Shown piece by piece: positions 1-64,000 of a stretch of 64,000 bases of DNA. Position 1 is the first letter of the stretch; each line of letters opens with the position of its first letter. The DNA comes from Desulfobulbaceae bacterium. GTDB lineage: Bacteria > Desulfobacterota > Desulfobulbia > Desulfobulbales > Desulfurivibrionaceae. Made by a program: the position numbers and the translations under genes. The DNA lies in assembly GCA_004332195.1 (NCBI GenBank), contig SJBG01000001.1, forward strand, positions 1 to 64,000. The letters are read 5' to 3'. The notes under the pieces are model-generated. The model was not told the DNA's origin. It saw nothing but the letters and a program-made list of their open reading frames with translations, and made no database searches.

Positions 1-36
1 TTAGAGCCAGGAGAACAAAAGTGCACACCAATTGGC

Positions 37-900
37 TCATGCCGCCATCCAGTTTCCATAAAACTTCTTCTCATAAGCAACCGGGGATAGATACCCTAGC
101 CGTGCCTGCCTCCTCTGCCGATTGTAAAAAACTTCTATATACTCTCTGATCTCCTGCGTTGCCTCTTGTCTTGTTCTGTATTTCCTGTGATGCACAAGCT
201 CCTGCTTAAGTGTTCCCCAAAAGCTTTCCATAGGAGCATTGTCATAACAGTTGCCTTTTCTGCTCATTGATGCGGTCATCCCAAATTGCTCAAGTAACTT
301 GCCGTAATTGCCGGAACAATATTGACTCCCCCTGTCAGAGTGATGTATCAGCCCCCTCGCAGGTCTCTTGGATGCCACTGCCCGAAACAATGATTCGCTG
401 ACAAGGTTCTTTGTTATTCTTTCTCCCATTGCATATCCCACTATCTCTCCGTTAAAGATGTCTTTATGTCCGGCAAGATATAGCCAGCCTTCTTCCGTAG
501 GTATATAGGTTATATCTGTTACCCATACCTTATTCGGAGCCTCTGCTTTGAATTCTTGCTGTAATAAGTTCTCTGCCACCGGCAATGTATGCTTTGAGTC
601 AGTTGTTGCCTTGTATTTCTTTGTCTGCTTGCAATAAAGTCCGTGCTCTCTTTTTGTCCGCTTTATGCGGCATATGCCGACATATCTGCCGCCCTCTGCC
701 AGCTCTTTCTGAAGCTTCTCTGCTCCGCATACCCTTCTGTTTCGCTTGTGTGCTGCTTTTATCTCTATTGTCAACCGGATATCCTCCTGCTCTCTTTTAG
801 AAGGCTTTCTGTTAATCTGTGCGTAATATCCGCTTTCTGATACCTTGAGCATTTTACATAGAGATGATGTGAAATATTTGAGCCGCATATCTTTTATCAT
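37..900 (-). CDS. IS3-family transposase OrfB (DDE integrase domain)
   Basis: This 287-residue protein is the catalytic half of an IS3-type transposase. An N-terminal HTH_21-like region leads into an rve integrase core. The acidic triad is visible as WVTDITYI (about residue 127), HSDRGSQY (about 190) and the glutamate of NAPMESFWGTLK (about 225). The C-terminus has the family-typical YNRQRRQARLGYLSPVAYE. Its ATG overlaps the TGA of orfA in an ATGA junction; in this family the active product is usually made by -1 frameshifting between the two frames, though I did not locate a slippery site. The gene is full length with no internal stop, so the element may still be mobile. Confidence 0.93.
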   Translation of the reverse strand: MIKDMRLKYFTSSLCKMLKVSESGYYAQINRKPSKREQEDIRLTIEIKAAHKRNRRVCGAEKLQKELAEGGRYVGICRIKRTKREHGLYCKQTKKYKATTDSKHTLPVAENLLQQEFKAEAPNKVWVTDITYIPTEEGWLYLAGHKDIFNGEIVGYAMGERITKNLVSESLFRAVASKRPARGLIHHSDRGSQYCSGNYGKLLEQFGMTASMSRKGNCYDNAPMESFWGTLKQELVHHRKYRTRQEATQEIREYIEVFYNRQRRQARLGYLSPVAYEKKFYGNWMAA

Positions 901-1211
901 CGCGCACCTCTCTGCGACTCCTTTGCAAAGTACGCTGCCGCTTTTTTTAATATGTCTCGCTCCATCCTCGCTTCAGCCAACTCTTTTTTGAGCCTGTAGT
1001 TTTCTATCTCTACATCCGTCAGCGGTCTGTGGTTTTTCCCTACTTCTCCAAGTTTGCCTGCCTTACATGCCTTCATCCAGTTGCTTAAGGTTGTTGATGC
1101 CAATGACAGCCGCTTGGCCGCCTCATGCACCGACAGCCCCTCATCAATCACAAGCTTTACTGCCTCCTGCCTAAATTCCCTTGTGTACCTTCCATACGGT
1201 AACCTTTCCAT
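897..1211 (-). CDS. IS3-family transposase OrfA (helix-turn-helix protein)
   Basis: This 104-residue protein is the DNA-binding partner of the adjacent OrfB. The N-terminal half is a HTH_8/IS3 helix-turn-helix (GLSVHEAAKRLSLASTTLSNW). The C-terminal half is a heptad-type leucine zipper (ENYRLKKELAEARMERDILKKA) used for multimerisation in this family. The gene shares four bases with orfB. Length and layout match a complete IS3 OrfA. Confidence 0.9.
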   Translation of the reverse strand: MERLPYGRYTREFRQEAVKLVIDEGLSVHEAAKRLSLASTTLSNWMKACKAGKLGEVGKNHRPLTDVEIENYRLKKELAEARMERDILKKAAAYFAKESQRGAR

Positions 1212-1278
1212 CTTGACACCTCCAGTTAGTTATTTTAACTTTTCTTTTGGTGTCCACTTTTTCTATCCTACCTCAACC

Positions 1279-2313
1279 ATGGCCGAGGATTGCATTGGGG
1301 TCATTGCCGAGGTGCTGCACTGTCTAAAAAATGAGGTGAGCTGGAAAAACGGTTTCTCCGATTTGCGGATGTTCCAAGTCGGCCATCTCCGCACCACCGA
1401 TCCGGCGGAAATCGAACCGGTGGTGACCCTACAGAATGTTATGGGCTCCTACGTTTCCCGTGAACAGGTGCAGCGCCCATTATGTGTGGGGGTATTCGGC
1501 CCCCCGGGTTCAGGTAAATCTTTTGCCGTCAAGGAGGTGGCCAATGTCATCGGGCAGCACTTTGATGCCAACCCTTTTGATTTTTTCGAGTTCAATCTCA
1601 CCCAGTTCAACGGCCCGGCCGAGATCGACAGTGCCATTGACGCCATTCGGGCCTCGGTGGCCAAAGGCAAGGTCCCCATCGTCTTTTGGGACGAGTTTGA
1701 TTGCCGCTATGATCATCACGAGTTTGGTTATCTTCGTTATTTCCTCCCCGCCATGCAGGACGGCATCACCTATGTCCATGGAGTACCTTACAACATTGGA
1801 CGTTCAATTTTTGTTTTTGCCGGCGGGGTCAAGGCCAGCTACGACGGAATGGCGGCCCTGTTGAACGACTCCGATCCGAAATTTCAGCAGTCGGCCCGCA
1901 CTTTGAAAATTCCCGATTTCTTAAGTCGCCTACGGGTGGTTTTAGATATCGACGACATTGAAATAGGCTCTGAACTCCTCTGCAATCAGGCCGACCCCCA
2001 AGACCTGGCCAAACTGCGACGGATTCTGATCAAGCGGGCCTTCATCATCGCCCATCAGATGGATACCCACTGGAAAAAAGCAGCCCGCAAGACCTCCGGA
2101 TTGCTGCTGCGGCTCCTGCTGGCTGAATACAAGTTTGGGGCCCGCTCCGTCGAGGCGGTAATTGAAGCCTCCAGCGCCTCGGATCGCCTGGTGTATGGTC
2201 TGCCGGAACTGATCGCCCCTTCCGCCGCCCGAGTACATGCCAACTGGCGGATTGAACTGGAAAGACTGGTGGATCTGGTCCGTAAACAGCAGGGCCTGCG
2301 AGAGGTCTGGTAA
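1279..2313 (+). pseudogene. AAA+ ATPase fragment, 5' side cut by the IS
   Basis: Downstream of the IS right end the plus-strand frame encodes about 344 residues of an AAA+ ATPase. A Walker A motif GPPGSGKS lies near residue 74 and a Walker B VPIVFWDEFD near 132, followed by a sensor-1-like strand IFVFAGG and an arginine-containing FLSRLR segment. The ORF track begins at 1054, but everything before about 1270 is IS sequence read backwards. The first ATG after the IS (1279) gives a protein that starts about 70 residues before Walker A, so an N-terminal part or domain may have been lost. No close neighbour shows its partner, so the function is unknown. It could still be translated as a shorter ATPase; calling it a pseudogene is an inference from the IS position. 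Confidence 0.65.
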
Positions 2314-2373
2314 CTTGATCCAACCAGCAGGCACGGGATAAGGGGGTTATGCCATCCCATCCCCCTCGCTAGT

Positions 2374-2532
2374 GTCGTGTCGAGGCCGAAATGTCGTAAT
2401 ATCGCGCCGTCATTTTTTTTATGCCTGCAAGGCACGGCTTGATGAGCATAGCCCAGGCTATGTGAGTCAAGTCATAACGCAGCAGGCGTGAAAAAGGGCA
2501 AGCGAGATGCGTCATCTCAGCCTTGACACGAC
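2374..2532. repeat. MITE-like palindromic element, family G
   Basis: A roughly 159 bp gene-free segment is bounded by near-perfect inverted ends: GTCGTGTCGAGGCCGAAATG on the left and, inverted, GTCGTGTCAAGGCTGAGATG on the right (17 of 20 match). No ORF of note lies inside. It sits between the AAA+ ATPase fragment and purH, which converge on it. No convincing target duplication was seen, and no second copy was found in this window. Confidence 0.55.
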
Positions 2533-2537
2533 GCCAA

Positions 2538-2562
2538 GCCACCTTGAAAAAAGGTAGCCACT
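2538..2562. repeat. Short palindrome resembling joined ends of repeat family A
   Basis: The segment GCCACCTTGAAAAAAGGTAGCC consists of the left terminus of repeat family A directly joined to its right terminus. It could be a remnant left by internal deletion or excision of that element. It lies just beyond the purH stop codon and could form a short hairpin in the purH transcript, so a terminator role is also possible. Confidence 0.4.
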
Positions 2563-3850
2563 AGTGTTTAAAAGAGCGCTGACCGGTATATTTCATCGCC
2601 ACCTGCGGCTGGGCTTCGTTACAGGCAATGATGGTTTCAAAATCCCGGGTCGAACCACCGGCCTGGAGAATGGCGCTGACCCCTTGGCGAATGCCGACGT
2701 CGGCCCCGTCGCGGAAAGGGAAAAAGGCATCAGAAATCATCACCGATCCGGGCAATCCCGCCCGGTCCGCCTGAGTCCTGGCGTCAATGACTTCTCGCTG
2801 GGATTTGGCTCTTTTGCCCCGCTCTACTGCTAAAAGTAGCTCGGCAAAAGGAATGCCGTAAGTGTCAAAGCAGAGCATGTCAGCGTACTTGATATAAGCC
2901 TTATGCACCGCGATCTCCGCCACTCCAACCCGATCCTGTTCTCCGGTGCCGATCCCCACGGTGCAACCATCCTTAACATAAATCACCGAATTAGATGTCA
3001 CTCCATGTTCCACCGCCCAACCAAAAATCATGTCGTCGATTTCACGGGCATCTGGTTCCCGCTGACACCGGTACTCTTGCCCCTTAAAGGTGGTCAAAGC
3101 CGGTTTCAGGTCGGCGGCGCCGGCTATGGAGTTGACGGCCGACTGCTGGACAACCAGGCCTCCGTCGATCAGACTCTTGAAATCAACGAAGCGGAAAGCG
3201 GCATAATCGACCAGACGATCGATCCGGGCGATTCTGATCACCCGCAGGTTCTTGCGACGGCCAAGAATTGTCAAAGCACCGGAGTCGAATTCCGGGGCGC
3301 AAACTACCTCGAGGTAATTCTGACTGAGCAGTTCGGCGGTGGCCAAGTCACAGGCCCGATTGAGTACCACCGCGCCCCCGAAAGCGGCAATCCGGTCGGC
3401 CCGGTTGGCGCGGTCGAAGGCCTCGGCTAAGGTATTGCCGTAGGCGGCCCCGCAAGGATTATTGTGTTTGAGAATCACCGCCGCCGACCGACCCGTCAAG
3501 TACTTGATGATGTTGAGTCCGTTGTCGATATCGGTAAGATTGATCTTGCTGGGATGCTTGCCCACCTGGAGCATATCGGCCGCCTTAATCCCGCTGACTA
3601 GACCGTGACCCGGCTCGATGAAGCGACAATCTCCCAGGGTCAGGTTACCGCCCACCAGCTCGTAAAGGGCCGCCTCCTGGTCGGGGTTTTCCCCGTAACG
3701 GATGCCGCGTTCCTCAACGCTGCCGTCATCCTGAGTTAATTTCCAGCTACGTTTGCGATAGATAAGAGTCTGCTCACCAAAGCTGATGGTCATATCCAGA
3801 GGGAAGTGATCCCCTAAAATGGTGGTATACATCTTTTTGAGATCAGTCAT
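2561..3850 (-). CDS. purH: AICAR formyltransferase, stand-alone (PurH C-terminal domain only)
   Basis: The product transfers a formyl group from 10-formyl-tetrahydrofolate to AICAR in the next-to-last step of IMP synthesis. The 429-residue sequence aligns with the AICARFT half of bifunctional PurH. The active-site signature ILKHNNPCGAA lies near residue 125, and RYGENPDQEAALY (about 51) and SDAFFPFRDGAD (about 377) are family hallmarks. The N-terminal MGS-like IMP cyclohydrolase domain of about 190 residues is absent: the protein opens directly with MTDLKKMYTTILGD. Cyclohydrolase activity must therefore come from another gene. Stand-alone versions of this domain are known and have been called PurV. 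It is followed by thiSGH on the same strand at about 100 bp distance, so co-transcription is possible but not shown. Confidence 0.9.
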   Translation of the reverse strand: MTDLKKMYTTILGDHFPLDMTISFGEQTLIYRKRSWKLTQDDGSVEERGIRYGENPDQEAALYELVGGNLTLGDCRFIEPGHGLVSGIKAADMLQVGKHPSKINLTDIDNGLNIIKYLTGRSAAVILKHNNPCGAAYGNTLAEAFDRANRADRIAAFGGAVVLNRACDLATAELLSQNYLEVVCAPEFDSGALTILGRRKNLRVIRIARIDRLVDYAAFRFVDFKSLIDGGLVVQQSAVNSIAGAADLKPALTTFKGQEYRCQREPDAREIDDMIFGWAVEHGVTSNSVIYVKDGCTVGIGTGEQDRVGVAEIAVHKAYIKYADMLCFDTYGIPFAELLLAVERGKRAKSQREVIDARTQADRAGLPGSVMISDAFFPFRDGADVGIRQGVSAILQAGGSTRDFETIIACNEAQPQVAMKYTGQRSFKH

Positions 3851-3887
3851 TATAAATCGCCTCCTCCTGTTTTGTCGTCTTTAACTT

Positions 3888-3927
3888 ACATCTGCATTTA
3901 CATCTGCATCTGCATTTACATCTGCGC
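3888..3927. repeat. Hexanucleotide simple repeat (CATCTG/CATTTA)
   Basis: The spacer between thiH and purH contains five alternating CATCTG and CATTTA hexamers in a row. It is non-coding and has no recognisable regulatory motif. Similar hexamer-like simple sequence is seen inside murE, which suggests repeat expansion is common in this genome. Confidence 0.75.
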
Positions 3928-3956
3928 GGATTCGTGGTCCGTTTCGGGCTCCAAAT

Positions 3957-5111
3957 TCAGTCGTCTACGCCTGCGCCCGCGCTTGCGCCTTCATCTGCCG
4001 CTTGAAAAACGGCATCCCAATCCTTGCGGACCGGATCAAAACCCTTGGCCCGGATGGAGCTGGCAACCTCATCAATACTCCGCTCATCGCTCACGGAAAA
4101 CTGCTCACCGGCGGCTCCGGCATCACCATAACCGCCAGGGATGGTGCAGGAACCAGCAGAGTAGCGGGTGGGGGCAAGACCAATCATCCCATCGCGAAAG
4201 CGGGCTTGCTCACGAGTGGAAAGCACCAGACCCACGTCGGGATCAAAAAGACGCAGGGAAAAAAGCAGTTGGCCTAGATTTTTTTCGCTCACCGCAACCA
4301 GGGGGGAAAAACTGCCAGGGGCCGGCCGCAGACGGGGAAAAGAAATGGTATAGGCCGTACGCCAAGACAGTTTGCGCAGCCAGGCCAGATGCAGGCCGAG
4401 GGCCAGGCCTTCGGCCCGCCAGTCACTAAGCCCCAATAAAGCCCCGATCCCCACCTCGCGCATCCCGGCCAAGGCGGCGTAAGCTGGAACCGCAAGACGC
4501 CGCTGGTAATCGGTCTTGACCCCACCCCGGTGAACGGCGGCGTAGGTCTGGCGATCGTAGGTTTCCTGATAAACCACGACTCCGGTAATTCCGGCGGCAA
4601 AAAGCCGAGCGTATTCGGCGACCGACAGGGGCTGAACTTCAATGGCCACCGAGGCAAAACGCCGACGCAGGCGAGCAGCCAGACCAACCAGGTAATCCAC
4701 CCCTAGCCGGGCCGGGGCCTCGCCGGAAACCAGAAGGATGTGACCAAAACCCCGATCAGCCAGGATCAGCGCTTCCTTTTCCGCCTCAGACAAAGACAGA
4801 ATCCGGCGGGGAATTTGATTGTCAAAGGAAAAACCACAATATAAACAACGATTGGCGCAATAGCTGGAGAGATAAAGAGGGGCGTAAAGCTGCATGACCC
4901 GCCCAAAGCGCTGCCGGGTAAGTCGTCCCGCCGCGACGGCCATGGAGGACAACAAGGGCTCCGCCGCCGGAGAAAGCAGGGCGGTAAGATCAGCGATCCG
5001 GCATCCATCCCGCTGTTTTAGGGCGCGTAACACGTCTTCCCGGCGGCTGCTATGAATCCGCGCCGCAAGAGAACTAAAATCCGGCGCCGAAAAATCGTAG
5101 TTATTCATCAC
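3957..5111 (-). CDS. thiH: 2-iminoacetate synthase ThiH (radical SAM)
   Basis: ThiH cleaves tyrosine with a 5'-deoxyadenosyl radical to give dehydroglycine (2-iminoacetate) for the thiazole ring of thiamin. The 384-residue protein has the radical SAM cluster motif [10 protein letters not shown] near residue 84 and the family-typical segments LLVSGEAP and [14 protein letters not shown]. The C-terminal BATS-like region with [11 protein letters not shown] is present. The last residues ([13 protein letters not shown]) are Ala/Gly-rich simple sequence and may be a repeat-derived tail. Its start overlaps the end of thiG by 11 bases, which indicates translational coupling. Use of ThiH rather than the oxidase ThiO fits an anaerobe. 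Confidence 0.95.
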
Positions 5112-5874
5112 GCAGAAAATTCAGATCGAAATCCGGGGATGAAGCCCTCGCCTGATCTTGTTTTTCCCCAGGACCAGCCTCGTAGGCCATCCGGCCAGCC
5201 TCGACGGCGACCGCAAAAGCCTTTGCCATCTTGACCGGATCGGTAGCCACGGCAATGGCGGTATTAACTAAAACCGCATCAGCCCCCATCTCCATGGCCT
5301 CGGCGGCATGGGAGGGTACGCCAAGCCCAGCGTCCACCACCACCGGCACCCGGGCCTGCTCAATAATAATCCCGACCTGGAAACGGGTCAGCATTCCCTG
5401 ATTGGTGCCAATCGGCGCCCCCAGGGGCATCACCGCCGCCGCCCCAACGTCTTGCAGACGCAAGGCTAAAATAGGGTCGGCGTTGATATAGGGCAGCACG
5501 ACAAAACCCTCGGCCACCAGAATTTCGGTAGCCTTCAAGGTTTCAATGGGGTCCGGCAGTAGGGTGCGAGGATCGGGGGTAACCTCCAGCTTAAGCCAAT
5601 TGGTGTCCCCCGCCGCCCGGGCCAGATGGGCCAGACGAACGGCTTCAGCCGCGTCACGAGCCCCGGAGGTGTTGGGGAGAAAGAAAAAACGCCGGCGGTT
5701 GAGAGCCCCCATGATATCATCGGCGGGATCATTAAGGTCAACCCGACGCAGAGCCACGGTAACCATTTCACTGCCGGAAGCCCTCAGAGCCGCGATCATC
5801 AGTGCGGAAGAGGAAAATTTACCGGTCCCCATAAAGAGGCGGGAACGGAAAGTCCGACCGGCTATACTTAACAT
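5101..5874 (-). CDS. thiG: Thiazole synthase ThiG
   Basis: ThiG condenses deoxyxylulose-5-phosphate, dehydroglycine and ThiS-thiocarboxylate to the thiazole phosphate. The 257-residue TIM-barrel shows the N-terminal [15 protein letters not shown], the lysine of WLKLEV (about residue 93) that forms the Schiff base with the sugar, and the phosphate-binding region [27 protein letters not shown]. It is complete and sits two bases after thiS and 11 bases into thiH, so thiS-thiG-thiH form one tight unit. The C-terminal tail after position 235 is of low similarity and probably variable. Confidence 0.95.
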
Positions 5875-5876
5875 TT

Positions 5877-6086
5877 TCAGCCTCCACCAACAAAACGAAT
5901 CAACTCTAGTCGCGAATTTTCCGTCAGCATCGCGTTGTCAAGTCCTTCAGCCGTCAACACCCGGCCATCGAGTTCGACCGCCAACTGAGTTTGTTCCAAA
6001 CCCAACTCAGCAATTAAAGCGGCTACCGTGGTGTTAACCGACACCAAACGTGATTCACCGTTACAGATGATTTTCAGCTCAGTCAT
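5877..6086 (-). CDS. thiS: Sulfur carrier protein ThiS
   Basis: This 69-residue ubiquitin-fold protein carries the sulfur atom for thiazole formation as a C-terminal thiocarboxylate. It ends in RFVGGG, so the required terminal Gly-Gly is present with one extra preceding Gly. It is the first gene of the thiS-thiG-thiH unit. I searched its 150 bp leader for the thi-box (CTGAGA and ACCTGA elements of the TPP riboswitch) and did not find it. Confidence 0.93.
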
Positions 6087-6136
6087 GGTCTTGCGGGGAA
6101 AAGTGACTATTGATCAGCCAAATCATTGGAAAAACC

Positions 6137-6169
6137 TTGAACATATTGCCCTTCGGGCAATATGTTCAA
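6137..6169. terminator. Perfect hairpin between the alpha operon and thiS
   Basis: Two 15-base arms (TTGAACATATTGCCC and its exact complement) flank a three-base loop. On the minus strand the hairpin is followed by GGTTTTTCC. It sits about 50 bases upstream of the thiS start and about 440 bases past the rplQ stop. A terminator for alpha-operon read-through, or a leader hairpin of thiSGH, are both possible. Confidence 0.45.
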
Positions 6170-6175
6170 AATAAA

Positions 6176-6240
6176 AACACAAAAACATAACAAGGTTATG
6201 CAACTATTTTTGCAACACCGAAAATGGACAAAAAGGCAAG
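6176..6240. repeat. Partial copy of repeat family E
   Basis: The stretch ending TTTTTGCAACACCGAAAATGGACAAAAAGGCAAG matches the right half of the complete family E element at 14928-15089 (GTTTTCGCAACGCGGGAAATGGACAAAAAGACAAG). The copy is truncated and directly abuts the family B repeat at 6241. Confidence 0.5.
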
Positions 6241-6550
6241 TAAGGGCGCACTCAGATATAACTTTAGGGTATCTTGAATAATTAGATTTTTCGTTCAAGA
6301 TCAAGGCATGCGAAAAAAATTACCGCAGGCATATAGTTAATATTCCGAGGATAATTTTTTGAGCATAACGCAGAGATTGGACGAAAAAGCAATTATTCAA
6401 GGTGGCCTTTACATTTTGAGAGGCCGCAGGCGCCCGCATAACCAGGCACGAGGAGATCAAGTGGTAGGGCTATTTAACCGACGAGCAAGGCCGTCATGGG
6501 GGATGAATCGGCGCCGCAAAATGTAAAGTTATTTCTGAGTGCGTCCTAAG
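6241..6550. repeat. Repeat family B, copy 1, interrupted by a family A element
   Basis: The outer ends are inverted repeats (AGGGCGCACTCAGATATAACTT and, inverted, AGGACGCACTCAGAAATAACTT). With 6267-6407 removed, the rest matches the uninterrupted copy at 20097-20259 in inverted orientation, including GGCGCCGATTCATCCC and TCGTCGGTTAAATAGCCCT. This explains most of the 520 bp gene-free space between thiS and rplQ. The nesting shows that A moved after B. Confidence 0.8.
6267..6407. repeat. Repeat family A, copy 1 (nested in family B)
   Basis: This roughly 141 bp element matches the copies at 8210-8350 and 54631-54768 in inverted orientation (shared core TTTTTTGAGCATAACGCAGA and AATTACCGCAGGCATAT). 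Its ends are inverted repeats of the form GCCACCTTGAA. The host family B sequence CTTTA is present on both sides, which looks like a short target-site duplication. Confidence 0.75.
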
Positions 6551-6606
6551 GTTGTGATCCTTATTTTTGCACAAACCCATAAGAAAGCGGAATCAACGAT
6601 GATGCC

Positions 6607-7038
6607 TTACTCAACGCGATCGGTCTTCACGTCTGCGCGATTAGTTCCCGTGCCTGCCACATCACCCTCACTATCCGGTTCCCGATAATTAACTAATTCG
6701 AGAATCGCCATGGAAGCGGCATCCCCCAGACGGTTACCGGTTCGAATAATTCTGGTGTAGCCACCTTGACGTTCCAGGTATTCACCCCGCAGGGCAGCAA
6801 AGAGTTTGGCAACCACCTGTTTGTCCCGCACCACGGCCAAGGCCTGACGGCGGGCATGGAGATCGCCGCGCTTGGCTAAAGTAATCATTTTATCAGCCAC
6901 CTTGCGAACTTCCTTGGCTTTGGCGGTGGTGGTGACAATCCGTTCATGTTGCAACAGTGAGGTCACCATGTTACGGATCATCGCCTGACGGTGGGAAGTA
7001 GTACGTGATAGACGGTTACCGCTATTATTATGTCGCAT
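6607..7038 (-). CDS. rplQ: 50S ribosomal protein bL17
   Basis: Ribosomal protein bL17 sits near the exit tunnel of the large subunit. The 143-residue sequence begins [24 protein letters not shown], a typical bL17 start, and continues with the conserved [24 protein letters not shown]. The last 25 residues are an acidic, poorly conserved tail ([14 protein letters not shown]) that makes it slightly longer than most family members. It is the last gene of the alpha operon, 38 bases after rpoA. Confidence 0.96.
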
Positions 7039-7076
7039 ACATATACCCTCGCAGCTAGCACTTTCCGGTTGACAAA

Positions 7077-8105
7077 CTATTCCTTACTTTGCGGTTCATC
7101 GGCCGGGGGGGCCCAGTTGTCGAGCTTCATCCCCAGGGAAAGATCCATTTCAGCAAGTAACTGTTTAATTTCATTCAATGATTTTCGACCAAAGTTCTTG
7201 GTCTTAAGCATCTCCGCTTCGGTTTTTTGGACCAATTCGCCAATGTGGCAAATCTCGGCGTTGCGTAAACAGTTGGCTGAACGCACCGAAAGTTCCAGAT
7301 CTTCGATACTGCGGAAGAGACTTTCGTTAAGCTGGGGTTTCTCGCCGGTTTCTAATGCTCGAGGCCGAGGGATCACCACATCTTCGTCGAAATTGATAAA
7401 GACCTGCATCTGCTCCTTAAGAATTTTGGCGGCATAGGCCAAAGCATCTTCCGGGCGGATACTACCATCGGTGCTAATCTCTATGGTCAGCTTATCAAAA
7501 TCGGTTTGTTGTCCAACCCGGGCTTGACTGGTCAGGATCTTAACATTACGAATCGGTGTAAAAATGGAATCGACAGAAATAACCCCGATGGCCTGCTCCT
7601 CTTTCTTGTTCCTCTCAGCAGGGACATAACCTTTACCCCAACAGACCTCCAGCTCGGCATTAAAAGAGCCATCGCCGGTAATCGTACAGATGTGCTGCTC
7701 GGGGTTCATCACCTCCACTTGAGCATCACCAACGATGGCGGCGGCGGTAACAACTCCTTTCTTTTTTTTCTCAATTCTCACCGTTTTTGATTTAGGCGAG
7801 TACAACCTGAGACGAACCTCCTTAAGATTGAGAATGATCTCGGTGGCGTCCTCTTTAATCCCGGGAATCGTGGAAAGCTCGTGGAGTACCCCTTCAATCT
7901 TAACCGAGGTAATGGCCGCCCCCTGAATGGAGGAGAGCAAAATCCGCCGCAGAGAGTTGCCAATGGTGGTGGCAAAACCACGCTCAAAAGGCTGACAACT
8001 GAATTTGCCGAAGCTCGCGGTATGGGTGTCCTGATCGACTTCCAGACGCTCAGGAACAATCAAGTTATGCCAGTTACGATAAAACACATCAGTCTCTTTC
8101 GTCAT
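7077..8105 (-). CDS. rpoA: RNA polymerase subunit alpha
   Basis: The alpha subunit dimerises to nucleate RNA polymerase assembly and contacts UP elements and activators. The N-terminal domain (about 1-230) includes [38 protein letters not shown]; the C-terminal domain (about 250-320) includes [35 protein letters not shown]. The ORF track extends to 8153 from a TTG codon; the ATG at 8105 is preferred because AAGGAAAATCAGGAC precedes it and it gives the usual length of 342 residues. Family A repeat copy 2 separates it from rpsD. Confidence 0.96.
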
Positions 8106-8209
8106 TTTGTCCTGATTTTCCTTAGGCTGAGTTTGGAGGGTCAACCCGCTCAAACAAGGTGCCCCACTAGAGTAGTCGCCAACCCGAAACCGCTACATCA
8201 ATGACTTAT

Positions 8210-8350
8210 GGCCACCTTGAAAAATTGCTCTTTCGCCCGATTTCTGCGTTATGCTCAAAAAATTATCCTCGGAATATCAACCATATGCCTGCGGTAATTT
8301 TTTTTACGTGCCGTAAACTCGAACAAAATAGCTAATTTTTCAAGGTGGCC
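8210..8350. repeat. Repeat family A, copy 2
   Basis: A 141 bp palindrome-ended element fills the rpsD-rpoA spacer. The ends are GGCCACCTTGAAAAATTG and, inverted, GGCCACCTTGAAAAATTA. The sequence is almost identical to copy 3 at 54631-54768 over the whole length. No ORF is inside. Placed within an otherwise compact ribosomal operon, it must be transcribed with rpoA. Confidence 0.85.
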
Positions 8351-8388
8351 TCCTATCAAACCTAAGCTTAGCGTTTTCCTTTCAGGAG

Positions 8389-9018
8389 CTATTTAGAATA
8401 AAGCTCGACAATTAACTGTTCCTGAATCGGCATGGTCAGCTCCTCGCGATTCGGGGCATTCTTGACTGTACCAGTAAAATTATCCTGGTTCAGATTCAGC
8501 CAGGTAGGCACGCCCCGGCGAGCCATGGCGCTGAGGCTTTCCTTGATTACCTCAACCTTATGAGATTTCTCCCTTAAAGTAACCACGTCACCTACGTTGA
8601 CCTGCATGGAAGGAATATTGGCCCTATGACCGTTGAGCAGAAAATGATTGTGCCGCACCAAATGGCGGGCCTGACTCCGGGAACTGGCAAAACCCAAACG
8701 ATAAACAGCATTATCCAGACGTAGCTCAAGCAACTGCAACAAATTTTCACCGGTCACGCCACGCCGCCGTTCGGCCTCTATAAAGTAGCGATGAAACTGA
8801 CCCTCAAGCATCCCGTAAATCCGTTTTACTTTCTGTTTTTCCCGCAACTGCAAGGCATAATCGGACACTTTGCGCAGTCTGGCTTGACCATGCTGGCCAG
8901 GGGCGAAAGAGCGTCGCTCAAAAGAACATTTATCAGAGTAACAGCGGTCCCCCTTTAAAAAGAGTTTGAGCTTTTCACGCCTACACTGACGGCAAACCGC
9001 ACCTGTATATCTGGCCAC
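8389..9018 (-). CDS. rpsD: 30S ribosomal protein uS4
   Basis: uS4 is a primary 16S rRNA-binding protein and, in many bacteria, the autogenous repressor of its operon. The 209-residue sequence has an N-terminal zinc-type cysteine set (CRQC and CYSDKC) followed by SFAPGQHGQ and the S4 RNA-binding domain ([38 protein letters not shown]). It lies between rpsK and rpoA as in the standard alpha operon. Confidence 0.96.
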
Positions 9019-9062
9019 TAGAAGTCTCCTTGTTTACTAAAGTACTTGAACATGGTTGTATT

Positions 9063-9455
9063 TCACACCCGCCGCCGCTTGGGAGGCTTGCAGCCATTAT
9101 GGGGCAGCGGAGTTATGTCGCGAATAAAGCTGACTTCAATCCCGGCCGCTTGGAGCGCCCGAACCGCCGATTCCCGACCCGGCCCCGGACCCTTGACCCG
9201 GACTTCAACTTTACGCAAGCCTTGGTCCTTGGCTTTTTTGACCGCCGTCTCTACGGCATTCTGAGCCGCAAATGGGGTACTTTTACGCGACCCCTTAAAA
9301 CCCAGACAACCGGAACTGCACCAGGCCATGACATTACCTAGGGGATCAACAAAGGTAATAATGGTATTGTTAAACGTTGATTTGATAAAGCAAATCCCCT
9401 CCGGGATATTTTTTTTATCTTTCTTGCGAGGACGCACAATCTTAGCCTTATCCAT
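9063..9455 (-). CDS. rpsK: 30S ribosomal protein uS11
   Basis: uS11 forms part of the platform of the small subunit near the mRNA exit. The 130-residue protein contains the conserved [21 protein letters not shown] and the C-terminal [26 protein letters not shown], which is a strong family signature. The distance to rpsD is short (44 bp), while a repeat element separates it from rpsM upstream. Confidence 0.96.
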
Positions 9456-9542
9456 GGCTTCTCCTAGGTCGGATTCCTGGTTATTTATATGTTATTTCGT
9501 GATTATATTAGGTGGGGCCACCAACTTGGCCTAACCATATAC

Positions 9543-9646
9543 CGTAACAAGCGTGCCCCATATTGGTTCATTTGGGACTTCGAAGCGTGCTTGTGCTATT
9601 TGACAAGGCCAAAACGGGACAAGATGGGCGCTCCTGAGTAGTTACG
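9543..9646. repeat. Repeat family D, copy 1, abutting the rpsM stop codon
   Basis: A roughly 104 bp imperfect palindrome with ends CGTAAC and, inverted, CGTAACTACTCAGGAGCGC matches the better preserved copy at 17649-17761 (shared TTTGGACTTCGAAGC-like core and the complement of CCCATCTTGTCCC). It begins at the base next to the rpsM stop codon and fills the rpsM-rpsK spacer. Confidence 0.65.
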
Positions 9647-10015
9647 TTATTTCTTTGATTTAATCGCCGCCCGCCGCGGACCCTTTCGGGTGCGGGCGTT
9701 AGTATGGGTGCGCTGACCGCGGCATGGCAAGCCCTTACGATGACGCAACCCCCGATAGCAGCCAATATCCATCAACCGTTTAATGTTCATTCCCATTTCG
9801 CGGCGTCGGTCACCTTCAACCGCATATTCATCTTCAATGACCTTACGAATATCAGCCACCTCGACATCAGTCAAATCATCACTGCTACGATCGTAGGGGA
9901 GCTTAACTTTATCCAGGATCTTACGGGCAGAAGGTCGGCCGATCCCGTAGATATAGGTCAGCGCCACCTCCATGTGCTTATTTTTTGGAATATCAACACC
10001 AGCTAAACGGGCCAA
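9647..10015 (-). CDS. rpsM: 30S ribosomal protein uS13
   Basis: uS13 is located at the head of the small subunit and contacts the P-site tRNA and the large subunit. The 122-residue protein has the H2TH-like helix region ([24 protein letters not shown]) and the basic tail [28 protein letters not shown]. It follows rpmJ by about 25 bases. Its stop codon directly adjoins a family D repeat. Confidence 0.96.
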
Positions 10016-10040
10016 GGGTTACCTCCATTGACAAAAAAAA

Positions 10041-10154
10041 TTATCCCTGACGCTGTTTGTGTTTCTTGTTCTTGCAAGAAACCCGCACCACGCCTTTGCG
10101 TTTAAAGACTCGGCAATCACTGCAAATCTTTTTAACGGAAGCCTGTACTTTCAT
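10041..10154 (-). CDS. rpmJ: 50S ribosomal protein bL36, zinc type
   Basis: This 37-residue gene is too short for the ORF track but its position between infA and rpsM and its sequence are diagnostic. It reads [20 protein letters not shown] and ends KHKQRQG. The zinc ligands CSDC, a later Cys and a His are all present, so it is the zinc-binding C+ form. Confidence 0.95.
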
Positions 10155-10182
10155 CTACAATACCTCATTATCAGCATAAGAC

Positions 10183-10410
10183 CTAACGCTTACTTTTGGC
10201 GCGAAAAGTCACCCGTCCCCGGGTCAGGTCATAGGGAGAAAGTTCCACCGTGACCCGATCACCAGGCAATATCTTAATGAAATGCATCCGCATTTTACCG
10301 GAAATATGGGCCAGCACTCGGTGACCGTTGTCTAGCTCAACGCGAAACATTGCATTGGGCAACGGTTCGACGATGGTACCCTCAACCGTGATTGGTTCTT
10401 CCTTGGTCAT
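10183..10410 (-). CDS. infA: Translation initiation factor IF-1
   Basis: IF-1 occupies the A site during initiation and aids IF-2 and IF-3. The 75-residue OB-fold protein contains the conserved [45 protein letters not shown]. It is a few residues longer than the usual 72 owing to its N-terminus ([13 protein letters not shown]). It lies between map and rpmJ, the common placement when infA joins the spc/alpha junction. Confidence 0.96.
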
Positions 10411-10523
10411 ATCCTTATAAGTTCCTAATCCAACTCACTCAATAAGCTTCAGCGGTAGCTATAAAACCTGCAATTATACCCTTAAAAGAAAATTTTCGCC
10501 GCTTATTTTTTTATTATTTGTCA

Positions 10524-11285
10524 TCAATCGAAGTCGCTGAGGATCAAAGGTCCATCTTCAGTAACGGCTACGGAGTGTTCAAAATGGGCAGAATGTTTGC
10601 CATCCTTGGTCACCACCGTCCAGCCATCTCGCAAAACCTCAACTTCAGCGGTCCCGGCATTGACCATCGGTTCGATGGCCAGCACCATACCCGCCAACAA
10701 GCGCGGCGAACCGCTGCTACGCACATAATTTGGAACCTCGGGGGGTTCGTGCAACTGGGAGCCGATGCCATGACCAACAAATTTACGAACCACCGAAAAA
10801 CCCCGGCCTTCAACATGTTCCTGAATCGCTCGGGAAATATCGTTAACCCGGTTACCGACTCGAGCCTGGGCGACAGCCAGCCTAAGCGATTCCTGAGTCA
10901 CTCGCAACAGCTCTTTTGCTTTAAGGGAAACCTGTCCTACCGGCACAGTAATGGCGGCATCACCATAATAACCCCGCCATTTAACGCCAAGGTCGATACC
11001 GACAATATCACCGGCACGAAGCAAAACCCTGCGAGAAGGAATCCCGTGAACCACCTGTTCGTTGATGGAAGCACAAAGGCTGCCGGAAAACCCGCGATAG
11101 CCCTTGAAAGCCGGAATACCGCCGCGGGCCAACACGTACTCCTCAGCCCATTCATCTAGCTGAGCTGTACTAACCCCCGGTTCAATCCGGGCACTGAGCA
11201 TGGCAAGCGTCTCGGCCACGATTCGATTAGCTTCCCGCATTATCTCAATTTCAATCACCGATTTAAGATGAACCGCCTCACTCAT
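10524..11285 (-). CDS. map: Methionine aminopeptidase, type I
   Basis: The enzyme removes the initiator methionine from nascent proteins using a dinuclear metal centre. The 253-residue pita-bread fold shows the metal ligands in VGIDLGVKWRGYYGDAA, FVGHGIG, LAIEPMV and HSAHFEHSVAVTEDG. The protein lacks the N-terminal zinc finger of eukaryotic type I forms. It follows secY directly (12 bases); adk, which often lies between secY and map, is absent here. Confidence 0.96.
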   Translation of the reverse strand: MSEAVHLKSVIEIEIMREANRIVAETLAMLSARIEPGVSTAQLDEWAEEYVLARGGIPAFKGYRGFSGSLCASINEQVVHGIPSRRVLLRAGDIVGIDLGVKWRGYYGDAAITVPVGQVSLKAKELLRVTQESLRLAVAQARVGNRVNDISRAIQEHVEGRGFSVVRKFVGHGIGSQLHEPPEVPNYVRSSGSPRLLAGMVLAIEPMVNAGTAEVEVLRDGWTVVTKDGKHSAHFEHSVAVTEDGPLILSDFD

Positions 11286-11297
11286 ACCATCATGCTG

Positions 11298-12602
11298 TTA
11301 CCTTCGACCCTTGAAACGCCCTGATTTCAAGAAGCCGTCATAGTTTCGCATCATGGTATGGGATTCAATCTGGCCAATGGTATCAATCGCCACCACCACC
11401 ACAATCAACAAGGCTGTACCCCCAAAATAAAAAGGGACGTTGAATTCGGAAATAAGCACCGTGGGCAGCACACAAATCGCACTAATATAAAGCGCTCCCA
11501 CCACCGTCAAACGGGTGGCTACCCTATCGAGAAAATCAGCGGTTTTCTTCCCCGGTCGAACACCGGGAATAAACCCGCCATTACGCTTGAGATTGTCCGA
11601 CACATCGGTCGGATTAAAAGTTATCGCCACGTAAAAGAAACAAAAGAATACCAGAAATATGACAAAAATAATGGTGTGAGGCAGACTGCCCCAGGCCATG
11701 GCGGCGCTGGCTCGCTGGATCCAATCAACTTGAACAAAATTGCCGATGGTTTCAGGAAACATCATGATTGATGAAGCAAAAATCGCCGGAATAACGCCAG
11801 CCATATTGATTTTAAGGGGCAAGTGGGACTGCTGCCCGCCATACATCTGGCGGCCAACCATCCGTTTAGCGTATTGCACCGGAATACGTCGCTGAGAGGT
11901 CTCAACAAAAACAATAAACCCGGTGACTCCCAAAACCATAACCAGCAACAATGGTATAGCAATCAAAGCTAACTCACCGGTGCCGACCATTCGAAAGGTA
12001 CTGGCCAAGGCCGACGGCATACTGGCAACAATACCAGCAAAAATAATCAAGGAGATGCCGTTGCCAATACCCCGCTCGGTTATCTGTTCGCCAAGCCACA
12101 TGATGAAAGCAGTGCCACAGGTAAGGGTCAGCATGGTCATTAGCCGAAAACCCCAGCCCGGATCAATGACTAGAGGAACCCCACCCGGAGCGCTCATCCC
12201 CTCAAGGCCGACGCTGATAAACATCCCTTGCACTAAAGCCAGCCCAATCGTGGAGTAGCGAGTGTACTGGGTGATTTTCTGGCGACCCGCTTCCCCTTCC
12301 TTCTTCAAGGCATCAAGATATGGCACCACCACCGTGAGCAACTGAAAGATAATAGTAGCGCTGATATAGGGCATGATGCCCAAAGCAAAAATAGAAAAGC
12401 CCTCCAGGGCGCCGCCGGCGAACAGGTTGAACATATCAAACATGCCGCCTAGTTCGTCAAAAAAAAGCCCTAATGCCTCGCGGTTCACCCCGGGAGTCGG
12501 AACCTGGACCCCAGCGCGATATACCGCCAGCATCGCCAGGGTGAAAAAAATACGCCGACGGAGCTCAGGAATACCGGCGGCATTGCGAACGCCTGCTTGC
12601 AT
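11298..12602 (-). CDS. secY: Protein translocase subunit SecY
   Basis: SecY is the channel of the Sec translocon in the inner membrane. The 434-residue protein has ten predicted membrane helices; recognisable segments are PELRRRIFFTLAMLAVYRAG at the N-terminus, the plug-region GGALEGFSIFALGIMPYISATIIFQLL, and the cytoplasmic loop RNGGFIPGVRPGKKTADFLD. It is co-oriented with rplO (11 bases before it) and map. Its partner SecE is encoded at 39856 in the same window. Confidence 0.97.
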   Translation of the reverse strand: MQAGVRNAAGIPELRRRIFFTLAMLAVYRAGVQVPTPGVNREALGLFFDELGGMFDMFNLFAGGALEGFSIFALGIMPYISATIIFQLLTVVVPYLDALKKEGEAGRQKITQYTRYSTIGLALVQGMFISVGLEGMSAPGGVPLVIDPGWGFRLMTMLTLTCGTAFIMWLGEQITERGIGNGISLIIFAGIVASMPSALASTFRMVGTGELALIAIPLLLVMVLGVTGFIVFVETSQRRIPVQYAKRMVGRQMYGGQQSHLPLKINMAGVIPAIFASSIMMFPETIGNFVQVDWIQRASAAMAWGSLPHTIIFVIFLVFFCFFYVAITFNPTDVSDNLKRNGGFIPGVRPGKKTADFLDRVATRLTVVGALYISAICVLPTVLISEFNVPFYFGGTALLIVVVVAIDTIGQIESHTMMRNYDGFLKSGRFKGRR

Positions 12603-12613
12603 TAAGTTTATCC

Positions 12614-13060
12614 TCAGCCTACAGGACCGACGGAACCGCCGACCCCTTCAATCTTGCGCCGGGCGGAATCGCTGACCCGATCCACCACAACCCGCAAAGA
12701 TACGGAGATCTCGCCACGCCCCAAGACCTTAATCAACTGATCTTTAGTCGCAACCAAACCTGCGGTCTCCAGCACGGCCCGATCAACCAGCACTCCAGCC
12801 TCGAAGCGATTGAGATCCTCGACATTAAGCACTGCGTACTGCTTGCGGAAGGGATTATAAAAGCCACGTTTGGGGATTCGCCGTTGCAGAGGCATCTGCC
12901 CGCCCTCAAAGCCCGGTTTGATCCCACTGCCGGAACGAGCCTTATAGCCCTTATGGCCGCGTCCAGCCGTTTTACCGGAACCAGACCCCGGACCCCGACC
13001 GATTCTTTTCCTAGACTTACGGGAGCCGGGATGCGGGGCAAGATTACTCAGAGTCAGCAT
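12614..13060 (-). CDS. rplO: 50S ribosomal protein uL15
   Basis: uL15 binds 23S rRNA late in large-subunit assembly. The 148-residue protein has the glycine/arginine-rich N-terminus RKRIGRGPGSGSGKTAGRGHKG and the motif FEGGQMPLQRRIPKRGF. Its start overlaps the end of rpmD by seven bases, which suggests translational coupling. Confidence 0.96.
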   Translation of the reverse strand: MLTLSNLAPHPGSRKSRKRIGRGPGSGSGKTAGRGHKGYKARSGSGIKPGFEGGQMPLQRRIPKRGFYNPFRKQYAVLNVEDLNRFEAGVLVDRAVLETAGLVATKDQLIKVLGRGEISVSLRVVVDRVSDSARRKIEGVGGSVGPVG

Positions 13061-13245
13061 AAAATTTCCTCCACGTCCACCAGGTGACGGACCTTGGCAA
13101 TCATTCCCCTAATCTCAGGGGTATCTTTGCGGACAATAGTCTTGTGGGTTCTGGTCAAACCCAGTCCAATGAGAGTTTGTCGTATTTTCACGGTGCTGCC
13201 AATCGCGCTTTTGCGCAAAATCAGCTTAAGATCATTAGTAGCCAT
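13054..13245 (-). CDS. rpmD: 50S ribosomal protein uL30
   Basis: uL30 is a small protein of the large subunit. The ORF track opens at 13344, but the ATG at 13245 is preferred: it is preceded by GAGGAACAAA and gives the usual 63 residues starting MATNDLKLILRKSAIGS. The family signature LIGLGLTRTHKTIVRKDTPEIRGMI follows. The extra upstream residues in the track have no family similarity and overlap rpsE. Confidence 0.94.
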   Translation of the reverse strand: MATNDLKLILRKSAIGSTVKIRQTLIGLGLTRTHKTIVRKDTPEIRGMIAKVRHLVDVEEILC

Positions 13246-13267
13246 TTTGTTCCTCGCAGACCGGGAG

Positions 13268-13774
13268 TTAAGCGGTGATTTCTTCCACAGTGCGGCCGCG
13301 AATCCCGGCAATCCGCTGCGGGCTTCGCAGACGACGCAACCCATCCAGGGTAGCCTTGACCATATTGTGCGGGTTATGAGAACCGATACACTTGGTCAAA
13401 ACATTGCTAACTCCAACGGCTTCCAGCACCGCCCGGACCGGACCACCGGCAATTACCCCGGTACCCGCCGCCGCGGGCTTGAGTAGAACCTGACCGGCTC
13501 CAAATTTACCCATAATTACATGGGGAATGCTTACTTCACTGATCGCCATCGGTTTCATATCTTTGCGGGCCCGCTCCACTCCCTTGCGAATCGCTTCAGG
13601 CACTTGGTTGGCCTTGCCCAGACCATAACCAACTCGACCCTTACCATCACCAACCACCACAATAGCACTGAAGTTGAATCGTCGTCCACCCTTAACAACT
13701 TTGGCTGTTCGATTGATAAAGACGATTTTCTCAATAAATTGATCGTCGGTTTTGCTGCCTCTGTATTCCGCCAA
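13268..13774 (-). CDS. rpsE: 30S ribosomal protein uS5
   Basis: uS5 lies at the mRNA entry channel and influences decoding accuracy. The 168-residue protein carries the N-terminal double-stranded RNA-binding fold ([31 protein letters not shown]) and the C-terminal segment [20 protein letters not shown]. It stands between rplR and rpmD as in the standard spc operon. Confidence 0.96.
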
Positions 13775-13797
13775 TGTACACCCCCAAGCATTATTTA

Positions 13798-14181
13798 TTA
13801 AAAATTCAAACCACCTGCACGAGCGCCATCGGACAAAGCCTTTACCCGGCCATGATAAGCATAACCACCGCGATCAAAGACCACCTGCTCTACCCCTTTG
13901 GTCTTAGCCAACTCTGCTAAGCACACACCAACTTGCTTGGCCAGAGCGGTCTTGCCTTGAGCATCTCCGGCACTGAAATTCTTGCTGTTAGTGGACAGAG
14001 CCACAATGGTGTGCCCGGTCACATCATTAATGATTTGACCGTAAATATGGCGAGCACTCCTAAAAACCCGAAGACGAGGACGCTGAACGGTGCCAGCAAT
14101 TTTTTTCCTGATTCGTCTGATTCGCTTGATCCGCTTGCTACATTGATTACGGGCGTTGGCCCGGCTGTTGCTCTTTGCCAT
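13798..14181 (-). CDS. rplR: 50S ribosomal protein uL18
   Basis: uL18 binds 5S rRNA and links it to the large subunit. The 127-residue protein has a basic N-terminus ([38 protein letters not shown]) and ends [26 protein letters not shown], the diagnostic C-terminus. A 162-base spacer with no gene precedes it on the rplF side. Confidence 0.96.
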
Positions 14182-14343
14182 AGTCTTTACCTGTCAAGCC
14201 TGTTAATCACCTAGTTAGGGTCTGGAAGGGTCTAGAGCGAAAACTCGAAAAAACGTGTTTACAACAGATCACGCTGCTAGTTTTCAGAAGAGGTTAGCAC
14301 TTAGTTTTTATCGGCTTAAAACCGAGTCATCGAAACCTCAAAC

Positions 14344-14880
14344 TTACTTCGCTTTGGTCTTGCCGGCTTTTCTGACAATATGTTCACTTTCATAGCGGAT
14401 ACCTTTGCCCTTATAGGGTTCAGGTTTACGCACCGCCCGAACCCGGGCCGCAGTCTGGCCAAGTAACTCTTTATCAATCGACTCCAAAGTCACAGCGTTT
14501 TTTTCGACGCCAACACTAACTCCGTCCGGCAAGGGAAAAGCAACCACATCGGAATAACCAACACTGAGATTCAAGATATTGCCCTTAGCCTCAACTCGGT
14601 AACCAACCCCTTCGACCAACAATTTTTTCTTAAACCCCTTTTCAACTCCGATCACCATATTGTTGATCAGGGTTCGGGTCAAACCGGTGAAGGCGCGGGT
14701 GCGCTGAGTTCCATCCTTGGCCTTGACCATGATTTGATCCTTGTTACGCTCCAGGAATATTTCCGGACGAATTTCCCGGTCAAGCTTGCCCTTGGGGCCA
14801 CTCACCAAAACTTTACTCCCCATGATTTCGATTTCGACCTTGTCGGGAACATCAATGGGTTGTCTGCCAATTCGGGACAT
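14344..14880 (-). CDS. rplF: 50S ribosomal protein uL6
   Basis: uL6 is located at the base of the L7/L12 stalk near the factor-binding site. The 178-residue protein has the two L6 repeats; SRIGRQPIDVPDKVEI begins the first and the conserved KPEPYKGKGIRYESEHIVRKAGK closes the second. It is separated from rpsH by a 160 bp family E repeat, which is unusual in this normally compact operon. Confidence 0.96.
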   Translation of the reverse strand: MSRIGRQPIDVPDKVEIEIMGSKVLVSGPKGKLDREIRPEIFLERNKDQIMVKAKDGTQRTRAFTGLTRTLINNMVIGVEKGFKKKLLVEGVGYRVEAKGNILNLSVGYSDVVAFPLPDGVSVGVEKNAVTLESIDKELLGQTAARVRAVRKPEPYKGKGIRYESEHIVRKAGKTKAK

Positions 14881-14927
14881 ATAGGCACTCCTTCTTGCAA
14901 AACAGGGATTGCGAATTATTCAGCCTT

Positions 14928-15089
14928 AGGGCCGGTTTACGAAATAAATATTGCTACCTTGCGCCGGATTTTTGTTCCTTTTCAAGGCGTGAAAACAGGC
15001 GCATAGCGCCGATATATAACTGTTTTCGCAACGCGGGAAATGGACAAAAAGACAAGCAGGTTGTAACACTTGTTTCATAACCGGCCCTT
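14928..15089. repeat. Repeat family E, complete copy
   Basis: A roughly 160 bp element with ends AGGGCCGGTTTACGAAAT and, inverted, AGGGCCGGTTATGAAACA fills the space between rpsH and rplF. It also contains a smaller internal palindrome (GCGCATAGCGCC). A degraded right half recurs at 6176-6240. It stops two bases before the rpsH stop codon. Confidence 0.65.
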
Positions 15090-15091
15090 AC

Positions 15092-15490
15092 TTACCAGAC
15101 TTCAAAAAGCAACTCACCACCGACCTGTTGACGGCGTGCTTGCTTGTCGGTCATGATCCCCTTGGATGTGGAGATAACAGCCACCCCAAGCCCACTCATG
15201 ACCTTGGTAATTTGGTCATGTTTAACATAAATTCGGCGACCAGGCTTGCTTTTACGTTGAATGCCGGCAATAACTCGCTCGCCGTGCTCATCATAACGAA
15301 GATTAATTTTCAACATTGCCCGGTTGTGGTTTTCAACGATTTCATAAGCGCCGACATATCCCTCATGCTCAAGGAGCTCGACTAAACTTTTTTTAATCTT
15401 GGAAAGAGGAACCAGCACATTTTCATGGCCCACCATTCCGGCATTACGTATCCTGGTCAGCATGTCGGCCAGGGGATCACTCATCGCCAT
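15092..15490 (-). CDS. rpsH: 30S ribosomal protein uS8
   Basis: uS8 is a primary 16S rRNA binder and a known feedback regulator of the spc operon in E. coli. The ORF track starts at 15580, but ATG 15490 is eight bases after AGGAGT and gives a 132-residue protein beginning MAMSDPLADMLTRIRNA. A second ATG two codons later is also possible. The C-terminus VISTSKGIMTDKQARRQQVGGELLFEVW is typical. Confidence 0.95.
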   Translation of the reverse strand: MAMSDPLADMLTRIRNAGMVGHENVLVPLSKIKKSLVELLEHEGYVGAYEIVENHNRAMLKINLRYDEHGERVIAGIQRKSKPGRRIYVKHDQITKVMSGLGVAVISTSKGIMTDKQARRQQVGGELLFEVW

Positions 15491-15581
15491 TGCTTCAGAC
15501 TCCTGTAACCTTATTGATTTTCCAAGCCATCCATAAGCCGACGCCAGTCCATCACCCATCGTGGGCGGAGGCGCCATCAAC

Positions 15582-15767
15582 TTACCAGCTTGATTTGGTT
15601 ACCCCGGCAATTTCTCCCTTAGACGCCAAGGAACGCAGACATATACGACAAACTCCAAACTTCCGGTAATAGGCTCGAGGACGGCCACAAAGGCCACAAC
15701 GATTATATTCCTGCACCTGAAACTTCGCTTTGCGCTTACACTTTGCGATCATCGATTTCTTAGCCAA
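15582..15767 (-). CDS. rpsZ: 30S ribosomal protein uS14, zinc type
   Basis: This 61-residue protein is the short, zinc-binding form of uS14 found at the head of the small subunit. The zinc ligands are CGLCG and CRICL, and the conserved [14 protein letters not shown] lies between them. Together with zinc-type uS4, bL33 and bL36 it shows that this organism keeps the full set of zinc ribosomal proteins at these loci. Confidence 0.95.
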
Positions 15768-15781
15768 CTCAAGCCTCCCAC

Positions 15782-16321
15782 CTACTTTCTGAAGGGCATG
15801 CCCATTGCCCGCAAGAGAAAACGGCCTTCATCGTCACTCTTGGCCGTGGTCGTAATAGCAATGTTCAAACCTTTGATTTTATCAATTTTGTCATAATCAA
15901 TCTCGGGGAAAATAATGTGTTCCTTGATCCCTAAAGAGTAATTACCACGACCATCAAAAGCTTTAAGCGAAACCCCCCGAAAATCCCGAATCCGCGGCAA
16001 GGCAATTTTAACCAGCTTGGCGAAAAACTCATACATCCGATCTCCCCGCAAAGTAAGCCGACAACCAATGGCCATCCCTTCCCGCAGCTTGAAGGTCGCA
16101 ATCGATTTTCTAGCCTTGGTGCGAACCGCCTTCTGGCCCCCGATCAGGGTTAACTCCCGGCTAGCACTTTCAATGATCTTGGGGTTTTGCACCGCCTCAC
16201 CCAATCCCATGTTGAGAGTTATTTTTTCGATTTTAGGAGCCTCCATGACATTGCGGTACCCGAACTCCTTCATGAGTTGCGGCATGCATTCATTGAGGTA
16301 AAATTGTTTTATGGCAACCAT
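15782..16321 (-). CDS. rplE: 50S ribosomal protein uL5
   Basis: uL5 binds 5S rRNA and contacts the P-site tRNA. The ORF track starts at a TTG (16327); the ATG at 16321 has GGAGG nine bases upstream and gives the standard 179 residues. The family motifs [39 protein letters not shown] and [10 protein letters not shown] are present. The 366 bases between rplE and rplX hold repeat sequences. Confidence 0.95.
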
Positions 16322-16498
16322 GCTCAAACGCCTCCAGAGCTTTATCCGCAGTGTTTATTTATCCTCACTGCCCGACTGTTATGTGGCACCCGGTCTCAAT
16401 GCTCGACAATATAGCATATCCGTTTCGTGTAAAACCGGAGTACGCACTCGAGCACTTTTCAAGCAACATTTAGTTGATAGTTTTCAGGTAATAGACCA

Positions 16499-16572
16499 GT
16501 TCACCAGGACTATTAAATCTAGTAAAAATTCGAAGCCGTAAAAGTTTACCAACGCCACAGCTTAGCTCACTT
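16499..16572. repeat. Partial family C repeat (left arm), inverted relative to 17130-17207
   Basis: The segment TTCACCAGGACTATTAAATCTAG through CCGTAAAAGTTTACCAACGCC matches, as the reverse complement, the segment at 17130-17207. Together the two partial copies flank rplX as an inverted pair about 550 bp apart. The same sequence also starts the family C copies at 32208 and 57528. Confidence 0.65.
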
Positions 16573-16577
16573 AAAGT

Positions 16578-16686
16578 CGTAAAAAATCACCAGTGCCACA
16601 GCTTCGTTCATTTGGAACTTCGAAGCATAGTCTGCTATGCGAGAAGTTCAAAATGGGCGAAGACGGGGTGTTGGTGATCTTTTACG
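16578..16686. repeat. Repeat family C, copy 1, abutting the rplX stop codon
   Basis: A 109 bp imperfect palindrome with ends CGTAAAAAATCACCAGTGCC and, inverted, CGTAAAAGATCACCAACACC has a core matching the copies at 32243 and 57565 (CAGCTTCGTT and AAAATGGGCGAAGA). It ends next to the rplX stop codon. Internally GAACTTCGAAGCATAG and CTATGCGAGAAGTTC form a second stem, so the whole element would fold into one long hairpin in RNA. Confidence 0.8.
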
Positions 16687-16687
16687 A

Positions 16688-17029
16688 TCAAGCCTGGGGT
16701 TCGACAGACTTACCGCACTTCCGACAAGTTCGCACTTTGCTGCCATCATCAAGAATTTTATACCTAACTCTGGATGTTTTGGTGCACCGGGGACAAATCA
16801 ACATTAAGTTGGAAATCGCCACCGGCGCCTCTTTATCGATAATTCCACCCTGCTGATTGGCCGCGCTGGGTTTGGTATGGCGTTTGATCATATTGGTCTT
16901 TTCCACCACTACCCGACCGCTTCGGCGATTGACGCGAATCACCTTGCCGACCCGGCCCTTATCGCCACCAGTAATAATTTCCACTCGGTCATTAACCTTA
17001 ATGTGTTTTTTTGTGTTCTGAACTATCAT
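16688..17029 (-). CDS. rplX: 50S ribosomal protein uL24 with a C-terminal zinc ribbon
   Basis: uL24 starts large-subunit assembly. The KOW motif (KVNDRVEIITGGDKGRVGKVIRV) is near the N-terminus. The C-terminal part contains CPRC and CRKC pairs about 23 residues apart, a likely zinc ribbon. Of the tandem candidate starts (ATG ATG ACC ATG) I prefer the last at 17029, nine bases after AAGG, giving about 113 residues. The gene is flanked on both sides by family C repeat sequence and not by its usual neighbours at short spacing. Confidence 0.94.
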   Translation of the reverse strand: MIVQNTKKHIKVNDRVEIITGGDKGRVGKVIRVNRRSGRVVVEKTNMIKRHTKPSAANQQGGIIDKEAPVAISNLMLICPRCTKTSRVRYKILDDGSKVRTCRKCGKSVEPQA

Positions 17030-17129
17030 GGTCATCATCCTTAAAAGTCAGCATAAAGTGCGCCGGCACCTCATTCTCGCTCACTCTGAGCCTTTTCAAA
17101 TAACTTAAATTCCCAGGTAAGCGCAGACT

Positions 17130-17207
17130 CCGAGCGAACGAAGCTGAGGCATTGGTAAACTTTTACGGCTCCGAATTTCGCTAAACTCAATAATCCTAGT
17201 GAACTTG
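17130..17207. repeat. Partial family C repeat, right of rplX
   Basis: This segment, read as the reverse complement, gives AGTTCACTAGGATTATTGAGTTTAGCGAAATTCGGAGCCGTAAAAGTTTACC-like sequence, matching 16499-16572. It is the partner of an inverted pair that brackets rplX. No gene is present. Confidence 0.6.
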
Positions 17208-17246
17208 ATTGCAACAAAAAAAGTGCATGGCACATTCTTACAAAAA

Positions 17247-17615
17247 CTACAGAACCTCAGGGGCCAAAGAGACAATTTTCATAAAACCCCGAGGCCGAAG
17301 CTCACGGGCCACCGGACCAAATATTCGGGTGCCAAGGGGATCACCGGTATTACTCAGCAATACTGCGGAATTATCGTCAAAACGAATCGTCGTATCCTCT
17401 GGTCGCTGAATTTCCTTGCTGGTTCTGACCACTACCGCCTTGAGTACATCACCTTTCTTCACTTTGGCATTAGGAATCGCCTCCTTAACCGAAACTACCA
17501 CTACATCGCCAACACTGGCGTAACGCCGACCGGTTCCGCCCAGCACTCGGATACACATCACCTTTTTAGCGCCAGAATTATCGGCCACCTTCAAAACTGT
17601 TTGCGTTTGGATCAT
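17247..17615 (-). CDS. rplN: 50S ribosomal protein uL14
   Basis: uL14 lies at the subunit interface and contacts 16S rRNA helix 14. The 122-residue protein begins [27 protein letters not shown] and ends [23 protein letters not shown], both diagnostic. It is isolated by repeat-containing spacers of about 210 and 420 bases on its two sides. Confidence 0.96.
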
Positions 17616-17648
17616 GATTTCACCTGCGTAACCGGCAGTAATTCACAT

Positions 17649-17761
17649 CGTAACTGTTCAGGAGCACACCCCATCTTGTCCCATTTTGGCCTTTTCAAAC
17701 AGCACAAGCATGCTTCGAAGTCCAAAATGAACCAAATATGAAGCACTCCTGAACAGTTACG
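17649..17761. repeat. Repeat family D, copy 2
   Basis: A roughly 113 bp element with near-perfect inverted ends (CGTAACTGTTCAGGAG and, inverted, CGTAACTGTTCAGGAG) lies in the 423-base gene-free spacer between rplN and rpsQ. The core CCCATCTTGTCCCATTTTGGCC resembles the core of family C, so C and D may be related. Confidence 0.8.
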
Positions 17762-17889
17762 GGACATGGTTAGGTCAATCTGGTGACACTCACCTATAAT
17801 AGCCACTTCACACCAATCCCCTCTGCCGCCGGGGATTGTTCTATTTAGTGCCTGATCACAAACTCGAGAAAAAACATATTCACAGGAGA

Positions 17890-17925
17890 TTCGTTACGAT
17901 CTCAGTTCGTTACGATCTCAGTAAT
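17890..17925. repeat. 16-base tandem direct repeat in the rplN-rpsQ spacer
   Basis: The unit TTCGTTACGATCTCAG occurs twice in tandem. Farther right, near 17965, the sequence GGCTACCTTGAAAAAATC resembles one terminus of repeat family A. No gene or promoter was recognised in the rest of this spacer (17766-18038). Confidence 0.6.
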
Positions 17926-18038
17926 GAAGCCTATAGCGATTATCTTCATAGTCGCTAGCTTAAGGCTACCTTGAAAAAATCAAACAAGAAAACATCTCAA
18001 GCTAACTGCGAATGGCCAACAGTTTTTTTTAAAATTAA

Positions 18039-18299
18039 TCAAACTGCTTTTCCCAGAATGGCTCGCAAACGCCACCGTTTTCGGCGACTCAAAGGCCGAC
18101 ATTCCTCGATGAGTACCCGGTCACCAATGTTACAACTATTACCTGGATCATCGGCCATGTACTTGGTATTACGTCGAATATATTTACCGTAAAACTTGTG
18201 CGGGGTCAACCTGGTGGTCTGAATCACAATCCCTTTGTCCATCTTATTACTCACTACCAAGCCAACCAGGGTCTTCTTGTTTCCTTGTTTTACACTCAT
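18039..18299 (-). CDS. rpsQ: 30S ribosomal protein uS17
   Basis: uS17 is a primary 16S rRNA-binding protein with an OB fold. The 86-residue protein contains KKTLVGLVVSNKMDKGIVIQTTRL and YIRRNTKYMADDPGNSCNIGDRVLIEECRPLS, both typical. It lies 62 bases after rpmC and before a long repeat-bearing spacer. Confidence 0.96.
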   Translation of the reverse strand: MSVKQGNKKTLVGLVVSNKMDKGIVIQTTRLTPHKFYGKYIRRNTKYMADDPGNSCNIGDRVLIEECRPLSRRKRWRLRAILGKAV

Positions 18300-18360
18300 T
18301 TATTTAGTCCCGCTGCAATGTTATAGCTGCATTGTGCCCTAGTGATACGCCCAAAGGCCT

Positions 18361-18552
18361 TCAAGTCCCGCTTGTTTCACGGATAATGGTCTTTATCCGG
18401 CTTATGACCTTGCGGGCCTGACTGATCTTAGCCGTGTTTTCCAAAGGACGAATCCCATGGTTAAACTTGAGCCGACAGAGTTCCTCGGAAAGTTCACGAA
18501 CTTTAGTCGCCTGTTCATCGCGGCTCAGAGCGCGGATATCTTTATTTTTCAT
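18361..18552 (-). CDS. rpmC: 50S ribosomal protein uL29
   Basis: uL29 sits next to the exit tunnel and helps dock trigger factor and SRP. The 63-residue all-helical protein reads [30 protein letters not shown] and includes the conserved [19 protein letters not shown]. It overlaps rplP by four bases (ATGA), so translation is probably coupled. Confidence 0.95.
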
Positions 18553-18971
18553 AGCGTCGAATCCAAATCAATTATCTTGGTGGGAAAAGGCAGTTTGTTG
18601 GCCGCCAAACGCAAAGCCTCCCGGGCCAGCTCCCCGTCAACTCCGGCCAACTCATAAAGGATCCGACCCGGTCTGATCACCGCAACCCAGCCCTCGGGGC
18701 TGCCCTTGCCTTTACCCATTCGAGTTTCCGCCGGCTTTTTGGTGTAGGGTTTATCGGGGAAAACCCGAATCCACATCGTACCGCCACGTTTAACCTTGCG
18801 ATTAATCGCAATACGGGCAGCTTCAATCTGACGGGCGCTCATCCGGCCACAGCCCACGGCCTTTAAGGCAAACTCGCCAAAGGCAATGGATGATCCCCGG
18901 TGAGAGACTCCGGTCATCCGACCCTTGAACACTTTTCTGTGCTTGACTTTCTTCGGACTAAGCATTGTCAT
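18549..18971 (-). CDS. rplP: 50S ribosomal protein uL16
   Basis: uL16 organises the A-site tRNA region of the large subunit. The 140-residue protein begins [26 protein letters not shown] and contains [26 protein letters not shown]. It stands between rpsC and rpmC as in the S10 operon. Confidence 0.96.
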
Positions 18972-19027
18972 TTCCTTTAAAAAAAGCGGTTAGCCGTTAG
19001 CTTGCAAAGCAACTTTTATGGTAATAA

Positions 19028-19693
19028 TCAGGCTCGAGCTTGCTCTTTAAGGCCACGCTGTTCCTCATTGTTCAGAACCTCGCCCTTAAAAATCCAAACC
19101 TTGACCCCGATCACCCCGTAGGTGGTCTTAGCCTCGGCCACTCCATAATCAATATCGGCCCGTAGGGTATGCAGCGGAACCCGCCCTTCGCGATACCACT
19201 CTCGCCGGGACATTTCAGCCCCGCCAAGTCGGCCTGAACAAGCTATTTTAACACCCTTGGATCCAAATTTCAAGGCCATATTAACAGCTTTTTTCATGGC
19301 TCGGCGAAAAGCTACCCGTCGCTCCAACTGTTGCGCGACATTTTCGGCCAACAGTTGAGCATCGGCCTCGGGACGACGCACTTCTTGAATATCCAGAGCG
19401 CAACTCCGACCAGTGCGGCGTTCAAGGTCGGTCTTCAGTGTATCAATTTCAGACCCTTTCTTGCCAATAACAATACCGGGACGGGCGGTGTGCAACTTGA
19501 TCCGAATTTTCTCGCCGGTGCGAGCAATCTGGACACGAGAGATACCAGCGTGATTCAGGCGTTTTTTCAGATACTTTCTGATCTCCTGATCTTCCAGAAG
19601 ATTCCTGGCATAATCCCGGTCGGCGTACCAAATGGAATCCCAGGTCCGGACGACATTTAGCCGTAAACCAATTGGATTGACTTTCTGACCCAA
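19028..19693 (-). CDS. rpsC: 30S ribosomal protein uS3
   Basis: uS3 forms part of the mRNA entry helicase. The 221-residue protein has the KH domain with [19 protein letters not shown] and the C-terminal [31 protein letters not shown]. It begins [20 protein letters not shown], a typical start. Spacing to rplV is 44 bases. Confidence 0.97.
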
Positions 19694-19737
19694 AATTTTC
19701 CTCCGCTCACTTATAGGGTTAACTTTTACGTCTACGT

Positions 19738-20073
19738 CTATTGTTCATCAAGAACCACAGTGATATGACTGCTACGCTTGAGAATTCGGCCGGCCCGGCC
19801 CATGGGCATCGGTCTGATCCGCTTCAGAGTTGGACCGCCATCAATAAAGATAGTTTTGATATAGAGATCATCAACGTCAGTGCCTTTTTTTTGGCTGGCA
19901 TTAACCACCGCCGACTCGATAATCTTGCGCAAAATCCTCGCCCCTTTTTTTGGCATAAAACGCAGGGTGTTAATTGCGGTTTCAACCTTGCTGCCACGAA
20001 TCAGATCGGCAATCAATCTGGCCTTCTGGGGAGAAATACGAATATTGCGGGCCAGTGCTTTAGCTTCCATCAC
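19738..20073 (-). CDS. rplV: 50S ribosomal protein uL22
   Basis: uL22 lines the peptide exit tunnel with an extended beta hairpin. The 111-residue protein includes [39 protein letters not shown] and ends [21 protein letters not shown] family B repeat separates it from rpsS upstream. Confidence 0.96.
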
Positions 20074-20096
20074 TATTTAGCTCCTTAACTATCTTC

Positions 20097-20259
20097 AGGG
20101 CGCACTCAGAAATAACTTCGCATTTTAAGGCGCCGATTCATCCCACATGACTGCGTTACTCGTCGGTTAAATAGCCCTGCCATTCGCCCTCCTCGTGCCC
20201 GGTCGTGCGGGCGCCTTGACACCCCGCAAAATGTAAATTTATTTCTGAGTGCGCCCTTA
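20097..20259. repeat. Repeat family B, copy 2 (uninterrupted)
   Basis: A 163 bp element with inverted ends AGGGCGCACTCAGAAATAACTT and, inverted, AAGGGCGCACTCAGAAATAAAT fills the rpsS-rplV spacer. The interior (GGCGCCGATTCATCCCACATGACTGCG) matches the interrupted copy at 6241-6550. No ORF is inside. Confidence 0.85.
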
Positions 20260-20270
20260 CGTTCCGGTGA

Positions 20271-20540
20271 TTACTTCTTCCGGCTGGAAGTATGACCGTA
20301 ATAAGTCCGGGTCGGAGAAAACTCACCTAATTTATGACCAACCATATTCTCGGTCACAAAAACCGGGATGAACTTTTTACCGTTATGTACCGCAAAAGTA
20401 AGGCCAATCATTTCCGGAATGACATCCGAACGTCGCGACCAGGTCTGAATAATTTTGCGAGACCCATCTTCCTTAGCCCTGACCACTTTCCGCCAAAGGT
20501 GGTCATCAATAAACGGTCCTTTTTTAATCGAGCGTGCCAC
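20271..20540 (-). CDS. rpsS: 30S ribosomal protein uS19
   Basis: uS19 lies in the head of the small subunit with uS13. The 89-residue protein begins [19 protein letters not shown] and contains [46 protein letters not shown], diagnostic of the family. It follows rplB by 17 bases. Confidence 0.96.
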
Positions 20541-20557
20541 TGCGGATCCTCCTTATC

Positions 20558-21379
20558 TTACGATCTTTTCTTGACTATATTTTGGTCACTGCTTTTTTTG
20601 CGCCTGGTCTTGTAGCCCTTGGTGGGAATACCCCACGGAGTACAAGGATGACGACCGCCGGAGCTTTTGCCTTCGCCACCACCCATGGGGTGATCTACCG
20701 GGTTCATGGCCACGCCACGAACCGTAGGCCGACGACCCAACCAGCGGCTACGACCCGCCTTGCCCAGCTTTTGCCGTTCATGCTCAACGTTACCAACTTG
20801 ACCAATGCTGGCTCGGCAGAGACGATGGAAGCGTCGAACCTCACCGGAGGGTAATTTTACCAGCACATGGTCCCCTTCTTTCGCCATCAACTGGGCCGAT
20901 CCGCCAGCGCTGCGCACCAACTGACCACCCTTGCCAATTTTCATTTCGATGTTATGAATAGCGCTGCCTAGTGGCATATTACCCATGGGTAGGCAGTTGC
21001 CGGGCTTAATATCGACATGCTCGCCGGCTTCGATAAGATCGCCGGCCCTGACTCCGTTGGGGGCGAGGATATAACATTTCTCGCCATCCACGTAGTGAAG
21101 CAGCGCAATATTGGCAGTCCGGTTGGGATCATATTCGATCCCGGCGACCTTGGCCGGGATATCCACTTTGTTTCGCTTGAAGTCGATCAACCGAAACTTG
21201 CGCTTATGCCCTCCCCCTTGGTGGCGGACGGTTATGCGGCCATAGTTGTTTCGACCCCCTTTTTTGTTAAGGGTCCGCACTAACCCCTTGACCGGCCTTT
21301 CCTTAGAAAGATCCGGGTTGATTGCGCTTACCAGATTGCGACGTCCCGGTGACGTTGGTTTATATGTTTTTAGTGCCAT
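20558..21379 (-). CDS. rplB: 50S ribosomal protein uL2
   Basis: uL2 is near the peptidyl transferase centre and is required for subunit joining. The ORF track starts at 21391; ATG 21379, six bases after GGTTGGAG, gives 273 residues beginning [14 protein letters not shown]. The C-terminal signature [36 protein letters not shown] is present. Confidence 0.95.
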
Positions 21380-21469
21380 CTGTAACTCCAACCTTGGTTT
21401 TTCCGACCTTTTTCACGCCGCGATACAAATCTTAACGTGCCGCTCCGACGCTCGATTAAAAGCCCTGGC

Positions 21470-21760
21470 CTAAAGTTCCGCAAGAAAATCCAGCTTGCTT
21501 TCGGCGCCCAGGGTGACAAAAGCCTTCTTATAATCTGATGTGCGACCTTGATGACGGCCCAAGCGTCGTTTGCGCCCCGGCATATTGGTGGTCCGAACCT
21601 TCTCCACCTGCACGCTGAAAAAAGCCTCAACCGCTTGTTTAATCTCGTTCTTATTGGCTCGTCGATCAACCTGCAACACCACCTGATTATGGACTTCCTG
21701 CAGAGCTAAGCTTTTTTCCGTCAAGCGTGGCCGCTTTAATACTTCGTAAATATTCTTCAT
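21470..21760 (-). CDS. rplW: 50S ribosomal protein uL23
   Basis: uL23 is at the tunnel exit and docks trigger factor. The 96-residue protein includes LKRPRLTEKSLALQEVHNQVVLQVDRRANKNEIKQAVE and the basic loop RKRRLGRHQGRTSDYKKAFVTL. It overlaps rplD by four bases (ATGA). Confidence 0.95.
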   Translation of the reverse strand: MKNIYEVLKRPRLTEKSLALQEVHNQVVLQVDRRANKNEIKQAVEAFFSVQVEKVRTTNMPGRKRRLGRHQGRTSDYKKAFVTLGAESKLDFLAEL

Positions 21761-22380
21761 GACAGCAACCTCTCTCGCAATTGCTCAATGCACGGTTCCA
21801 GCAAGACTATATGCTTATGCAACAAAATATCGTAAACATTGAGGCCTTCCGTGGGTATAACCTTAAACCCCGGCACGTTGCGCGACGAGCGCTCCAGGCT
21901 GTTAATGGACGCGGGGACGACAATCAGAGCATTACTGATGCTAAAACTGTCCATAATCTTGATAAAATTTTTGGTCTTGCTTTCATCCAAACGAAAATCA
22001 TCCAGCACCAGCAAAAGCTCATCGCCAAAACGTGAACTCAAGGCCATCTTCAAGCCTAATTTTTTGACTTTACGCGGCATATTGAAGGCATAACTGCGAG
22101 GACGTGGACCAAAAACGGTACCACCACCGCGCCACAGAGGCGATTTTCGACTGCCGGCTCGCGCCCGACCAGTCCCCTTTTGTTTCCAGGGCTTCTTGTT
22201 GCTACCCTCAACTTCTGCCCGAGTCTTGGTGCAGGCGGTGCCGGCACGCCGATTGGCTCGTTGCATCCGCACAATATCATGCAAGAGGTGAGGGTTGACT
22301 TCGACCCCAAAAAGAGCCTCATCAAGTTCGAGGTCTCCCACCTTTTCCTTTTTAATGTTATATACTTCCGTTACCGCCAT
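21757..22380 (-). CDS. rplD: 50S ribosomal protein uL4
   Basis: uL4 reaches into the exit tunnel and in gamma-proteobacteria also regulates the S10 operon. The 207-residue protein has the conserved loop [34 protein letters not shown]. It is preceded by rplC after an 87-base gap and coupled to rplW. Confidence 0.96.
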
Positions 22381-22467
22381 TACCTATATCCCCCATCAGT
22401 GATCAAGACTGCCTGGATGGTGGCGCCTCTGCTCTGTTTTACGCAGACCATAGGTGCCGCAGTCAAC

Positions 22468-23100
22468 TCATGACTTTTTATAGATTTGAATCAGTTCCTG
22501 TTTAGCCCCAGGGATCCCACCTTTTAAGACCAACACGTTCTGCTCGGGCCGAACATCAATAACCATGCAGTTTTTTTTGCTGGTCGTCTGATTGCCCATA
22601 TGACCCGGCATTTTTTTGCCCTTGACCACCCGACTCGGCCACGCACTACAGCCGATAGAGCCCGGAGCCCGATGAAACATCGAACCGTGGGTAGCCCTAC
22701 CACCCCTAAAACCATGGCGCTTAACAACTCCCTGAAAACCGCGGCCCTTGCTGCGAGCTCGGACATCAACCAGGTCGCCAACACTCAGTAGATCAGCAAG
22801 TCCAACTTTCTGACCAAGTTGGTAGCTCTCAGGATCAGTCACCCGAAACTCCTGAATGTGATAGAAACCGCCTTGGCCAGCGGCCTTAACATGACCGATC
22901 TCGGCCCGGTTCATCCGGGTCTCCTTTTTGCGGCCAAACCCTACCTGAATGGCGTTGTAACCTTCTTTCGCCTTAGTTTTCTTCTGCAGCACCACGCAAG
23001 GCCCGGCCTCAATCACCGTTACCGCAACGGCAACCCCGGTTGCCGAATACATTCGGGTCATCCCCATCTTCTTGCCAAGCAAACCCATCATTTTAGCCAT
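22468..23100 (-). CDS. rplC: 50S ribosomal protein uL3
   Basis: uL3 is an early assembly protein that reaches the peptidyl transferase centre. The 210-residue protein includes MGLLGKKMGMTRMYSATG, GRGFQGVVKRHGFRGGRATHG and the central loop RAPGSIGCSAWPSRVVKGKKMPGHMG. It follows rpsJ by 35 bases as the second gene of the S10 operon. Confidence 0.96.
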   Translation of the reverse strand: MAKMMGLLGKKMGMTRMYSATGVAVAVTVIEAGPCVVLQKKTKAKEGYNAIQVGFGRKKETRMNRAEIGHVKAAGQGGFYHIQEFRVTDPESYQLGQKVGLADLLSVGDLVDVRARSKGRGFQGVVKRHGFRGGRATHGSMFHRAPGSIGCSAWPSRVVKGKKMPGHMGNQTTSKKNCMVIDVRPEQNVLVLKGGIPGAKQELIQIYKKS

Positions 23101-23135
23101 TATTGCACCTGTTATTACTTGCCTAAGCCGTTGGT

Positions 23136-23447
23136 TTAGAGCTTTATTTCAACATCAACCCCAGCGGAAAGTTCCAGCTTCATCAAGGCATCAATGGTCT
23201 GCTGGGTCGGCTCAAGAATATCCAGCAGACGTCGATGAGTTCGCATTTCGAAGTGTTCCCGCGATTTTTTGTCCACATGTGGTCCCCGCAAAACGCAGTA
23301 CTTATTAAGCGAGGTCGGCAAGGGAATGGGACCGGCCACCGTAGCCCCGGTACGCTTGGCAGTTTCAACAATTTCACTGGTGGACTGATCAATCAACTTA
23401 TGATCGTATCCCTTGAGGCGAATGCGAATTTTCTGCGCGTTAATCAT
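23136..23447 (-). CDS. rpsJ: 30S ribosomal protein uS10
   Basis: uS10 is in the head of the small subunit and, as NusE, pairs with NusG and NusB in antitermination. The 103-residue protein reads [40 protein letters not shown]. It follows tuf1 by 21 bases, so the str and S10 operons may be one transcript here. Confidence 0.96.
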
Positions 23448-23468
23448 GATTTTACCTTCTAGTCGCCC

Positions 23469-24659
23469 TTAAGCGACAATCTTGTTAATTACCCCGGCGC
23501 CCACGGTCCGGCCACCCTCACGGATGGCAAAACGCAGACCTTCATCCATGGCAATCGGGGTAATCAGCTCGGCATTAACCGTAACATTGTCCCCAGGCAT
23601 TACCATCTCCACCCCATCGGGCAGGGTCACAACCCCGGTCACATCAGTGGTCCGAAAATAAAACTGGGGACGGTAACCGTTAAAAAACGGGGTGTGACGA
23701 CCACCCTCGTCCTTACTCAAAATGTAACACTCGGCCTGAAACCTGGTATGCGGAGTGATGGTGCCGCCTATGGCCAAAACCTGACCCCGCTCTATATCGT
23801 CGCGCTTGGTCCCGCGCAACAGAATCCCTACGTTGTCGCCGGCCTGGCCCTGATCCAAAATCTTGCGGAACATCTCAACCCCGGTAACCGTCGTCTTCTG
23901 GGTCGGACGAATACCAACAATTTCAATCTCATCGCCAACTTTGACTATCCCTCGCTCAATCCGACCGGTAGCGACCGTGCCCCGACCGGAAATCGAAAAT
24001 ACATCCTCAACCGGCATCAAAAAAGGATGGTCGATATCACGCTCAGGCTCCGGCACAAAACTGTCACAGGCCTCCATTAAATCCCAGATCGGCTTGGCCG
24101 CCGCTTCGTCATTCGGACTCTCCAGGGCCTTAAGAGCGCTGCCGTGAATAATCGGGGTGTCATCCCCGGGAAAATCATACTTGTTCAACAACTCGCGCAG
24201 CTCCATTTCCACTAACTCAATCAACTCCGGATCATCAACCATGTCACACTTGTTGAGAAATACCACAATGCTCGGCACCCCCACCTGACGGGCGAGCAGA
24301 ATATGCTCGCGGGTCTGGGGCATCGGGCCGTCATCAGCCCCCACCACCAAAATTGCCCCGTCCATCTGGGCTGCCCCGGTGATCATGTTTTTGATATAAT
24401 CGGCATGGCCCGGACAATCGACATGGGCGTAATGACGCTTGGTTGATTCGTATTCCACATGGGCCGTGGCAATGGTAATCCCCCGCTCCTTCTCCTCCGG
24501 CGTCTTGTCGATCTGATCAAAGTCCTGAGGCAAGGCCAAACCTTTGGTCGCCAAAACTTGGGTGATGGCTGCGGTTAAAGTCGTCTTGCCGTGGTCAATA
24601 TGGCCAATGGTGCCGATGTTAACATGCGGCTTGATGCGCTCAAATTTTTCCTTCGCCAT
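23469..24659 (-). CDS. tuf: Elongation factor Tu, copy 1
   Basis: EF-Tu delivers aminoacyl-tRNA to the ribosome. The 396-residue GTPase has [16 protein letters not shown] and NKCD nucleotide-binding motifs and the three standard domains. It differs from copy 2 (40481-41671) at two residues: RGIVKVGD against RGIIKVGD, and VLAIGGTI against VLAKGGTI. The lysine at the second position is the one found in most EF-Tu proteins, so the Ile here is odd. Upstream and downstream flanks are also identical between the copies, which suggests recent gene conversion. Confidence 0.97.
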
Positions 24660-24764
24660 GGTCTTCTCCTCTCGAGATTGGACTTGTAAACTGTTGATTG
24701 CTGGTCGATACTTTTAAGAACATCACGCCTTGCCGAGCTTTGGGAACCACTAATCTTTCCTCAA

Positions 24765-24805
24765 TGTCCGACGTTCATCAATGTCCGACGTTCATCCTTT
24801 CATGT
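24765..24805. repeat. Tandem 17-base repeat between tuf1 and fusA
   Basis: The unit TCAATGTCCGACGTTCA occurs twice in tandem, followed by a related inverted half (ATGTTGGACGTTAC). A related sequence (AACGTCCAATGTTCGACG) lies near 40162 just upstream of secE. The function is unknown. Confidence 0.6.
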
Positions 24806-24852
24806 TGGACGTTACTTGATAAAATAGCGACCACCCCTGGTTGCTGCGTCTT

Positions 24853-26943
24853 CTAGCCAAGTCCCTTAACCCGCTTAATGATTTGCTGAGCAAGATGGTC
24901 CGGCACCAGCTCGTGACCACGAAAATGCATGGTATAATTGGCCCGACCTTGGGTTGCCGACCGCAAATCGGTGGAATAACCAAACATTTCAGCCAACGGC
25001 ACCTGGGCCCGTATAACCCGCAGGTCACCAATCAAACTGTCATTGCCGGAAATGGCCGCCCGGCGGCCGTTAAGATCGACAATAACCTCGCCGATGAAAC
25101 TTTCGGGCACGGTAATCTCAACTGCCATTAAAGGCTCCAACAATCGCGGGTCGGCTTCCAGCAGCCCCTGGCGACAGGCGATGCCGGTCGCAATCCCGAA
25201 AGCCTGGGGGGTTGACTCCACCTCATGGTAGGAACCATCAATCAGCTTAACTTCAAGGTCGATCACCGGAAACCCCAAAAGCACCCCTGAAGTCATAGCA
25301 TTTTCCACCGCCTTGCTAACGGCGGCAATGAACAGCGGCGGAACCTTGTCCTCATCAAGTAGGCTTTGGAAGGCAAAACCCGCCCCGCGGGGTCGGGGGT
25401 TAAACTCCAGCGATATATGGGCATATTGCCCTTTGCCGCTGGCCGTGGGCTGCTCGAATCTGGTCTCGACTCGGGCCAAGTTGGCTATACTTTCCTTATA
25501 CGCCACCTGAGGGCGACCGACGTTGACCCCCACCTTAAATTCACGTCGCAGGCGATCGGCGATGATCTCCAGGTGCAACTCCCCCATTCCGGCAATAATG
25601 ATTTGACCGGTATCAGGATCGGTCCGCACTCGAAAAGAGGGATCCTCAACACTGATTCGGGCTAAAGCCCCGGCGAGCTTTTCCTCATCAGCCTTACCCT
25701 TGGGCTCGATGGCAACACTGATCACCGACTCCGGGAATTCCATGGTGTCGAGGACAAAATGATCCCCCAACCCACAAAGGCTATCCCCGGTGGCAGTGAA
25801 CTTCAGGCCAACCACGGCGCCGATATCACCAGCATGCAACTCTTGAATCTCTTCACGCTTGTTGGCGTGCATCCGCAATATTCGCCCAATCTTTTCCTGT
25901 TTGCGCTTGAGCGGATTATAAACCTTACCTCCGACCCTCAGCACCCCGGAGTACACCCGGACATAAGCCAGGTTATCGACAAAAGGATCTGAAGTGATCT
26001 TAAAAGCCAAAGCGCTGAGCTTTTGCTGATCGCCAGCCTGACGTCGCTGATCGCGTCCGTCCTGATCAACCCCATGCACCGGAGGGACATCTAGCGGCGA
26101 GGGCAAATAATTAATCACGGCATCAAGTAGAGGCTGCACCCCCTTGTTCCTGAGAGCGCTGCCACATGAGACCGGCACAGCCCGCAGGCTCAAAGTGGCC
26201 GCACGAATCGCCCGAGACAGTTCCGCCGCCGTACACGTTTGCTCGTTGAGGAATTTTTCCATGACCCCATCATCGAAGTCGGCCAACTTCTCGATAAGGG
26301 CCATCCGGGCAGCCGCTGATGCTGTAATGAGATTGGCAGGGATCGGTTCTCTTAGAACCTTGTTCCCCTGCGAATATTCATCAAAAAGGAGCATCTCTTC
26401 CTGGATAAGATCAACAATGCCCCGAAAATTCTCCTCACTGCCCACCGGCAGTTGAATCAGGAGCGGCACGACACCAAGCCGCTCAACCATCATCCGCAGG
26501 CAGCGTTCAAGATCAGCCCCGTTACGGTCCATCTTGTTGACAAAAGCCAGGCGGGGAACCTTATATTTGTCGGCCTGACGCCAAACTGTTTCCGACTGAG
26601 ACTCAACCCCGCCAACCGCGCAAAAAACCGCGATCGCTCCATCGAGTACTCGCAGGCAACGCTCTACCTCGACCGTAAAATCGACGTGGCCTGGAGTATC
26701 AATAATATTTATCTGGTGACCCTGCCACTTGCAGGTTGTGGCGGCGGAGGTAATGGTAATGCCACGTTCCTGCTCCTGCTCCATCCAGTCCATGGTAGCG
26801 TTGCCGTCATGGACTTCGCCCATCTTGTGGGATCGACCGGTGTAATAAATAATCCGCTCGCTGGTGGTGGTCTTGCCGGCATCAATATGAGCCATGATGC
26901 CTATATTTCTCACCAGCGATAAGTTGTCTACGCCCGCCACCAC
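24853..26943 (-). CDS. fusA: Elongation factor G
   Basis: EF-G drives translocation and, with RRF, ribosome recycling. The 696-residue protein has the G-domain motifs [16 protein letters not shown] and NKMD, followed by domains II-V. It opens [36 protein letters not shown]. Members of the EF-G subfamilies differ in role; placement in the str operon between rpsG and tuf supports the main translocase. Gaps to the neighbours are 138 and 193 bases. Confidence 0.96.
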
Positions 26944-27081
26944 CTTAACTCCTCTCTCCCCCGGTTGCCAAAGAGACCTAATGTCAAGCCACCTGAAGAG
27001 GGAACTATCTAACTCACCCGCCTCTCTTTGTCAACTAAGTAATCAGGGGTCAGGAGTCAGGGGTCAATTGGTTGTCGGGGA

Positions 27082-27555
27082 CTACCAGCGATAATGAGCG
27101 AAGGCCTTGTTAGCATCAGCCATCCGATGGGTATCTTCTTTCTTTTTCACCGCCGCTCCACGATTTTGAAAAGCGTCGGATAGTTCGGCCGCCAGCTTTT
27201 CCGCCATGGTCTTTCCGGGACGCTGACGAGCATAGGAAATCAGCCAGCGAAATGCCAGGGCGTTGCGCCGTTCGGTGCGGACCTCAATCGGCACATGGTA
27301 GGTAGCCCCGCCAACGCGGCGGGATTTAACCTCAACCCGAGGCCGCACTTTATCTAAGGCGCCTTCAAAAACCTCGATGGGGCTGACATCCTTAACTTTG
27401 GTGGCCAACATATCCATCGCGTCATAAAAAATGGTGCGAGCGATACTTTTCTTACCGTCATACATGATTCGGCTGACGAACTTGGAAACCACCACGCTAT
27501 TAAATCGCGGATCCGCGTCAACAGGCCTGCGGGGTGCTATTCTGCGTCTCGGCAT
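27082..27555 (-). CDS. rpsG: 30S ribosomal protein uS7
   Basis: uS7 nucleates assembly of the 30S head and binds near the E site. The 157-residue protein begins [36 protein letters not shown] and includes [24 protein letters not shown]. It follows rpsL in the usual str order. Confidence 0.96.
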
Positions 27556-27609
27556 TCTTTTTTCTCCTGGGGAAAAACGTGAGTCAACTACTACTAACAG
27601 TTTATAAGC

Positions 27610-27981
27610 TTATTTGGGGCGTTTGGCCCCATACTTGGAACGGCCCTGTTTGCGGTTGGCAACCCCTAAAGTGTCCAGGGTGCCACGCACGATATGATAA
27701 CGCACCCCGGGCAGGTCCTTAACTCGGCCACCACGAATCAAGACCACGGAGTGCTCCTGCAGATTGTGACCGACCCCCGGAATGTAGGATGTGACCTCCA
27801 TCCCATTAGTCAACCGCACTCTGGCAACTTTACGTAAGGCCGAGTTGGGTTTTTTGGGAGTGGTGGTATACACTCGAACACACACACCCCGTTTTTGAGG
27901 GCAACTTTTTAAGGCTGGGGTGTTGGTTTTGGTAGCCTTTTTCCTCCGACCATGACGAATCAGCTGGTTAATAGTTGGCAT
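27610..27981 (-). CDS. rpsL: 30S ribosomal protein uS12
   Basis: uS12 lies at the decoding centre and is the classical target of streptomycin resistance mutations. The preferred start is [14 protein letters not shown] at 27981 (123 residues, AGGAG nearby), three codons inside the track ORF. The loop [18 protein letters not shown] and [29 protein letters not shown] carry the wild-type lysines of the streptomycin-sensitive form. It is the first gene after a promoter-like sequence. Confidence 0.95.
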
Positions 27982-28074
27982 TACAAACAACTCCTGATTT
28001 ACTTATTTATCCTGGCGCTTTGTTTACTTTTATTTATCATCGCTTCCGCCGACCGAAGAGCGGTGAGAACGGCT

Positions 28075-28103
28075 CTTGTACCCTGATATCGGAACAATGT
28101 CAA
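28075..28103 (-). promoter_or_regulatory. Probable sigma-70 promoter of the str operon
   Basis: On the minus strand TTGACA is followed after 17 bases by TACAAG, a consensus -35 and a fair -10, about 95 bases upstream of rpsL and just past the rpoC stop codon. This would allow rpsL-rpsG-fusA-tuf and genes beyond to be transcribed separately from rpoBC. Confidence 0.55.
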
Positions 28104-28117
28104 GTCAATCTCAGGGA

Positions 28118-31100
28118 TCACCCTTCAATGACGTAGCGCGCTACTCCAGTGCCGGCCGGAATGAGTCGACCCATAATGACGTTCTCCTTCAGGCCGCTCA
28201 ACCGATCGGTTTTGCCGGCCATGGCAGCATTAGTCAAGACCTTGGTGGTTTCCTGGAACGAGGCCGCCGAAATAAAGCTGTCGGTAGAAAGCGAGGCCTT
28301 GGTCACTCCAAGCAGTATCGGTTCGGCTGTGGCCGGATGGGATCCTTCGCTCAACAGCTTTTCGTTTTCCTCGTTAAAACGCCACCACTCTACATGTTCC
28401 CCCAGGATGAAAGTGGAATCCCCAACGTTGGTGATATGAGCTCGGCGCAACATCTGGCGGACTATAACCTCGATGTGCTTGTCGTTAATTTTAACCCCTT
28501 GAAGTCGGTAAACTTCCTGGACCTCGTTGACCAGAAAACGGGCCAACTCCTTGATTCCCATTACTCGCAGGATATCGTTGGGATCGGGAGAACCATCCAT
28601 CAAAGATTCACCCGATTTCACATAATCTCCTTCATGAACGAGTACATGTTTACCTTTGGGAATCAGGTACTCCTTAGGTTCGCCCACTTCCGGGGTAATC
28701 ACTACCCGCTTTTTACCCTTGAGATCCTTGCCAAAGCTGACCTGACCATCAATTTCGCTGATCACCGCGTACTCTTTAGGTTTGCGGACCTCAAAAAGTT
28801 CGGCTACTCGCGGCAGACCACCGGTGATATCCTTGGTCTTGGTGGTTTCCCGGGGAATCCTGCCCAAGATCGCGCCGGGCAAAATCTGATCTCCTTCCTT
28901 CACCCTGATAATCGCCCCCACTGGCAGCGAGTAACGCGCTGGAGATCCGGTTTTGGGCAAATTGGCGGTCTTGCCGCTTTCGTCCTTGAGGCTGATCCGG
29001 GGATTGTATTGCCCGGCTCGAGACTGAACGACAACCGAGCTCGACTTGCCGGTGACCGGATCCACCCGATCCTGCATGGTGACTCCCTCAATGATATCTC
29101 CAAGCTTGACCTTACCGGCGATTTCATTAACGATGGGGATAGTGTAAGGATCCCAGTCGGCAATCAAAGTGTCGGCTTCAACCTCGTCCCCCTCTTCGAT
29201 ATAAAGCTGGGCTCCGTAGTTAATGCGATAACGCTCTCGCTCCCGCTCCTTGACTCCCAGTATTGAAATCTCGCCATTACGAGTCATCACCACCTGATGA
29301 CCGGCGGAGTTACGAACGGTATGCAGGTTGATAAACTTGATGGTTCCGCCATGTCGACTGCGAACCTCGGCTTGTTCGACCGACCGACTGACCGTCCCGC
29401 CGATATGGAAAGTTCGCATGGTCAACTGAGTTCCCGGCTCGCCGATGGACTGGGCGGCAATAATGCCCACCGCCTCACCGATATTAACCATGTGGCCTCG
29501 GCCAAGATCACGACCATAGCAAAGACTACAAACCCCATGCCGGGACTTACAGGTCAGCACCGAACGAATTTGAACTCGATCTATACCGGCCTCGTCAACA
29601 ATGACCACCTTGTCCTCGGTGATTTCCGCATTGGCTTCCACCAAGACCTCGCCGCTGTACGGATCAACGATATCGTCCAAGGCCACCCGACCTAAAATCC
29701 GTTCACCCACCGGTTGGATCACCTCACCGCCTTCGACCAGGGCTTCGATGACAATCCCGTCCAGGGCTTCGCAATCACGTTCGGTAATCGTCGCATCTTG
29801 GGCCACATCCACCAGGCGGCGCGTGAGATAACCGGAATTGGCGGTTTTAAGGGCGGTGTCGGCCAGTCCCTTACGAGCCCCATGGGTTGACGTAAAGTAT
29901 TCCAGCACCGACAGGCCCTCGCGAAAGTTGGCCTTAATCGGAGTTTCAATTATTGCCCCCGAAGGTTTAGCCATCAAGCCACGCATTCCGGCCAACTGCT
30001 TGATCTGATCGCGGCTGCCCCGGGCTCCGGAATCGGCCATGATGAAAATCGAGTTAAAGCTGGGCTGCTCAACCAGCTTATTCGCACGATTCCGCAGGTA
30101 GTCAACCTTCATTTCATTCATCATGTCATTGGCCACCTGTTCGGTGGCCCTAGACCAAATATCAACGACCTTGTTGTATTTTTCCCCGGGGGTGATCAAG
30201 CCATCCCGGTACTGCTGATCAACATCGAGAACTTGGGCTTCGGACTTTTCCAGAACTTCGTCCTTGCTCACCGGGATCTTCATATCGTTGAGACAAATGG
30301 AAATCGCCGCCCGAGTGGAATGCTCATAACCCATGTCCTTCAGACGATCGGCTAAAATGACCGTAGCCTTGGTCCCGGCATGGCGATAGACGTAGTCGAT
30401 AAGCTTGGCCAGTTGCTTTTTGCCCAACACCTGGTTGACCAAAGAAAAAGGCAGACCGGGGGGCAACAGTTCGCCCACCAGCACCCGACCGGGGGTGGTG
30501 GCCACCAGTTCACCGTTAATGCGCACCTTGATTCGGGCCTGGAGATGGGCCTCACCAAAATCGTAGGCCAGACGAGCTTCCAGCGGCGAACTGAAACACT
30601 TATCTTCACCTTTGACCAAGAAACGCTCCCGGGTCATGTAGTAAAGACCAAGCACGATGTCTTGAGATGGGATAATGATCGGTTCACCATTAGCCGGGGA
30701 GAGAATGTTGTTGGTGGACATCATCAAAACCCGGGCTTCCATTTGGGCTTCCACAGTTAGCGGCACATGAACCGCCATCTGATCGCCATCAAAATCGGCG
30801 TTGAACGCAGCACAGACCAAAGGATGTAGCTGAATGGCTTTGCCCTCTACTAGAATCGGCTCAAAGGCTTGCATGCCAAGGCGATGAAGAGTGGGCGCCC
30901 GGTTAAGGATCACCGGATATTCATTGACAATCTCGTCAAGGACGTCCCAGACCTCTTTGGTCCCCTTCTCCACCATCTTTCGGGCGCTTTTGATAGTGAC
31001 TACCAGACCTTTAGCCTCGAGACGGTTGTAGATAAAGGGCTTAAACAGTTCCAAGGCCATTTTTTTGGGTATACCACACTGGTGCAAGCGTAAATTGGGT

Positions 31101-32173
31101 CCAACCACAATGACGCTGCGACCGGAATAATCAACCCGCTTGCCCAGCAGGTTCTGGCGGAAACGCCCCTGCTTGCCCTTGAGCATATCGGAAAGCGATT
31201 TCAGGGGCCGTTTGTTGGGTCCGGTGATTACCTTACCCCGGCGACCGTTATCAAAAAGGACATCCACCGCTTCCTGCAGCATCCGTTTTTCGTTACGAGT
31301 GATGATCTCCGGGGCATCAAGCTCCAACAGCCTTTTTAAACGATTGTTACGATTGATTACCCGACGATAGAGGTCGTTGAGATCTGAGGTGGCAAAGCGA
31401 CCGCCTTCTAACGGCACTAAAGGTCGAAGATCGGGAGGAAGTACTGGAATAACCTCAAGAATCATCCATTCCGGACGATTACCGGATTCCACAAAGGCCT
31501 CAATCACATTAAGGCGTTTGGCATACTTCTTACGCTTGGCCTCAGAGCCGGTTTCCCGCATTTCCCGGCGCAACTGCTGGGAAAGAGCAACAAGATCGAG
31601 GGCAGCCAGCATTTCCCGAATGGCCGTAGCCCCGATGCCGACCTCAAACTTGCCGGGGAAAGTTTCGCGGGCCTGGCGATACTCTTCCTCGCTGAGCAAG
31701 CTACCCTGAGGGATGGACTCCTCACTGGATCGAGAAACCACGTAGGAGTCAAAGTAAAGAACTTTTTCCAATTCTTTAAGGGTCATATCAAGCAGGTTGC
31801 CAATCTTGCTGGGCAAACTTTTAAGAAACCAGATATGAGCCACCGGAGCAGCCAACTGAATATGGCCCAGACGTTCCCGCCGAACCTTGGATTGAATGAC
31901 CTCGACCCCACATTTTTCGCAGACCACCCCACGATGTTTCATCCGCTTGTACTTGCCGCAATTACACTCGTAGTCTTTGACCGGGCCGAAAATTTTGGCA
32001 CAAAAAAGACCTTCACGCTCCGGCTTAAAGGTTCGATAGTTAATGGTTTCCGGCTTTTTAATTTCGCCATGCGACCAGGCCTTGATTTTCTCCGGAGAGG
32101 CAATGGCGACACGCACAGCTTCAAATTTAGTCGGAGACTTGGGTTTGGCGAAAAAGCTGAAAAGTTCTTCCAC
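28118..32173 (-). CDS. rpoC: RNA polymerase subunit beta'
   Basis: Beta' holds the catalytic magnesium. [12 protein letters not shown] (about residue 450) supplies the three aspartates. The N-terminal zinc ribbon ([20 protein letters not shown]) and the second cysteine set ([13 protein letters not shown]) are present. The track starts at a GTG near 32212, but a GTG at 32173 has AAAGGTG just upstream and gives the family-typical N-terminus [22 protein letters not shown] prefer it (about 1351 residues). The longer start would lie in the edge of a family C repeat. Confidence 0.96.
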
Positions 32174-32207
32174 AGCAACACCTTTCTCTATAAATGGTGA
32201 ATAAAAG

Positions 32208-32355
32208 TTCACCAGGGCTATTCATTTAGCGAAATTCAGAACGGTAAAAGTTCACCACTGCCTCAGCTTCGTTTATTGGGGACTTCAAGCATAGTTTGAG
32301 TTTGCTATGTGAGAAGACCAAAATGGGCGAAGATAGGGCGCTGGTGAACTTTCAC
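32208..32355. repeat. Repeat family C, copy 2, between rpoC and rpoB
   Basis: A roughly 148 bp element starts TTCACCAGGGCTATTCATTTAGCGAAATTC and holds the palindromic core from GGTAAAAGTTCACC to GGTGAACTTTCAC. The far end adjoins the rpoB stop codon. It matches copies at 16578 and 57528 (CAGCTTCGTT and CCAAAATGGGCGAAGAT). rpoB and rpoC are usually separated by only a few dozen bases. Confidence 0.8.
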
Positions 32356-35300
32356 TACGATTTTTCCTTGTTCTGATTGGACTCAGCGTCAAGCAGCTCC
32401 ACGTCCAGACAAAGGCCCTGCAACTCCTTGACCAACACACTGAAGGATTCGGGCAGTCCCGCCTCCAGAAAATTATTGCCCTTGACAATCCGCTCGTACA
32501 TTCGGGTGCGACCGCCGACATCGTCGGATTTGACGGTGAGAAATTCCTGCAGGATATAAGCCGCACCATAAGCCTCCATCGCCCAGACCTCCATTTCCCC
32601 CAGTCTTTGGCCGCCAAACTGGGCTTTGCCGCCTAAGGGTTGCTGGGTGACCAGGGAATAGGGGCCGGTTGAACGGGCGTGGATCTTGTCATCGACCAAA
32701 TGGTGCAGTTTGAGCATATACATGATCCCTACGGTGACCTTGTTGTCGAATTTCTCGCCACTTAATCCATCGTAAAGGTCCACCTGGCCGACTTCGTCCA
32801 TCCCGGATTCCACCAGCAGTTGACTAATCTCCCCTTCTTGAGCGCCATCAAAAACCGGGGTGGCCATATGCAATCCGTCTCCCATTTTGCCGGCTAAATC
32901 CAGGAGATCAACGTCGCTTAAGCCCTTGGTAAATTGCGCGTATTCCTCTTTTGAGTATACGGCGGCCAATTTTTTCTTCACCGCCGCCAGATCCCGGGCG
33001 GCGGCGAGTTTGCTGATCTGCTCACCAAGTTTTTTGGCGGCTAGACCCAAATGGATTTCCAACAACTGACCGACATTCATCCGCGAGGGCACCCCCAGTG
33101 GGTTCAAAACGATGTCAACCGGAGTCCCGTCGGCGAAATAAGGCATATCCTCTTCCGGCAGGATTCGGGAAACCACACCCTTGTTACCGTGCCGACCCGC
33201 CATCTTATCCCCCACCGACAACTTGCGTTTGATGGCGACATAAACTTTGACCATCCGAATCACTCCCGGCGACAGATCATCACCCTTCTGCAAGCGAGAA
33301 ATCTGAGTTTCGTAGCGATTGCGGACCATTTTGAGCTGACTATCGTGACGATTAAACAGAAGTTTGATCTCACCTTCCAGTTGGTCCCGCCCAGCATAAT
33401 CAAGTTTTTTGATCTCAGATGGGGTCAGTTTTTCCAAAATAGCACGGGTAATCTTCTTGCCCTTGGCCAACAGCTCGCCCTTCTTGTCTTTGACTGAACT
33501 CTTAACCACCTTGCCTTCAAGCAAATCGGCCAAGCTGTTGCCCACACTTTTGGCCAGAAGCGCCAATTCATCGGCGAGATCATGCTCCAAGGCTTTAGTC
33601 TCAGCTTCCTCAATCGCCAAAGCCCGCTCATCCTTCTCCACCCCCTTGCGAGAGAAGACCCGGGCATCGACCACCACCCCTTCAACTCCTGGCGGCACTC
33701 GCAGCGAGGTGTCTTTGACATCTCCAGCTTTCTCGCCAAAAATGGCTCGCAGCAGTTTTTCCTCCGGCGAAAGCTGAGTTTCTCCCTTGGGGGTGATCTT
33801 ACCCACTAAAATATCGCCAGTCTTGATTTCCGCCCCGCTTCTGATGATGCCTGCCTCATCAAGGTTGCGCAGCGCCTCTTCACTGACGTTGGGAATATCC
33901 CTGGTAATCTCTTCCTTCCCCAACTTGGTGTCCCGAGCCAAGGTTTCAAACACCTCAATATGGAGCGAGGTGTAGGTATCCCGCTTGAGCAAACGCTCGC
34001 TCACCAGAATCGAATCTTCGTAGTTGTAACCCCGCCAAGGCATAAAAGCAACGGTGACGTTCTTACCCACCGCCAACTCCCCTTGATCACAGGCCGGGCC
34101 ATCGGCCAGAATATCGCCCTGCTTAACCCGAACTCCGGGATCGACCAGGGGGCGCTGAGTAAAACAGGTATTCTGATTGGATTTCTTATATTTTTCCAAT
34201 CGATAAATACCGATCCCGGTGGTAAAATCGTCGGTTCCAGGCTGATCATAGCGCACAACAATCCTTTTGCCATCGACCGCCTCAACCAACCCGTCGCCAC
34301 CGGCCAACAAACAGACGCCGGAATCCTTACCCACCGAACTTTCCAACCCAGTGCCAATTAACGGGGCGGAAGAGCGTAGCAAGGGGACTCCCTGACGCTG
34401 CATGTTGGAACCCATCAGGGCCCGGTTGGCATCATCGTTTTCAAGAAAAGGAACCAGGGAGGCGGCCACACTGACCAGTTGACCAGGAGAGACATCCACG
34501 TTGGTCACCGTATCAGCGCCGCTAATCATAACCTCGCCCTGGTGCCGGACCACCAAAGGGCCGGTCATCAGTTTTCGGTCTTTTCCCGTTGCGCTTTTGG
34601 CCGGGGCAATTACCCTGTCCTCTTCGTCAAGGGCGGTCATGTAAACTATTTTATCGCTGATCTTACGATTTTCAACATTGCGGTAGGGTGTTTCAATAAA
34701 GCCAAATTCGTTGACCCGAGCATAAGACGCTAAGGAAACAATCAAACCGATGTTGGAACCTTCCGGGGTTTCCACCGGACAAATGCGGCCGTAATGAGTA
34801 GGATGCACATCGCGGACCTCAAATCCGGCCCGCTCCCGGGAAAGCCCTCCCGGACCCAAAGCCGAAAGCCGCCGTTTGTGAGTAACCTCGGAAAGCGGAT
34901 TAGTTTGATCCATGAATTGGGAAAGTTGGCTGCTGCCGAAGAACTCCTTGATCGCGGCGGTAATCGGCTTGGGATTGATCAAATCGTGAGGCATCATGGT
35001 TTCAGCTTCCTGCAGATTCATCCGCTCCCTGATCGCCCGCTCCATTCGCACCAGTCCCATCCGATACTGGTTTTCCACCAGCTCACCCACAGTCCGCACT
35101 CGGCGATTGCCCAAGTGGTCGATGTCATCAATGGGGCCCTGGGCGTCTTTAAGGCTAATCAAAAGGCGAACCGCTTCCATGATGTCTTCAGCAGTTAGGG
35201 TGCGGACGCTGATTTCGGTGTTTAAGCCCAATCGGGCGTTGATCTTGTAGCGACCCACCACCGAAAGATCATAAAGCGCGGGATTAAAAAAGAGATTATC

Positions 35301-36467
35301 AAAAAAGTTTTTCGCCATCTCGATAGTCGGGGGACTGCTGGGCCGCAGACGTCGATAAATTTCAATCAGGGCATCTTCCTGGCTTTCTATACGATCCAGT
35401 ATCAAGGTTTTACGGAGAGAATCAGAAGCCTTGACCCCATCAATGAGCAACAACTCAAAGTTTCGTACTTGAGCGGCCACGATCTCCTCGATGAGGCTTG
35501 CGGTCAACTCGGTATTAGCCGGGATCATGACCTCGCCGGTTCCGGGGTTGACAATGGAGGTCGCGGTAATTCTGGTCTCCAGGTCATCGGTCGTAATCGT
35601 CAAAGTATCAACGCCGGCTGCCATAATTTTCTGGGCCAGAGCCTTGTTGACCTTACGCCCCTTGCGCGCCAAAATCTCGCCATTTTCGGGGTTGATAAGA
35701 TCATGAGGCAGTCGTTGACCAACCATAGTAACTGGATCAAAACTCAACTTAAACGTCTCCCGAGTGACGCTAACTCGTTCGACCTGGTAGAAGTAGTCCA
35801 GCAGCTCGATAACGCTGTATCCCAAAGCTCTGAGCAAGGTAGTTACTGGAAATTTGCGGCGACGATCAATACGCACGTACAGAACATCCTTGGCATCAAA
35901 CTCAAGGTCAATCCAAGAGCCACGAACGGGAATAATTCGCGCTGAGTAAAGAAGTTTGCCGCCGACATGGGTTTTGCCACTATCATGGCTGTAAAAAAGC
36001 CCGGGTGAACGCTGGAGCTGACTGACGATAACTCGTTCGATGCCGTTGATTACAAACACCCCGGCCTTGGTCATCAAGGGAATGTTGCCAAGGTAAACCG
36101 ACTGCTCCTTGATGTCACGAATGCTCTGGGTCCCACTGGTTGAGTCGATATCGTAGGTGACAAGGCGTACCGTTATCTTGATTGGTGCCTCAAAACTCAT
36201 CCCCCGATGAATGCATTCCTCAACCGTGTATTTGGGTTCTCCAAAGGTATAGCCGACAAACTCCAGAGAACCGGCCCCTTTGAAATCGTTGATCGGAAAA
36301 ATGCTCTTGAAAACTCCCTGCAAACCTTCATCAAGGCGTTGCCCCGGCGGAGTCCCCTTCTGCAGAAACTTTTCATAAGAGCGGCTCTGCATTTCAATTA
36401 GATGGGGCTTTTCAACAATCTCCTTAATTTTAGCAAAACTCTTGCGGAGTCGTCTGATCGTCTGCAT
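32355..36467 (-). CDS. rpoB: RNA polymerase subunit beta
   Basis: Beta forms one side of the RNA polymerase cleft and the rifampicin pocket. The 1370-residue protein opens with a typical [22 protein letters not shown]. The rifampicin region reads [33 protein letters not shown], with wild-type residues at the common resistance positions. [17 protein letters not shown] and [24 protein letters not shown] are present. It is preceded by an attenuator-like hairpin after rplL. Confidence 0.97.
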
Positions 36468-36545
36468 TCAACAGTACCCTCGTCGGTTATCGGAAAAATC
36501 AGGGCTAAAAAAGTGTTGGGAGTTAGTCCCACCCCGAAAAATAAA

Positions 36546-36596
36546 TAAAAAACGCAACAACGCCACCGGGCAAAGCACCCCGCAACGCTGCTGCTG
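36546..36596 (-). terminator. Attenuator hairpin between rplL and rpoB
   Basis: On the minus strand GCAGCAGCG and CGTTGTTGC pair with two G-U wobbles around a GC-rich stem top and are followed directly by GTTTTTTATTT, a canonical intrinsic terminator. In E. coli a partial terminator at this same place lowers rpoBC expression relative to rplJL; the same role is inferred here. Confidence 0.65.
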
Positions 36597-36639
36597 ATTT
36601 GGGCCAGCTCAGTCCGATGTTACAGGCAAAAAGAAAAAA

Positions 36640-37020
36640 CTACTTGATTTCTACGGTGCCGCCGGCGGCTTCAATTTTACCCTTGATCTCCTCGGCTTCA
36701 GCTCTGGAAATTCCTTCTTTAATCGGCTTGGGAGCTCCTTCCACCAAATCTTTGGCCTCCTTCAGGCCCAGCGAGGTGATGGCTCGGACCTCCTTGATCA
36801 CCCCAATTTTCTTGTCGCCAATAGCGGTAAGGATTGCATCAAATTCGGTTTTCTCCTCAGCCGGCGCGGCGGTGTCCGCGACCGCGCCGGCCACGGCAAC
36901 CGCCACCGGGGCGGCCGCGGACACCCCAAACTTATCTTCAAGTTCTTTGATCAGCTCAGAAAGCTCAAGCACGCTCATATTGGAAATAAAATCGACAACA
37001 TCTTGTTTGGTCACGGCCAT
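36640..37020 (-). CDS. rplL: 50S ribosomal protein bL12
   Basis: bL12 forms the stalk dimers that recruit GTPase factors. The 126-residue protein has the N-terminal dimerisation helices, an Ala/Val-rich hinge ([21 protein letters not shown]) and the conserved C-terminal domain [34 protein letters not shown]. It follows rplJ by 42 bases. Confidence 0.97.
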
Positions 37021-37062
37021 GGTAATACTCCTCTTAAAATATCGTAAATGACGAAATAGTTG

Positions 37063-37587
37063 TTAGTTGTTCTGCTCTTTCTGGTTTTTGATGGCCTGCA
37101 GCAGATAAACGGCCTTCTGCGGCACCCCGCCCAGTACCCGGACAAAGCTGGCGGGAACCGCCTGCATCAAGCCCAGCAACTGGGCCCGCAGCTCATTGAT
37201 TCCCGGTAGCCTGGACAGCGCGTTCAGATCGTCGACGCTAAGCAGCTTGCCAGCCAGAACCGCCGATTTAATCACCAGATTGGGGTTGTCCTCGGCAAAC
37301 TTAATCAGCACCTTGGCCGGAGCCACAGGATCATCAGCCGACAGGGTAAGAGCGGTGTTGCCCCGCAGTTGGGCGTTTAATGGCTCAAACGGCGTATCCT
37401 GAATCGCCCGACGCAACAAGGTGTTCTTGGCGACCTTGAGCTCGGATGAACTAACCTTTAACTCGCGGCGCAGCTCCTGCAACGAACCGACGGTTAACCC
37501 ACGATAGTCGGAAAGCACCGCCAGTTTAGCGTTGGTAAACTTGGCGCTTAGTTCCCGCACCAACTCTGCTTTCTCCTCTCTTTTCAA
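37063..37587 (-). CDS. rplJ: 50S ribosomal protein uL10
   Basis: uL10 anchors bL12 dimers at the stalk base. The 174-residue protein includes KREEKAELVRELSAKFTNAKLAVLSDYRGLTVGSLQELRREL and the C-terminal helix that binds bL12. Its long 5' leader carries the L10-binding structure, so autogenous control is likely. Confidence 0.96.
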   Translation of the reverse strand: MKREEKAELVRELSAKFTNAKLAVLSDYRGLTVGSLQELRRELKVSSSELKVAKNTLLRRAIQDTPFEPLNAQLRGNTALTLSADDPVAPAKVLIKFAEDNPNLVIKSAVLAGKLLSVDDLNALSRLPGINELRAQLLGLMQAVPASFVRVLGGVPQKAVYLLQAIKNQKEQNN

Positions 37588-37701
37588 ATTCTCAACCTCC
37601 TTTGTTTCGTGCGACGGTTATTGGCCAAAAACAGTCGAGATCGAAATTAACAGACAAGAGGAACAAATCACGGTTACGCTGTGATTTGCCTATTTTATTG
37701 T

Positions 37702-37785
37702 CCATCTCGGCAGGCCGCTCCATTTAAAAGAACGCTTAAATCTTTCCGACACCTGCGGTCTTCGACGACCGAACTGCTCACTCGT
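37702..37785 (-). promoter_or_regulatory. L10 leader (autogenous control element of rplJL)
   Basis: On the minus strand the 327-base rplA-rplJ spacer holds TCGAAGACCGCAGGTGTCGG and, after about 30 bases, GCGGCCTGCCGAGATGG. CCGCAGGTG and CCTGCCGAG are the hallmark of the ribosomal protein L10 leader, where the L10-L12 complex binds. A further hairpin AAATCAC/GTGATTT lies closer to rplJ. Upstream of the leader is GTGCCCCAGGGCTATTAAATTTAGCGAACTTC, similar to the outer part of repeat family C. Confidence 0.7.
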
Positions 37786-37914
37786 CTCTGAAGTTCGCTA
37801 AATTTAATAGCCCTGGGGCACTCCTGGGGAACTATTGCGCTCACTCTCATGCTTACCCCCCAACAATGAGGGGTTTTCAAACTTCCTTCGGCTAAAGAAA
37901 AAACTCTTGGCAGC

Positions 37915-38622
37915 TTAAGCAACCGCGCGCTTACGCACGACGATGGGATCAAGTTTGAAGCTTGGCCCCATGGTGGTCGAGATGCTAACCCCTCGAAGAT
38001 AAACCCCTTTGCTGGATGCGGGTTTAAGCTGCCCAATCTTGTCGATGAAGGCCATTATGTTGGCCTGCAACTTTTCAGGACCAAAAGAGGACTTGCCCAC
38101 CATGGCCTGGAGAACTCCGGCCTTATCGACCTTGAAGTCGATTTTGCCGACCTTCATCTCCTTGACCACCCGAACAACGTCAAAGGTCACCGTACCCAGC
38201 TTAGCGTTAGGCATCAGGTTGCGTGGCCCCAAAATCCGGCCAATTTTACCCACCAATCCCATCAGATCAGGGGTGGCAACGGTTTTGTCAAACTCCAGCC
38301 AGCCGCCTTGAATCTTGGTAATATATTCGTCAGCTCCGGCATAATCAGCGCCCGCGTCAAGAGCCTCCCGGGCCTTGTCACCTTTGGCGAAAACCATAAT
38401 TCTGGCGGTTTTTCCCGTACCATGGGGCAACACCATGCTGCTGCGCACCATCTGGTCGGCGTGCCTGGGGTCAACCCCGAGGCGCAGAGCGACGTCAACC
38501 GACTCATCAAACTTGGCGTATCCGGCCCTAAGCATAAGTTCAAGAGCTTCATTAAGGGGATACAGCTTCGCGCTTTCAACTAGTTCCAAACTTTTCTTAT
38601 ACTTCTTACCACGACAAGCCAT
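37915..38622 (-). CDS. rplA: 50S ribosomal protein uL1
   Basis: uL1 forms the mobile stalk near the E site. The 235-residue protein includes FDESVDVALRLGVDPRHADQMVRSSMVLPHGTGK and GVYLRGVSISTTMGPSFKLDP. It follows rplK by 63 bases and precedes the L10 leader. In E. coli uL1 represses rplKA; no separate test of that was possible here. Confidence 0.97.
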   Translation of the reverse strand: MACRGKKYKKSLELVESAKLYPLNEALELMLRAGYAKFDESVDVALRLGVDPRHADQMVRSSMVLPHGTGKTARIMVFAKGDKAREALDAGADYAGADEYITKIQGGWLEFDKTVATPDLMGLVGKIGRILGPRNLMPNAKLGTVTFDVVRVVKEMKVGKIDFKVDKAGVLQAMVGKSSFGPEKLQANIMAFIDKIGQLKPASSKGVYLRGVSISTTMGPSFKLDPIVVRKRAVA

Positions 38623-38685
38623 GACTTTACTCCATTGTAATCAGGGACTTTAGGCGGCCCTTTATAAATAAAGTGCGCAAAAGAG

Positions 38686-39111
38686 TTAATCAACTACGGT
38701 GATTCCACAACTTCTGGCCGTACCTTCAACGGTAGCCATAGCCTGGGCTATATCGAAACAGTTGAGGTCCGGCATCTTCTTTTCGGCAATTTGCTTGATC
38801 TGATCGCGGCCAATCTTGGCAACCCGTTCTTTTTTGGGGTGACTGGAACCTTTTTTGAGGCTCAACGCTTTAAACAGGAGGGTTGAGACGGGAGGGGTCT
38901 TGGTGACGAAGGTAAATGATTTGTCAGTAAAAACGGTAATCACCACCGGAATAACGCTATCCCCTTCAGCTTGAGTTCTGACATTAAACGCCTTGCAAAA
39001 CTCCATAATATTTACCCCGCGCTGCCCAAGGGCCGGCCCCACTGGAGGGGCGGGATTAGCCTTACCCGCGGGAATCTGCAACTTTATGTATCCCTGTATT
39101 TTTTTGGCCAT
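38686..39111 (-). CDS. rplK: 50S ribosomal protein uL11
   Basis: uL11 sits at the GTPase-associated centre. The preferred start at 39111 gives 141 residues beginning [35 protein letters not shown], with the proline-rich switch region intact. The track starts nine codons earlier without family support. Confidence 0.96.
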
Positions 39112-39296
39112 GATGATACACTCCTTGCCCACACACATGATGTGGTTTTACGGTTGTTGGGTCTCAGCGCCCTGCCATACGTTCGGGCCGTTCGAGCTCC
39201 CCTGAAACAAAAAACAGTTCACAAAAATATCAAACAAACAGGAACAGAACAGTTGATATCCAAGGCCAAGATTCGACCAACAAATTACCGCTTGGC

Positions 39297-39827
39297 TTAT
39301 CCTTTGCTGACCTGAACAAACTCTAGCTCAACCGGGGTCTCGCGGCCAAAGATGGAAACCAGGACCCGGATCCGGCCTTTTTCGGGAAAAACCTCGTCAA
39401 CCACTCCCTGGAAATTGGCAAAGGGGCCATCAATTACCCTGACCTGATCACCATTTTCAAAGGAAATCTTGGGCCTGGGCTTGAGGGCCCCGTCCTTGAT
39501 GCGGTCGATTATTTTCATCGCTTCGGCATCGTCCAGGGGGACTGGGTTAAGGTCGTTACCGACAAAACCAGTTACTTTGGCAGTGCCACGGACCGTATGC
39601 CACGATTCCTGATTAAGCTCGATCTGGAGCAAAATGTAGCCGGGGAAAAGCTTGCGGAAGGAGGTTTTCTTGACCCCTTTGACCATCTCAACGACCTGTT
39701 CGGTGGGGACCAGAATTTCACCAAACAGCTCTTGCTGGCCGGCATTTTTTAGCCGCTCCTGCAGCGCGGCTTTAACCTGTTCCTCAGACCCCGAGTAAGT
39801 TTGTAACATGTACCAACGTTGTGCCAT
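39297..39827 (-). CDS. nusG: Transcription antitermination factor NusG
   Basis: NusG binds RNA polymerase through its NGN domain and ribosomal uS10 or Rho through its KOW domain. The 176-residue protein begins MAQRWYMLQTYSGSEEQVKAALQERL and ends with the KOW motif FENGDQVRVIDGPFANFQGVVDEVFPEKGRIRVLVSIFGRETPVELEFVQV. It lies 28 bases after secE. Confidence 0.97.
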   Translation of the reverse strand: MAQRWYMLQTYSGSEEQVKAALQERLKNAGQQELFGEILVPTEQVVEMVKGVKKTSFRKLFPGYILLQIELNQESWHTVRGTAKVTGFVGNDLNPVPLDDAEAMKIIDRIKDGALKPRPKISFENGDQVRVIDGPFANFQGVVDEVFPEKGRIRVLVSIFGRETPVELEFVQVSKG

Positions 39828-39855
39828 TTAAGTCCTCAGATCTTTGTAGCTCCGC

Positions 39856-40107
39856 TCAGCGCAGAATAGCCCCGACAAGTGACCCCAGTACCCAATCAAC
39901 GGCGCCGAGATAAATAGCGATCAAGATCACTAGGGCCGTCACCACTGCGGTTGACATTATCGCCTGCTTTTTGCCCGGCCAAACCACTTTGCCGAACTCA
40001 TGCCGAACTTCGGCGGCAAATTGCCTGATCCGGGATAGATTTGCAATCAATCCCCGGCTTTGCTCTTCCGGCTGTTTATCCTTACTATGTCCGACCTTTA
40101 CCGCCAT
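39856..40107 (-). CDS. secE: Protein translocase subunit SecE
   Basis: SecE stabilises SecY. The protein has a hydrophilic N-terminus, the conserved amphipathic RQFAAEVRHEFGKVVWPGKKQ and a single membrane helix (AIMSTAVVTALVILIAIYLGAVDWV). I prefer the ATG at 40107 (83 residues); the track start at 40131 and an ATG close to AGAGGA are alternatives. It follows tRNA-Trp, as in many bacteria. Confidence 0.93.
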   Translation of the reverse strand: MAVKVGHSKDKQPEEQSRGLIANLSRIRQFAAEVRHEFGKVVWPGKKQAIMSTAVVTALVILIAIYLGAVDWVLGSLVGAILR

Positions 40108-40226
40108 GGCTACAATCATTCCTCTGAACACAGCGCCCTATGCGGGCAATTCTCAAGAGACGAACGTCCAATGTTCGACGTTTACCTTTTTATTAACAGC
40201 TTTTTCAGCAAATCAACTGATCAGTT

Positions 40227-40302
40227 TGGCAGGCCAGGAGGGACTCGAACCCCCAGCCCTCGGATTTGGAGTCCGACGCTCTACCATTAGAGCTACTGGC
40301 CT
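40227..40302 (-). tRNA. tRNA-Trp(CCA)
   Basis: A 76-base cloverleaf with acceptor AGGCCAG/CTGGCCT, D arm GCTC/GAGC, anticodon loop CTCCAAA, TTCGAGT loop and an encoded 3' CCA. It lies between rpmG and secE, the usual place for trnW in this gene order. Confidence 0.96.
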
Positions 40303-40310
40303 ACAGGACG

Positions 40311-40460
40311 CTATTTGGTTTCCTTGTGCGGAATATGACTCCGGCAGAAGGGGCAAAACTTTTTAAACTCTAACTTGCCGGGAGTCTTGCGTTTGTTTTT
40401 GGTGGTGGTGTAGTTCCGTCGTTTACAAGTGCCACACCCCAAAGTTACTATATCTCGCAT
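40311..40460 (-). CDS. rpmG: 50S ribosomal protein bL33, zinc type
   Basis: This 49-residue gene is below the ORF track cutoff but clear: it reads [20 protein letters not shown] and ends [14 protein letters not shown]. The zinc ligands CGTC and CPFC are present, so this is the C+ form. It lies 20 bases after tuf2 and nine before tRNA-Trp. Confidence 0.96.
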
Positions 40461-40480
40461 GGTTCTGCACCTAGTCGCCC

Positions 40481-41671
40481 TTAAGCGACAATCTTGTTAA
40501 TTACCCCGGCGCCCACGGTCCGGCCACCCTCACGGATGGCAAAACGCAGACCTTCATCCATGGCAATCGGGGTAATCAGCTCGGCATTAACCGTAACATT
40601 GTCCCCAGGCATTACCATCTCCACCCCATCGGGCAGGGTCACAACCCCGGTCACATCAGTGGTCCGAAAATAAAACTGGGGACGGTAACCGTTAAAAAAC
40701 GGGGTGTGACGACCACCCTCGTCCTTGCTCAAAATGTAACACTCGGCCTGAAACCTGGTATGCGGAGTGATGGTGCCGCCCTTGGCCAAAACCTGACCCC
40801 GCTCTATATCGTCGCGCTTGGTCCCGCGCAACAGAATCCCTACGTTGTCGCCGGCCTGGCCCTGATCCAAAATCTTGCGGAACATCTCAACCCCGGTAAC
40901 CGTCGTCTTCTGGGTCGGACGAATACCAACAATTTCAATCTCATCGCCAACTTTGATTATCCCTCGCTCAATCCGACCGGTAGCGACCGTGCCCCGACCG
41001 GAAATCGAAAATACATCCTCAACCGGCATCAAAAAAGGATGGTCGATATCACGCTCAGGCTCCGGCACAAAACTGTCACAGGCCTCCATTAAATCCCAGA
41101 TCGGCTTGGCCGCCGCTTCGTCATTCGGACTCTCCAGGGCCTTAAGAGCGCTGCCGTGAATAATCGGGGTGTCATCCCCGGGAAAATCATACTTGTTCAA
41201 CAACTCGCGCAGCTCCATTTCCACTAACTCAATCAACTCCGGATCATCAACCATGTCACACTTGTTGAGAAATACCACAATGCTCGGCACCCCCACCTGA
41301 CGGGCGAGCAGAATATGCTCGCGGGTCTGGGGCATCGGGCCGTCATCAGCCCCCACCACCAAAATTGCCCCGTCCATCTGGGCTGCCCCGGTGATCATGT
41401 TTTTGATATAATCGGCATGGCCCGGACAATCGACATGGGCGTAATGACGCTTGGTTGATTCGTATTCCACATGGGCCGTGGCAATGGTAATCCCCCGCTC
41501 CTTCTCCTCCGGCGTCTTGTCGATCTGATCAAAGTCCTGAGGCAAGGCCAAACCTTTGGTCGCCAAAACTTGGGTGATGGCTGCGGTTAAAGTCGTCTTG
41601 CCGTGGTCAATATGGCCAATGGTGCCGATGTTAACATGCGGCTTGATGCGCTCAAATTTTTCCTTCGCCAT
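40481..41671 (-). CDS. tuf: Elongation factor Tu, copy 2
   Basis: This 396-residue EF-Tu has all three GTP-binding motifs and the standard length. It is nearly identical at DNA level to copy 1 (23469-24659), including about 70 bases upstream of the start and the bases around the stop codon. It carries the usual lysine in VLAKGGTI. The tRNA-tuf-rpmG-trnW-secE order matches the tufB locus of other bacteria. Confidence 0.97.
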
Positions 41672-41772
41672 GGTCTTCTCCTCTCGAGATTGGACTTGTA
41701 AACTGTTGATTGCTGGTCGATACTTTTAAGAACATCACGCCTTGCCGGCAAAAAAAGCAAAACTCAATTTTT

Positions 41773-41848
<76 letters not shown>

Positions 41849-41900
41849 TTGAGTCTGAACAAAATAAAGCCGAAGCTACGAACCGACGAGCACATCGCGC

Positions 41901-41976
41901 TGGAGCGGGAAACGGGTCTCGAACCCGCAACCCTCAGCTTGGAAGGCTGATGCTCTACCAATTGAGCTATTCCCGC
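41901..41976 (-). tRNA. tRNA-Gly(TCC)
   Basis: A 76-base cloverleaf with acceptor GCGGGAA/TTCCCGC, anticodon loop CTTCCAA, TTCGAGA loop and encoded CCA. Confidence 0.96.
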
Positions 41977-42021
41977 CTTTAATTATCCGATAACGTCCAA
42001 GCGCCGAATTCCCCTGAAAGG

Positions 42022-42106
42022 TGGTGGAGGGGGGAGGATTTGAACCTCCGAAGGCTTTGCCGACAGATTTACAGTCTGTTCCCTTTGACCACTCGGGAAC
42101 CCCTCC
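42022..42106 (-). tRNA. tRNA-Tyr(GTA)
   Basis: An 85-base class II tRNA with acceptor GGAGGGG/CCCCTCC, anticodon loop CTGTAAA, a long variable arm (CGGCAAAGCCTTC region), TTCAAAT loop and encoded CCA. Confidence 0.96.
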
Positions 42107-42217
42107 TTATTCGGACTGATGCGAGGCAACAAACGTAGAACAACCAACAAAACATTAAAAGGTCCAGCCCCAAACCACCTAGCCACGACAGGGGCTCCCA
42201 GCCTTAACTGTTCGTTC

Positions 42218-42293
42218 TGGAGCTGGCGATGGGACTTGAACCCGCAACCTGCTGATTACAAATCAGCTGCTCTGCCAGTTGAGCTACGCCAGC
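42218..42293 (-). tRNA. tRNA-Thr(TGT)
   Basis: A 76-base cloverleaf with acceptor GCTGGCG/CGCCAGC, anticodon loop TTTGTAA, TTCAAGT loop and encoded CCA. It is the first tRNA of the cluster downstream of the promoter-like sequence at 42326-42354. Confidence 0.96.
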
Positions 42294-42323
42294 TTCGCAA
42301 GAAGCAGCTTCGCAAGAAGCACG
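42294..42323. repeat. 15-base direct repeat upstream of tRNA-Thr
   Basis: The unit AGCTTCGCAAGAAGC, itself a small palindrome, occurs twice in tandem right at the 5' side of tRNA-Thr(TGT). It lies between the promoter and the mature tRNA end and so would be in the precursor leader. Confidence 0.6.
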
Positions 42324-42325
42324 GG

Positions 42326-42354
42326 ATACTACTCGTTCAGACAACAAACATCAA
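42326..42354 (-). promoter_or_regulatory. Probable promoter of the tRNA-tuf2-secE operon
   Basis: On the minus strand TTGATG is followed after 17 bases by TAGTAT, and the tRNA-Thr gene begins about 32 bases farther on. An AT-rich stretch (GCGTAAAAAAAAATGG) lies just upstream and could serve as an UP element. A terminator-like hairpin at 42446-42493 insulates it from upstream transcription. Confidence 0.55.
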
Positions 42355-42445
42355 CCATTTTTTTTTACGCAATGTTGGCAACAAATAGATTTGTCCGCTT
42401 TTAAAACAAATAAACTGTCCGCCTAGCACCTTCCCTTAAAAAAAC

Positions 42446-42493
42446 ATCTTTTTCGCCCTTCCCTCACCCGATCCGGGGGAGGGCGAAAAAGAT
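42446..42493 (-). terminator. Intrinsic terminator upstream of the tRNA operon
   Basis: Perfect 14-base arms ATCTTTTTCGCCCT/AGGGCGAAAAAGAT enclose a 20-base loop; on the minus strand the hairpin is followed by GTTTTTTTAAGG. The remaining bases between this hairpin and 42660 hold no gene that I recognise. Confidence 0.6.
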
Positions 42494-42660
42494 CGTCCGA
42501 GACGTCCGCTTTTACCGCGGGCCTGGCAGTAAACGCGGCAATCATTGCCGACGAGGCGCCAAAATGCCGCAAGCAACCGACTATTTATCCAGCTTGGCGA
42601 CAAAAGCGCTGACCCGATACTTCTCAAAAGTCATGGCAAAAGTTCGGTAAACCATGTGGG

Positions 42661-43453
42661 CTAACTCTGCTCACGGGCTTCTTCGAGGGACAAGAAGACG
42701 TTGGGTCGAACGCATTCACCCTTGATGGTCTGGTGGTAACGTTCCAGTTTGCCGTTGCTCTGCGGATAAAAGGGTGATGTCCGCACATGGGTCATACCGG
42801 CCAGGCGGATAAACTCCTTGAAGTCCTTGGCGATAAACTGGGGGACCGTTGTCGGAAATAATCCGTGGCGTGGCCTCCGGAAACTTTTCTCGGGCACGCT
42901 GCAGGATAATTTCAATGTCTTGTTCGGTCATTAATTCTCGCAGTTCCCAGTGGACGAGATAGCGACTACAGCCATCCAGTAGGCTGCAGAGGTAGTAAAA
43001 GGTGCCGCACAGGTTGATGTAAGACACATCGATATGCCAGTGCTCATGGGGTTTCAACGGTTGCACAAAACCGGTCCCCTTTTTGCTGGTTTTACCGTTC
43101 CAGCGTCGCAGTAGATCGGCGGCACTCAGAACACGATAGACGCTGCTGGGGCTGACGGCAACAACATCTTGATCGAGCATCATGAAGGTCAGGCGGCGAT
43201 AGCCTTCCAGCGGATGCTTCTTGAAAAATTCAATAATGGCCTGCTTCTCCCAGGCTGCCAGCCAGAAATCACGGGGAATCAGGGCGTTATGTTCATTGGC
43301 TTTACCGTAACGATTCTGCCAATCGTAATATTTGCTGGGGGCGATACTAAAGCCAGCGAATCAGATGCGTCACGGCGATATCGGTCTTTTTCGCCCAGTA
43401 CTTGACGAAATCGACGACGGCATCACGAGTATCATGGGGAACCCAGGACGCTT
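42661..43453 (-). pseudogene. IS3-family transposase OrfB, frameshifted and 3'-truncated
   Basis: Joining three frames restores a recognisable DDE transposase. The first part ends in HLIRWL and then a stop; one surplus base near 43359 separates it from APSKYYDWQNRYGKANEHN, and a second shift near 42845 splits RIISDNGP from PQFIAKDFKEFIRLAG. The acidic triad is present in pieces (HWHIDVSYI, IISDNGP, NGKLERYHQTIKGE). The usual C-terminal YYN..R.H segment is missing after LSLEEAREQS. The element is inactive unless complemented. Confidence 0.85.
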
Positions 43454-43762
43454 TTAGCGAACCCCAAGATCTTTTTTTAACTGAACATGCTCCTCCAGCA
43501 ATTCAGAAAGAACATCGTTCTTGGTCTGCAGCTTGGCTTCGAGCTGCTCGATCCGTTTTTGCTCGGCGTTTTTCTTGGTGCCGTTGGCCTTTTCAAAAGC
43601 CGCTGCGCCATTCTCGAAAAACTCCTTTTGCCAGCGGTAGAAAACCGTCGGTTGCAGGTTGTATTCATCACAAAGGTCAGAGACGGCAACATGATCAACC
43701 AAGTGCCGTTTGATGATGAAAACCTTCTCCTGACCGGTGTAATTTCTTCGTTGTTTGCGCAT
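43454..43762 (-). CDS. IS3-family transposase OrfA of the decayed element
   Basis: This 102-residue protein has an N-terminal helix-turn-helix (VAVSDLCDEYNLQPTVFYRWQKEFF) and a C-terminal leucine zipper (EQLEAKLQTKNDVLSELLEEHVQLKK). It is intact but its OrfB partner is broken. It is not closely similar to OrfA of the IS at the left end of the window, so the two elements are of different IS3 groups. About 250 gene-free bases separate it from the next gene on its upstream side. Confidence 0.85.
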   Translation of the reverse strand: MRKQRRNYTGQEKVFIIKRHLVDHVAVSDLCDEYNLQPTVFYRWQKEFFENGAAAFEKANGTKKNAEQKRIEQLEAKLQTKNDVLSELLEEHVQLKKDLGVR

Positions 43763-44014
43763 GGTGAATTCCTCCGTTGTTGTAGACTAACTCAAACGGT
43801 TGAATTCTCCAATTCACGCTGAACCAAAACACTTTAAGGATAGTCGGCATCAACTCAAAGGTGATTGTTAAACATAACGAAAATTTTGCAAAAGCTATTC
43901 GCGGTTGTTCTCGTTTAGCTTAAGGTTTTTTTATTTGATTGCTTAACCACGCATGAACGCTAATAGCAACTCAACCTAATTGTAAATACGTTTTTTTGAA
44001 TTTTCGTCCAGACG

Positions 44015-45019
44015 CTAGTTACCCGCCGCACGTCGCAAGCGATCCCGCACCGCAACCCATTCCGATGTGGCGGGAGGACGCTCGACCAGGATCCAGGCAC
44101 AGCCTTGGGCATCGGCCTCGCGCAGTCGGGCATACAAGTCGTGACCATATGCCGCGGCCTCTTCCGGCATATGCACCCAGTTACAAGTAGTGGTCTGCAA
44201 CGGCGGACGGCGCGCCAGCACGACCACCGGGCCAAGCGCAGCAAATCGGGTGACCGCGGCCTTAAGTGCGAGGGACTCAAACAGATGAAGTGGGGTCTCA
44301 GGGGCATAGTGAGTCGCAAGGGCACCGGGGGCCCGCAGCGCCTGGGTGCCGAGTGCAGCCCCGAGTGGACCGATGATGGCGGCCAACGCCGCGACTGATA
44401 TCGCGCCCGGACGCAGCACCTGAGGAGATTCGCCGCTTAAGTCAAGGATGGTCGATTCCAACCCGAGTGCACACGGACCGCCGTCGATCACCGCCGCGAT
44501 GCGCCCATTCAGTTCAGCCAGCACGTGCTCAGTGCGAGTTGGGCTGATACGCCCGAAACGGTTGGCTGAAGGCGCCGCGATGCCGCCGCCAAAAGCACGC
44601 AACAACTCGAGGGCAACCGGATGGCCCGGCACCCTGAGACCCAGAGTAGCAAGCCCACCGCTGGCAGCTTGCGCCAGGTCGGGAACACGTTGCAGAATCA
44701 GGGTGAGCGGGCCGGGCCAGAAACGCGCCGCTAATTTCCAGGCTGCTCCAGGAATGTCGCGCGCCCAACGCCGCATCTCGTCTGCCGCGGCGATGTGGAC
44801 AATCAACGGATGCTCGGCGGGGCGCCCCTTGGCGATAAAAATTCGGGAAACCGCGGCATCATTGGCGGCATCCGCTCCCAGGCCATACACCGTTTCGGTG
44901 GGGAAAGCGACTAAGCCCCCCGCACCCAGGATCGCCACCGCACGACCGAGGTCCGCGGATCCAGAAAGGATCTCAGTCCCCTGGCCCCCGGACTTTTCCC
45001 GCTTGCTTGCTTCAAACAT
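44015..45019 (-). CDS. L-threonylcarbamoyladenylate synthase (Sua5/YwlC type)
   Basis: The enzyme makes threonylcarbamoyl-AMP from threonine, bicarbonate and ATP, the first step of t6A37 formation on tRNAs that read ANN codons. The N-terminal YrdC domain (about 20-210) contains GGLVAFPTETVYGLGADA, KGRPAEHPLIVH and PSANRFGRISPT. A C-terminal Sua5 domain (about 230-335) makes it the long form. ATG 45019 is chosen; a GTG two codons earlier overlaps the stop codon of the preceding small gene. It lies beyond the histidine kinase group on the same strand. Confidence 0.92.
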   Translation of the reverse strand: MFEASKREKSGGQGTEILSGSADLGRAVAILGAGGLVAFPTETVYGLGADAANDAAVSRIFIAKGRPAEHPLIVHIAAADEMRRWARDIPGAAWKLAARFWPGPLTLILQRVPDLAQAASGGLATLGLRVPGHPVALELLRAFGGGIAAPSANRFGRISPTRTEHVLAELNGRIAAVIDGGPCALGLESTILDLSGESPQVLRPGAISVAALAAIIGPLGAALGTQALRAPGALATHYAPETPLHLFESLALKAAVTRFAALGPVVVLARRPPLQTTTCNWVHMPEEAAAYGHDLYARLREADAQGCAWILVERPPATSEWVAVRDRLRRAAGN

Positions 45020-45021
45020 AC

Positions 45022-45216
45022 TCACAGACCGGAATTAACAATCCTCATAAAAACAGACCCTACCCCCGATATAACCGGAGACAAATTAGCTGCCTGCTCT
45101 TCAATACTTATTTCGGGCAATTTTGGCGTCACTCCCATTCCCATTGCCACCCCGGTTGATCCCAAAAAAGATGTCAACAAAAAAACCAACATCACGTTAA
45201 TCCGGCTTTTTTTCAT
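45022..45216 (-). CDS. Small exported protein of unknown function
   Basis: The preferred ATG (45216), seven bases after GAAGGAG, gives 64 residues. A Sec-type signal peptide is clear: MKKSRINVMLVFLLTSFLGSTGVAMG. The mature part would be only about 38 residues (VTPKLPEISIEEQAANLSPVISGV). I recognise no family. It lies between the histidine kinase and the Sua5-type gene and its stop overlaps the alternative GTG of the latter, which suggests co-translation. Confidence 0.7.
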   Translation of the reverse strand: MKKSRINVMLVFLLTSFLGSTGVAMGMGVTPKLPEISIEEQAANLSPVISGVGSVFMRIVNSGL

Positions 45217-45302
45217 GTTTTTACTCCTTCTTTTTTTAAAATTTTCACATTGGCTCAAAGGTTTTTAACCTGGTTCACTTCTTCAGGTTTTTCACTAGAA
45301 CA

Positions 45303-46799
45303 TCAGGGTCGATACTTAGTCAAGAGATTGAGTTGTGGAATTCCGCTAAAAAAAATAAGGCGGAAACAAGTGCCTCGGTCCGGTTCGCTCTCCACCTCGA
45401 TCCGGCCCTGATGGGCGTCGATGATGTTTTTGACGATAGCCAACCCCAGGCCGGTGCCCCGGTGCCGATCGGTATAAAAGGGAGTGAATATTTTCGCCAT
45501 ATTTTCCGGGGCAATACCACTACCGGTGTCGACAACTTCCACCACCGTGCTGCTATTTACCCCTTCCCTTCGCTGCCGACTGCGCAAATTCAGGATGCCG
45601 CCGTCGGGCATGGCCTGGATGGCATTAAGGATTATATTCAACAGCACCCGGTAAATCTGCTCCCGGTCAATGAGCAGCGGGGGCAGACTCTGCTCCAGTT
45701 CCAACCGGGGGGTAATCCCGCGCTGCACCAACTCCGGAGTCAGAAAGTTCAGAGCCTGAGTGATCAGCGTGTTGATCGCCTCAGGAGAACTCTTCAAATT
45801 CTGAGGCCGGGCAAAATCGAGAAATTCGCACACAATACCATCTAGGCGCCTGGTTTCATCCACGATGATTTCGGCCAGGTGTTCGTTGCCGGGAGCCGCC
45901 TTCTGTATCCGTTTACCCAGGATCGCGGCAGTTGAGCTAATAATTCCTAAGGGGTTTTTGATCTCGTGGGATACCGATGCCACCATCTTACCTAAAGTCG
46001 CCAACTTCTCGCTCTGATGCAGTTTGACCTCTAGTCGACGTCGCTCTTTGGCCCGCTCTTCCATGATTTTCTCGGCCCGACCAACAATAATTTGCAGAAC
46101 CACAAAGAGGGTTGACATGATTAGCATCGAAATCAGGATCACCGCGACTTGAAATTGGGCAATGGCTTCCATGTCCGCGGAAAGATCCTGGACCACCTCG
46201 ATGACTCCCATTATTATCTGTGGTTTGTCATCCAGCGGAGCGTATTGAATGAAGGGAATGAAAGTATGGAGTTGCGAGGTAACCGGCCCCACCCAGGGCA
46301 GCACTCCCCAAACGCCGCCGAAGGTAACCAGGCGTGAGGTGCTCTTTCCCGCCAAGGCTTGCCGGTACTCCTTGCCACCCAGATCCCGTCGACCGACTTT
46401 CTCGATGATGGTGCTGTAGGAGACAACATTTTCGCGCGAGTCGTAAATGATCACGGCTTCGATCAACAGACCGAAGGTGGCATTGCGTACCACCGCATCC
46501 AGCAACTGAAACTGCTCGGGATTACGCAACGCAATTTTGCCATAACGAAGAACAGTGGGCACCACAAACTGCTGAAACACCTGGTGACTGAGGTTTTCCG
46601 TTACCACCAGGGCGTAAGCCTCACTACGCTCCAACAGAGTCCGCTTGGCATACTCGGAAATTGACCAGGCGAGAGCCAGGGTAAAGACCAAAAACACCGC
46701 CAAGCTGGTGAAAGAAAAAAATTTCACCAAGCGAAAAGGCTTAATCGCCGCCAGCTCAACGCTATCGTCCTCCAGTTTGCTCCTGTCCTCAACCACCAC
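45303..46799 (-). CDS. Membrane-bound sensor histidine kinase, orphan
   Basis: The 498-residue protein has a first membrane helix at about 28-48 (FFSFTSLAVFLVFTLALAW), a periplasmic sensor of about 165 residues, a second helix near 217-240 (FQVAVILISMLIMSTLFVVLQI), a dimerisation domain with H-box SVSHEIKNPLGII (about 277) and a HATPase_c domain with N-box LLNIILNAIQAMPDGG, G1 VVDTGSGIAPEN and G2 GTGLGLAIVKN. No receiver or response-regulator gene is adjacent. It starts with GTG 11 bases inside the radical SAM gene, so the two are probably co-translated. The signal sensed is unknown. Confidence 0.9.
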   Translation of the reverse strand: MVVEDRSKLEDDSVELAAIKPFRLVKFFSFTSLAVFLVFTLALAWSISEYAKRTLLERSEAYALVVTENLSHQVFQQFVVPTVLRYGKIALRNPEQFQLLDAVVRNATFGLLIEAVIIYDSRENVVSYSTIIEKVGRRDLGGKEYRQALAGKSTSRLVTFGGVWGVLPWVGPVTSQLHTFIPFIQYAPLDDKPQIIMGVIEVVQDLSADMEAIAQFQVAVILISMLIMSTLFVVLQIIVGRAEKIMEERAKERRRLEVKLHQSEKLATLGKMVASVSHEIKNPLGIISSTAAILGKRIQKAAPGNEHLAEIIVDETRRLDGIVCEFLDFARPQNLKSSPEAINTLITQALNFLTPELVQRGITPRLELEQSLPPLLIDREQIYRVLLNIILNAIQAMPDGGILNLRSRQRREGVNSSTVVEVVDTGSGIAPENMAKIFTPFYTDRHRGTGLGLAIVKNIIDAHQGRIEVESEPDRGTCFRLIFFSGIPQLNLLTKYRP

Positions 46800-48549
46800 A
46801 TACCCCGCAACGTCGACAGCTTTCCACCCGACACGCTTCGCTGTCGCCCCCTTTTAGTCCTCGTTCATACTCGGCGGCCAGATAACCCGGGGCAATCCCC
46901 GGATCAATAATTTCCCAAGGGAAAAGCTCATCATGGTCGCGACGCCGGGAAGCATACCAGGTGGGATCAAGCCCCTGGGCGACCAGATGTTGCCGCCAGT
47001 TGCCACCGGTGGCAGCTAGGGTGATCAGGGCTCGGCCCAGACGACGATCACCCCGGGCCAGGACTGCCTGCCAATACGCCTGCTCCGGCGACTCCGCGAC
47101 CAGTCGGACATTAGGCACCGTTCGCAACTGATTTTGCAACCAGCCCAGACGACGACGCAACAGAGCCACCCCGGCAAAGGGGTGGTATTGGAAAGGGGTC
47201 CAAGGCTTGGGGACAAAAGAACTCACACTGACCCGAATTTCGCTGAGCCGACCTCTAACCTTCCCCAACTTCAGCAGGCGACGACGCAGCTCGTGAATCA
47301 TGCTCACCAACTCCGACAAGTCATCGTCCTCCTCACCGGGCAGGCCCAGCATCAAATAAAGTTTGATGGCGCTGATCCCAATGGCTGCCAACTGCTCAGA
47401 CGAGCGCAAAATATCATCCTCGACTAAATTTTTGTTGATAATCCGGCGCAATCTCTCCGACGCTCCGTCAGGGGCCAACACCACGGTTTTGACCCCGCTC
47501 AAGGCCAACAGATCCAGAAGCTCCGGCGAAATAGCGTCAGCCCGCAGCGAGGAAAAAGAAAGGGCACAACCGGCAGCGGTGATAACTTCACTGATTTGGG
47601 CCAAAGTTTGGGGCGCTGCCATTTCCATCCCCAGCAAGCCCACCCGCTTAATTTCCGGCGGCCGTCGCGCCAGGGCCGCCTTGATCGCAGCTATCGACCA
47701 AAGTCGCGGTGGCCGGTAAATAAAACCGGCCGCACAAAACCGGCAACTGCGACTGCAGCCCCGCCCCAGTTCCACCAGAAAAAGATCGGCAAATTCGGCC
47801 TGAGAGCTGAACAGCCGCGAATAACCAGCAACTTCAGGGTCCCGTAGTAACCCCGGCCTAATCCGGGTGGGCAATGCGGGGGCGGCACGCATGGCGGCCA
47901 GGCGCCCGTCCCTATGGTAGTCGGGCGTGTAAAAACGGGGGACGTAACAGCCGGAAAAAGATAAAGCCAAGCCAAGCAACAACTTTTTCCGCTCAGCGCC
48001 AGGTCGCCAAGCCGTCAACCGGTCCAACACGGCGGGTAAGACCACCTCCGCCTCCCCGATGATGAACAGGTCAGTGACCGGGGCCAGAGGTTCGGGGTTC
48101 ATCCAGACGGCTACCCCACCGCCGATCACCAGGGGGTGGCGCTCATCTCGACGGGCGGCATCAATTTCAATGCCTCCGGCGATAAGCATTCTGAGCAAGT
48201 TAAGGGTGTCTCCCTCAAAAGAGAGAGAGTAGCAAACCACGGCGAAATCACCCAGGGGCCGCCCCGATTCCAGGGAACGCAAGGGTTGATCAACCGCTGG
48301 TAGCACAAAGCGCTCCGCCACCACTGTCGGATGCTCGTTGAGTAAATCGTAAACCAATTGCCAGCCGAGATTGGCAATAGCCACCCGGTAACTGTTGGGA
48401 AAGATTAGAGCTACCGGCAGTCGGCCACTCCATTGTTTACGCCAGGTTCCCCTTTCGCCACCCAGCAGATCAGTAGGGGTTGGTTCTCGGCGACGATTTC
48501 GCGCCGGCTGGCGACGACCGTCATTACCCTGGATAGCGCTGATCCGCAT
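46789..48549 (-). CDS. Radical SAM protein with B12-binding-like N-terminal region (TIGR03960-like)
   Basis: The preferred ATG (48549) gives 586 residues; the longer track start is a TTG inside ftsZ. The N-terminal region (PVALIFPNSYRVAIANLGWQLVYDLLN) resembles the B12-binding-like half of the TIGR03960 family. The radical SAM cluster motif CSRSCRFCAAG is at about residue 270, followed by RVGLLGMEMAAPQT and LKLYLMLGLPGEEDDDL-like features. The C-terminus carries an extra cysteine set (CRVESCRRCGVCGG) that could hold a second metal centre. The substrate is not known. It lies 13 bases after ftsZ. Confidence 0.85.
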   Translation of the reverse strand: MRISAIQGNDGRRQPARNRRREPTPTDLLGGERGTWRKQWSGRLPVALIFPNSYRVAIANLGWQLVYDLLNEHPTVVAERFVLPAVDQPLRSLESGRPLGDFAVVCYSLSFEGDTLNLLRMLIAGGIEIDAARRDERHPLVIGGGVAVWMNPEPLAPVTDLFIIGEAEVVLPAVLDRLTAWRPGAERKKLLLGLALSFSGCYVPRFYTPDYHRDGRLAAMRAAPALPTRIRPGLLRDPEVAGYSRLFSSQAEFADLFLVELGRGCSRSCRFCAAGFIYRPPRLWSIAAIKAALARRPPEIKRVGLLGMEMAAPQTLAQISEVITAAGCALSFSSLRADAISPELLDLLALSGVKTVVLAPDGASERLRRIINKNLVEDDILRSSEQLAAIGISAIKLYLMLGLPGEEDDDLSELVSMIHELRRRLLKLGKVRGRLSEIRVSVSSFVPKPWTPFQYHPFAGVALLRRRLGWLQNQLRTVPNVRLVAESPEQAYWQAVLARGDRRLGRALITLAATGGNWRQHLVAQGLDPTWYASRRRDHDELFPWEIIDPGIAPGYLAAEYERGLKGGDSEACRVESCRRCGVCGG

Positions 48550-48562
48550 CAGGCCCCGAGAG

Positions 48563-49726
48563 TCAGCTCTCGTTTTTACGTAAAAAGGTGGGACGTTCGT
48601 AGTCGTCTTCAAACATCGGTGGGAATGCCTTGCGTCTGACCTGAGAGATCACTTTGCGACCACGGTCATTGCTCACCCCAGCCAGCGGCAATTTCTGGAT
48701 CTTGGTCTCGCGCTTTGCCGCCAAAAGCAGGGGACGAACATGGTCGCCAAGATCAAAGCAATCCTCAATCGCTCTGATCCCGGTGGCGATCACCGTTACT
48801 CGCAACTCATCGCCAAGATTTTCGTCGAAAATAACCCCCAGGATGATACTAGCCTCCTCGTGGACATCCTCGTAAATTTTGGTGGTGGCTAAAGTAACTT
48901 CCGCCATGGTCAAAGTATCCTCGCGAGCGGAGATGTTAACCAACACCCCCTTGGCCCCATCGATGCTGATATCTTGGAGTAGCGGACTGGCAATAGCCAT
49001 ATTGACTGCCTCCACTGCTCGATTTTCCCCGACCCCGTGGCCGGATCCCATCAAAGCCGGGCCCATTTCATTCATCACCGTGCGCACATCGGCAAAGTCC
49101 GGATTAAGGTAGCCGGGAAGGTTAATCAGGTCCGCGATGCCTTTGACCGCCTGCACCAGGACGTCGTCGGCCATTTTCATGCCATCGATGAAGCGGGTGC
49201 CCTTTTGGGCCAACGAAATCAGACGATCATTGGGAATGGTGATAATTGTATCGACGTGGTCTTTTAGCTCACGCCAGCCGATCTCGGCATTTTTCATCCG
49301 GGACCGACCCTCAAAGGCAAAAGGCTTGGTGACCACCCCGACGGTGAGCGCTCCCATCTCCCTAGCCAGTTGGGCCACCACCGGCGCTCCTCCGGTCCCG
49401 GTGCCGCCTCCTAAGCCGGCGGTGACAAAAACCAGATCACAACCCCGCAGAACTTCACGAATTTCCTCGATCGACTCCTCCGCCGCCGATCGACCGACAT
49501 CAGGCTTGGCTCCAGCCCCCAGCCCTTTGGTCAGAGAAGGTCCGAGCTGGATTCGGATGTCAGCTTTAGACTGCTCCAGGGCCTGCACATCGGTATTACC
49601 GACAATGAACTCCACGCCCGTCAGACCGCTCTCCACCATGGTGTTTACCGCGTTGCCGCCGCCACCGCCAACACCGAACACCTTGATTTTCGCTCGAGAT
49701 TCCGATTCCGCTAATTTGAAAGACAT
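48563..49726 (-). CDS. ftsZ: Cell division protein FtsZ
   Basis: FtsZ is the tubulin-like GTPase of the Z-ring. The track start at 49945 overlaps ftsA; the ATG at 49726, preceded by GGGGGCA, gives 387 residues with a normal N-terminus (MSFKLAESESRAKIKVFGVGGGGGNAV). The GTP-binding GGGTGTGGAPVVA and T7 loop NPDFADVRTVM are intact. The C-terminal conserved peptide reads YERPTFLRKNES, so binding to FtsA should be possible. The linker is short. Confidence 0.97.
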   Translation of the reverse strand: MSFKLAESESRAKIKVFGVGGGGGNAVNTMVESGLTGVEFIVGNTDVQALEQSKADIRIQLGPSLTKGLGAGAKPDVGRSAAEESIEEIREVLRGCDLVFVTAGLGGGTGTGGAPVVAQLAREMGALTVGVVTKPFAFEGRSRMKNAEIGWRELKDHVDTIITIPNDRLISLAQKGTRFIDGMKMADDVLVQAVKGIADLINLPGYLNPDFADVRTVMNEMGPALMGSGHGVGENRAVEAVNMAIASPLLQDISIDGAKGVLVNISAREDTLTMAEVTLATTKIYEDVHEEASIILGVIFDENLGDELRVTVIATGIRAIEDCFDLGDHVRPLLLAAKRETKIQKLPLAGVSNDRGRKVISQVRRKAFPPMFEDDYERPTFLRKNES

Positions 49727-49856
49727 ATGCTGCCCCCGGTGATAAGTGATGAGCGCTGCGTGCTGCGTGCTGAACGTTATTTCGCCCCGGACATTCCTGT
49801 GCCGAAACAACTTATGACAAAAAAACTCAACGTCTAACCCTGTTGCCACACCTAAA

Positions 49857-51086
49857 TCATAATCTTTTAAACCAGTTCCGCATTCGACTACCAAACCGAG
49901 TAAACATCCCGTCTGAACCAGTCCGAAATCTGGCGGCCGGATCATACCGCATCCCGTAAATCACTAACCCGACCCCGGTGGCCCACTGAGGGGAATTCAC
50001 CATCTCATTAAGCCCTCCAATGTTTTCCGGAACACCGATCCGCACCGGCAGGTCGAAAATCTGCTCGGCCAGATCCTCCAGATGCTCCAGCATAGCCGTG
50101 CCACCGGTTAAAACCAGACCGGCGTTGACCATCTCTTTGTAGCGAGAGTTAGTCAATTCACGATTGATCAGGGTCAGTATTTCCTCCACCCGTGGTTCGA
50201 GAATCTCACCCATGACCCGTCGGGAAAGCCTTCGGGGGCTACGGCCACCAACACTGGGAACATCAATGAGCTGATCCTTATCAATCAGTGAAGACAAAGA
50301 ACAGCCGTATTGCTCCTTGAGTCTTTGGGCCTCTCTGAGCGGGGTCCGCAATCCAACAGAAAGATCATTGGTCAAACTGTGACCGCCTAAGCCAAGAACG
50401 AAAGTTTGCTTGATGGCGCCTCCGACAAAGACCGCCAAATCGGAAGTCCCCCCTCCGATATCGAGCAACCCCACCCCCAACTCCAGTTCCTCTCGAGTCA
50501 GGACCGCCTCCGCCGAAGCCAGGGACTCAAGAACCATATCGGTCACATTGAGACCGGCCCGGTTGCAACACCGGATAATATTATGAACCGCCGTCACCGA
50601 CCCGGTGACAATATGGACTTCGGCCTCCAGCCGAACTCCGGTCATTCCGATGGGATCTTGGATTTCGGGCTGGCCATCCACCATAAACTCCTGGGGCAAA
50701 ACGTGGATAATCTTCTGATCCTGAGGTATCGGCACCGCCCGAGCCGCATCCACCACTCGATTAATGTCATCCTGGCGAATTTCCCCGGAACGGATGGGGA
50801 TCAAGCCATGAGAATTAAACCCTTTGATGTGACTACCGGCAATTCCCACGAAAACCGAGCCTATTTCACAGTCGGCCATTTGCTCGGCCTCTTCCACCGC
50901 CCGACGAATCGAACCTACCGTGCTTTCAATATTGACCACCATCCCGCGGCGCAGACCCATCGAAGGCGCGCGCCCCACCCCGATTATTTTCACCTGCTGG
51001 TCGTCAATCTCGGCCACCACCACACAAACTTTGGTGGTCCCAATGTCCAAACCGACCAGCAACTCTCCCCGTACACCCTTACTCAT
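49857..51086 (-). CDS. ftsA: Cell division protein FtsA
   Basis: FtsA is an actin-like ATPase that ties FtsZ to the membrane. The 409-residue protein has VGLDIGTTKVCVVVAEI, the phosphate loop GVGLLDIGGGTSDLAVF and LVLTGGTAMLEHLED. The last residues (MFTRFGSRMRNWFKRL) form an amphipathic membrane-targeting helix. It lies 17 bases after ftsQ and 130 before ftsZ. Confidence 0.96.
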   Translation of the reverse strand: MSKGVRGELLVGLDIGTTKVCVVVAEIDDQQVKIIGVGRAPSMGLRRGMVVNIESTVGSIRRAVEEAEQMADCEIGSVFVGIAGSHIKGFNSHGLIPIRSGEIRQDDINRVVDAARAVPIPQDQKIIHVLPQEFMVDGQPEIQDPIGMTGVRLEAEVHIVTGSVTAVHNIIRCCNRAGLNVTDMVLESLASAEAVLTREELELGVGLLDIGGGTSDLAVFVGGAIKQTFVLGLGGHSLTNDLSVGLRTPLREAQRLKEQYGCSLSSLIDKDQLIDVPSVGGRSPRRLSRRVMGEILEPRVEEILTLINRELTNSRYKEMVNAGLVLTGGTAMLEHLEDLAEQIFDLPVRIGVPENIGGLNEMVNSPQWATGVGLVIYGMRYDPAARFRTGSDGMFTRFGSRMRNWFKRL

Positions 51087-51103
51087 ATTTTTCCCCTAAA
51101 CCA

Positions 51104-51952
51104 CTATCTTTCAACCAAAACCCGGTCCGGGAGATAGTCCATGCGGATTGCTGAAGTTTCCGTGAAAGCCCGCTCCCGATGGAGCTGGCTCAGCACCCTG
51201 ACCAGACGATGATAATTCAACGAGACCGCCGGGCTCTTCCCCAGATATATGGGGAAGGGGCGGCTGACCAGAAACATGATCATGGCCCCATCCGCGTCAA
51301 TATTGATCTCCGAGATCCCCTGGGCCGGCAAAACTACCCCACCGCGATCCGCCAAACGAATAAGGTTTAAGGCCTGTTTTACGGCCTGACGCTGTCGATT
51401 CGGCAGTCCATCCCATGAACTCAGACCAGTAATCACCGGGAAATCCAGATCCCCCGGCAAAGCCCGAGCAAAGGGCTTAGCGAAATGATCCGTGTAATAA
51501 AGGCCCTCAGGCAAACTCAACAGGGCCAGCGGCTGTCGCTCGCGCACCGTAATTTGCAAACGATTGGGCCACTTGCGACTAACTGTTGCCGACTCAATCC
51601 AATCGTGGGCCTCTATCTTGGTCCGAATCCTGCGGGGAGACAAGGCCAGCAGGTTACTATGGACATCAACCCCACTCAAAGCCAAAACCTGTTTTTGCGT
51701 GATCCGGACACAACCATCGATCCTGATCGCAGTAATTTGGAAAAAAGCCGACTGCCCCAATTGCTGCCAAACCAGCAGGCCCCCGAGAACGACAAGCGCC
51801 AGTAGGCATGCCAGCGCCACTCCAAGTACCGCTAGTCTGCCGATAAACCAGGAGGAGGCCGAGGCGGCGTAACCAGCGGGTCTGGTCAATCGGCCGGACC
51901 TGTCGGATCCGGTCCGCAATCGCCAACCACCTTGTTTCACCGGCTTTTTCAT
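51104..51952 (-). CDS. ftsQ: Cell division protein FtsQ
   Basis: FtsQ is a bitopic divisome protein that in other bacteria recruits FtsB, FtsL and the FtsW-FtsI synthase. The 282-residue protein has one membrane helix (about 38-58, LAVLGVALACLLALVVLGGLLV), a POTRA domain (ITAIRIDGCVRITQKQVLALSGVD) and an FtsQ domain ending DYLPDRVLVER. It overlaps murB by four bases (ATGA). Confidence 0.92.
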   Translation of the reverse strand: MKKPVKQGGWRLRTGSDRSGRLTRPAGYAASASSWFIGRLAVLGVALACLLALVVLGGLLVWQQLGQSAFFQITAIRIDGCVRITQKQVLALSGVDVHSNLLALSPRRIRTKIEAHDWIESATVSRKWPNRLQITVRERQPLALLSLPEGLYYTDHFAKPFARALPGDLDFPVITGLSSWDGLPNRQRQAVKQALNLIRLADRGGVVLPAQGISEINIDADGAMIMFLVSRPFPIYLGKSPAVSLNYHRLVRVLSQLHRERAFTETSAIRMDYLPDRVLVER

Positions 51953-53112
51953 GGTTGTTCAAACCCCAGAAAATGCACCTCCGGCTCCAGTTCAACGCCA
52001 CTACGCGCCCTCACCTTTTCCTGTACCAGTTCCATTAAAGCCAGCAGATCGGCAGCGCAAGCTCCGCCCTGCTCGCCCCGCTTTCCCAGATTGACCAGAA
52101 AGTTGGCATGAACTGGTGAAACCTCGGCGCCACCGACCCGAGCCCCCTTTAAACCAGCCTGCTCGATCAGACGTCCGGCAAAATCCCCGGGGGGGTTTTT
52201 GAAAAAAGAACCGGCGCTGGCAACCCCCCGGGGCTGGGTCGTCCGCCTTTTTTTAAGCAGCCGCCGCATCGTGGTGCGAATCTCGGCGGGGTCTCGCGCA
52301 GTTAAGACCAAGGAAACAGCCCCCACCACTTCCCTGGCTAAAAGCCCTTGTAGTCGTCGATAGGAGAAGCACACCTCATCACGACTCGCCAGCCGCAAAC
52401 GGCCGTCACTCACTATTGCCAGGGAATGGACCTTATCACTTAATGACTCGCCCCAGGCCCCGGCATTCATCATCACCGCCCCACCAACCCGAGCAGGAAT
52501 CCCGACCAGAAATTCCAGACCGCCCAAACCTTCCTTGAGAGCCCAGCCAAGCAGCGTCGCCAGACTACAACCAGCTTCAACTCGTACCAAGTGCAACTCA
52601 CCGCCCGCCTTTACCCCCTGCCCCCGGCCCATTGATCTCTGCTCCTTGACCACTGACCTCTGTTCCCCATCTCTCTTTTCCTCACTTACCGGATCAACGG
52701 GGATCAAGTCGTTTTTCCCAGCCAAACGAGTGATCCGCCCCAATCCCCTCTCCATCAGGATCACCACCCCGGCATAACCGCGATCAGCCACCAAAACATT
52801 GCTGCCCCGTCCCATAACCCGGCGGGGACAACCCCGACGATCCAGAATTTTCACCAGCTCAATCAACTCCTTAAGGCTTTGGGGGCGGGCAATGACGGCG
52901 GCCGGGCCACCCACCCCCAGAGTGGTCAGAGGGGCCAAAGACACGCGCCGACGCAAATCTCCGGACCATTTTTCAGAGAATAACGGGCAGTCAACGGCCC
53001 AGCTAAGGCAATCACCTTCGCCAAAATCGGCGGCACATGACGAGCCGCTGGACCAAACCCAGCGGTCGTTATCGGTCCACAACCTTGGCGACTGAACATG
53101 AACGACGGCCAT
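51949..53112 (-). CDS. murB: UDP-N-acetylenolpyruvoylglucosamine reductase MurB with an odd insertion
   Basis: MurB reduces the enolpyruvyl group with NADPH and FAD to make UDP-MurNAc. Motifs LTTLGVGGPAAVIARP, MGRGSNVLVADRGY, GIPARVGGAVMMNAGAWG and GVASAGSFFKNPPG are present. ATG 53112 (MAVVHVQSPRL) is preferred to the track start. About 50 extra N-terminal residues and a hydrophilic insertion near residue 140 (VSEEKRDGEQRSVVKEQRSMGRG) are not family features; the insertion is encoded by simple, repeat-like DNA in the FAD domain. Confidence 0.92.
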   Translation of the reverse strand: MAVVHVQSPRLWTDNDRWVWSSGSSCAADFGEGDCLSWAVDCPLFSEKWSGDLRRRVSLAPLTTLGVGGPAAVIARPQSLKELIELVKILDRRGCPRRVMGRGSNVLVADRGYAGVVILMERGLGRITRLAGKNDLIPVDPVSEEKRDGEQRSVVKEQRSMGRGQGVKAGGELHLVRVEAGCSLATLLGWALKEGLGGLEFLVGIPARVGGAVMMNAGAWGESLSDKVHSLAIVSDGRLRLASRDEVCFSYRRLQGLLAREVVGAVSLVLTARDPAEIRTTMRRLLKKRRTTQPRGVASAGSFFKNPPGDFAGRLIEQAGLKGARVGGAEVSPVHANFLVNLGKRGEQGGACAADLLALMELVQEKVRARSGVELEPEVHFLGFEQP

Positions 53113-53160
53113 TTGCAAACGCCTCGATTTAAGCAAAAATTACTATTCTCGAACAGCCTC

Positions 53161-54573
53161 CTAGGCTGCCTGATTTTTGACTGCCATGGTCGTGGACTCT
53201 TTCTCCAGGATGGCCAGAATGCTCTCCCCGGCCCGCCAAATATCGCCGGCCCCCATAGTTAGAACCACATCCCCGGAAACTAAGACGGGAGCCACCGCGG
53301 CTGGCAGGTCGGCAAGGTCGGGGATATATTCCACCGCCTTCTGGCCGTGGCTGCGCAAAGCCCGCGTCAAAGCATCCCCAGCCACCGCGGCGATGGGCTC
53401 TTCACCGGCGGCATAAATATCACTGAGAATCACCAGATCGGCATCATGAAACGCGGTACAAAACTCCGGAAAAAGCCCGGCGGTCCGGCTGTAACGATGA
53501 GGTTGAAAAAGCACCACCAGGCGTCGCTTCGGCCAAGCGGCGCGCAGGGCCGCCAGGGTGACTCGAATTGCGGTGGGGTGATGACCGTAATCATCGATTA
53601 ACATAATCCCATTAACCTCTCCCTTGATCTGCAAGCGCCGCTGCACGCCAGTGTAATTGCCCAAAGCCCTGGTAATTACCGCAAAATCAATTTCCAGCTC
53701 CAAACCCAGAGCCACCACCGCCAGGGCATTATAAACGTTGTGTCGACCCGGCACCGAAAGCGTCATCTTGCCCAGAGCCCGACCGCGATGCCATACCTCA
53801 AAGCGGGAGATAAAACCCCGAGCGGTAATCTCCCGGGCCTGGATATCGGCCTGAGGGGTCAATCCGTAAGTGATGATTCGCTTGCGAATCAAGGGCAACA
53901 GCGCGGCGACATTGGGGTCATCCAGGCAAAGAATAGCGGCCCCATAAAAGGGAATTCGGTTGATAAACTCCAGAAAAGCCGCCTTAACCGCCTCCAGGTC
54001 GGAATAATGGTCAACGTGATCCAGTTCTATATTGGTAATAATTTCCAAAACCGGTGAGAGTTTCAAGAAAGAGCCGTCGGATTCATCGGCTTCAGCCACC
54101 AGAAAGTCACCATTCCCCAACTTGGCATTAGAGCCGAGGTTGTTGACCTGACCACCGATGACCACGGTGGGATCAAGCCCGGCCTCGGCCAGCAGGACCC
54201 CAGCCATGGAAGTGGTGGAAGTCTTACCGTGCGTGCCGGCCACCGCAATTCCGTTGATCTTGAGGCGCATCAACTCGGCCAGCATTTCAGCTCGGGGAAT
54301 TACCGGAATGCCCGCTGAATATGCCGCGCTCACCTCCGGGTTATCCGACCGCACCGCCGAGGAGATCACCACCACGTCAGCGCCTTCAATCCAGTGCGGG
54401 GAATGTCCAATCTTAATCTGGCCGCCAAGTTTGGCCAGCCGTCGGGTGATCCGACTCTCCCGTAGATCGGAGCCGCTGATTCGGTAACCCAGGTTGAGCA
54501 GCAGCTCGGCGATCCCGCTCATGCCGATTCCACCTATTCCGATAAAGTGGATATGTTGGTTTTTGCGATACAT
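53161..54573 (-). CDS. murC: UDP-N-acetylmuramate-L-alanine ligase MurC
   Basis: MurC adds L-Ala to UDP-MurNAc. The 470-residue protein shows the N-terminal Rossmann motif HFIGIGGIGMSGIAELL, ATP-binding GTHGKTSTTSM (about 115), NIELDHVDHY and DDYGHHPTAI. It is complete. It is separated from murG by 285 bases that hold a family A repeat. Confidence 0.97.
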   Translation of the reverse strand: MYRKNQHIHFIGIGGIGMSGIAELLLNLGYRISGSDLRESRITRRLAKLGGQIKIGHSPHWIEGADVVVISSAVRSDNPEVSAAYSAGIPVIPRAEMLAELMRLKINGIAVAGTHGKTSTTSMAGVLLAEAGLDPTVVIGGQVNNLGSNAKLGNGDFLVAEADESDGSFLKLSPVLEIITNIELDHVDHYSDLEAVKAAFLEFINRIPFYGAAILCLDDPNVAALLPLIRKRIITYGLTPQADIQAREITARGFISRFEVWHRGRALGKMTLSVPGRHNVYNALAVVALGLELEIDFAVITRALGNYTGVQRRLQIKGEVNGIMLIDDYGHHPTAIRVTLAALRAAWPKRRLVVLFQPHRYSRTAGLFPEFCTAFHDADLVILSDIYAAGEEPIAAVAGDALTRALRSHGQKAVEYIPDLADLPAAVAPVLVSGDVVLTMGAGDIWRAGESILAILEKESTTMAVKNQAA

Positions 54574-54630
54574 GACTAAATCTGATCCTCATGATTATAG
54601 TGAACAAGGACGGCGACTTTTTGCCTTAAA

Positions 54631-54768
54631 GGCCACCTTGAAAAATTGCTCTTTCGCCCGATTTCTGCGTTATGCTCAAAAAATTATCCTCGGAATATCA
54701 ACCATATGCCTGCGGTATTTTTTTACGTGCCGTAAACTCGAACAAAATAGCTAATTTTTCAAGGTAGC
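54631..54768. repeat. Repeat family A, copy 3, with flanking duplication
   Basis: A 138 bp element nearly identical to copy 2 (8210-8350) lies between murC and murG. The flanks show a 9-base direct repeat CTTAAAGGC (54625-54633 and 54768-54776) that partly overlaps the ends; TTAAAG lies directly outside the inverted ends on both sides and is the likely target duplication. Confidence 0.85.
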
Positions 54769-54858
54769 TTAAAGGCTTTCCGGGTTGATAACCCACCGGG
54801 ACAGCCAAGGCCTGGGAATACATCAATGTAAAAGGTCGCAGTCTCCATTTACTTTCAG

Positions 54859-55953
54859 TTATTTTCGTTTAGCCGCCAGGCTCTCGTCAATAATTGTGGC
54901 AGCCGCGTCAGGCCGGGACAACTTGCGGGCCTTAATTCCCATCATTTGCCGGTCGGCTTCATTGTGCAATAAGGCCTTAATCTGCTCGGCTAGTTCGTCG
55001 GCGCTCAAACCGTCTTCCGTCAGCAACCGGGCCGCCCCCCGCCGGACCATGATCTCGGCGTTTAACCGTTGGTGATCATCAGTGGCAAAGGGATAGGGGA
55101 TCAGCAGCGCCGCCTTGCCGAAAAGAGCCAGTTCCGCCAGGGTGGTGGCCCCGGCCCGGGAGATCACCAGATCAACCGCTAAGTATTCCGCCGCCATGTC
55201 AGGGATAAATGCCTCAACTCGGGCCCTGACTCCCGCCCGACGATACCCTTCTTCAGTCGACCCCCGGTCCTGTTGTCCGGTTTGGTGGCTAAGCTCAAAA
55301 TCTACCCCGTCTGCGGCCAGCTTTCGGGCCGCCTCAACCATCAACAGATTGATCCGGCGCGCCCCCTGACTACCACCCAAAACCAGCAGCCGGGGAGGCT
55401 TGCGCCCAGCTTCTGGTCTTGCGGGCAAGGCGGCGGCAGCCAGCAATTCCCGCCGCAATGGGTTGCCCACCAGAGAGGTTTTGGCCGCCGGGAAATAATT
55501 GCCGCTTATCGGCAACGACAAAAAAATATGATCGACCAAGGGGCCCAAAAGGCGGTTGGCCAAACCCGGCACCGAATTCTGTTCATGAATGCAAGCGGTA
55601 ATTCTCAGTAAGCGGGCCGCGATTAAAACCGGGCCGGTCACATAACCACCTACCCCCAGAACCAGATCGGGGCGAAACTCGCGCAGCAGGCTGAGAGCCT
55701 GGCCAAACCCCAGCGGAATCCGGGCCAACGCCGACAAACGACGCCGCCAGGAAACACCTTTCAAGCCGCCGCCGGTTAAAACCGCTTGACGGTAAGGTTT
55801 TTCCGCCAAGGCCAGCCGATCAATTTCTCGACCGGGACTGATAAAGAGTACTTCGCTCCCCGGGTAACGGGACAGCAACTCGTCAGCCACCGCAATCCCG
55901 GGAAAAAGATGGCCGCCGGTACCACCACCGGCGATCACCAGCTTAACTTTCAT
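54859..55953 (-). CDS. murG: Lipid II synthase MurG
   Basis: MurG transfers GlcNAc to lipid I at the inner face of the membrane. The 364-residue GT-B protein begins KLVIAGGGTGGHLFPGIAVADELL and contains HEQNSVPGLANRLLG, LVLGGSQGARRIN and DLVISRAGATTLAELALFGKAALLIPYPFATDDHQ. It follows murD by 41 bases, the place where ftsW lies in the canonical cluster. Confidence 0.97.
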   Translation of the reverse strand: MKVKLVIAGGGTGGHLFPGIAVADELLSRYPGSEVLFISPGREIDRLALAEKPYRQAVLTGGGLKGVSWRRRLSALARIPLGFGQALSLLREFRPDLVLGVGGYVTGPVLIAARLLRITACIHEQNSVPGLANRLLGPLVDHIFLSLPISGNYFPAAKTSLVGNPLRRELLAAAALPARPEAGRKPPRLLVLGGSQGARRINLLMVEAARKLAADGVDFELSHQTGQQDRGSTEEGYRRAGVRARVEAFIPDMAAEYLAVDLVISRAGATTLAELALFGKAALLIPYPFATDDHQRLNAEIMVRRGAARLLTEDGLSADELAEQIKALLHNEADRQMMGIKARKLSRPDAAATIIDESLAAKRK

Positions 55954-55994
55954 TAACCCTCAATCCTCAGCTCTCGGCCCTCATTCATCGCTCA

Positions 55995-57497
55995 TCACTC
56001 GTCATTCAGGGGCAAGGCCAACTCCCGGACCGCCCTACGGAAAACCTCACTCCTCTGAGCATAACCGGAGAACATATCAAAACTGGCGCAGGCTGGAGAA
56101 AGCAGCACAATCCCGTCCCGGGTTGCCAATTGATGGGCAAGCCCCACCGCCTCAGGCAAATTGGATGCGGCCTCTACTCGAACGGTATTGGCGAAAGCCT
56201 TCGTCATCTTCTCCCGGGCCGAGCCAATCAGGACCATGGCTTTGACCTTATCGCGAACCACCGGCAACAGCAGGCGATAATCCCCGCCTTTGTCCAGGCC
56301 ACCGGCAATCAGGACCACCGGTCGGTCCATGCCCCGCAGGGCCGATTCCACCGCTCCAATATTGGTAGCTTTAGAGTCGTCATAATACCGCACACCGTTA
56401 ATTTCGGCCACTAAAGCCAAACGGCAGGGCAAGGGCCTAAAGGAACTCAGGCCCCGCCGCACCGCAGCCGACGGGCAATCGGCCAGCCGAGCGGCCAGCA
56501 CGGCGGCCAAGGCATTCTGGCGGTTGGGTTCGGTGGCCATTGCGGTAGCACTCAGATCATATTCTTCACAATCGCAGTCGGCAAAAATGAACTCCGCATT
56601 GGGGTCATCAGCATTAGAATCATTAAAGTCAGGACCCAACTTTCGCGATGGCTCCGAGGCAGAACTGTCCGCCTTTTCCAGGCAAATACTTATCTTGTAG
56701 GGCTCAGGCAACATCCTTTGCTTGATGTTTGAATTTTCTTTTTTCACCGGTCCAGCCCATCCCTGAGAACCAAAGCCATATACCCTGCCCGCCAGTGGGC
56801 CAGCGGCCAGCATCCGAACGATTTCCTGATCTTCCCAGTTGATGATGGCCCAACTATTTCGCTCTTGGTGGGTAAACATTTTCCATTTGGCCGCAGCATA
56901 AGCCGTGAAATTCGGATATCGATCCAGGTGATCGGGAGAAATATTAAGCAGCAAGCCGATTTGAGGGCGGAAATCGCCAGCACTGTCCAGCTGAAAACTG
57001 CTGACCTCCAGCACCACCCAATCGGCATCCTGGTAGCCGGCCAGATACTCGCACAAGGGGGTACCGAGATTGCCGCCGACAAAAACTTTTTTCCCAGCCG
57101 ATCGCAACATCTCCCCAATCAGGGTAGTCACCGTACTCTTGCCGTTGGTGCCGGTTATGGCAATCACCGGCGTTTGCAGGTAAGCGGGAGCCAAGGCTAA
57201 CTCGCCAAAAATTGCCACCCCGGCCCGACGGGCTGCCGCCAGGGCGGGAATATTCAGGGGAACGCCAGGGCTAAGCAAAATAGCATCCACCCGGGTAAAA
57301 AACTTAAGTGAATGCCCGCCCAGTTCGTAGTGAATCTTCAACGTCTCAAGCCAAGTCGCGACCTCGCTCAGTGCCGACAGGTCTCGGCTGCCTTCGGACA
57401 CCGAGATCTGCACCCCCTGCTTAAGCAAAAAACGGATCGCCGCAAGTCCGGACTTACCCAAGCCCACAACCAACACATGCTTGCCTGTAAGATTCAT
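55995..57497 (-). CDS. murD: UDP-N-acetylmuramoylalanine-D-glutamate ligase MurD with an odd insertion
   Basis: MurD adds D-Glu. The preferred start (57497, MNLTGKHVLVVGLGKSG) gives 500 residues, longer than the usual 440-450. ATP-binding GTNGKSTVTTLIGEM, SPDHLDRY and YYDDSKATNIGAVESALRG are present. The surplus is an acidic low-complexity stretch of about 60 residues near 255-320 (ADSSASEPSRKLGPDFNDS and NADDPNAEF) in the central domain, which is not a family feature. Confidence 0.95.
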   Translation of the reverse strand: MNLTGKHVLVVGLGKSGLAAIRFLLKQGVQISVSEGSRDLSALSEVATWLETLKIHYELGGHSLKFFTRVDAILLSPGVPLNIPALAAARRAGVAIFGELALAPAYLQTPVIAITGTNGKSTVTTLIGEMLRSAGKKVFVGGNLGTPLCEYLAGYQDADWVVLEVSSFQLDSAGDFRPQIGLLLNISPDHLDRYPNFTAYAAAKWKMFTHQERNSWAIINWEDQEIVRMLAAGPLAGRVYGFGSQGWAGPVKKENSNIKQRMLPEPYKISICLEKADSSASEPSRKLGPDFNDSNADDPNAEFIFADCDCEEYDLSATAMATEPNRQNALAAVLAARLADCPSAAVRRGLSSFRPLPCRLALVAEINGVRYYDDSKATNIGAVESALRGMDRPVVLIAGGLDKGGDYRLLLPVVRDKVKAMVLIGSAREKMTKAFANTVRVEAASNLPEAVGLAHQLATRDGIVLLSPACASFDMFSGYAQRSEVFRRAVRELALPLNDE

Positions 57498-57527
57498 CTC
57501 CCCCAAAATCCTCCCACCTTGTAAGCA

Positions 57528-57673
57528 GCTCACCAGGTCTATTAAATTTAGCAAAAATCAGAGCGGTAAAAGTTTACCAGCGCTTCAGCTTCGTTAATTT
57601 GGGTCTTTGAAGCATAGTTTACTATTCGAAAAGGCCAAAATGGGCGAAGATGGGGTGCTGGTAAACTTTTACC
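57528..57673. repeat. Repeat family C, copy 3, supplying the mraY stop codon
   Basis: A roughly 146 bp element starts CTCACCAGGTCTATTAAATTTAGC and holds the palindromic core from GGTAAAAGTTTACC to GGTAAACTTTTACC. The last bases, read on the minus strand, give the TAA that ends mraY (57669-57671). It fills the mraY-murD space. Confidence 0.85.
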
Positions 57674-58748
57674 TTAACTTCAGAGTGGCAATGGCCAGCA
57701 ACCCCAGCACGATAGAAATAATCCAAAAGCGAACCACCACCTTGGGTTCCGGCCACCCTTTTTCCTCAAAATGATGATGAAAGGGAGCCATCAAAAAAAT
57801 CCGCTTACCGCCGCTCATCTTGAAAAAACCCACCTGCAGGATCACCGACAGCGCCTCCATGACAAAAACCCCACCAACAATAACTAAAAGAAACTCCTGC
57901 TTGGTAATGATCGCTACCATACCCAGAGCCGCGCCAATGGCCAGTGAGCCGACATCACCCATGAAAACTTGCGCCGGATAGGTGTTGAACCAGAGAAAGC
58001 CCAGACTGGCCCCCACCAGAGCGCCACTGAAAACCGCAACCTCCCCAGCCCCTGGCACATGAGGGATATGAAGATGGGCGGCAAACAACGCATGCCCTGC
58101 CAAATAGGCAAACAGCAGATAAACAGCGCCGGTGACCACCACCGGGCCGGTCATCAATCCGTCAAGCCCGTCGGTAAGATTGACGGCATTAGAGGCTCCC
58201 ACCACCACCAACAGGGCGAAAAGGATGTAGAAGACTCCAAGATCAGGTCGCAAGTATTTGAAAAAAGGAAAACTCAACTGACTATCAAAGCCCGGCATCA
58301 GGTAAAGGACGACAATGGCAGTCCCAGCTCCAAGGACTTGCAGCAAAAGCTTAGCGCTTACACTTAAACCCTTACTGTTCCGCCGGCGAATCTTGCGGTA
58401 GTCGTCATAGGCCCCGATGGCCCCAAACCATACAAGCACCGCCAAAATCAGCCAAACAAAATGGTTGCTTAAATCAATCCAGAGCAGGGTGGTTAAAATC
58501 ACCACCGCCAGAATCAGCAACCCACCCATGGTCGGAACCCCTTGCTTCGAATAATGGCTCTTAGGCCCATCTTTCCGCACTACTTGGCCAATGTGATGAC
58601 TTTTGATCCAGTTGATAAAAACCGGTCCCAGCACCAAAACCAACAGGAAAGCGGTTAACGCCGACCCGATACAACGAAAGGTGATATAACGAAAAACGTG
58701 GAGTACGCTTAAATACTCATGCAAGGGGAATAACAAATGATAGAGCAT
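57669..58748 (-). CDS. mraY: Phospho-N-acetylmuramoyl-pentapeptide transferase MraY
   Basis: MraY makes lipid I from UDP-MurNAc-pentapeptide and undecaprenyl phosphate. The 359-residue, ten-helix protein shows GPKSHYSKQGVPTMGGLLIL, the aspartate motifs GAYDDYRK and NLTDGLDGL, FMGDVGSLAIGAALG and MAPFHHHFE. Its ATG overlaps the murF stop by one base. Its own stop codon lies within the end of a family C repeat. Confidence 0.97.
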   Translation of the reverse strand: MLYHLLFPLHEYLSVLHVFRYITFRCIGSALTAFLLVLVLGPVFINWIKSHHIGQVVRKDGPKSHYSKQGVPTMGGLLILAVVILTTLLWIDLSNHFVWLILAVLVWFGAIGAYDDYRKIRRRNSKGLSVSAKLLLQVLGAGTAIVVLYLMPGFDSQLSFPFFKYLRPDLGVFYILFALLVVVGASNAVNLTDGLDGLMTGPVVVTGAVYLLFAYLAGHALFAAHLHIPHVPGAGEVAVFSGALVGASLGFLWFNTYPAQVFMGDVGSLAIGAALGMVAIITKQEFLLVIVGGVFVMEALSVILQVGFFKMSGGKRIFLMAPFHHHFEEKGWPEPKVVVRFWIISIVLGLLAIATLKLR

Positions 58749-60310
58749 TATTCTTGCTCCCGGCTGGTGTTGCTTAAACCATCAATGATAGTTTCCATTG
58801 CCATCCCCCGGGAAGCCTTGACCAAGACCAGATCCTCGGCTACCAGATCCCCTTTTCTAACCGCGGCAACCAGCCAGTCCTTAACTTCCTCTTTGTCATC
58901 GCAAATCCGAATCCGCTCGGCCGACATCCCGGCTCGTCGAGCGGCGGCGGCGGTTTCAGCGGCGTATTCACCCACCGTCAGCAGATAATTAAAGCCGAGC
59001 AATGCCACCTTTGCCCCGATAAAACGATGCGCCCCCGGACTATGCCCACCCAGTTCCAGCATGTCACCCAGCACCGCCACCACCCTGCGGTGACGTCGCA
59101 GGTTGTGCACGGTTTCCAAAGCCGCCAACATGGATGCGGGGTTGGCGTTGTAGCTGTCGTCAATCAACTTCAACCCTGCGAAAAACGGTTGAATCCGCAA
59201 GCGCTTAGCAAAGGGACGGTAGTGTAAAAGACCGGCGATAATATCGGCGGGACTAATACCCGCGGCTCGCGCCATGGCGGCGGCGGCTAAAGCGTTTTGA
59301 ACATTGTGCTCCCCCAAGGCGGCAATTTGAACCCGGCGAGGACTATCATCAGTCATCCTCAGGGTAAAACTCATACCGTCTTGCCCTAGGCCACGCAGGT
59401 GGGTAGCCCGAATCATCGCCCCACGGGCGCGCCCGAAAGTGATTAGTCTATGGGGCAAATTGTTGGTCAGTTTCCTGATTCGTTTATCGTCCAAGTTTAC
59501 CACCAGGGTGGTCCAGGGCTCCATTCCTCGAAAAAGCTCCCCTTTGGCCCGCGCCACCCCCGCAAGATCACCCACCCCAGCTAAGTGGGCCGCCTGAACG
59601 TTGGTAATACAGGCGATGTCCGGCCGGGCAATTGCCGCCATCCGATCGATCTCGCCAAAACGGTTCATGCCCATTTCAAGCACCGCGAATTCGTGCTGTT
59701 CATTCACCGACAATAATGACAAGGGCAGCCCGATAAGATTATTAAGGTTGCCGCGAGTTTTGAGAACCCGATGGCGCCGGGCCAAAATGGTGGCGATCAT
59801 TTCTTTAACCGTGGTTTTGCCCGAACTGCCGGTAATCGCCAAAACCTGAAGATGCCGCATCCGGTTGCGACGGTAATGAGCCAAGTCCCCCAAAGCTCGC
59901 AGAGTGTCGGCAACCAGAACCACCGGCACCGACACCGGCAGACTTTCGGCGGGAGACTTTTCTAGAATCAAACCGGCAGCCCCTTGGCGTATCGCCTCCC
60001 CAACAAAGGCATGACCATCGAATTTCTCTCCCTTAAGAGCGATAAAAAGATCGCCGACTTCAATGGTACGGCTGTCTGAGGAAACCAGGCGAAAAACCGA
60101 TGCGCTGTGTTGGCCCCAAAGGCGACCGCCGGTGGCCAGCAAAACTTGAGCCAGGGTCCAAACCGGACTCTGAGCCAGGGCAAAACCATAGCCAAACTCA
60201 GCTCGACGACAAGTTCGCCGCCAAACGCCATTTTCTTCGTGTACTCCTGCAGGTCCCATACTTTGCCCTTGATAAACGATTGCTGTTGCACTTGCATGTT
60301 GCCAAAGCAC
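58748..60310 (-). CDS. murF: UDP-MurNAc-tripeptide D-Ala-D-Ala ligase MurF
   Basis: MurF adds the D-Ala-D-Ala dipeptide. Motifs are SSDSRTIEVGDLFIALKGEKFDGH, ATP-binding ITGSSGKTTVKEM, NVQAAHLAGVG and LIDDSYNANPASMLAAL. The start is uncertain: a GTG at 60310 overlapping the end of murE has AAGG upstream, and an ATG at 60259 gives 503 residues. The N-terminal 40 or so residues are not conserved. It is tightly linked to murE and mraY. Confidence 0.93.
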   Translation of the reverse strand: MLWQHASATAIVYQGQSMGPAGVHEENGVWRRTCRRAEFGYGFALAQSPVWTLAQVLLATGGRLWGQHSASVFRLVSSDSRTIEVGDLFIALKGEKFDGHAFVGEAIRQGAAGLILEKSPAESLPVSVPVVLVADTLRALGDLAHYRRNRMRHLQVLAITGSSGKTTVKEMIATILARRHRVLKTRGNLNNLIGLPLSLLSVNEQHEFAVLEMGMNRFGEIDRMAAIARPDIACITNVQAAHLAGVGDLAGVARAKGELFRGMEPWTTLVVNLDDKRIRKLTNNLPHRLITFGRARGAMIRATHLRGLGQDGMSFTLRMTDDSPRRVQIAALGEHNVQNALAAAAMARAAGISPADIIAGLLHYRPFAKRLRIQPFFAGLKLIDDSYNANPASMLAALETVHNLRRHRRVVAVLGDMLELGGHSPGAHRFIGAKVALLGFNYLLTVGEYAAETAAAARRAGMSAERIRICDDKEEVKDWLVAAVRKGDLVAEDLVLVKASRGMAMETIIDGLSNTSREQE

Positions 60311-60319
60311 TCAGGCGCC

Positions 60320-62101
60320 TTATGCCAATATTGCCAATTGCTCCCTGATGACTTCCTGTCGGTCGTCAAAAAAACTGCTGACCCCACCCACTGTCTGGGT
60401 GTTTTCATGGCCTTTACCGCAAATCAGCACGACATCGCCGGGGCGGGTCCGCAACAAGGTGTCCCTGATTGCCTGGCGACGAGATACTACCAAATCATAA
60501 CCCTTGAACATGTTTGCCGCCCCCAACAAACACTCCAAACGGCAACGTTGCGACCCGACGCTCAATAGACCACGCTCAATTGCGGCGATGATTGCGGAAC
60601 TCTGCTCACTTCGGGGATTATCCGAAGTCAGAATCACGATATCGGCTAAACTGGCGGCAATTTTCCCCATTAAAGGCCGTTTGCCCCGATCCCGATCGCC
60701 ACCACAGCCAAAAATCGTAATCAAACGTCTCGGGGCAAGGCGACGAAGGGTCCGCAGGACTTGGGCCAGGGCATCGGGGGTATGGGCGTAGTCGACAAAA
60801 ACCTCTACCCCGTGATGAGAGGTGAAACGCTCTAGGCGCCCCGGCACCGCTCCGGCGTTGGCCAGGCCGGCGCTTATCTGCTCAACATTCAGTCCCAGTG
60901 CCAAGCCAACACCTGCCACGCCAAGGAGGTTATCAAGGTTGAAGTTTCCCACCATGGTGGAGCGCAAAGTCCACTGACCAGCCACTCCCGTCAAATGCGC
61001 TTCGATTCCGGCCAGACTGCTACGACTGGTCAGCACCTGCAATTCCCCACGATCACCGCCACAACGAAAAAGCCGAAGAGCAGCCTTGCCCCGACCCGAC
61101 TCGTCAGCGGGGGTGGCCAAAGGTTGCAACACTGCGATTAAACGTTGGCTCCAGTTCTCGTTTCCATTTCGGCGCTCGCCTTCATTTCCATTCCCGTTTC
61201 CACTCTCATACCCATGCCCATGCCCATTCCCAGTCCTGTTCCCGTTATCAATGTCCTCTTGTTTCCGGCCAACAACCACCACCGCCGCCCCCTGAGGTTT
61301 GAGGTGATGGGAAAAAAGGCGCTGTTTACAGGTGAAATAACTTTGCATGTTACCGTGGTAATCCAAATGTTCACGGCTGAGATTGGTAAACAGGGCCACA
61401 TCAAAAAGAATCCCCGCCACCCGACCTTGGTCAAGGGCGTGGGAGGAGACCTCCATGATCACATGAGTGACTCCGGCATTAGCCATTTCCCGCAGCAATT
61501 GTTGTAGGCTCTCCGGTTCGGGGGTGGTGTGGGGAGCCGGCACAACCTGGTCCCGATAACGATAGTTGATTGTGCCGATCACCCCTGGTTCCCCGCCGTT
61601 AAAACGAATCAACTCCTCCAGCAAATAGGCGGAGGTGGTTTTGCCGTTGGTCCCGGTGATGCCGATCATAATCATTTCACGGGCGGGGAATCCTCGCAGG
61701 GCGGCACAAAGCCGACCAAAGGCGGCCCGGGGGTTGTCGGTCGTCAAATACAGGATTTCATGGCCGTCGGGGGTGATCGCCGGTCTTTTTTGATCAACAG
61801 CGGCAGCGGTATCAACCGCGGCGGTGGTGGTGATCGTTGTGCCGGGAGCTGTTGTGCCGCCTGCCCTGAGCGGCAGGTTGTTGCGTCGGCCAGTAAGCAC
61901 CACCCGACAGCCGCGGGTTCTGGCATCAGCAATATATTCCCGTCCATCAACTTTGGTCCCCATCAAGGCAACAAACAGTGAATCCTCCCCAGCTCGGCGC
62001 GAATCGGCGGTGACCGCGGTCACCGTCAAATCGTCGAGGTTTCTCCCGGAATCAACCGAGTAGTCCACCTTGGCCGCTTTAAATAGCGCGGTCACATTCA
62101 T
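60320..62101 (-). CDS. murE: UDP-MurNAc-tripeptide synthetase MurE with low-complexity insertions
   Basis: MurE adds the third residue of the stem peptide. ATP-binding GITGTNGKTTSAYLLEELI is present and LTSDNPRSEQ contains the DNPR motif linked to meso-diaminopimelate use. At 593 residues it is about 90 longer than usual. Two in-frame low-complexity insertions explain this: a Thr/Ala-rich one near residue 90 (GTTAPGTTITTTAAVDTAAA) and a Gly/Asn-rich one near 290 (NGHGHGYESGNGNGNEGERR) encoded by CCATTCC-like simple repeats. Its ATG overlaps the end of the ftsI-like gene. Confidence 0.95.
   Translation of the reverse strand: MNVTALFKAAKVDYSVDSGRNLDDLTVTAVTADSRRAGEDSLFVALMGTKVDGREYIADARTRGCRVVLTGRRNNLPLRAGGTTAPGTTITTTAAVDTAAAVDQKRPAITPDGHEILYLTTDNPRAAFGRLCAALRGFPAREMIMIGITGTNGKTTSAYLLEELIRFNGGEPGVIGTINYRYRDQVVPAPHTTPEPESLQQLLREMANAGVTHVIMEVSSHALDQGRVAGILFDVALFTNLSREHLDYHGNMQSYFTCKQRLFSHHLKPQGAAVVVVGRKQEDIDNGNRTGNGHGHGYESGNGNGNEGERRNGNENWSQRLIAVLQPLATPADESGRGKAALRLFRCGGDRGELQVLTSRSSLAGIEAHLTGVAGQWTLRSTMVGNFNLDNLLGVAGVGLALGLNVEQISAGLANAGAVPGRLERFTSHHGVEVFVDYAHTPDALAQVLRTLRRLAPRRLITIFGCGGDRDRGKRPLMGKIAASLADIVILTSDNPRSEQSSAIIAAIERGLLSVGSQRCRLECLLGAANMFKGYDLVVSRRQAIRDTLLRTRPGDVVLICGKGHENTQTVGGVSSFFDDRQEVIREQLAILA
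61165..61260. repeat. Simple-sequence tract inside murE
   Basis: Plus-strand sequence is made of degenerate hexamers such as CCCATG, CCCATT and CCCGTT. It encodes the Gly/Asn-rich insertion of MurE and keeps the reading frame. Confidence 0.75.
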
Positions 62102-64000
62102 GGTTGCCGACCTCGACTGCTGTTACCAACCACCGTCAAATTGTCGCTATCCCTCCGCAGTTCAATGATCCCCTCGCTGATCCCCTCCAGGGCCACGCCG
62201 GGAGCGGGATGTTGGGCAACAACCCGGCCGCTGCCCTGCACCTGAATTCGTAAACCGGATGTCTGTAAACCCTGCAGGGCCTTGCGCAGGCTCAGGCCCA
62301 AAACATCAGGCATGTAATCGGGAGAACGATTGCCCACCACCTGAGTTTGTAGCCCCTCTTTTTCCCGCGTGCTTAACCACTGCCGATACAAGGTGTCTTC
62401 ACGGACCGTGATGATTCCCGGCAGCGGTGGAATAATCGGGTGACGCAAGGTCGCGCTCCAGCGGTCAAGATCCCTGACGATCCCGGGCAACGGCGAGGGC
62501 AAAGTCAGATCAATTCGAGCCCGGTCGATAAAGACCAGGGCCACCAGGGTCGGATGCCTGGCTGGAGCCATCCCCAGCATAACTGCTTGATAACGACGCG
62601 GCTCCTCTATCTCCAGATTGGCGTCTTGTCTGTTTTCCGTTCCGCCCGGCAGAGCCAAGCTTGCTAGCTCAGCAGACTCCTGCCGGGTTTGCGTGATCAA
62701 ACCTGGTTCCGACTCTTCGTTGACCAAAGGACCAGCCACGACAGCTAAATCGCCAAGATCAGCGGTCTTCGTCTGTTCGTCAAAGAACAAATGGCCTGGC
62801 CCCGCCCCCCAAGTCACCAGACTCTCAAAAGTGACGACTGTTTTTGAATCGCCAGCCATGGCGATCAATTCCTGCCGCAAAGCCTGGCCGGCAGCATCCG
62901 GAAAAATCCCCTCGGTTGCTCTCGGTTTATGCCGCCAAAACTGCTCTCCATCCCAGAATCCCTTGATCAGATGGGGCTCCACCACCTCACCACCGTTAAA
63001 CAAGCGACTAAAGGCAGTCAACAAGGAGATCCCGCTAACCGTGCGCAAGGCCGCAGCTCGCTGCGTAGCGCCTTCATCCTTATAGCCACCGGTGGCGGTC
63101 AGCGCCCGGTTTAAACTCCGGATTTCCAGCAAATCCAGAGCGCCGGCTGCGCAAAGCTCAATCTGCCGCAAAAAAGTTTCCGCCGACTTAGTCTTTGTCC
63201 GGGGAATGCCAGCCAGGTTGGCAGAGGCATAGATCCCCGGCTCCCATTCATACCAATCTCTCTTTGAGTCCACGGCCCCCGCAAGCGGAATTATGGCCGC
63301 AGTACCTTGTTTATGGGCCACCGCTCGGCTGAACAATGCTCGCAACGCCCCCAGATGGACCTGAGTCACTACGGCGCGATTAAGCCGTTCATCGGTGCCG
63401 ACCATCCAAAAACGATTGGGATCGTAGGTGGGGAGACTGGCCATGGCTACCACCTCTCCACGGCTAATATCCATTATCACTGCTGCCGCCGAGTCACCGT
63501 CAACCGCCCTCATCGCCCGAGCCAACCTTTGCTCCAGCTCTTGCTGCAACGTCAAATCCAAGGTGCTAACCACATGAACACCAGAGGCGGCCACCACCCT
63601 TTCGGGCACCCCGGCAGCCGCCAAACGAATGTCTGAAATTCCGCCGCGCAGGATATCGTCGTACGCCAACTCGATGCCGGCCAAGCCCTGCTCATCCCGG
63701 ACAAAACCCACAACATGAGCAGCTCCCGTCTGCTGCGGATAATAACGGTGGAATCGGGGCATAACGTGGATTCCCGGCAGATTACCCGCCAGTACCATAT
63801 CCACCACTTCCTTGCCCGCCTGACGGGTTAACCAAACAACACCGCGTTCACGGCGGAAAGATTCCAGTAGTTGTTCCCGATCCAGGTTCAAAAGTCGAGC
63901 CAACTCGACGGCAGTCCCCTCGGGATCGACAATTTCAAGGGGGCGGGCGTAGAGCGAGTTGAGCTGCAAGCTTAGGGCCAGGATATCAAAATTACGATCA
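62098..64000 (-). CDS. FtsI-like class B penicillin-binding protein lacking SxxK and KTG, with C-terminal PASTA domain (5' end off window)
   Basis: The frame stays open to the window edge, so the N-terminus and membrane helix are outside. Visible are the RNFDILALSLQLNSLYARP start of the dimerisation domain, RYYPQQTGAAHVVGFVRDEQGLAGIE, the transpeptidase fold start AAAVIMDISRGEVVAMASLPTYDPN, and a PASTA domain (PDVLGLSLRKALQGL). In the ungapped match of NRAVVTQVHLGALRALFSR to the usual NRAVTDTFEPGSTFKVFLA, the nucleophile Ser is Ala 208 (counting from 63969) and the Lys is Ala. SxN is kept as SAN near 249. No KTG or KSG occurs. The gene occupies the ftsI position and overlaps murE by four bases. 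It looks like a pseudo-transpeptidase; that it is non-catalytic is an inference. Confidence 0.85.
   Translation of the reverse strand, partial: DRNFDILALSLQLNSLYARPLEIVDPEGTAVELARLLNLDREQLLESFRRERGVVWLTRQAGKEVVDMVLAGNLPGIHVMPRFHRYYPQQTGAAHVVGFVRDEQGLAGIELAYDDILRGGISDIRLAAAGVPERVVAASGVHVVSTLDLTLQQELEQRLARAMRAVDGDSAAAVIMDISRGEVVAMASLPTYDPNRFWMVGTDERLNRAVVTQVHLGALRALFSRAVAHKQGTAAIIPLAGAVDSKRDWYEWEPGIYASANLAGIPRTKTKSAETFLRQIELCAAGALDLLEIRSLNRALTATGGYKDEGATQRAAALRTVSGISLLTAFSRLFNGGEVVEPHLIKGFWDGEQFWRHKPRATEGIFPDAAGQALRQELIAMAGDSKTVVTFESLVTWGAGPGHLFFDEQTKTADLGDLAVVAGPLVNEESEPGLITQTRQESAELASLALPGGTENRQDANLEIEEPRRYQAVMLGMAPARHPTLVALVFIDRARIDLTLPSPLPGIVRDLDRWSATLRHPIIPPLPGIITVREDTLYRQWLSTREKEGLQTQVVGNRSPDYMPDVLGLSLRKALQGLQTSGLRIQVQGSGRVVAQHPAPGVALEGISEGIIELRRDSDNLTVVGNSSRGRQP

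Follow-up and report, generated by a model that had tools for sequence, protein, structure and literature searches.

In nearly all bacteria, FtsW is regarded as the polymerase that builds the dividing wall; together with FtsI it has been described, to our knowledge, as indispensable everywhere for making the septal wall. C. difficile is the clear exception that we found: its vegetative septum is made by a class A PBP (aPBP), and RodA-PBP2 serves elongation only (PMC10693644; PMC12539705). Closer to the genome studied here, ftsW and ftsN are absent from four Desulfobulbaceae (cable bacteria and Desulfobulbus), in which rodA clusters with PBP2 and mre genes (PMC7873302), and in Thermodesulfobacteria ftsW has been lost from the dcw cluster (PMC8871954). 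The first of these reports concerns the same order as ours but covers four genomes only; in the parts of it available to us, FtsI is treated as a normal enzyme and no coupling of its state to that of ftsW is described. The second, as far as its accessible text goes, deals with the gene content of the cluster and discusses neither FtsI nor genome-wide SEDS content.

The genome analysed here meets the C. difficile type of complement, with apparently FtsZ-based division, no functional FtsW or FtsI, and RodA-PBP2 and class A PBPs remaining (PMC10693644, PMC12539705). The two differ in what is left of the dcw synthases. C. difficile still keeps catalytic ones, SpoVE and SpoVD, for sporulation, whereas here there is no dcw SEDS protein and FtsI is a pseudoenzyme. 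Moreover, FtsQLB is dispensable for vegetative division in C. difficile, whereas it is retained here, where a septal role for an aPBP is inferred only.

The window, that is, the whole stretch of DNA analysed, covers the opening 64 kb of contig C1 in a draft genome (1,659,679 bp in 21 contigs, rated 100% complete). The genome is apparently reduced, as its genus mates measure 2.8-3.1 Mb at 99-100% completeness. The dcw genes of the window whose coordinates follow all lie on the minus strand. An initial sequence-only reading had placed about 41 bases between murD (55995..57554) and murG (54859..55953), the usual place of ftsW; the junction measures exactly 41 bp (55954..55994), holds no gene and leaves no room for ftsW. 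We assigned murG by position and homology to dcw orthologues, and murD, murF (58748..60310), murE (60320..62101) and murC (53161..54573) by their dcw orthologues; mraY occupies 57669..58748. That reading had also taken FtsZ, FtsA and FtsQ to be kept, and all three are present: ftsA (49857..51086) matches TIGR01174 at 466 bits, ftsZ (48563..49945) was read from its translation, the listed open reading frame probably having extra codons upstream of the true start, and ftsQ (51104..51952), at its expected place before ftsA, rests on a weak NCBIfam FtsQ match below the cut-off (E 1.4e-8). FtsL likewise gives only a weak, below-cut-off match at its expected place, and FtsB is over the cut-off of PF04977 (63.9 bits). 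No PF05036 match, which would indicate a SPOR-domain or FtsN-type protein, was found anywhere in the genome.

The reading's claim that the window encodes no SEDS protein was borne out by a PF01098 profile search of the window and its contig. The sole PF01098 match in the genome (E 1.2e-103) lies at C4:40081-41127; it passes the rodA equivalog TIGR02210 (418 bits, cut-off 336.7) and fails the ftsW equivalog TIGR02614 (302 bits, cut-off 337.5). Its gene is the last of an mreB-mreC-mreD-PBP2-rodA operon, and the protein carries the catalytic Asp motif HTD (ERHTDF) in its fourth extracellular loop. The only SEDS protein of this genome is RodA, not FtsW. PF00905 detects four transpeptidase-type proteins, namely a complete PBP2 adjoining RodA, two class A PBPs, and FtsI with a domain fragment only. 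An ordinary ftsW together with a complete ftsI elsewhere in the genome would have refuted the idea of loss; a genome-wide search for SEDS proteins and FtsI, which the earlier reading had proposed, found no such pair, no ftsW at all and no second catalytically complete bPBP, and RodA-PBP2 is the only intact SEDS-bPBP pair. One of the class A PBPs (1098 aa, L008:2747-6043, on contig C15) carries a long insert within its transpeptidase region; it could be the septal enzyme, and so could the comparable frames of ~1080-1180 aa that most genomes of the order encode.

As the genome is a 21-contig draft, an ftsW might be present but missed because of an assembly gap, because it was relocated or because it had diverged too far for the profile. 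We weigh this against 58 genomes from 15 families of the order (inferred to be Desulfobulbales). A single SEDS match was found in 55 of the 58; in one genome a single gene is split into two neighbouring pieces, and the other two genomes, both less complete, have no match. The closed genome of a genus mate (G002, a single contig of 3,097,763 bp) also has a single SEDS gene, and since it is in the same state, the assembly-gap objection is removed. The identical search finds two SEDS proteins in the majority of the phylum's other families, and FtsI is dead in parallel. On the evidence of the whole-genome search and of the closed genome we reject relocation and an assembly gap, and we give the notion of an overlooked ftsW next to no credence. 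G149, a 99% complete genome of the same order, has no SEDS match, which may be an assembly gap or a further loss.

The rest of the picture is likewise shared across the order. The rodA gene directly adjoins an intact PBP2 gene in this genome and in 29/29 relatives whose locus was read (two SxxK and one KTG regex misses among these PBP2 proteins are short or variant reads), and murD and murG are neighbours without ftsW in every order cluster read. Apart from class A PBPs, the order genomes have one strong transpeptidase match, the PBP2 beside RodA. FtsI from 44 relatives across the 15 families, four of them fragments, has none of SxxK, SxN and KTG. The sequence-only reading had suggested that at this locus the septal synthase had lost both its halves or had them replaced, with the division ring kept. 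The loss and the kept ring stand, but the restriction to this locus does not: as inferred from these comparisons, the loss of ftsW and of the FtsI active site is ancestral to the whole order and beyond.

The degenerate FtsI that the same reading had noted is real. Its gene runs on beyond the window (62098..64000 within it, full gene C1:62101-64209) and encodes 703 aa. From the N-terminus on come a membrane segment or anchor, the PBP_dimer pedestal, the eroded remains of a transpeptidase domain and, at the C-terminus, a PASTA domain. SxxK, SxN and KTG are all gone, and the place of SxxK reads GALRALF. By descent the protein is FtsI: the pedestal is above the cut-off of PF03717, and the gene holds the dcw place between ftsL and murE. 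Its sequence relatives in the PDB are mostly FtsI/PBP3 and match only residues ~71-300. In an AlphaFold2 model with a mean pLDDT of 71.5, the pedestal and PASTA are predicted confidently, and the score drops under 50 in some stretches of the active-site half. The PDB structures that match this fold best are PBP2X, SpoVD and P. aeruginosa PBP3, and the overall superposition is loose.

Is this FtsI, then, simply a functionless pseudogene decaying after the loss of ftsW? The disappearance of every catalytic motif could be read that way, as could the shrinkage of the protein to 250-560 aa in sister families. Against this, the frame has stayed open across 15 families, and between close relatives dN/dS is 0.05-0.19 in the pedestal and 0.09-0.14 in the PASTA end, compared with 0.28-0.33 in the transpeptidase remnant (NG86, three pairs; dS is ~1, so the values are approximate). 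Conserved sites are concentrated in the pedestal, at the beginning of the transpeptidase domain and in PASTA, with invariant residues in the pedestal and PASTA, and the PASTA end persists even in the shortest versions. On the strength of dN/dS and conservation we reject decay, which strikes us as very improbable. Because its pedestal is under purifying selection, FtsI looks like a maintained scaffold, a pseudoenzyme rather than a decaying gene. It appears to be needed for something that requires its frame and not its chemistry; the scaffold role itself is inferred. There is precedent in B. subtilis, where catalytically dead PBP2B (S309A) still supports division as a structural component (PMC5656894). 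That protein differs in being a laboratory point mutant for which PBP3 supplies transpeptidation, whereas the inactive FtsI described here is found in nature, is of ancient origin and has no FtsW beside it. That ftsW and FtsI catalysis were lost while a pseudo-FtsI was maintained is a conclusion we hold with great confidence.

In the phylum as a whole, the SEDS search found two genes in most genomes and one in several families, and we read the dcw regions of 40 genomes for the state of FtsI. All 17 clusters with ftsW encode an FtsI with SxxK, SSN and KTG (17/17), including one SxxK variant, PGSMFK, that was checked; apparent absences of SxxK in ftsW-bearing genomes were regex misses only (EMGSxxK, PGSMFK and similar). 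None of the three motifs is found in FtsI from the 19 clusters without ftsW, one of which ends after murD; these clusters come from 12 families outside the order (f27, f33, f37, f38, f61, f62, f68, f73, f74, f83, f87 and f96). In the remaining four, the contig or stretch ended before the place of ftsW, and FtsI is intact. A lone SEDS gene can also be the dcw ftsW, as in families f28, f32 and f91 and in a handful of individual genomes, and there FtsI is intact. In the ftsW-less families outside the order, the single SEDS gene again lies downstream of a PBP2. The matches listed for a wide range of named bacteria agree: where ftsW is in the cluster, the FtsI motifs are present, apart from split or incomplete reads, and they are missing from three clusters that lack ftsW, two of which come from near this order. 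Judged by these predicted genes and motifs, the presence of ftsW and of FtsI catalytic motifs go together in the dcw clusters read.

Several features of the ftsW-less families were recorded alongside. A conserved polytopic protein of ~262 aa with no Pfam family stands at the place of ftsW between murD and murG in f33/f61 (L108:4985-5779, L109:5007-5792, L114:4892-5683 and L117:8679-9467); hhalign against FtsW gave a probability of 4%, and we do not claim it as an FtsW remnant. G215, of family f61, has a second, divergent SEDS gene (locus L164, G215:C51:16181-17161), possibly acquired, overlapping or beside a bPBP-like frame. A suspicion that RodA of f37/f73 is catalytically dead was dropped, as the alignment shows HTD/NTD kept. 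In several families (f62, f74, f83 and f87) murE and murF are apparently fused into one frame of ~980-1040 aa (L118:3532-6468, L121:8033-11032, L122:3457-6414, L123:8002-11115 and L124:8003-10960; L165 and L166 are alike).

In a tree built from seven dcw proteins, one ftsW-less clade unites the order with f27 and nine further families, and f33+f61 fall elsewhere; a single group for all ftsW-less rows is moderately rejected (AU p = 0.03). A faster FastTree tree also split off f27, giving three independent losses, a number reduced to at least two under the better model. As far as these reconstructions can tell, ftsW and FtsI catalysis were lost jointly at least twice, independently. The reduction of FtsI comes in grades: full-length but dead in the order and f27, then ~455-563 aa, ~410 aa, ~330 aa and finally 250-345 aa, the shortest versions having little beyond the anchor and the PASTA end.

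With no FtsW and a dead FtsI, the septum must come from other enzymes, and class A PBPs and RodA-PBP2 are the only candidate synthases found. Class A PBPs are encoded in 75/75 ftsW-less genomes examined, several of which have exactly one. MreB is strong in all ftsW-less genomes examined but one (G043, with a weak match only). Since aPBP and MreB are kept throughout, the comparative data do not separate a septum built by an aPBP from double duty by RodA-PBP2; none of the genomes examined lacks ftsW together with MreB or an aPBP, the combination that could tell the two polymerase models apart.

Our best explanation is that an ancestor of the order and its sister lineages deleted ftsW and lost the transpeptidase active site of FtsI, which may have been kept as a non-catalytic divisome scaffold (anchor, pedestal and PASTA) beside FtsZ, FtsA, FtsQ, FtsL and FtsB. 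A class A PBP, recruited via FtsQLB and pseudo-FtsI, would then polymerise and cross-link the septum, and RodA-PBP2 would stay with MreB for elongation, as we infer. Alternatively, RodA-PBP2 may make both lateral and septal wall, this pair standing in for FtsWI at the Z-ring, where pseudo-FtsI and FtsQLB would recruit or activate it. Nearly all ftsW-less genomes have no SEDS-bPBP pair other than RodA-PBP2, whose catalytic motifs are kept. FtsQLB is retained as well, as is the pedestal of FtsI; in other bacteria these are what activates a SEDS-bPBP pair. On the other hand, rodA has not been duplicated and still sits in the mre operon, MreB is kept with no sign of release from elongation, and C. 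difficile, with a similar complement, limits RodA-PBP2 to elongation (PMC10693644). We regard double duty as a serious possibility that falls somewhat short of an even chance. The tie of RodA-PBP2 to MreB and the use of an aPBP by C. difficile, whose complement is similar, are why we lean to the class A PBP. Its role as septal synthase is inferred, with no experiment or interaction data behind it, and could go either way. That class A PBPs are retained says little for a septal role, since bacteria commonly have them anyway. The FtsQLB and pseudo-FtsI retained here, unlike the dispensable FtsQLB of C. difficile, would fit recruitment of RodA-PBP2 equally well. The best explanation taken whole, with the loss, the scaffold FtsI and the class A PBP septum, is in our estimate evenly balanced between right and wrong.

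Of these results, the absence of ftsW was already known in part; what is apparently new is the loss of the FtsI active site and its coupling to the loss of ftsW. We found no report of either, in a literature search that missed most subscription journals and bioRxiv preprints, and novelty is not proven. We think it probable that, across a large diderm clade with at least two joint losses, FtsQLB and an ancient, selected, dead FtsI recruit a polymerase other than FtsW, be it a class A PBP or RodA-PBP2. A whole order and its sister families lack FtsW and have a naturally dead FtsI that evolution keeps. In FtsI, scaffolding and catalysis are thereby set apart, and the question is raised of which enzyme can replace FtsWI. 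The answer bears on how the multicellular cable bacteria divide, and cultured Desulfurivibrio and Desulfobulbus should allow tests.
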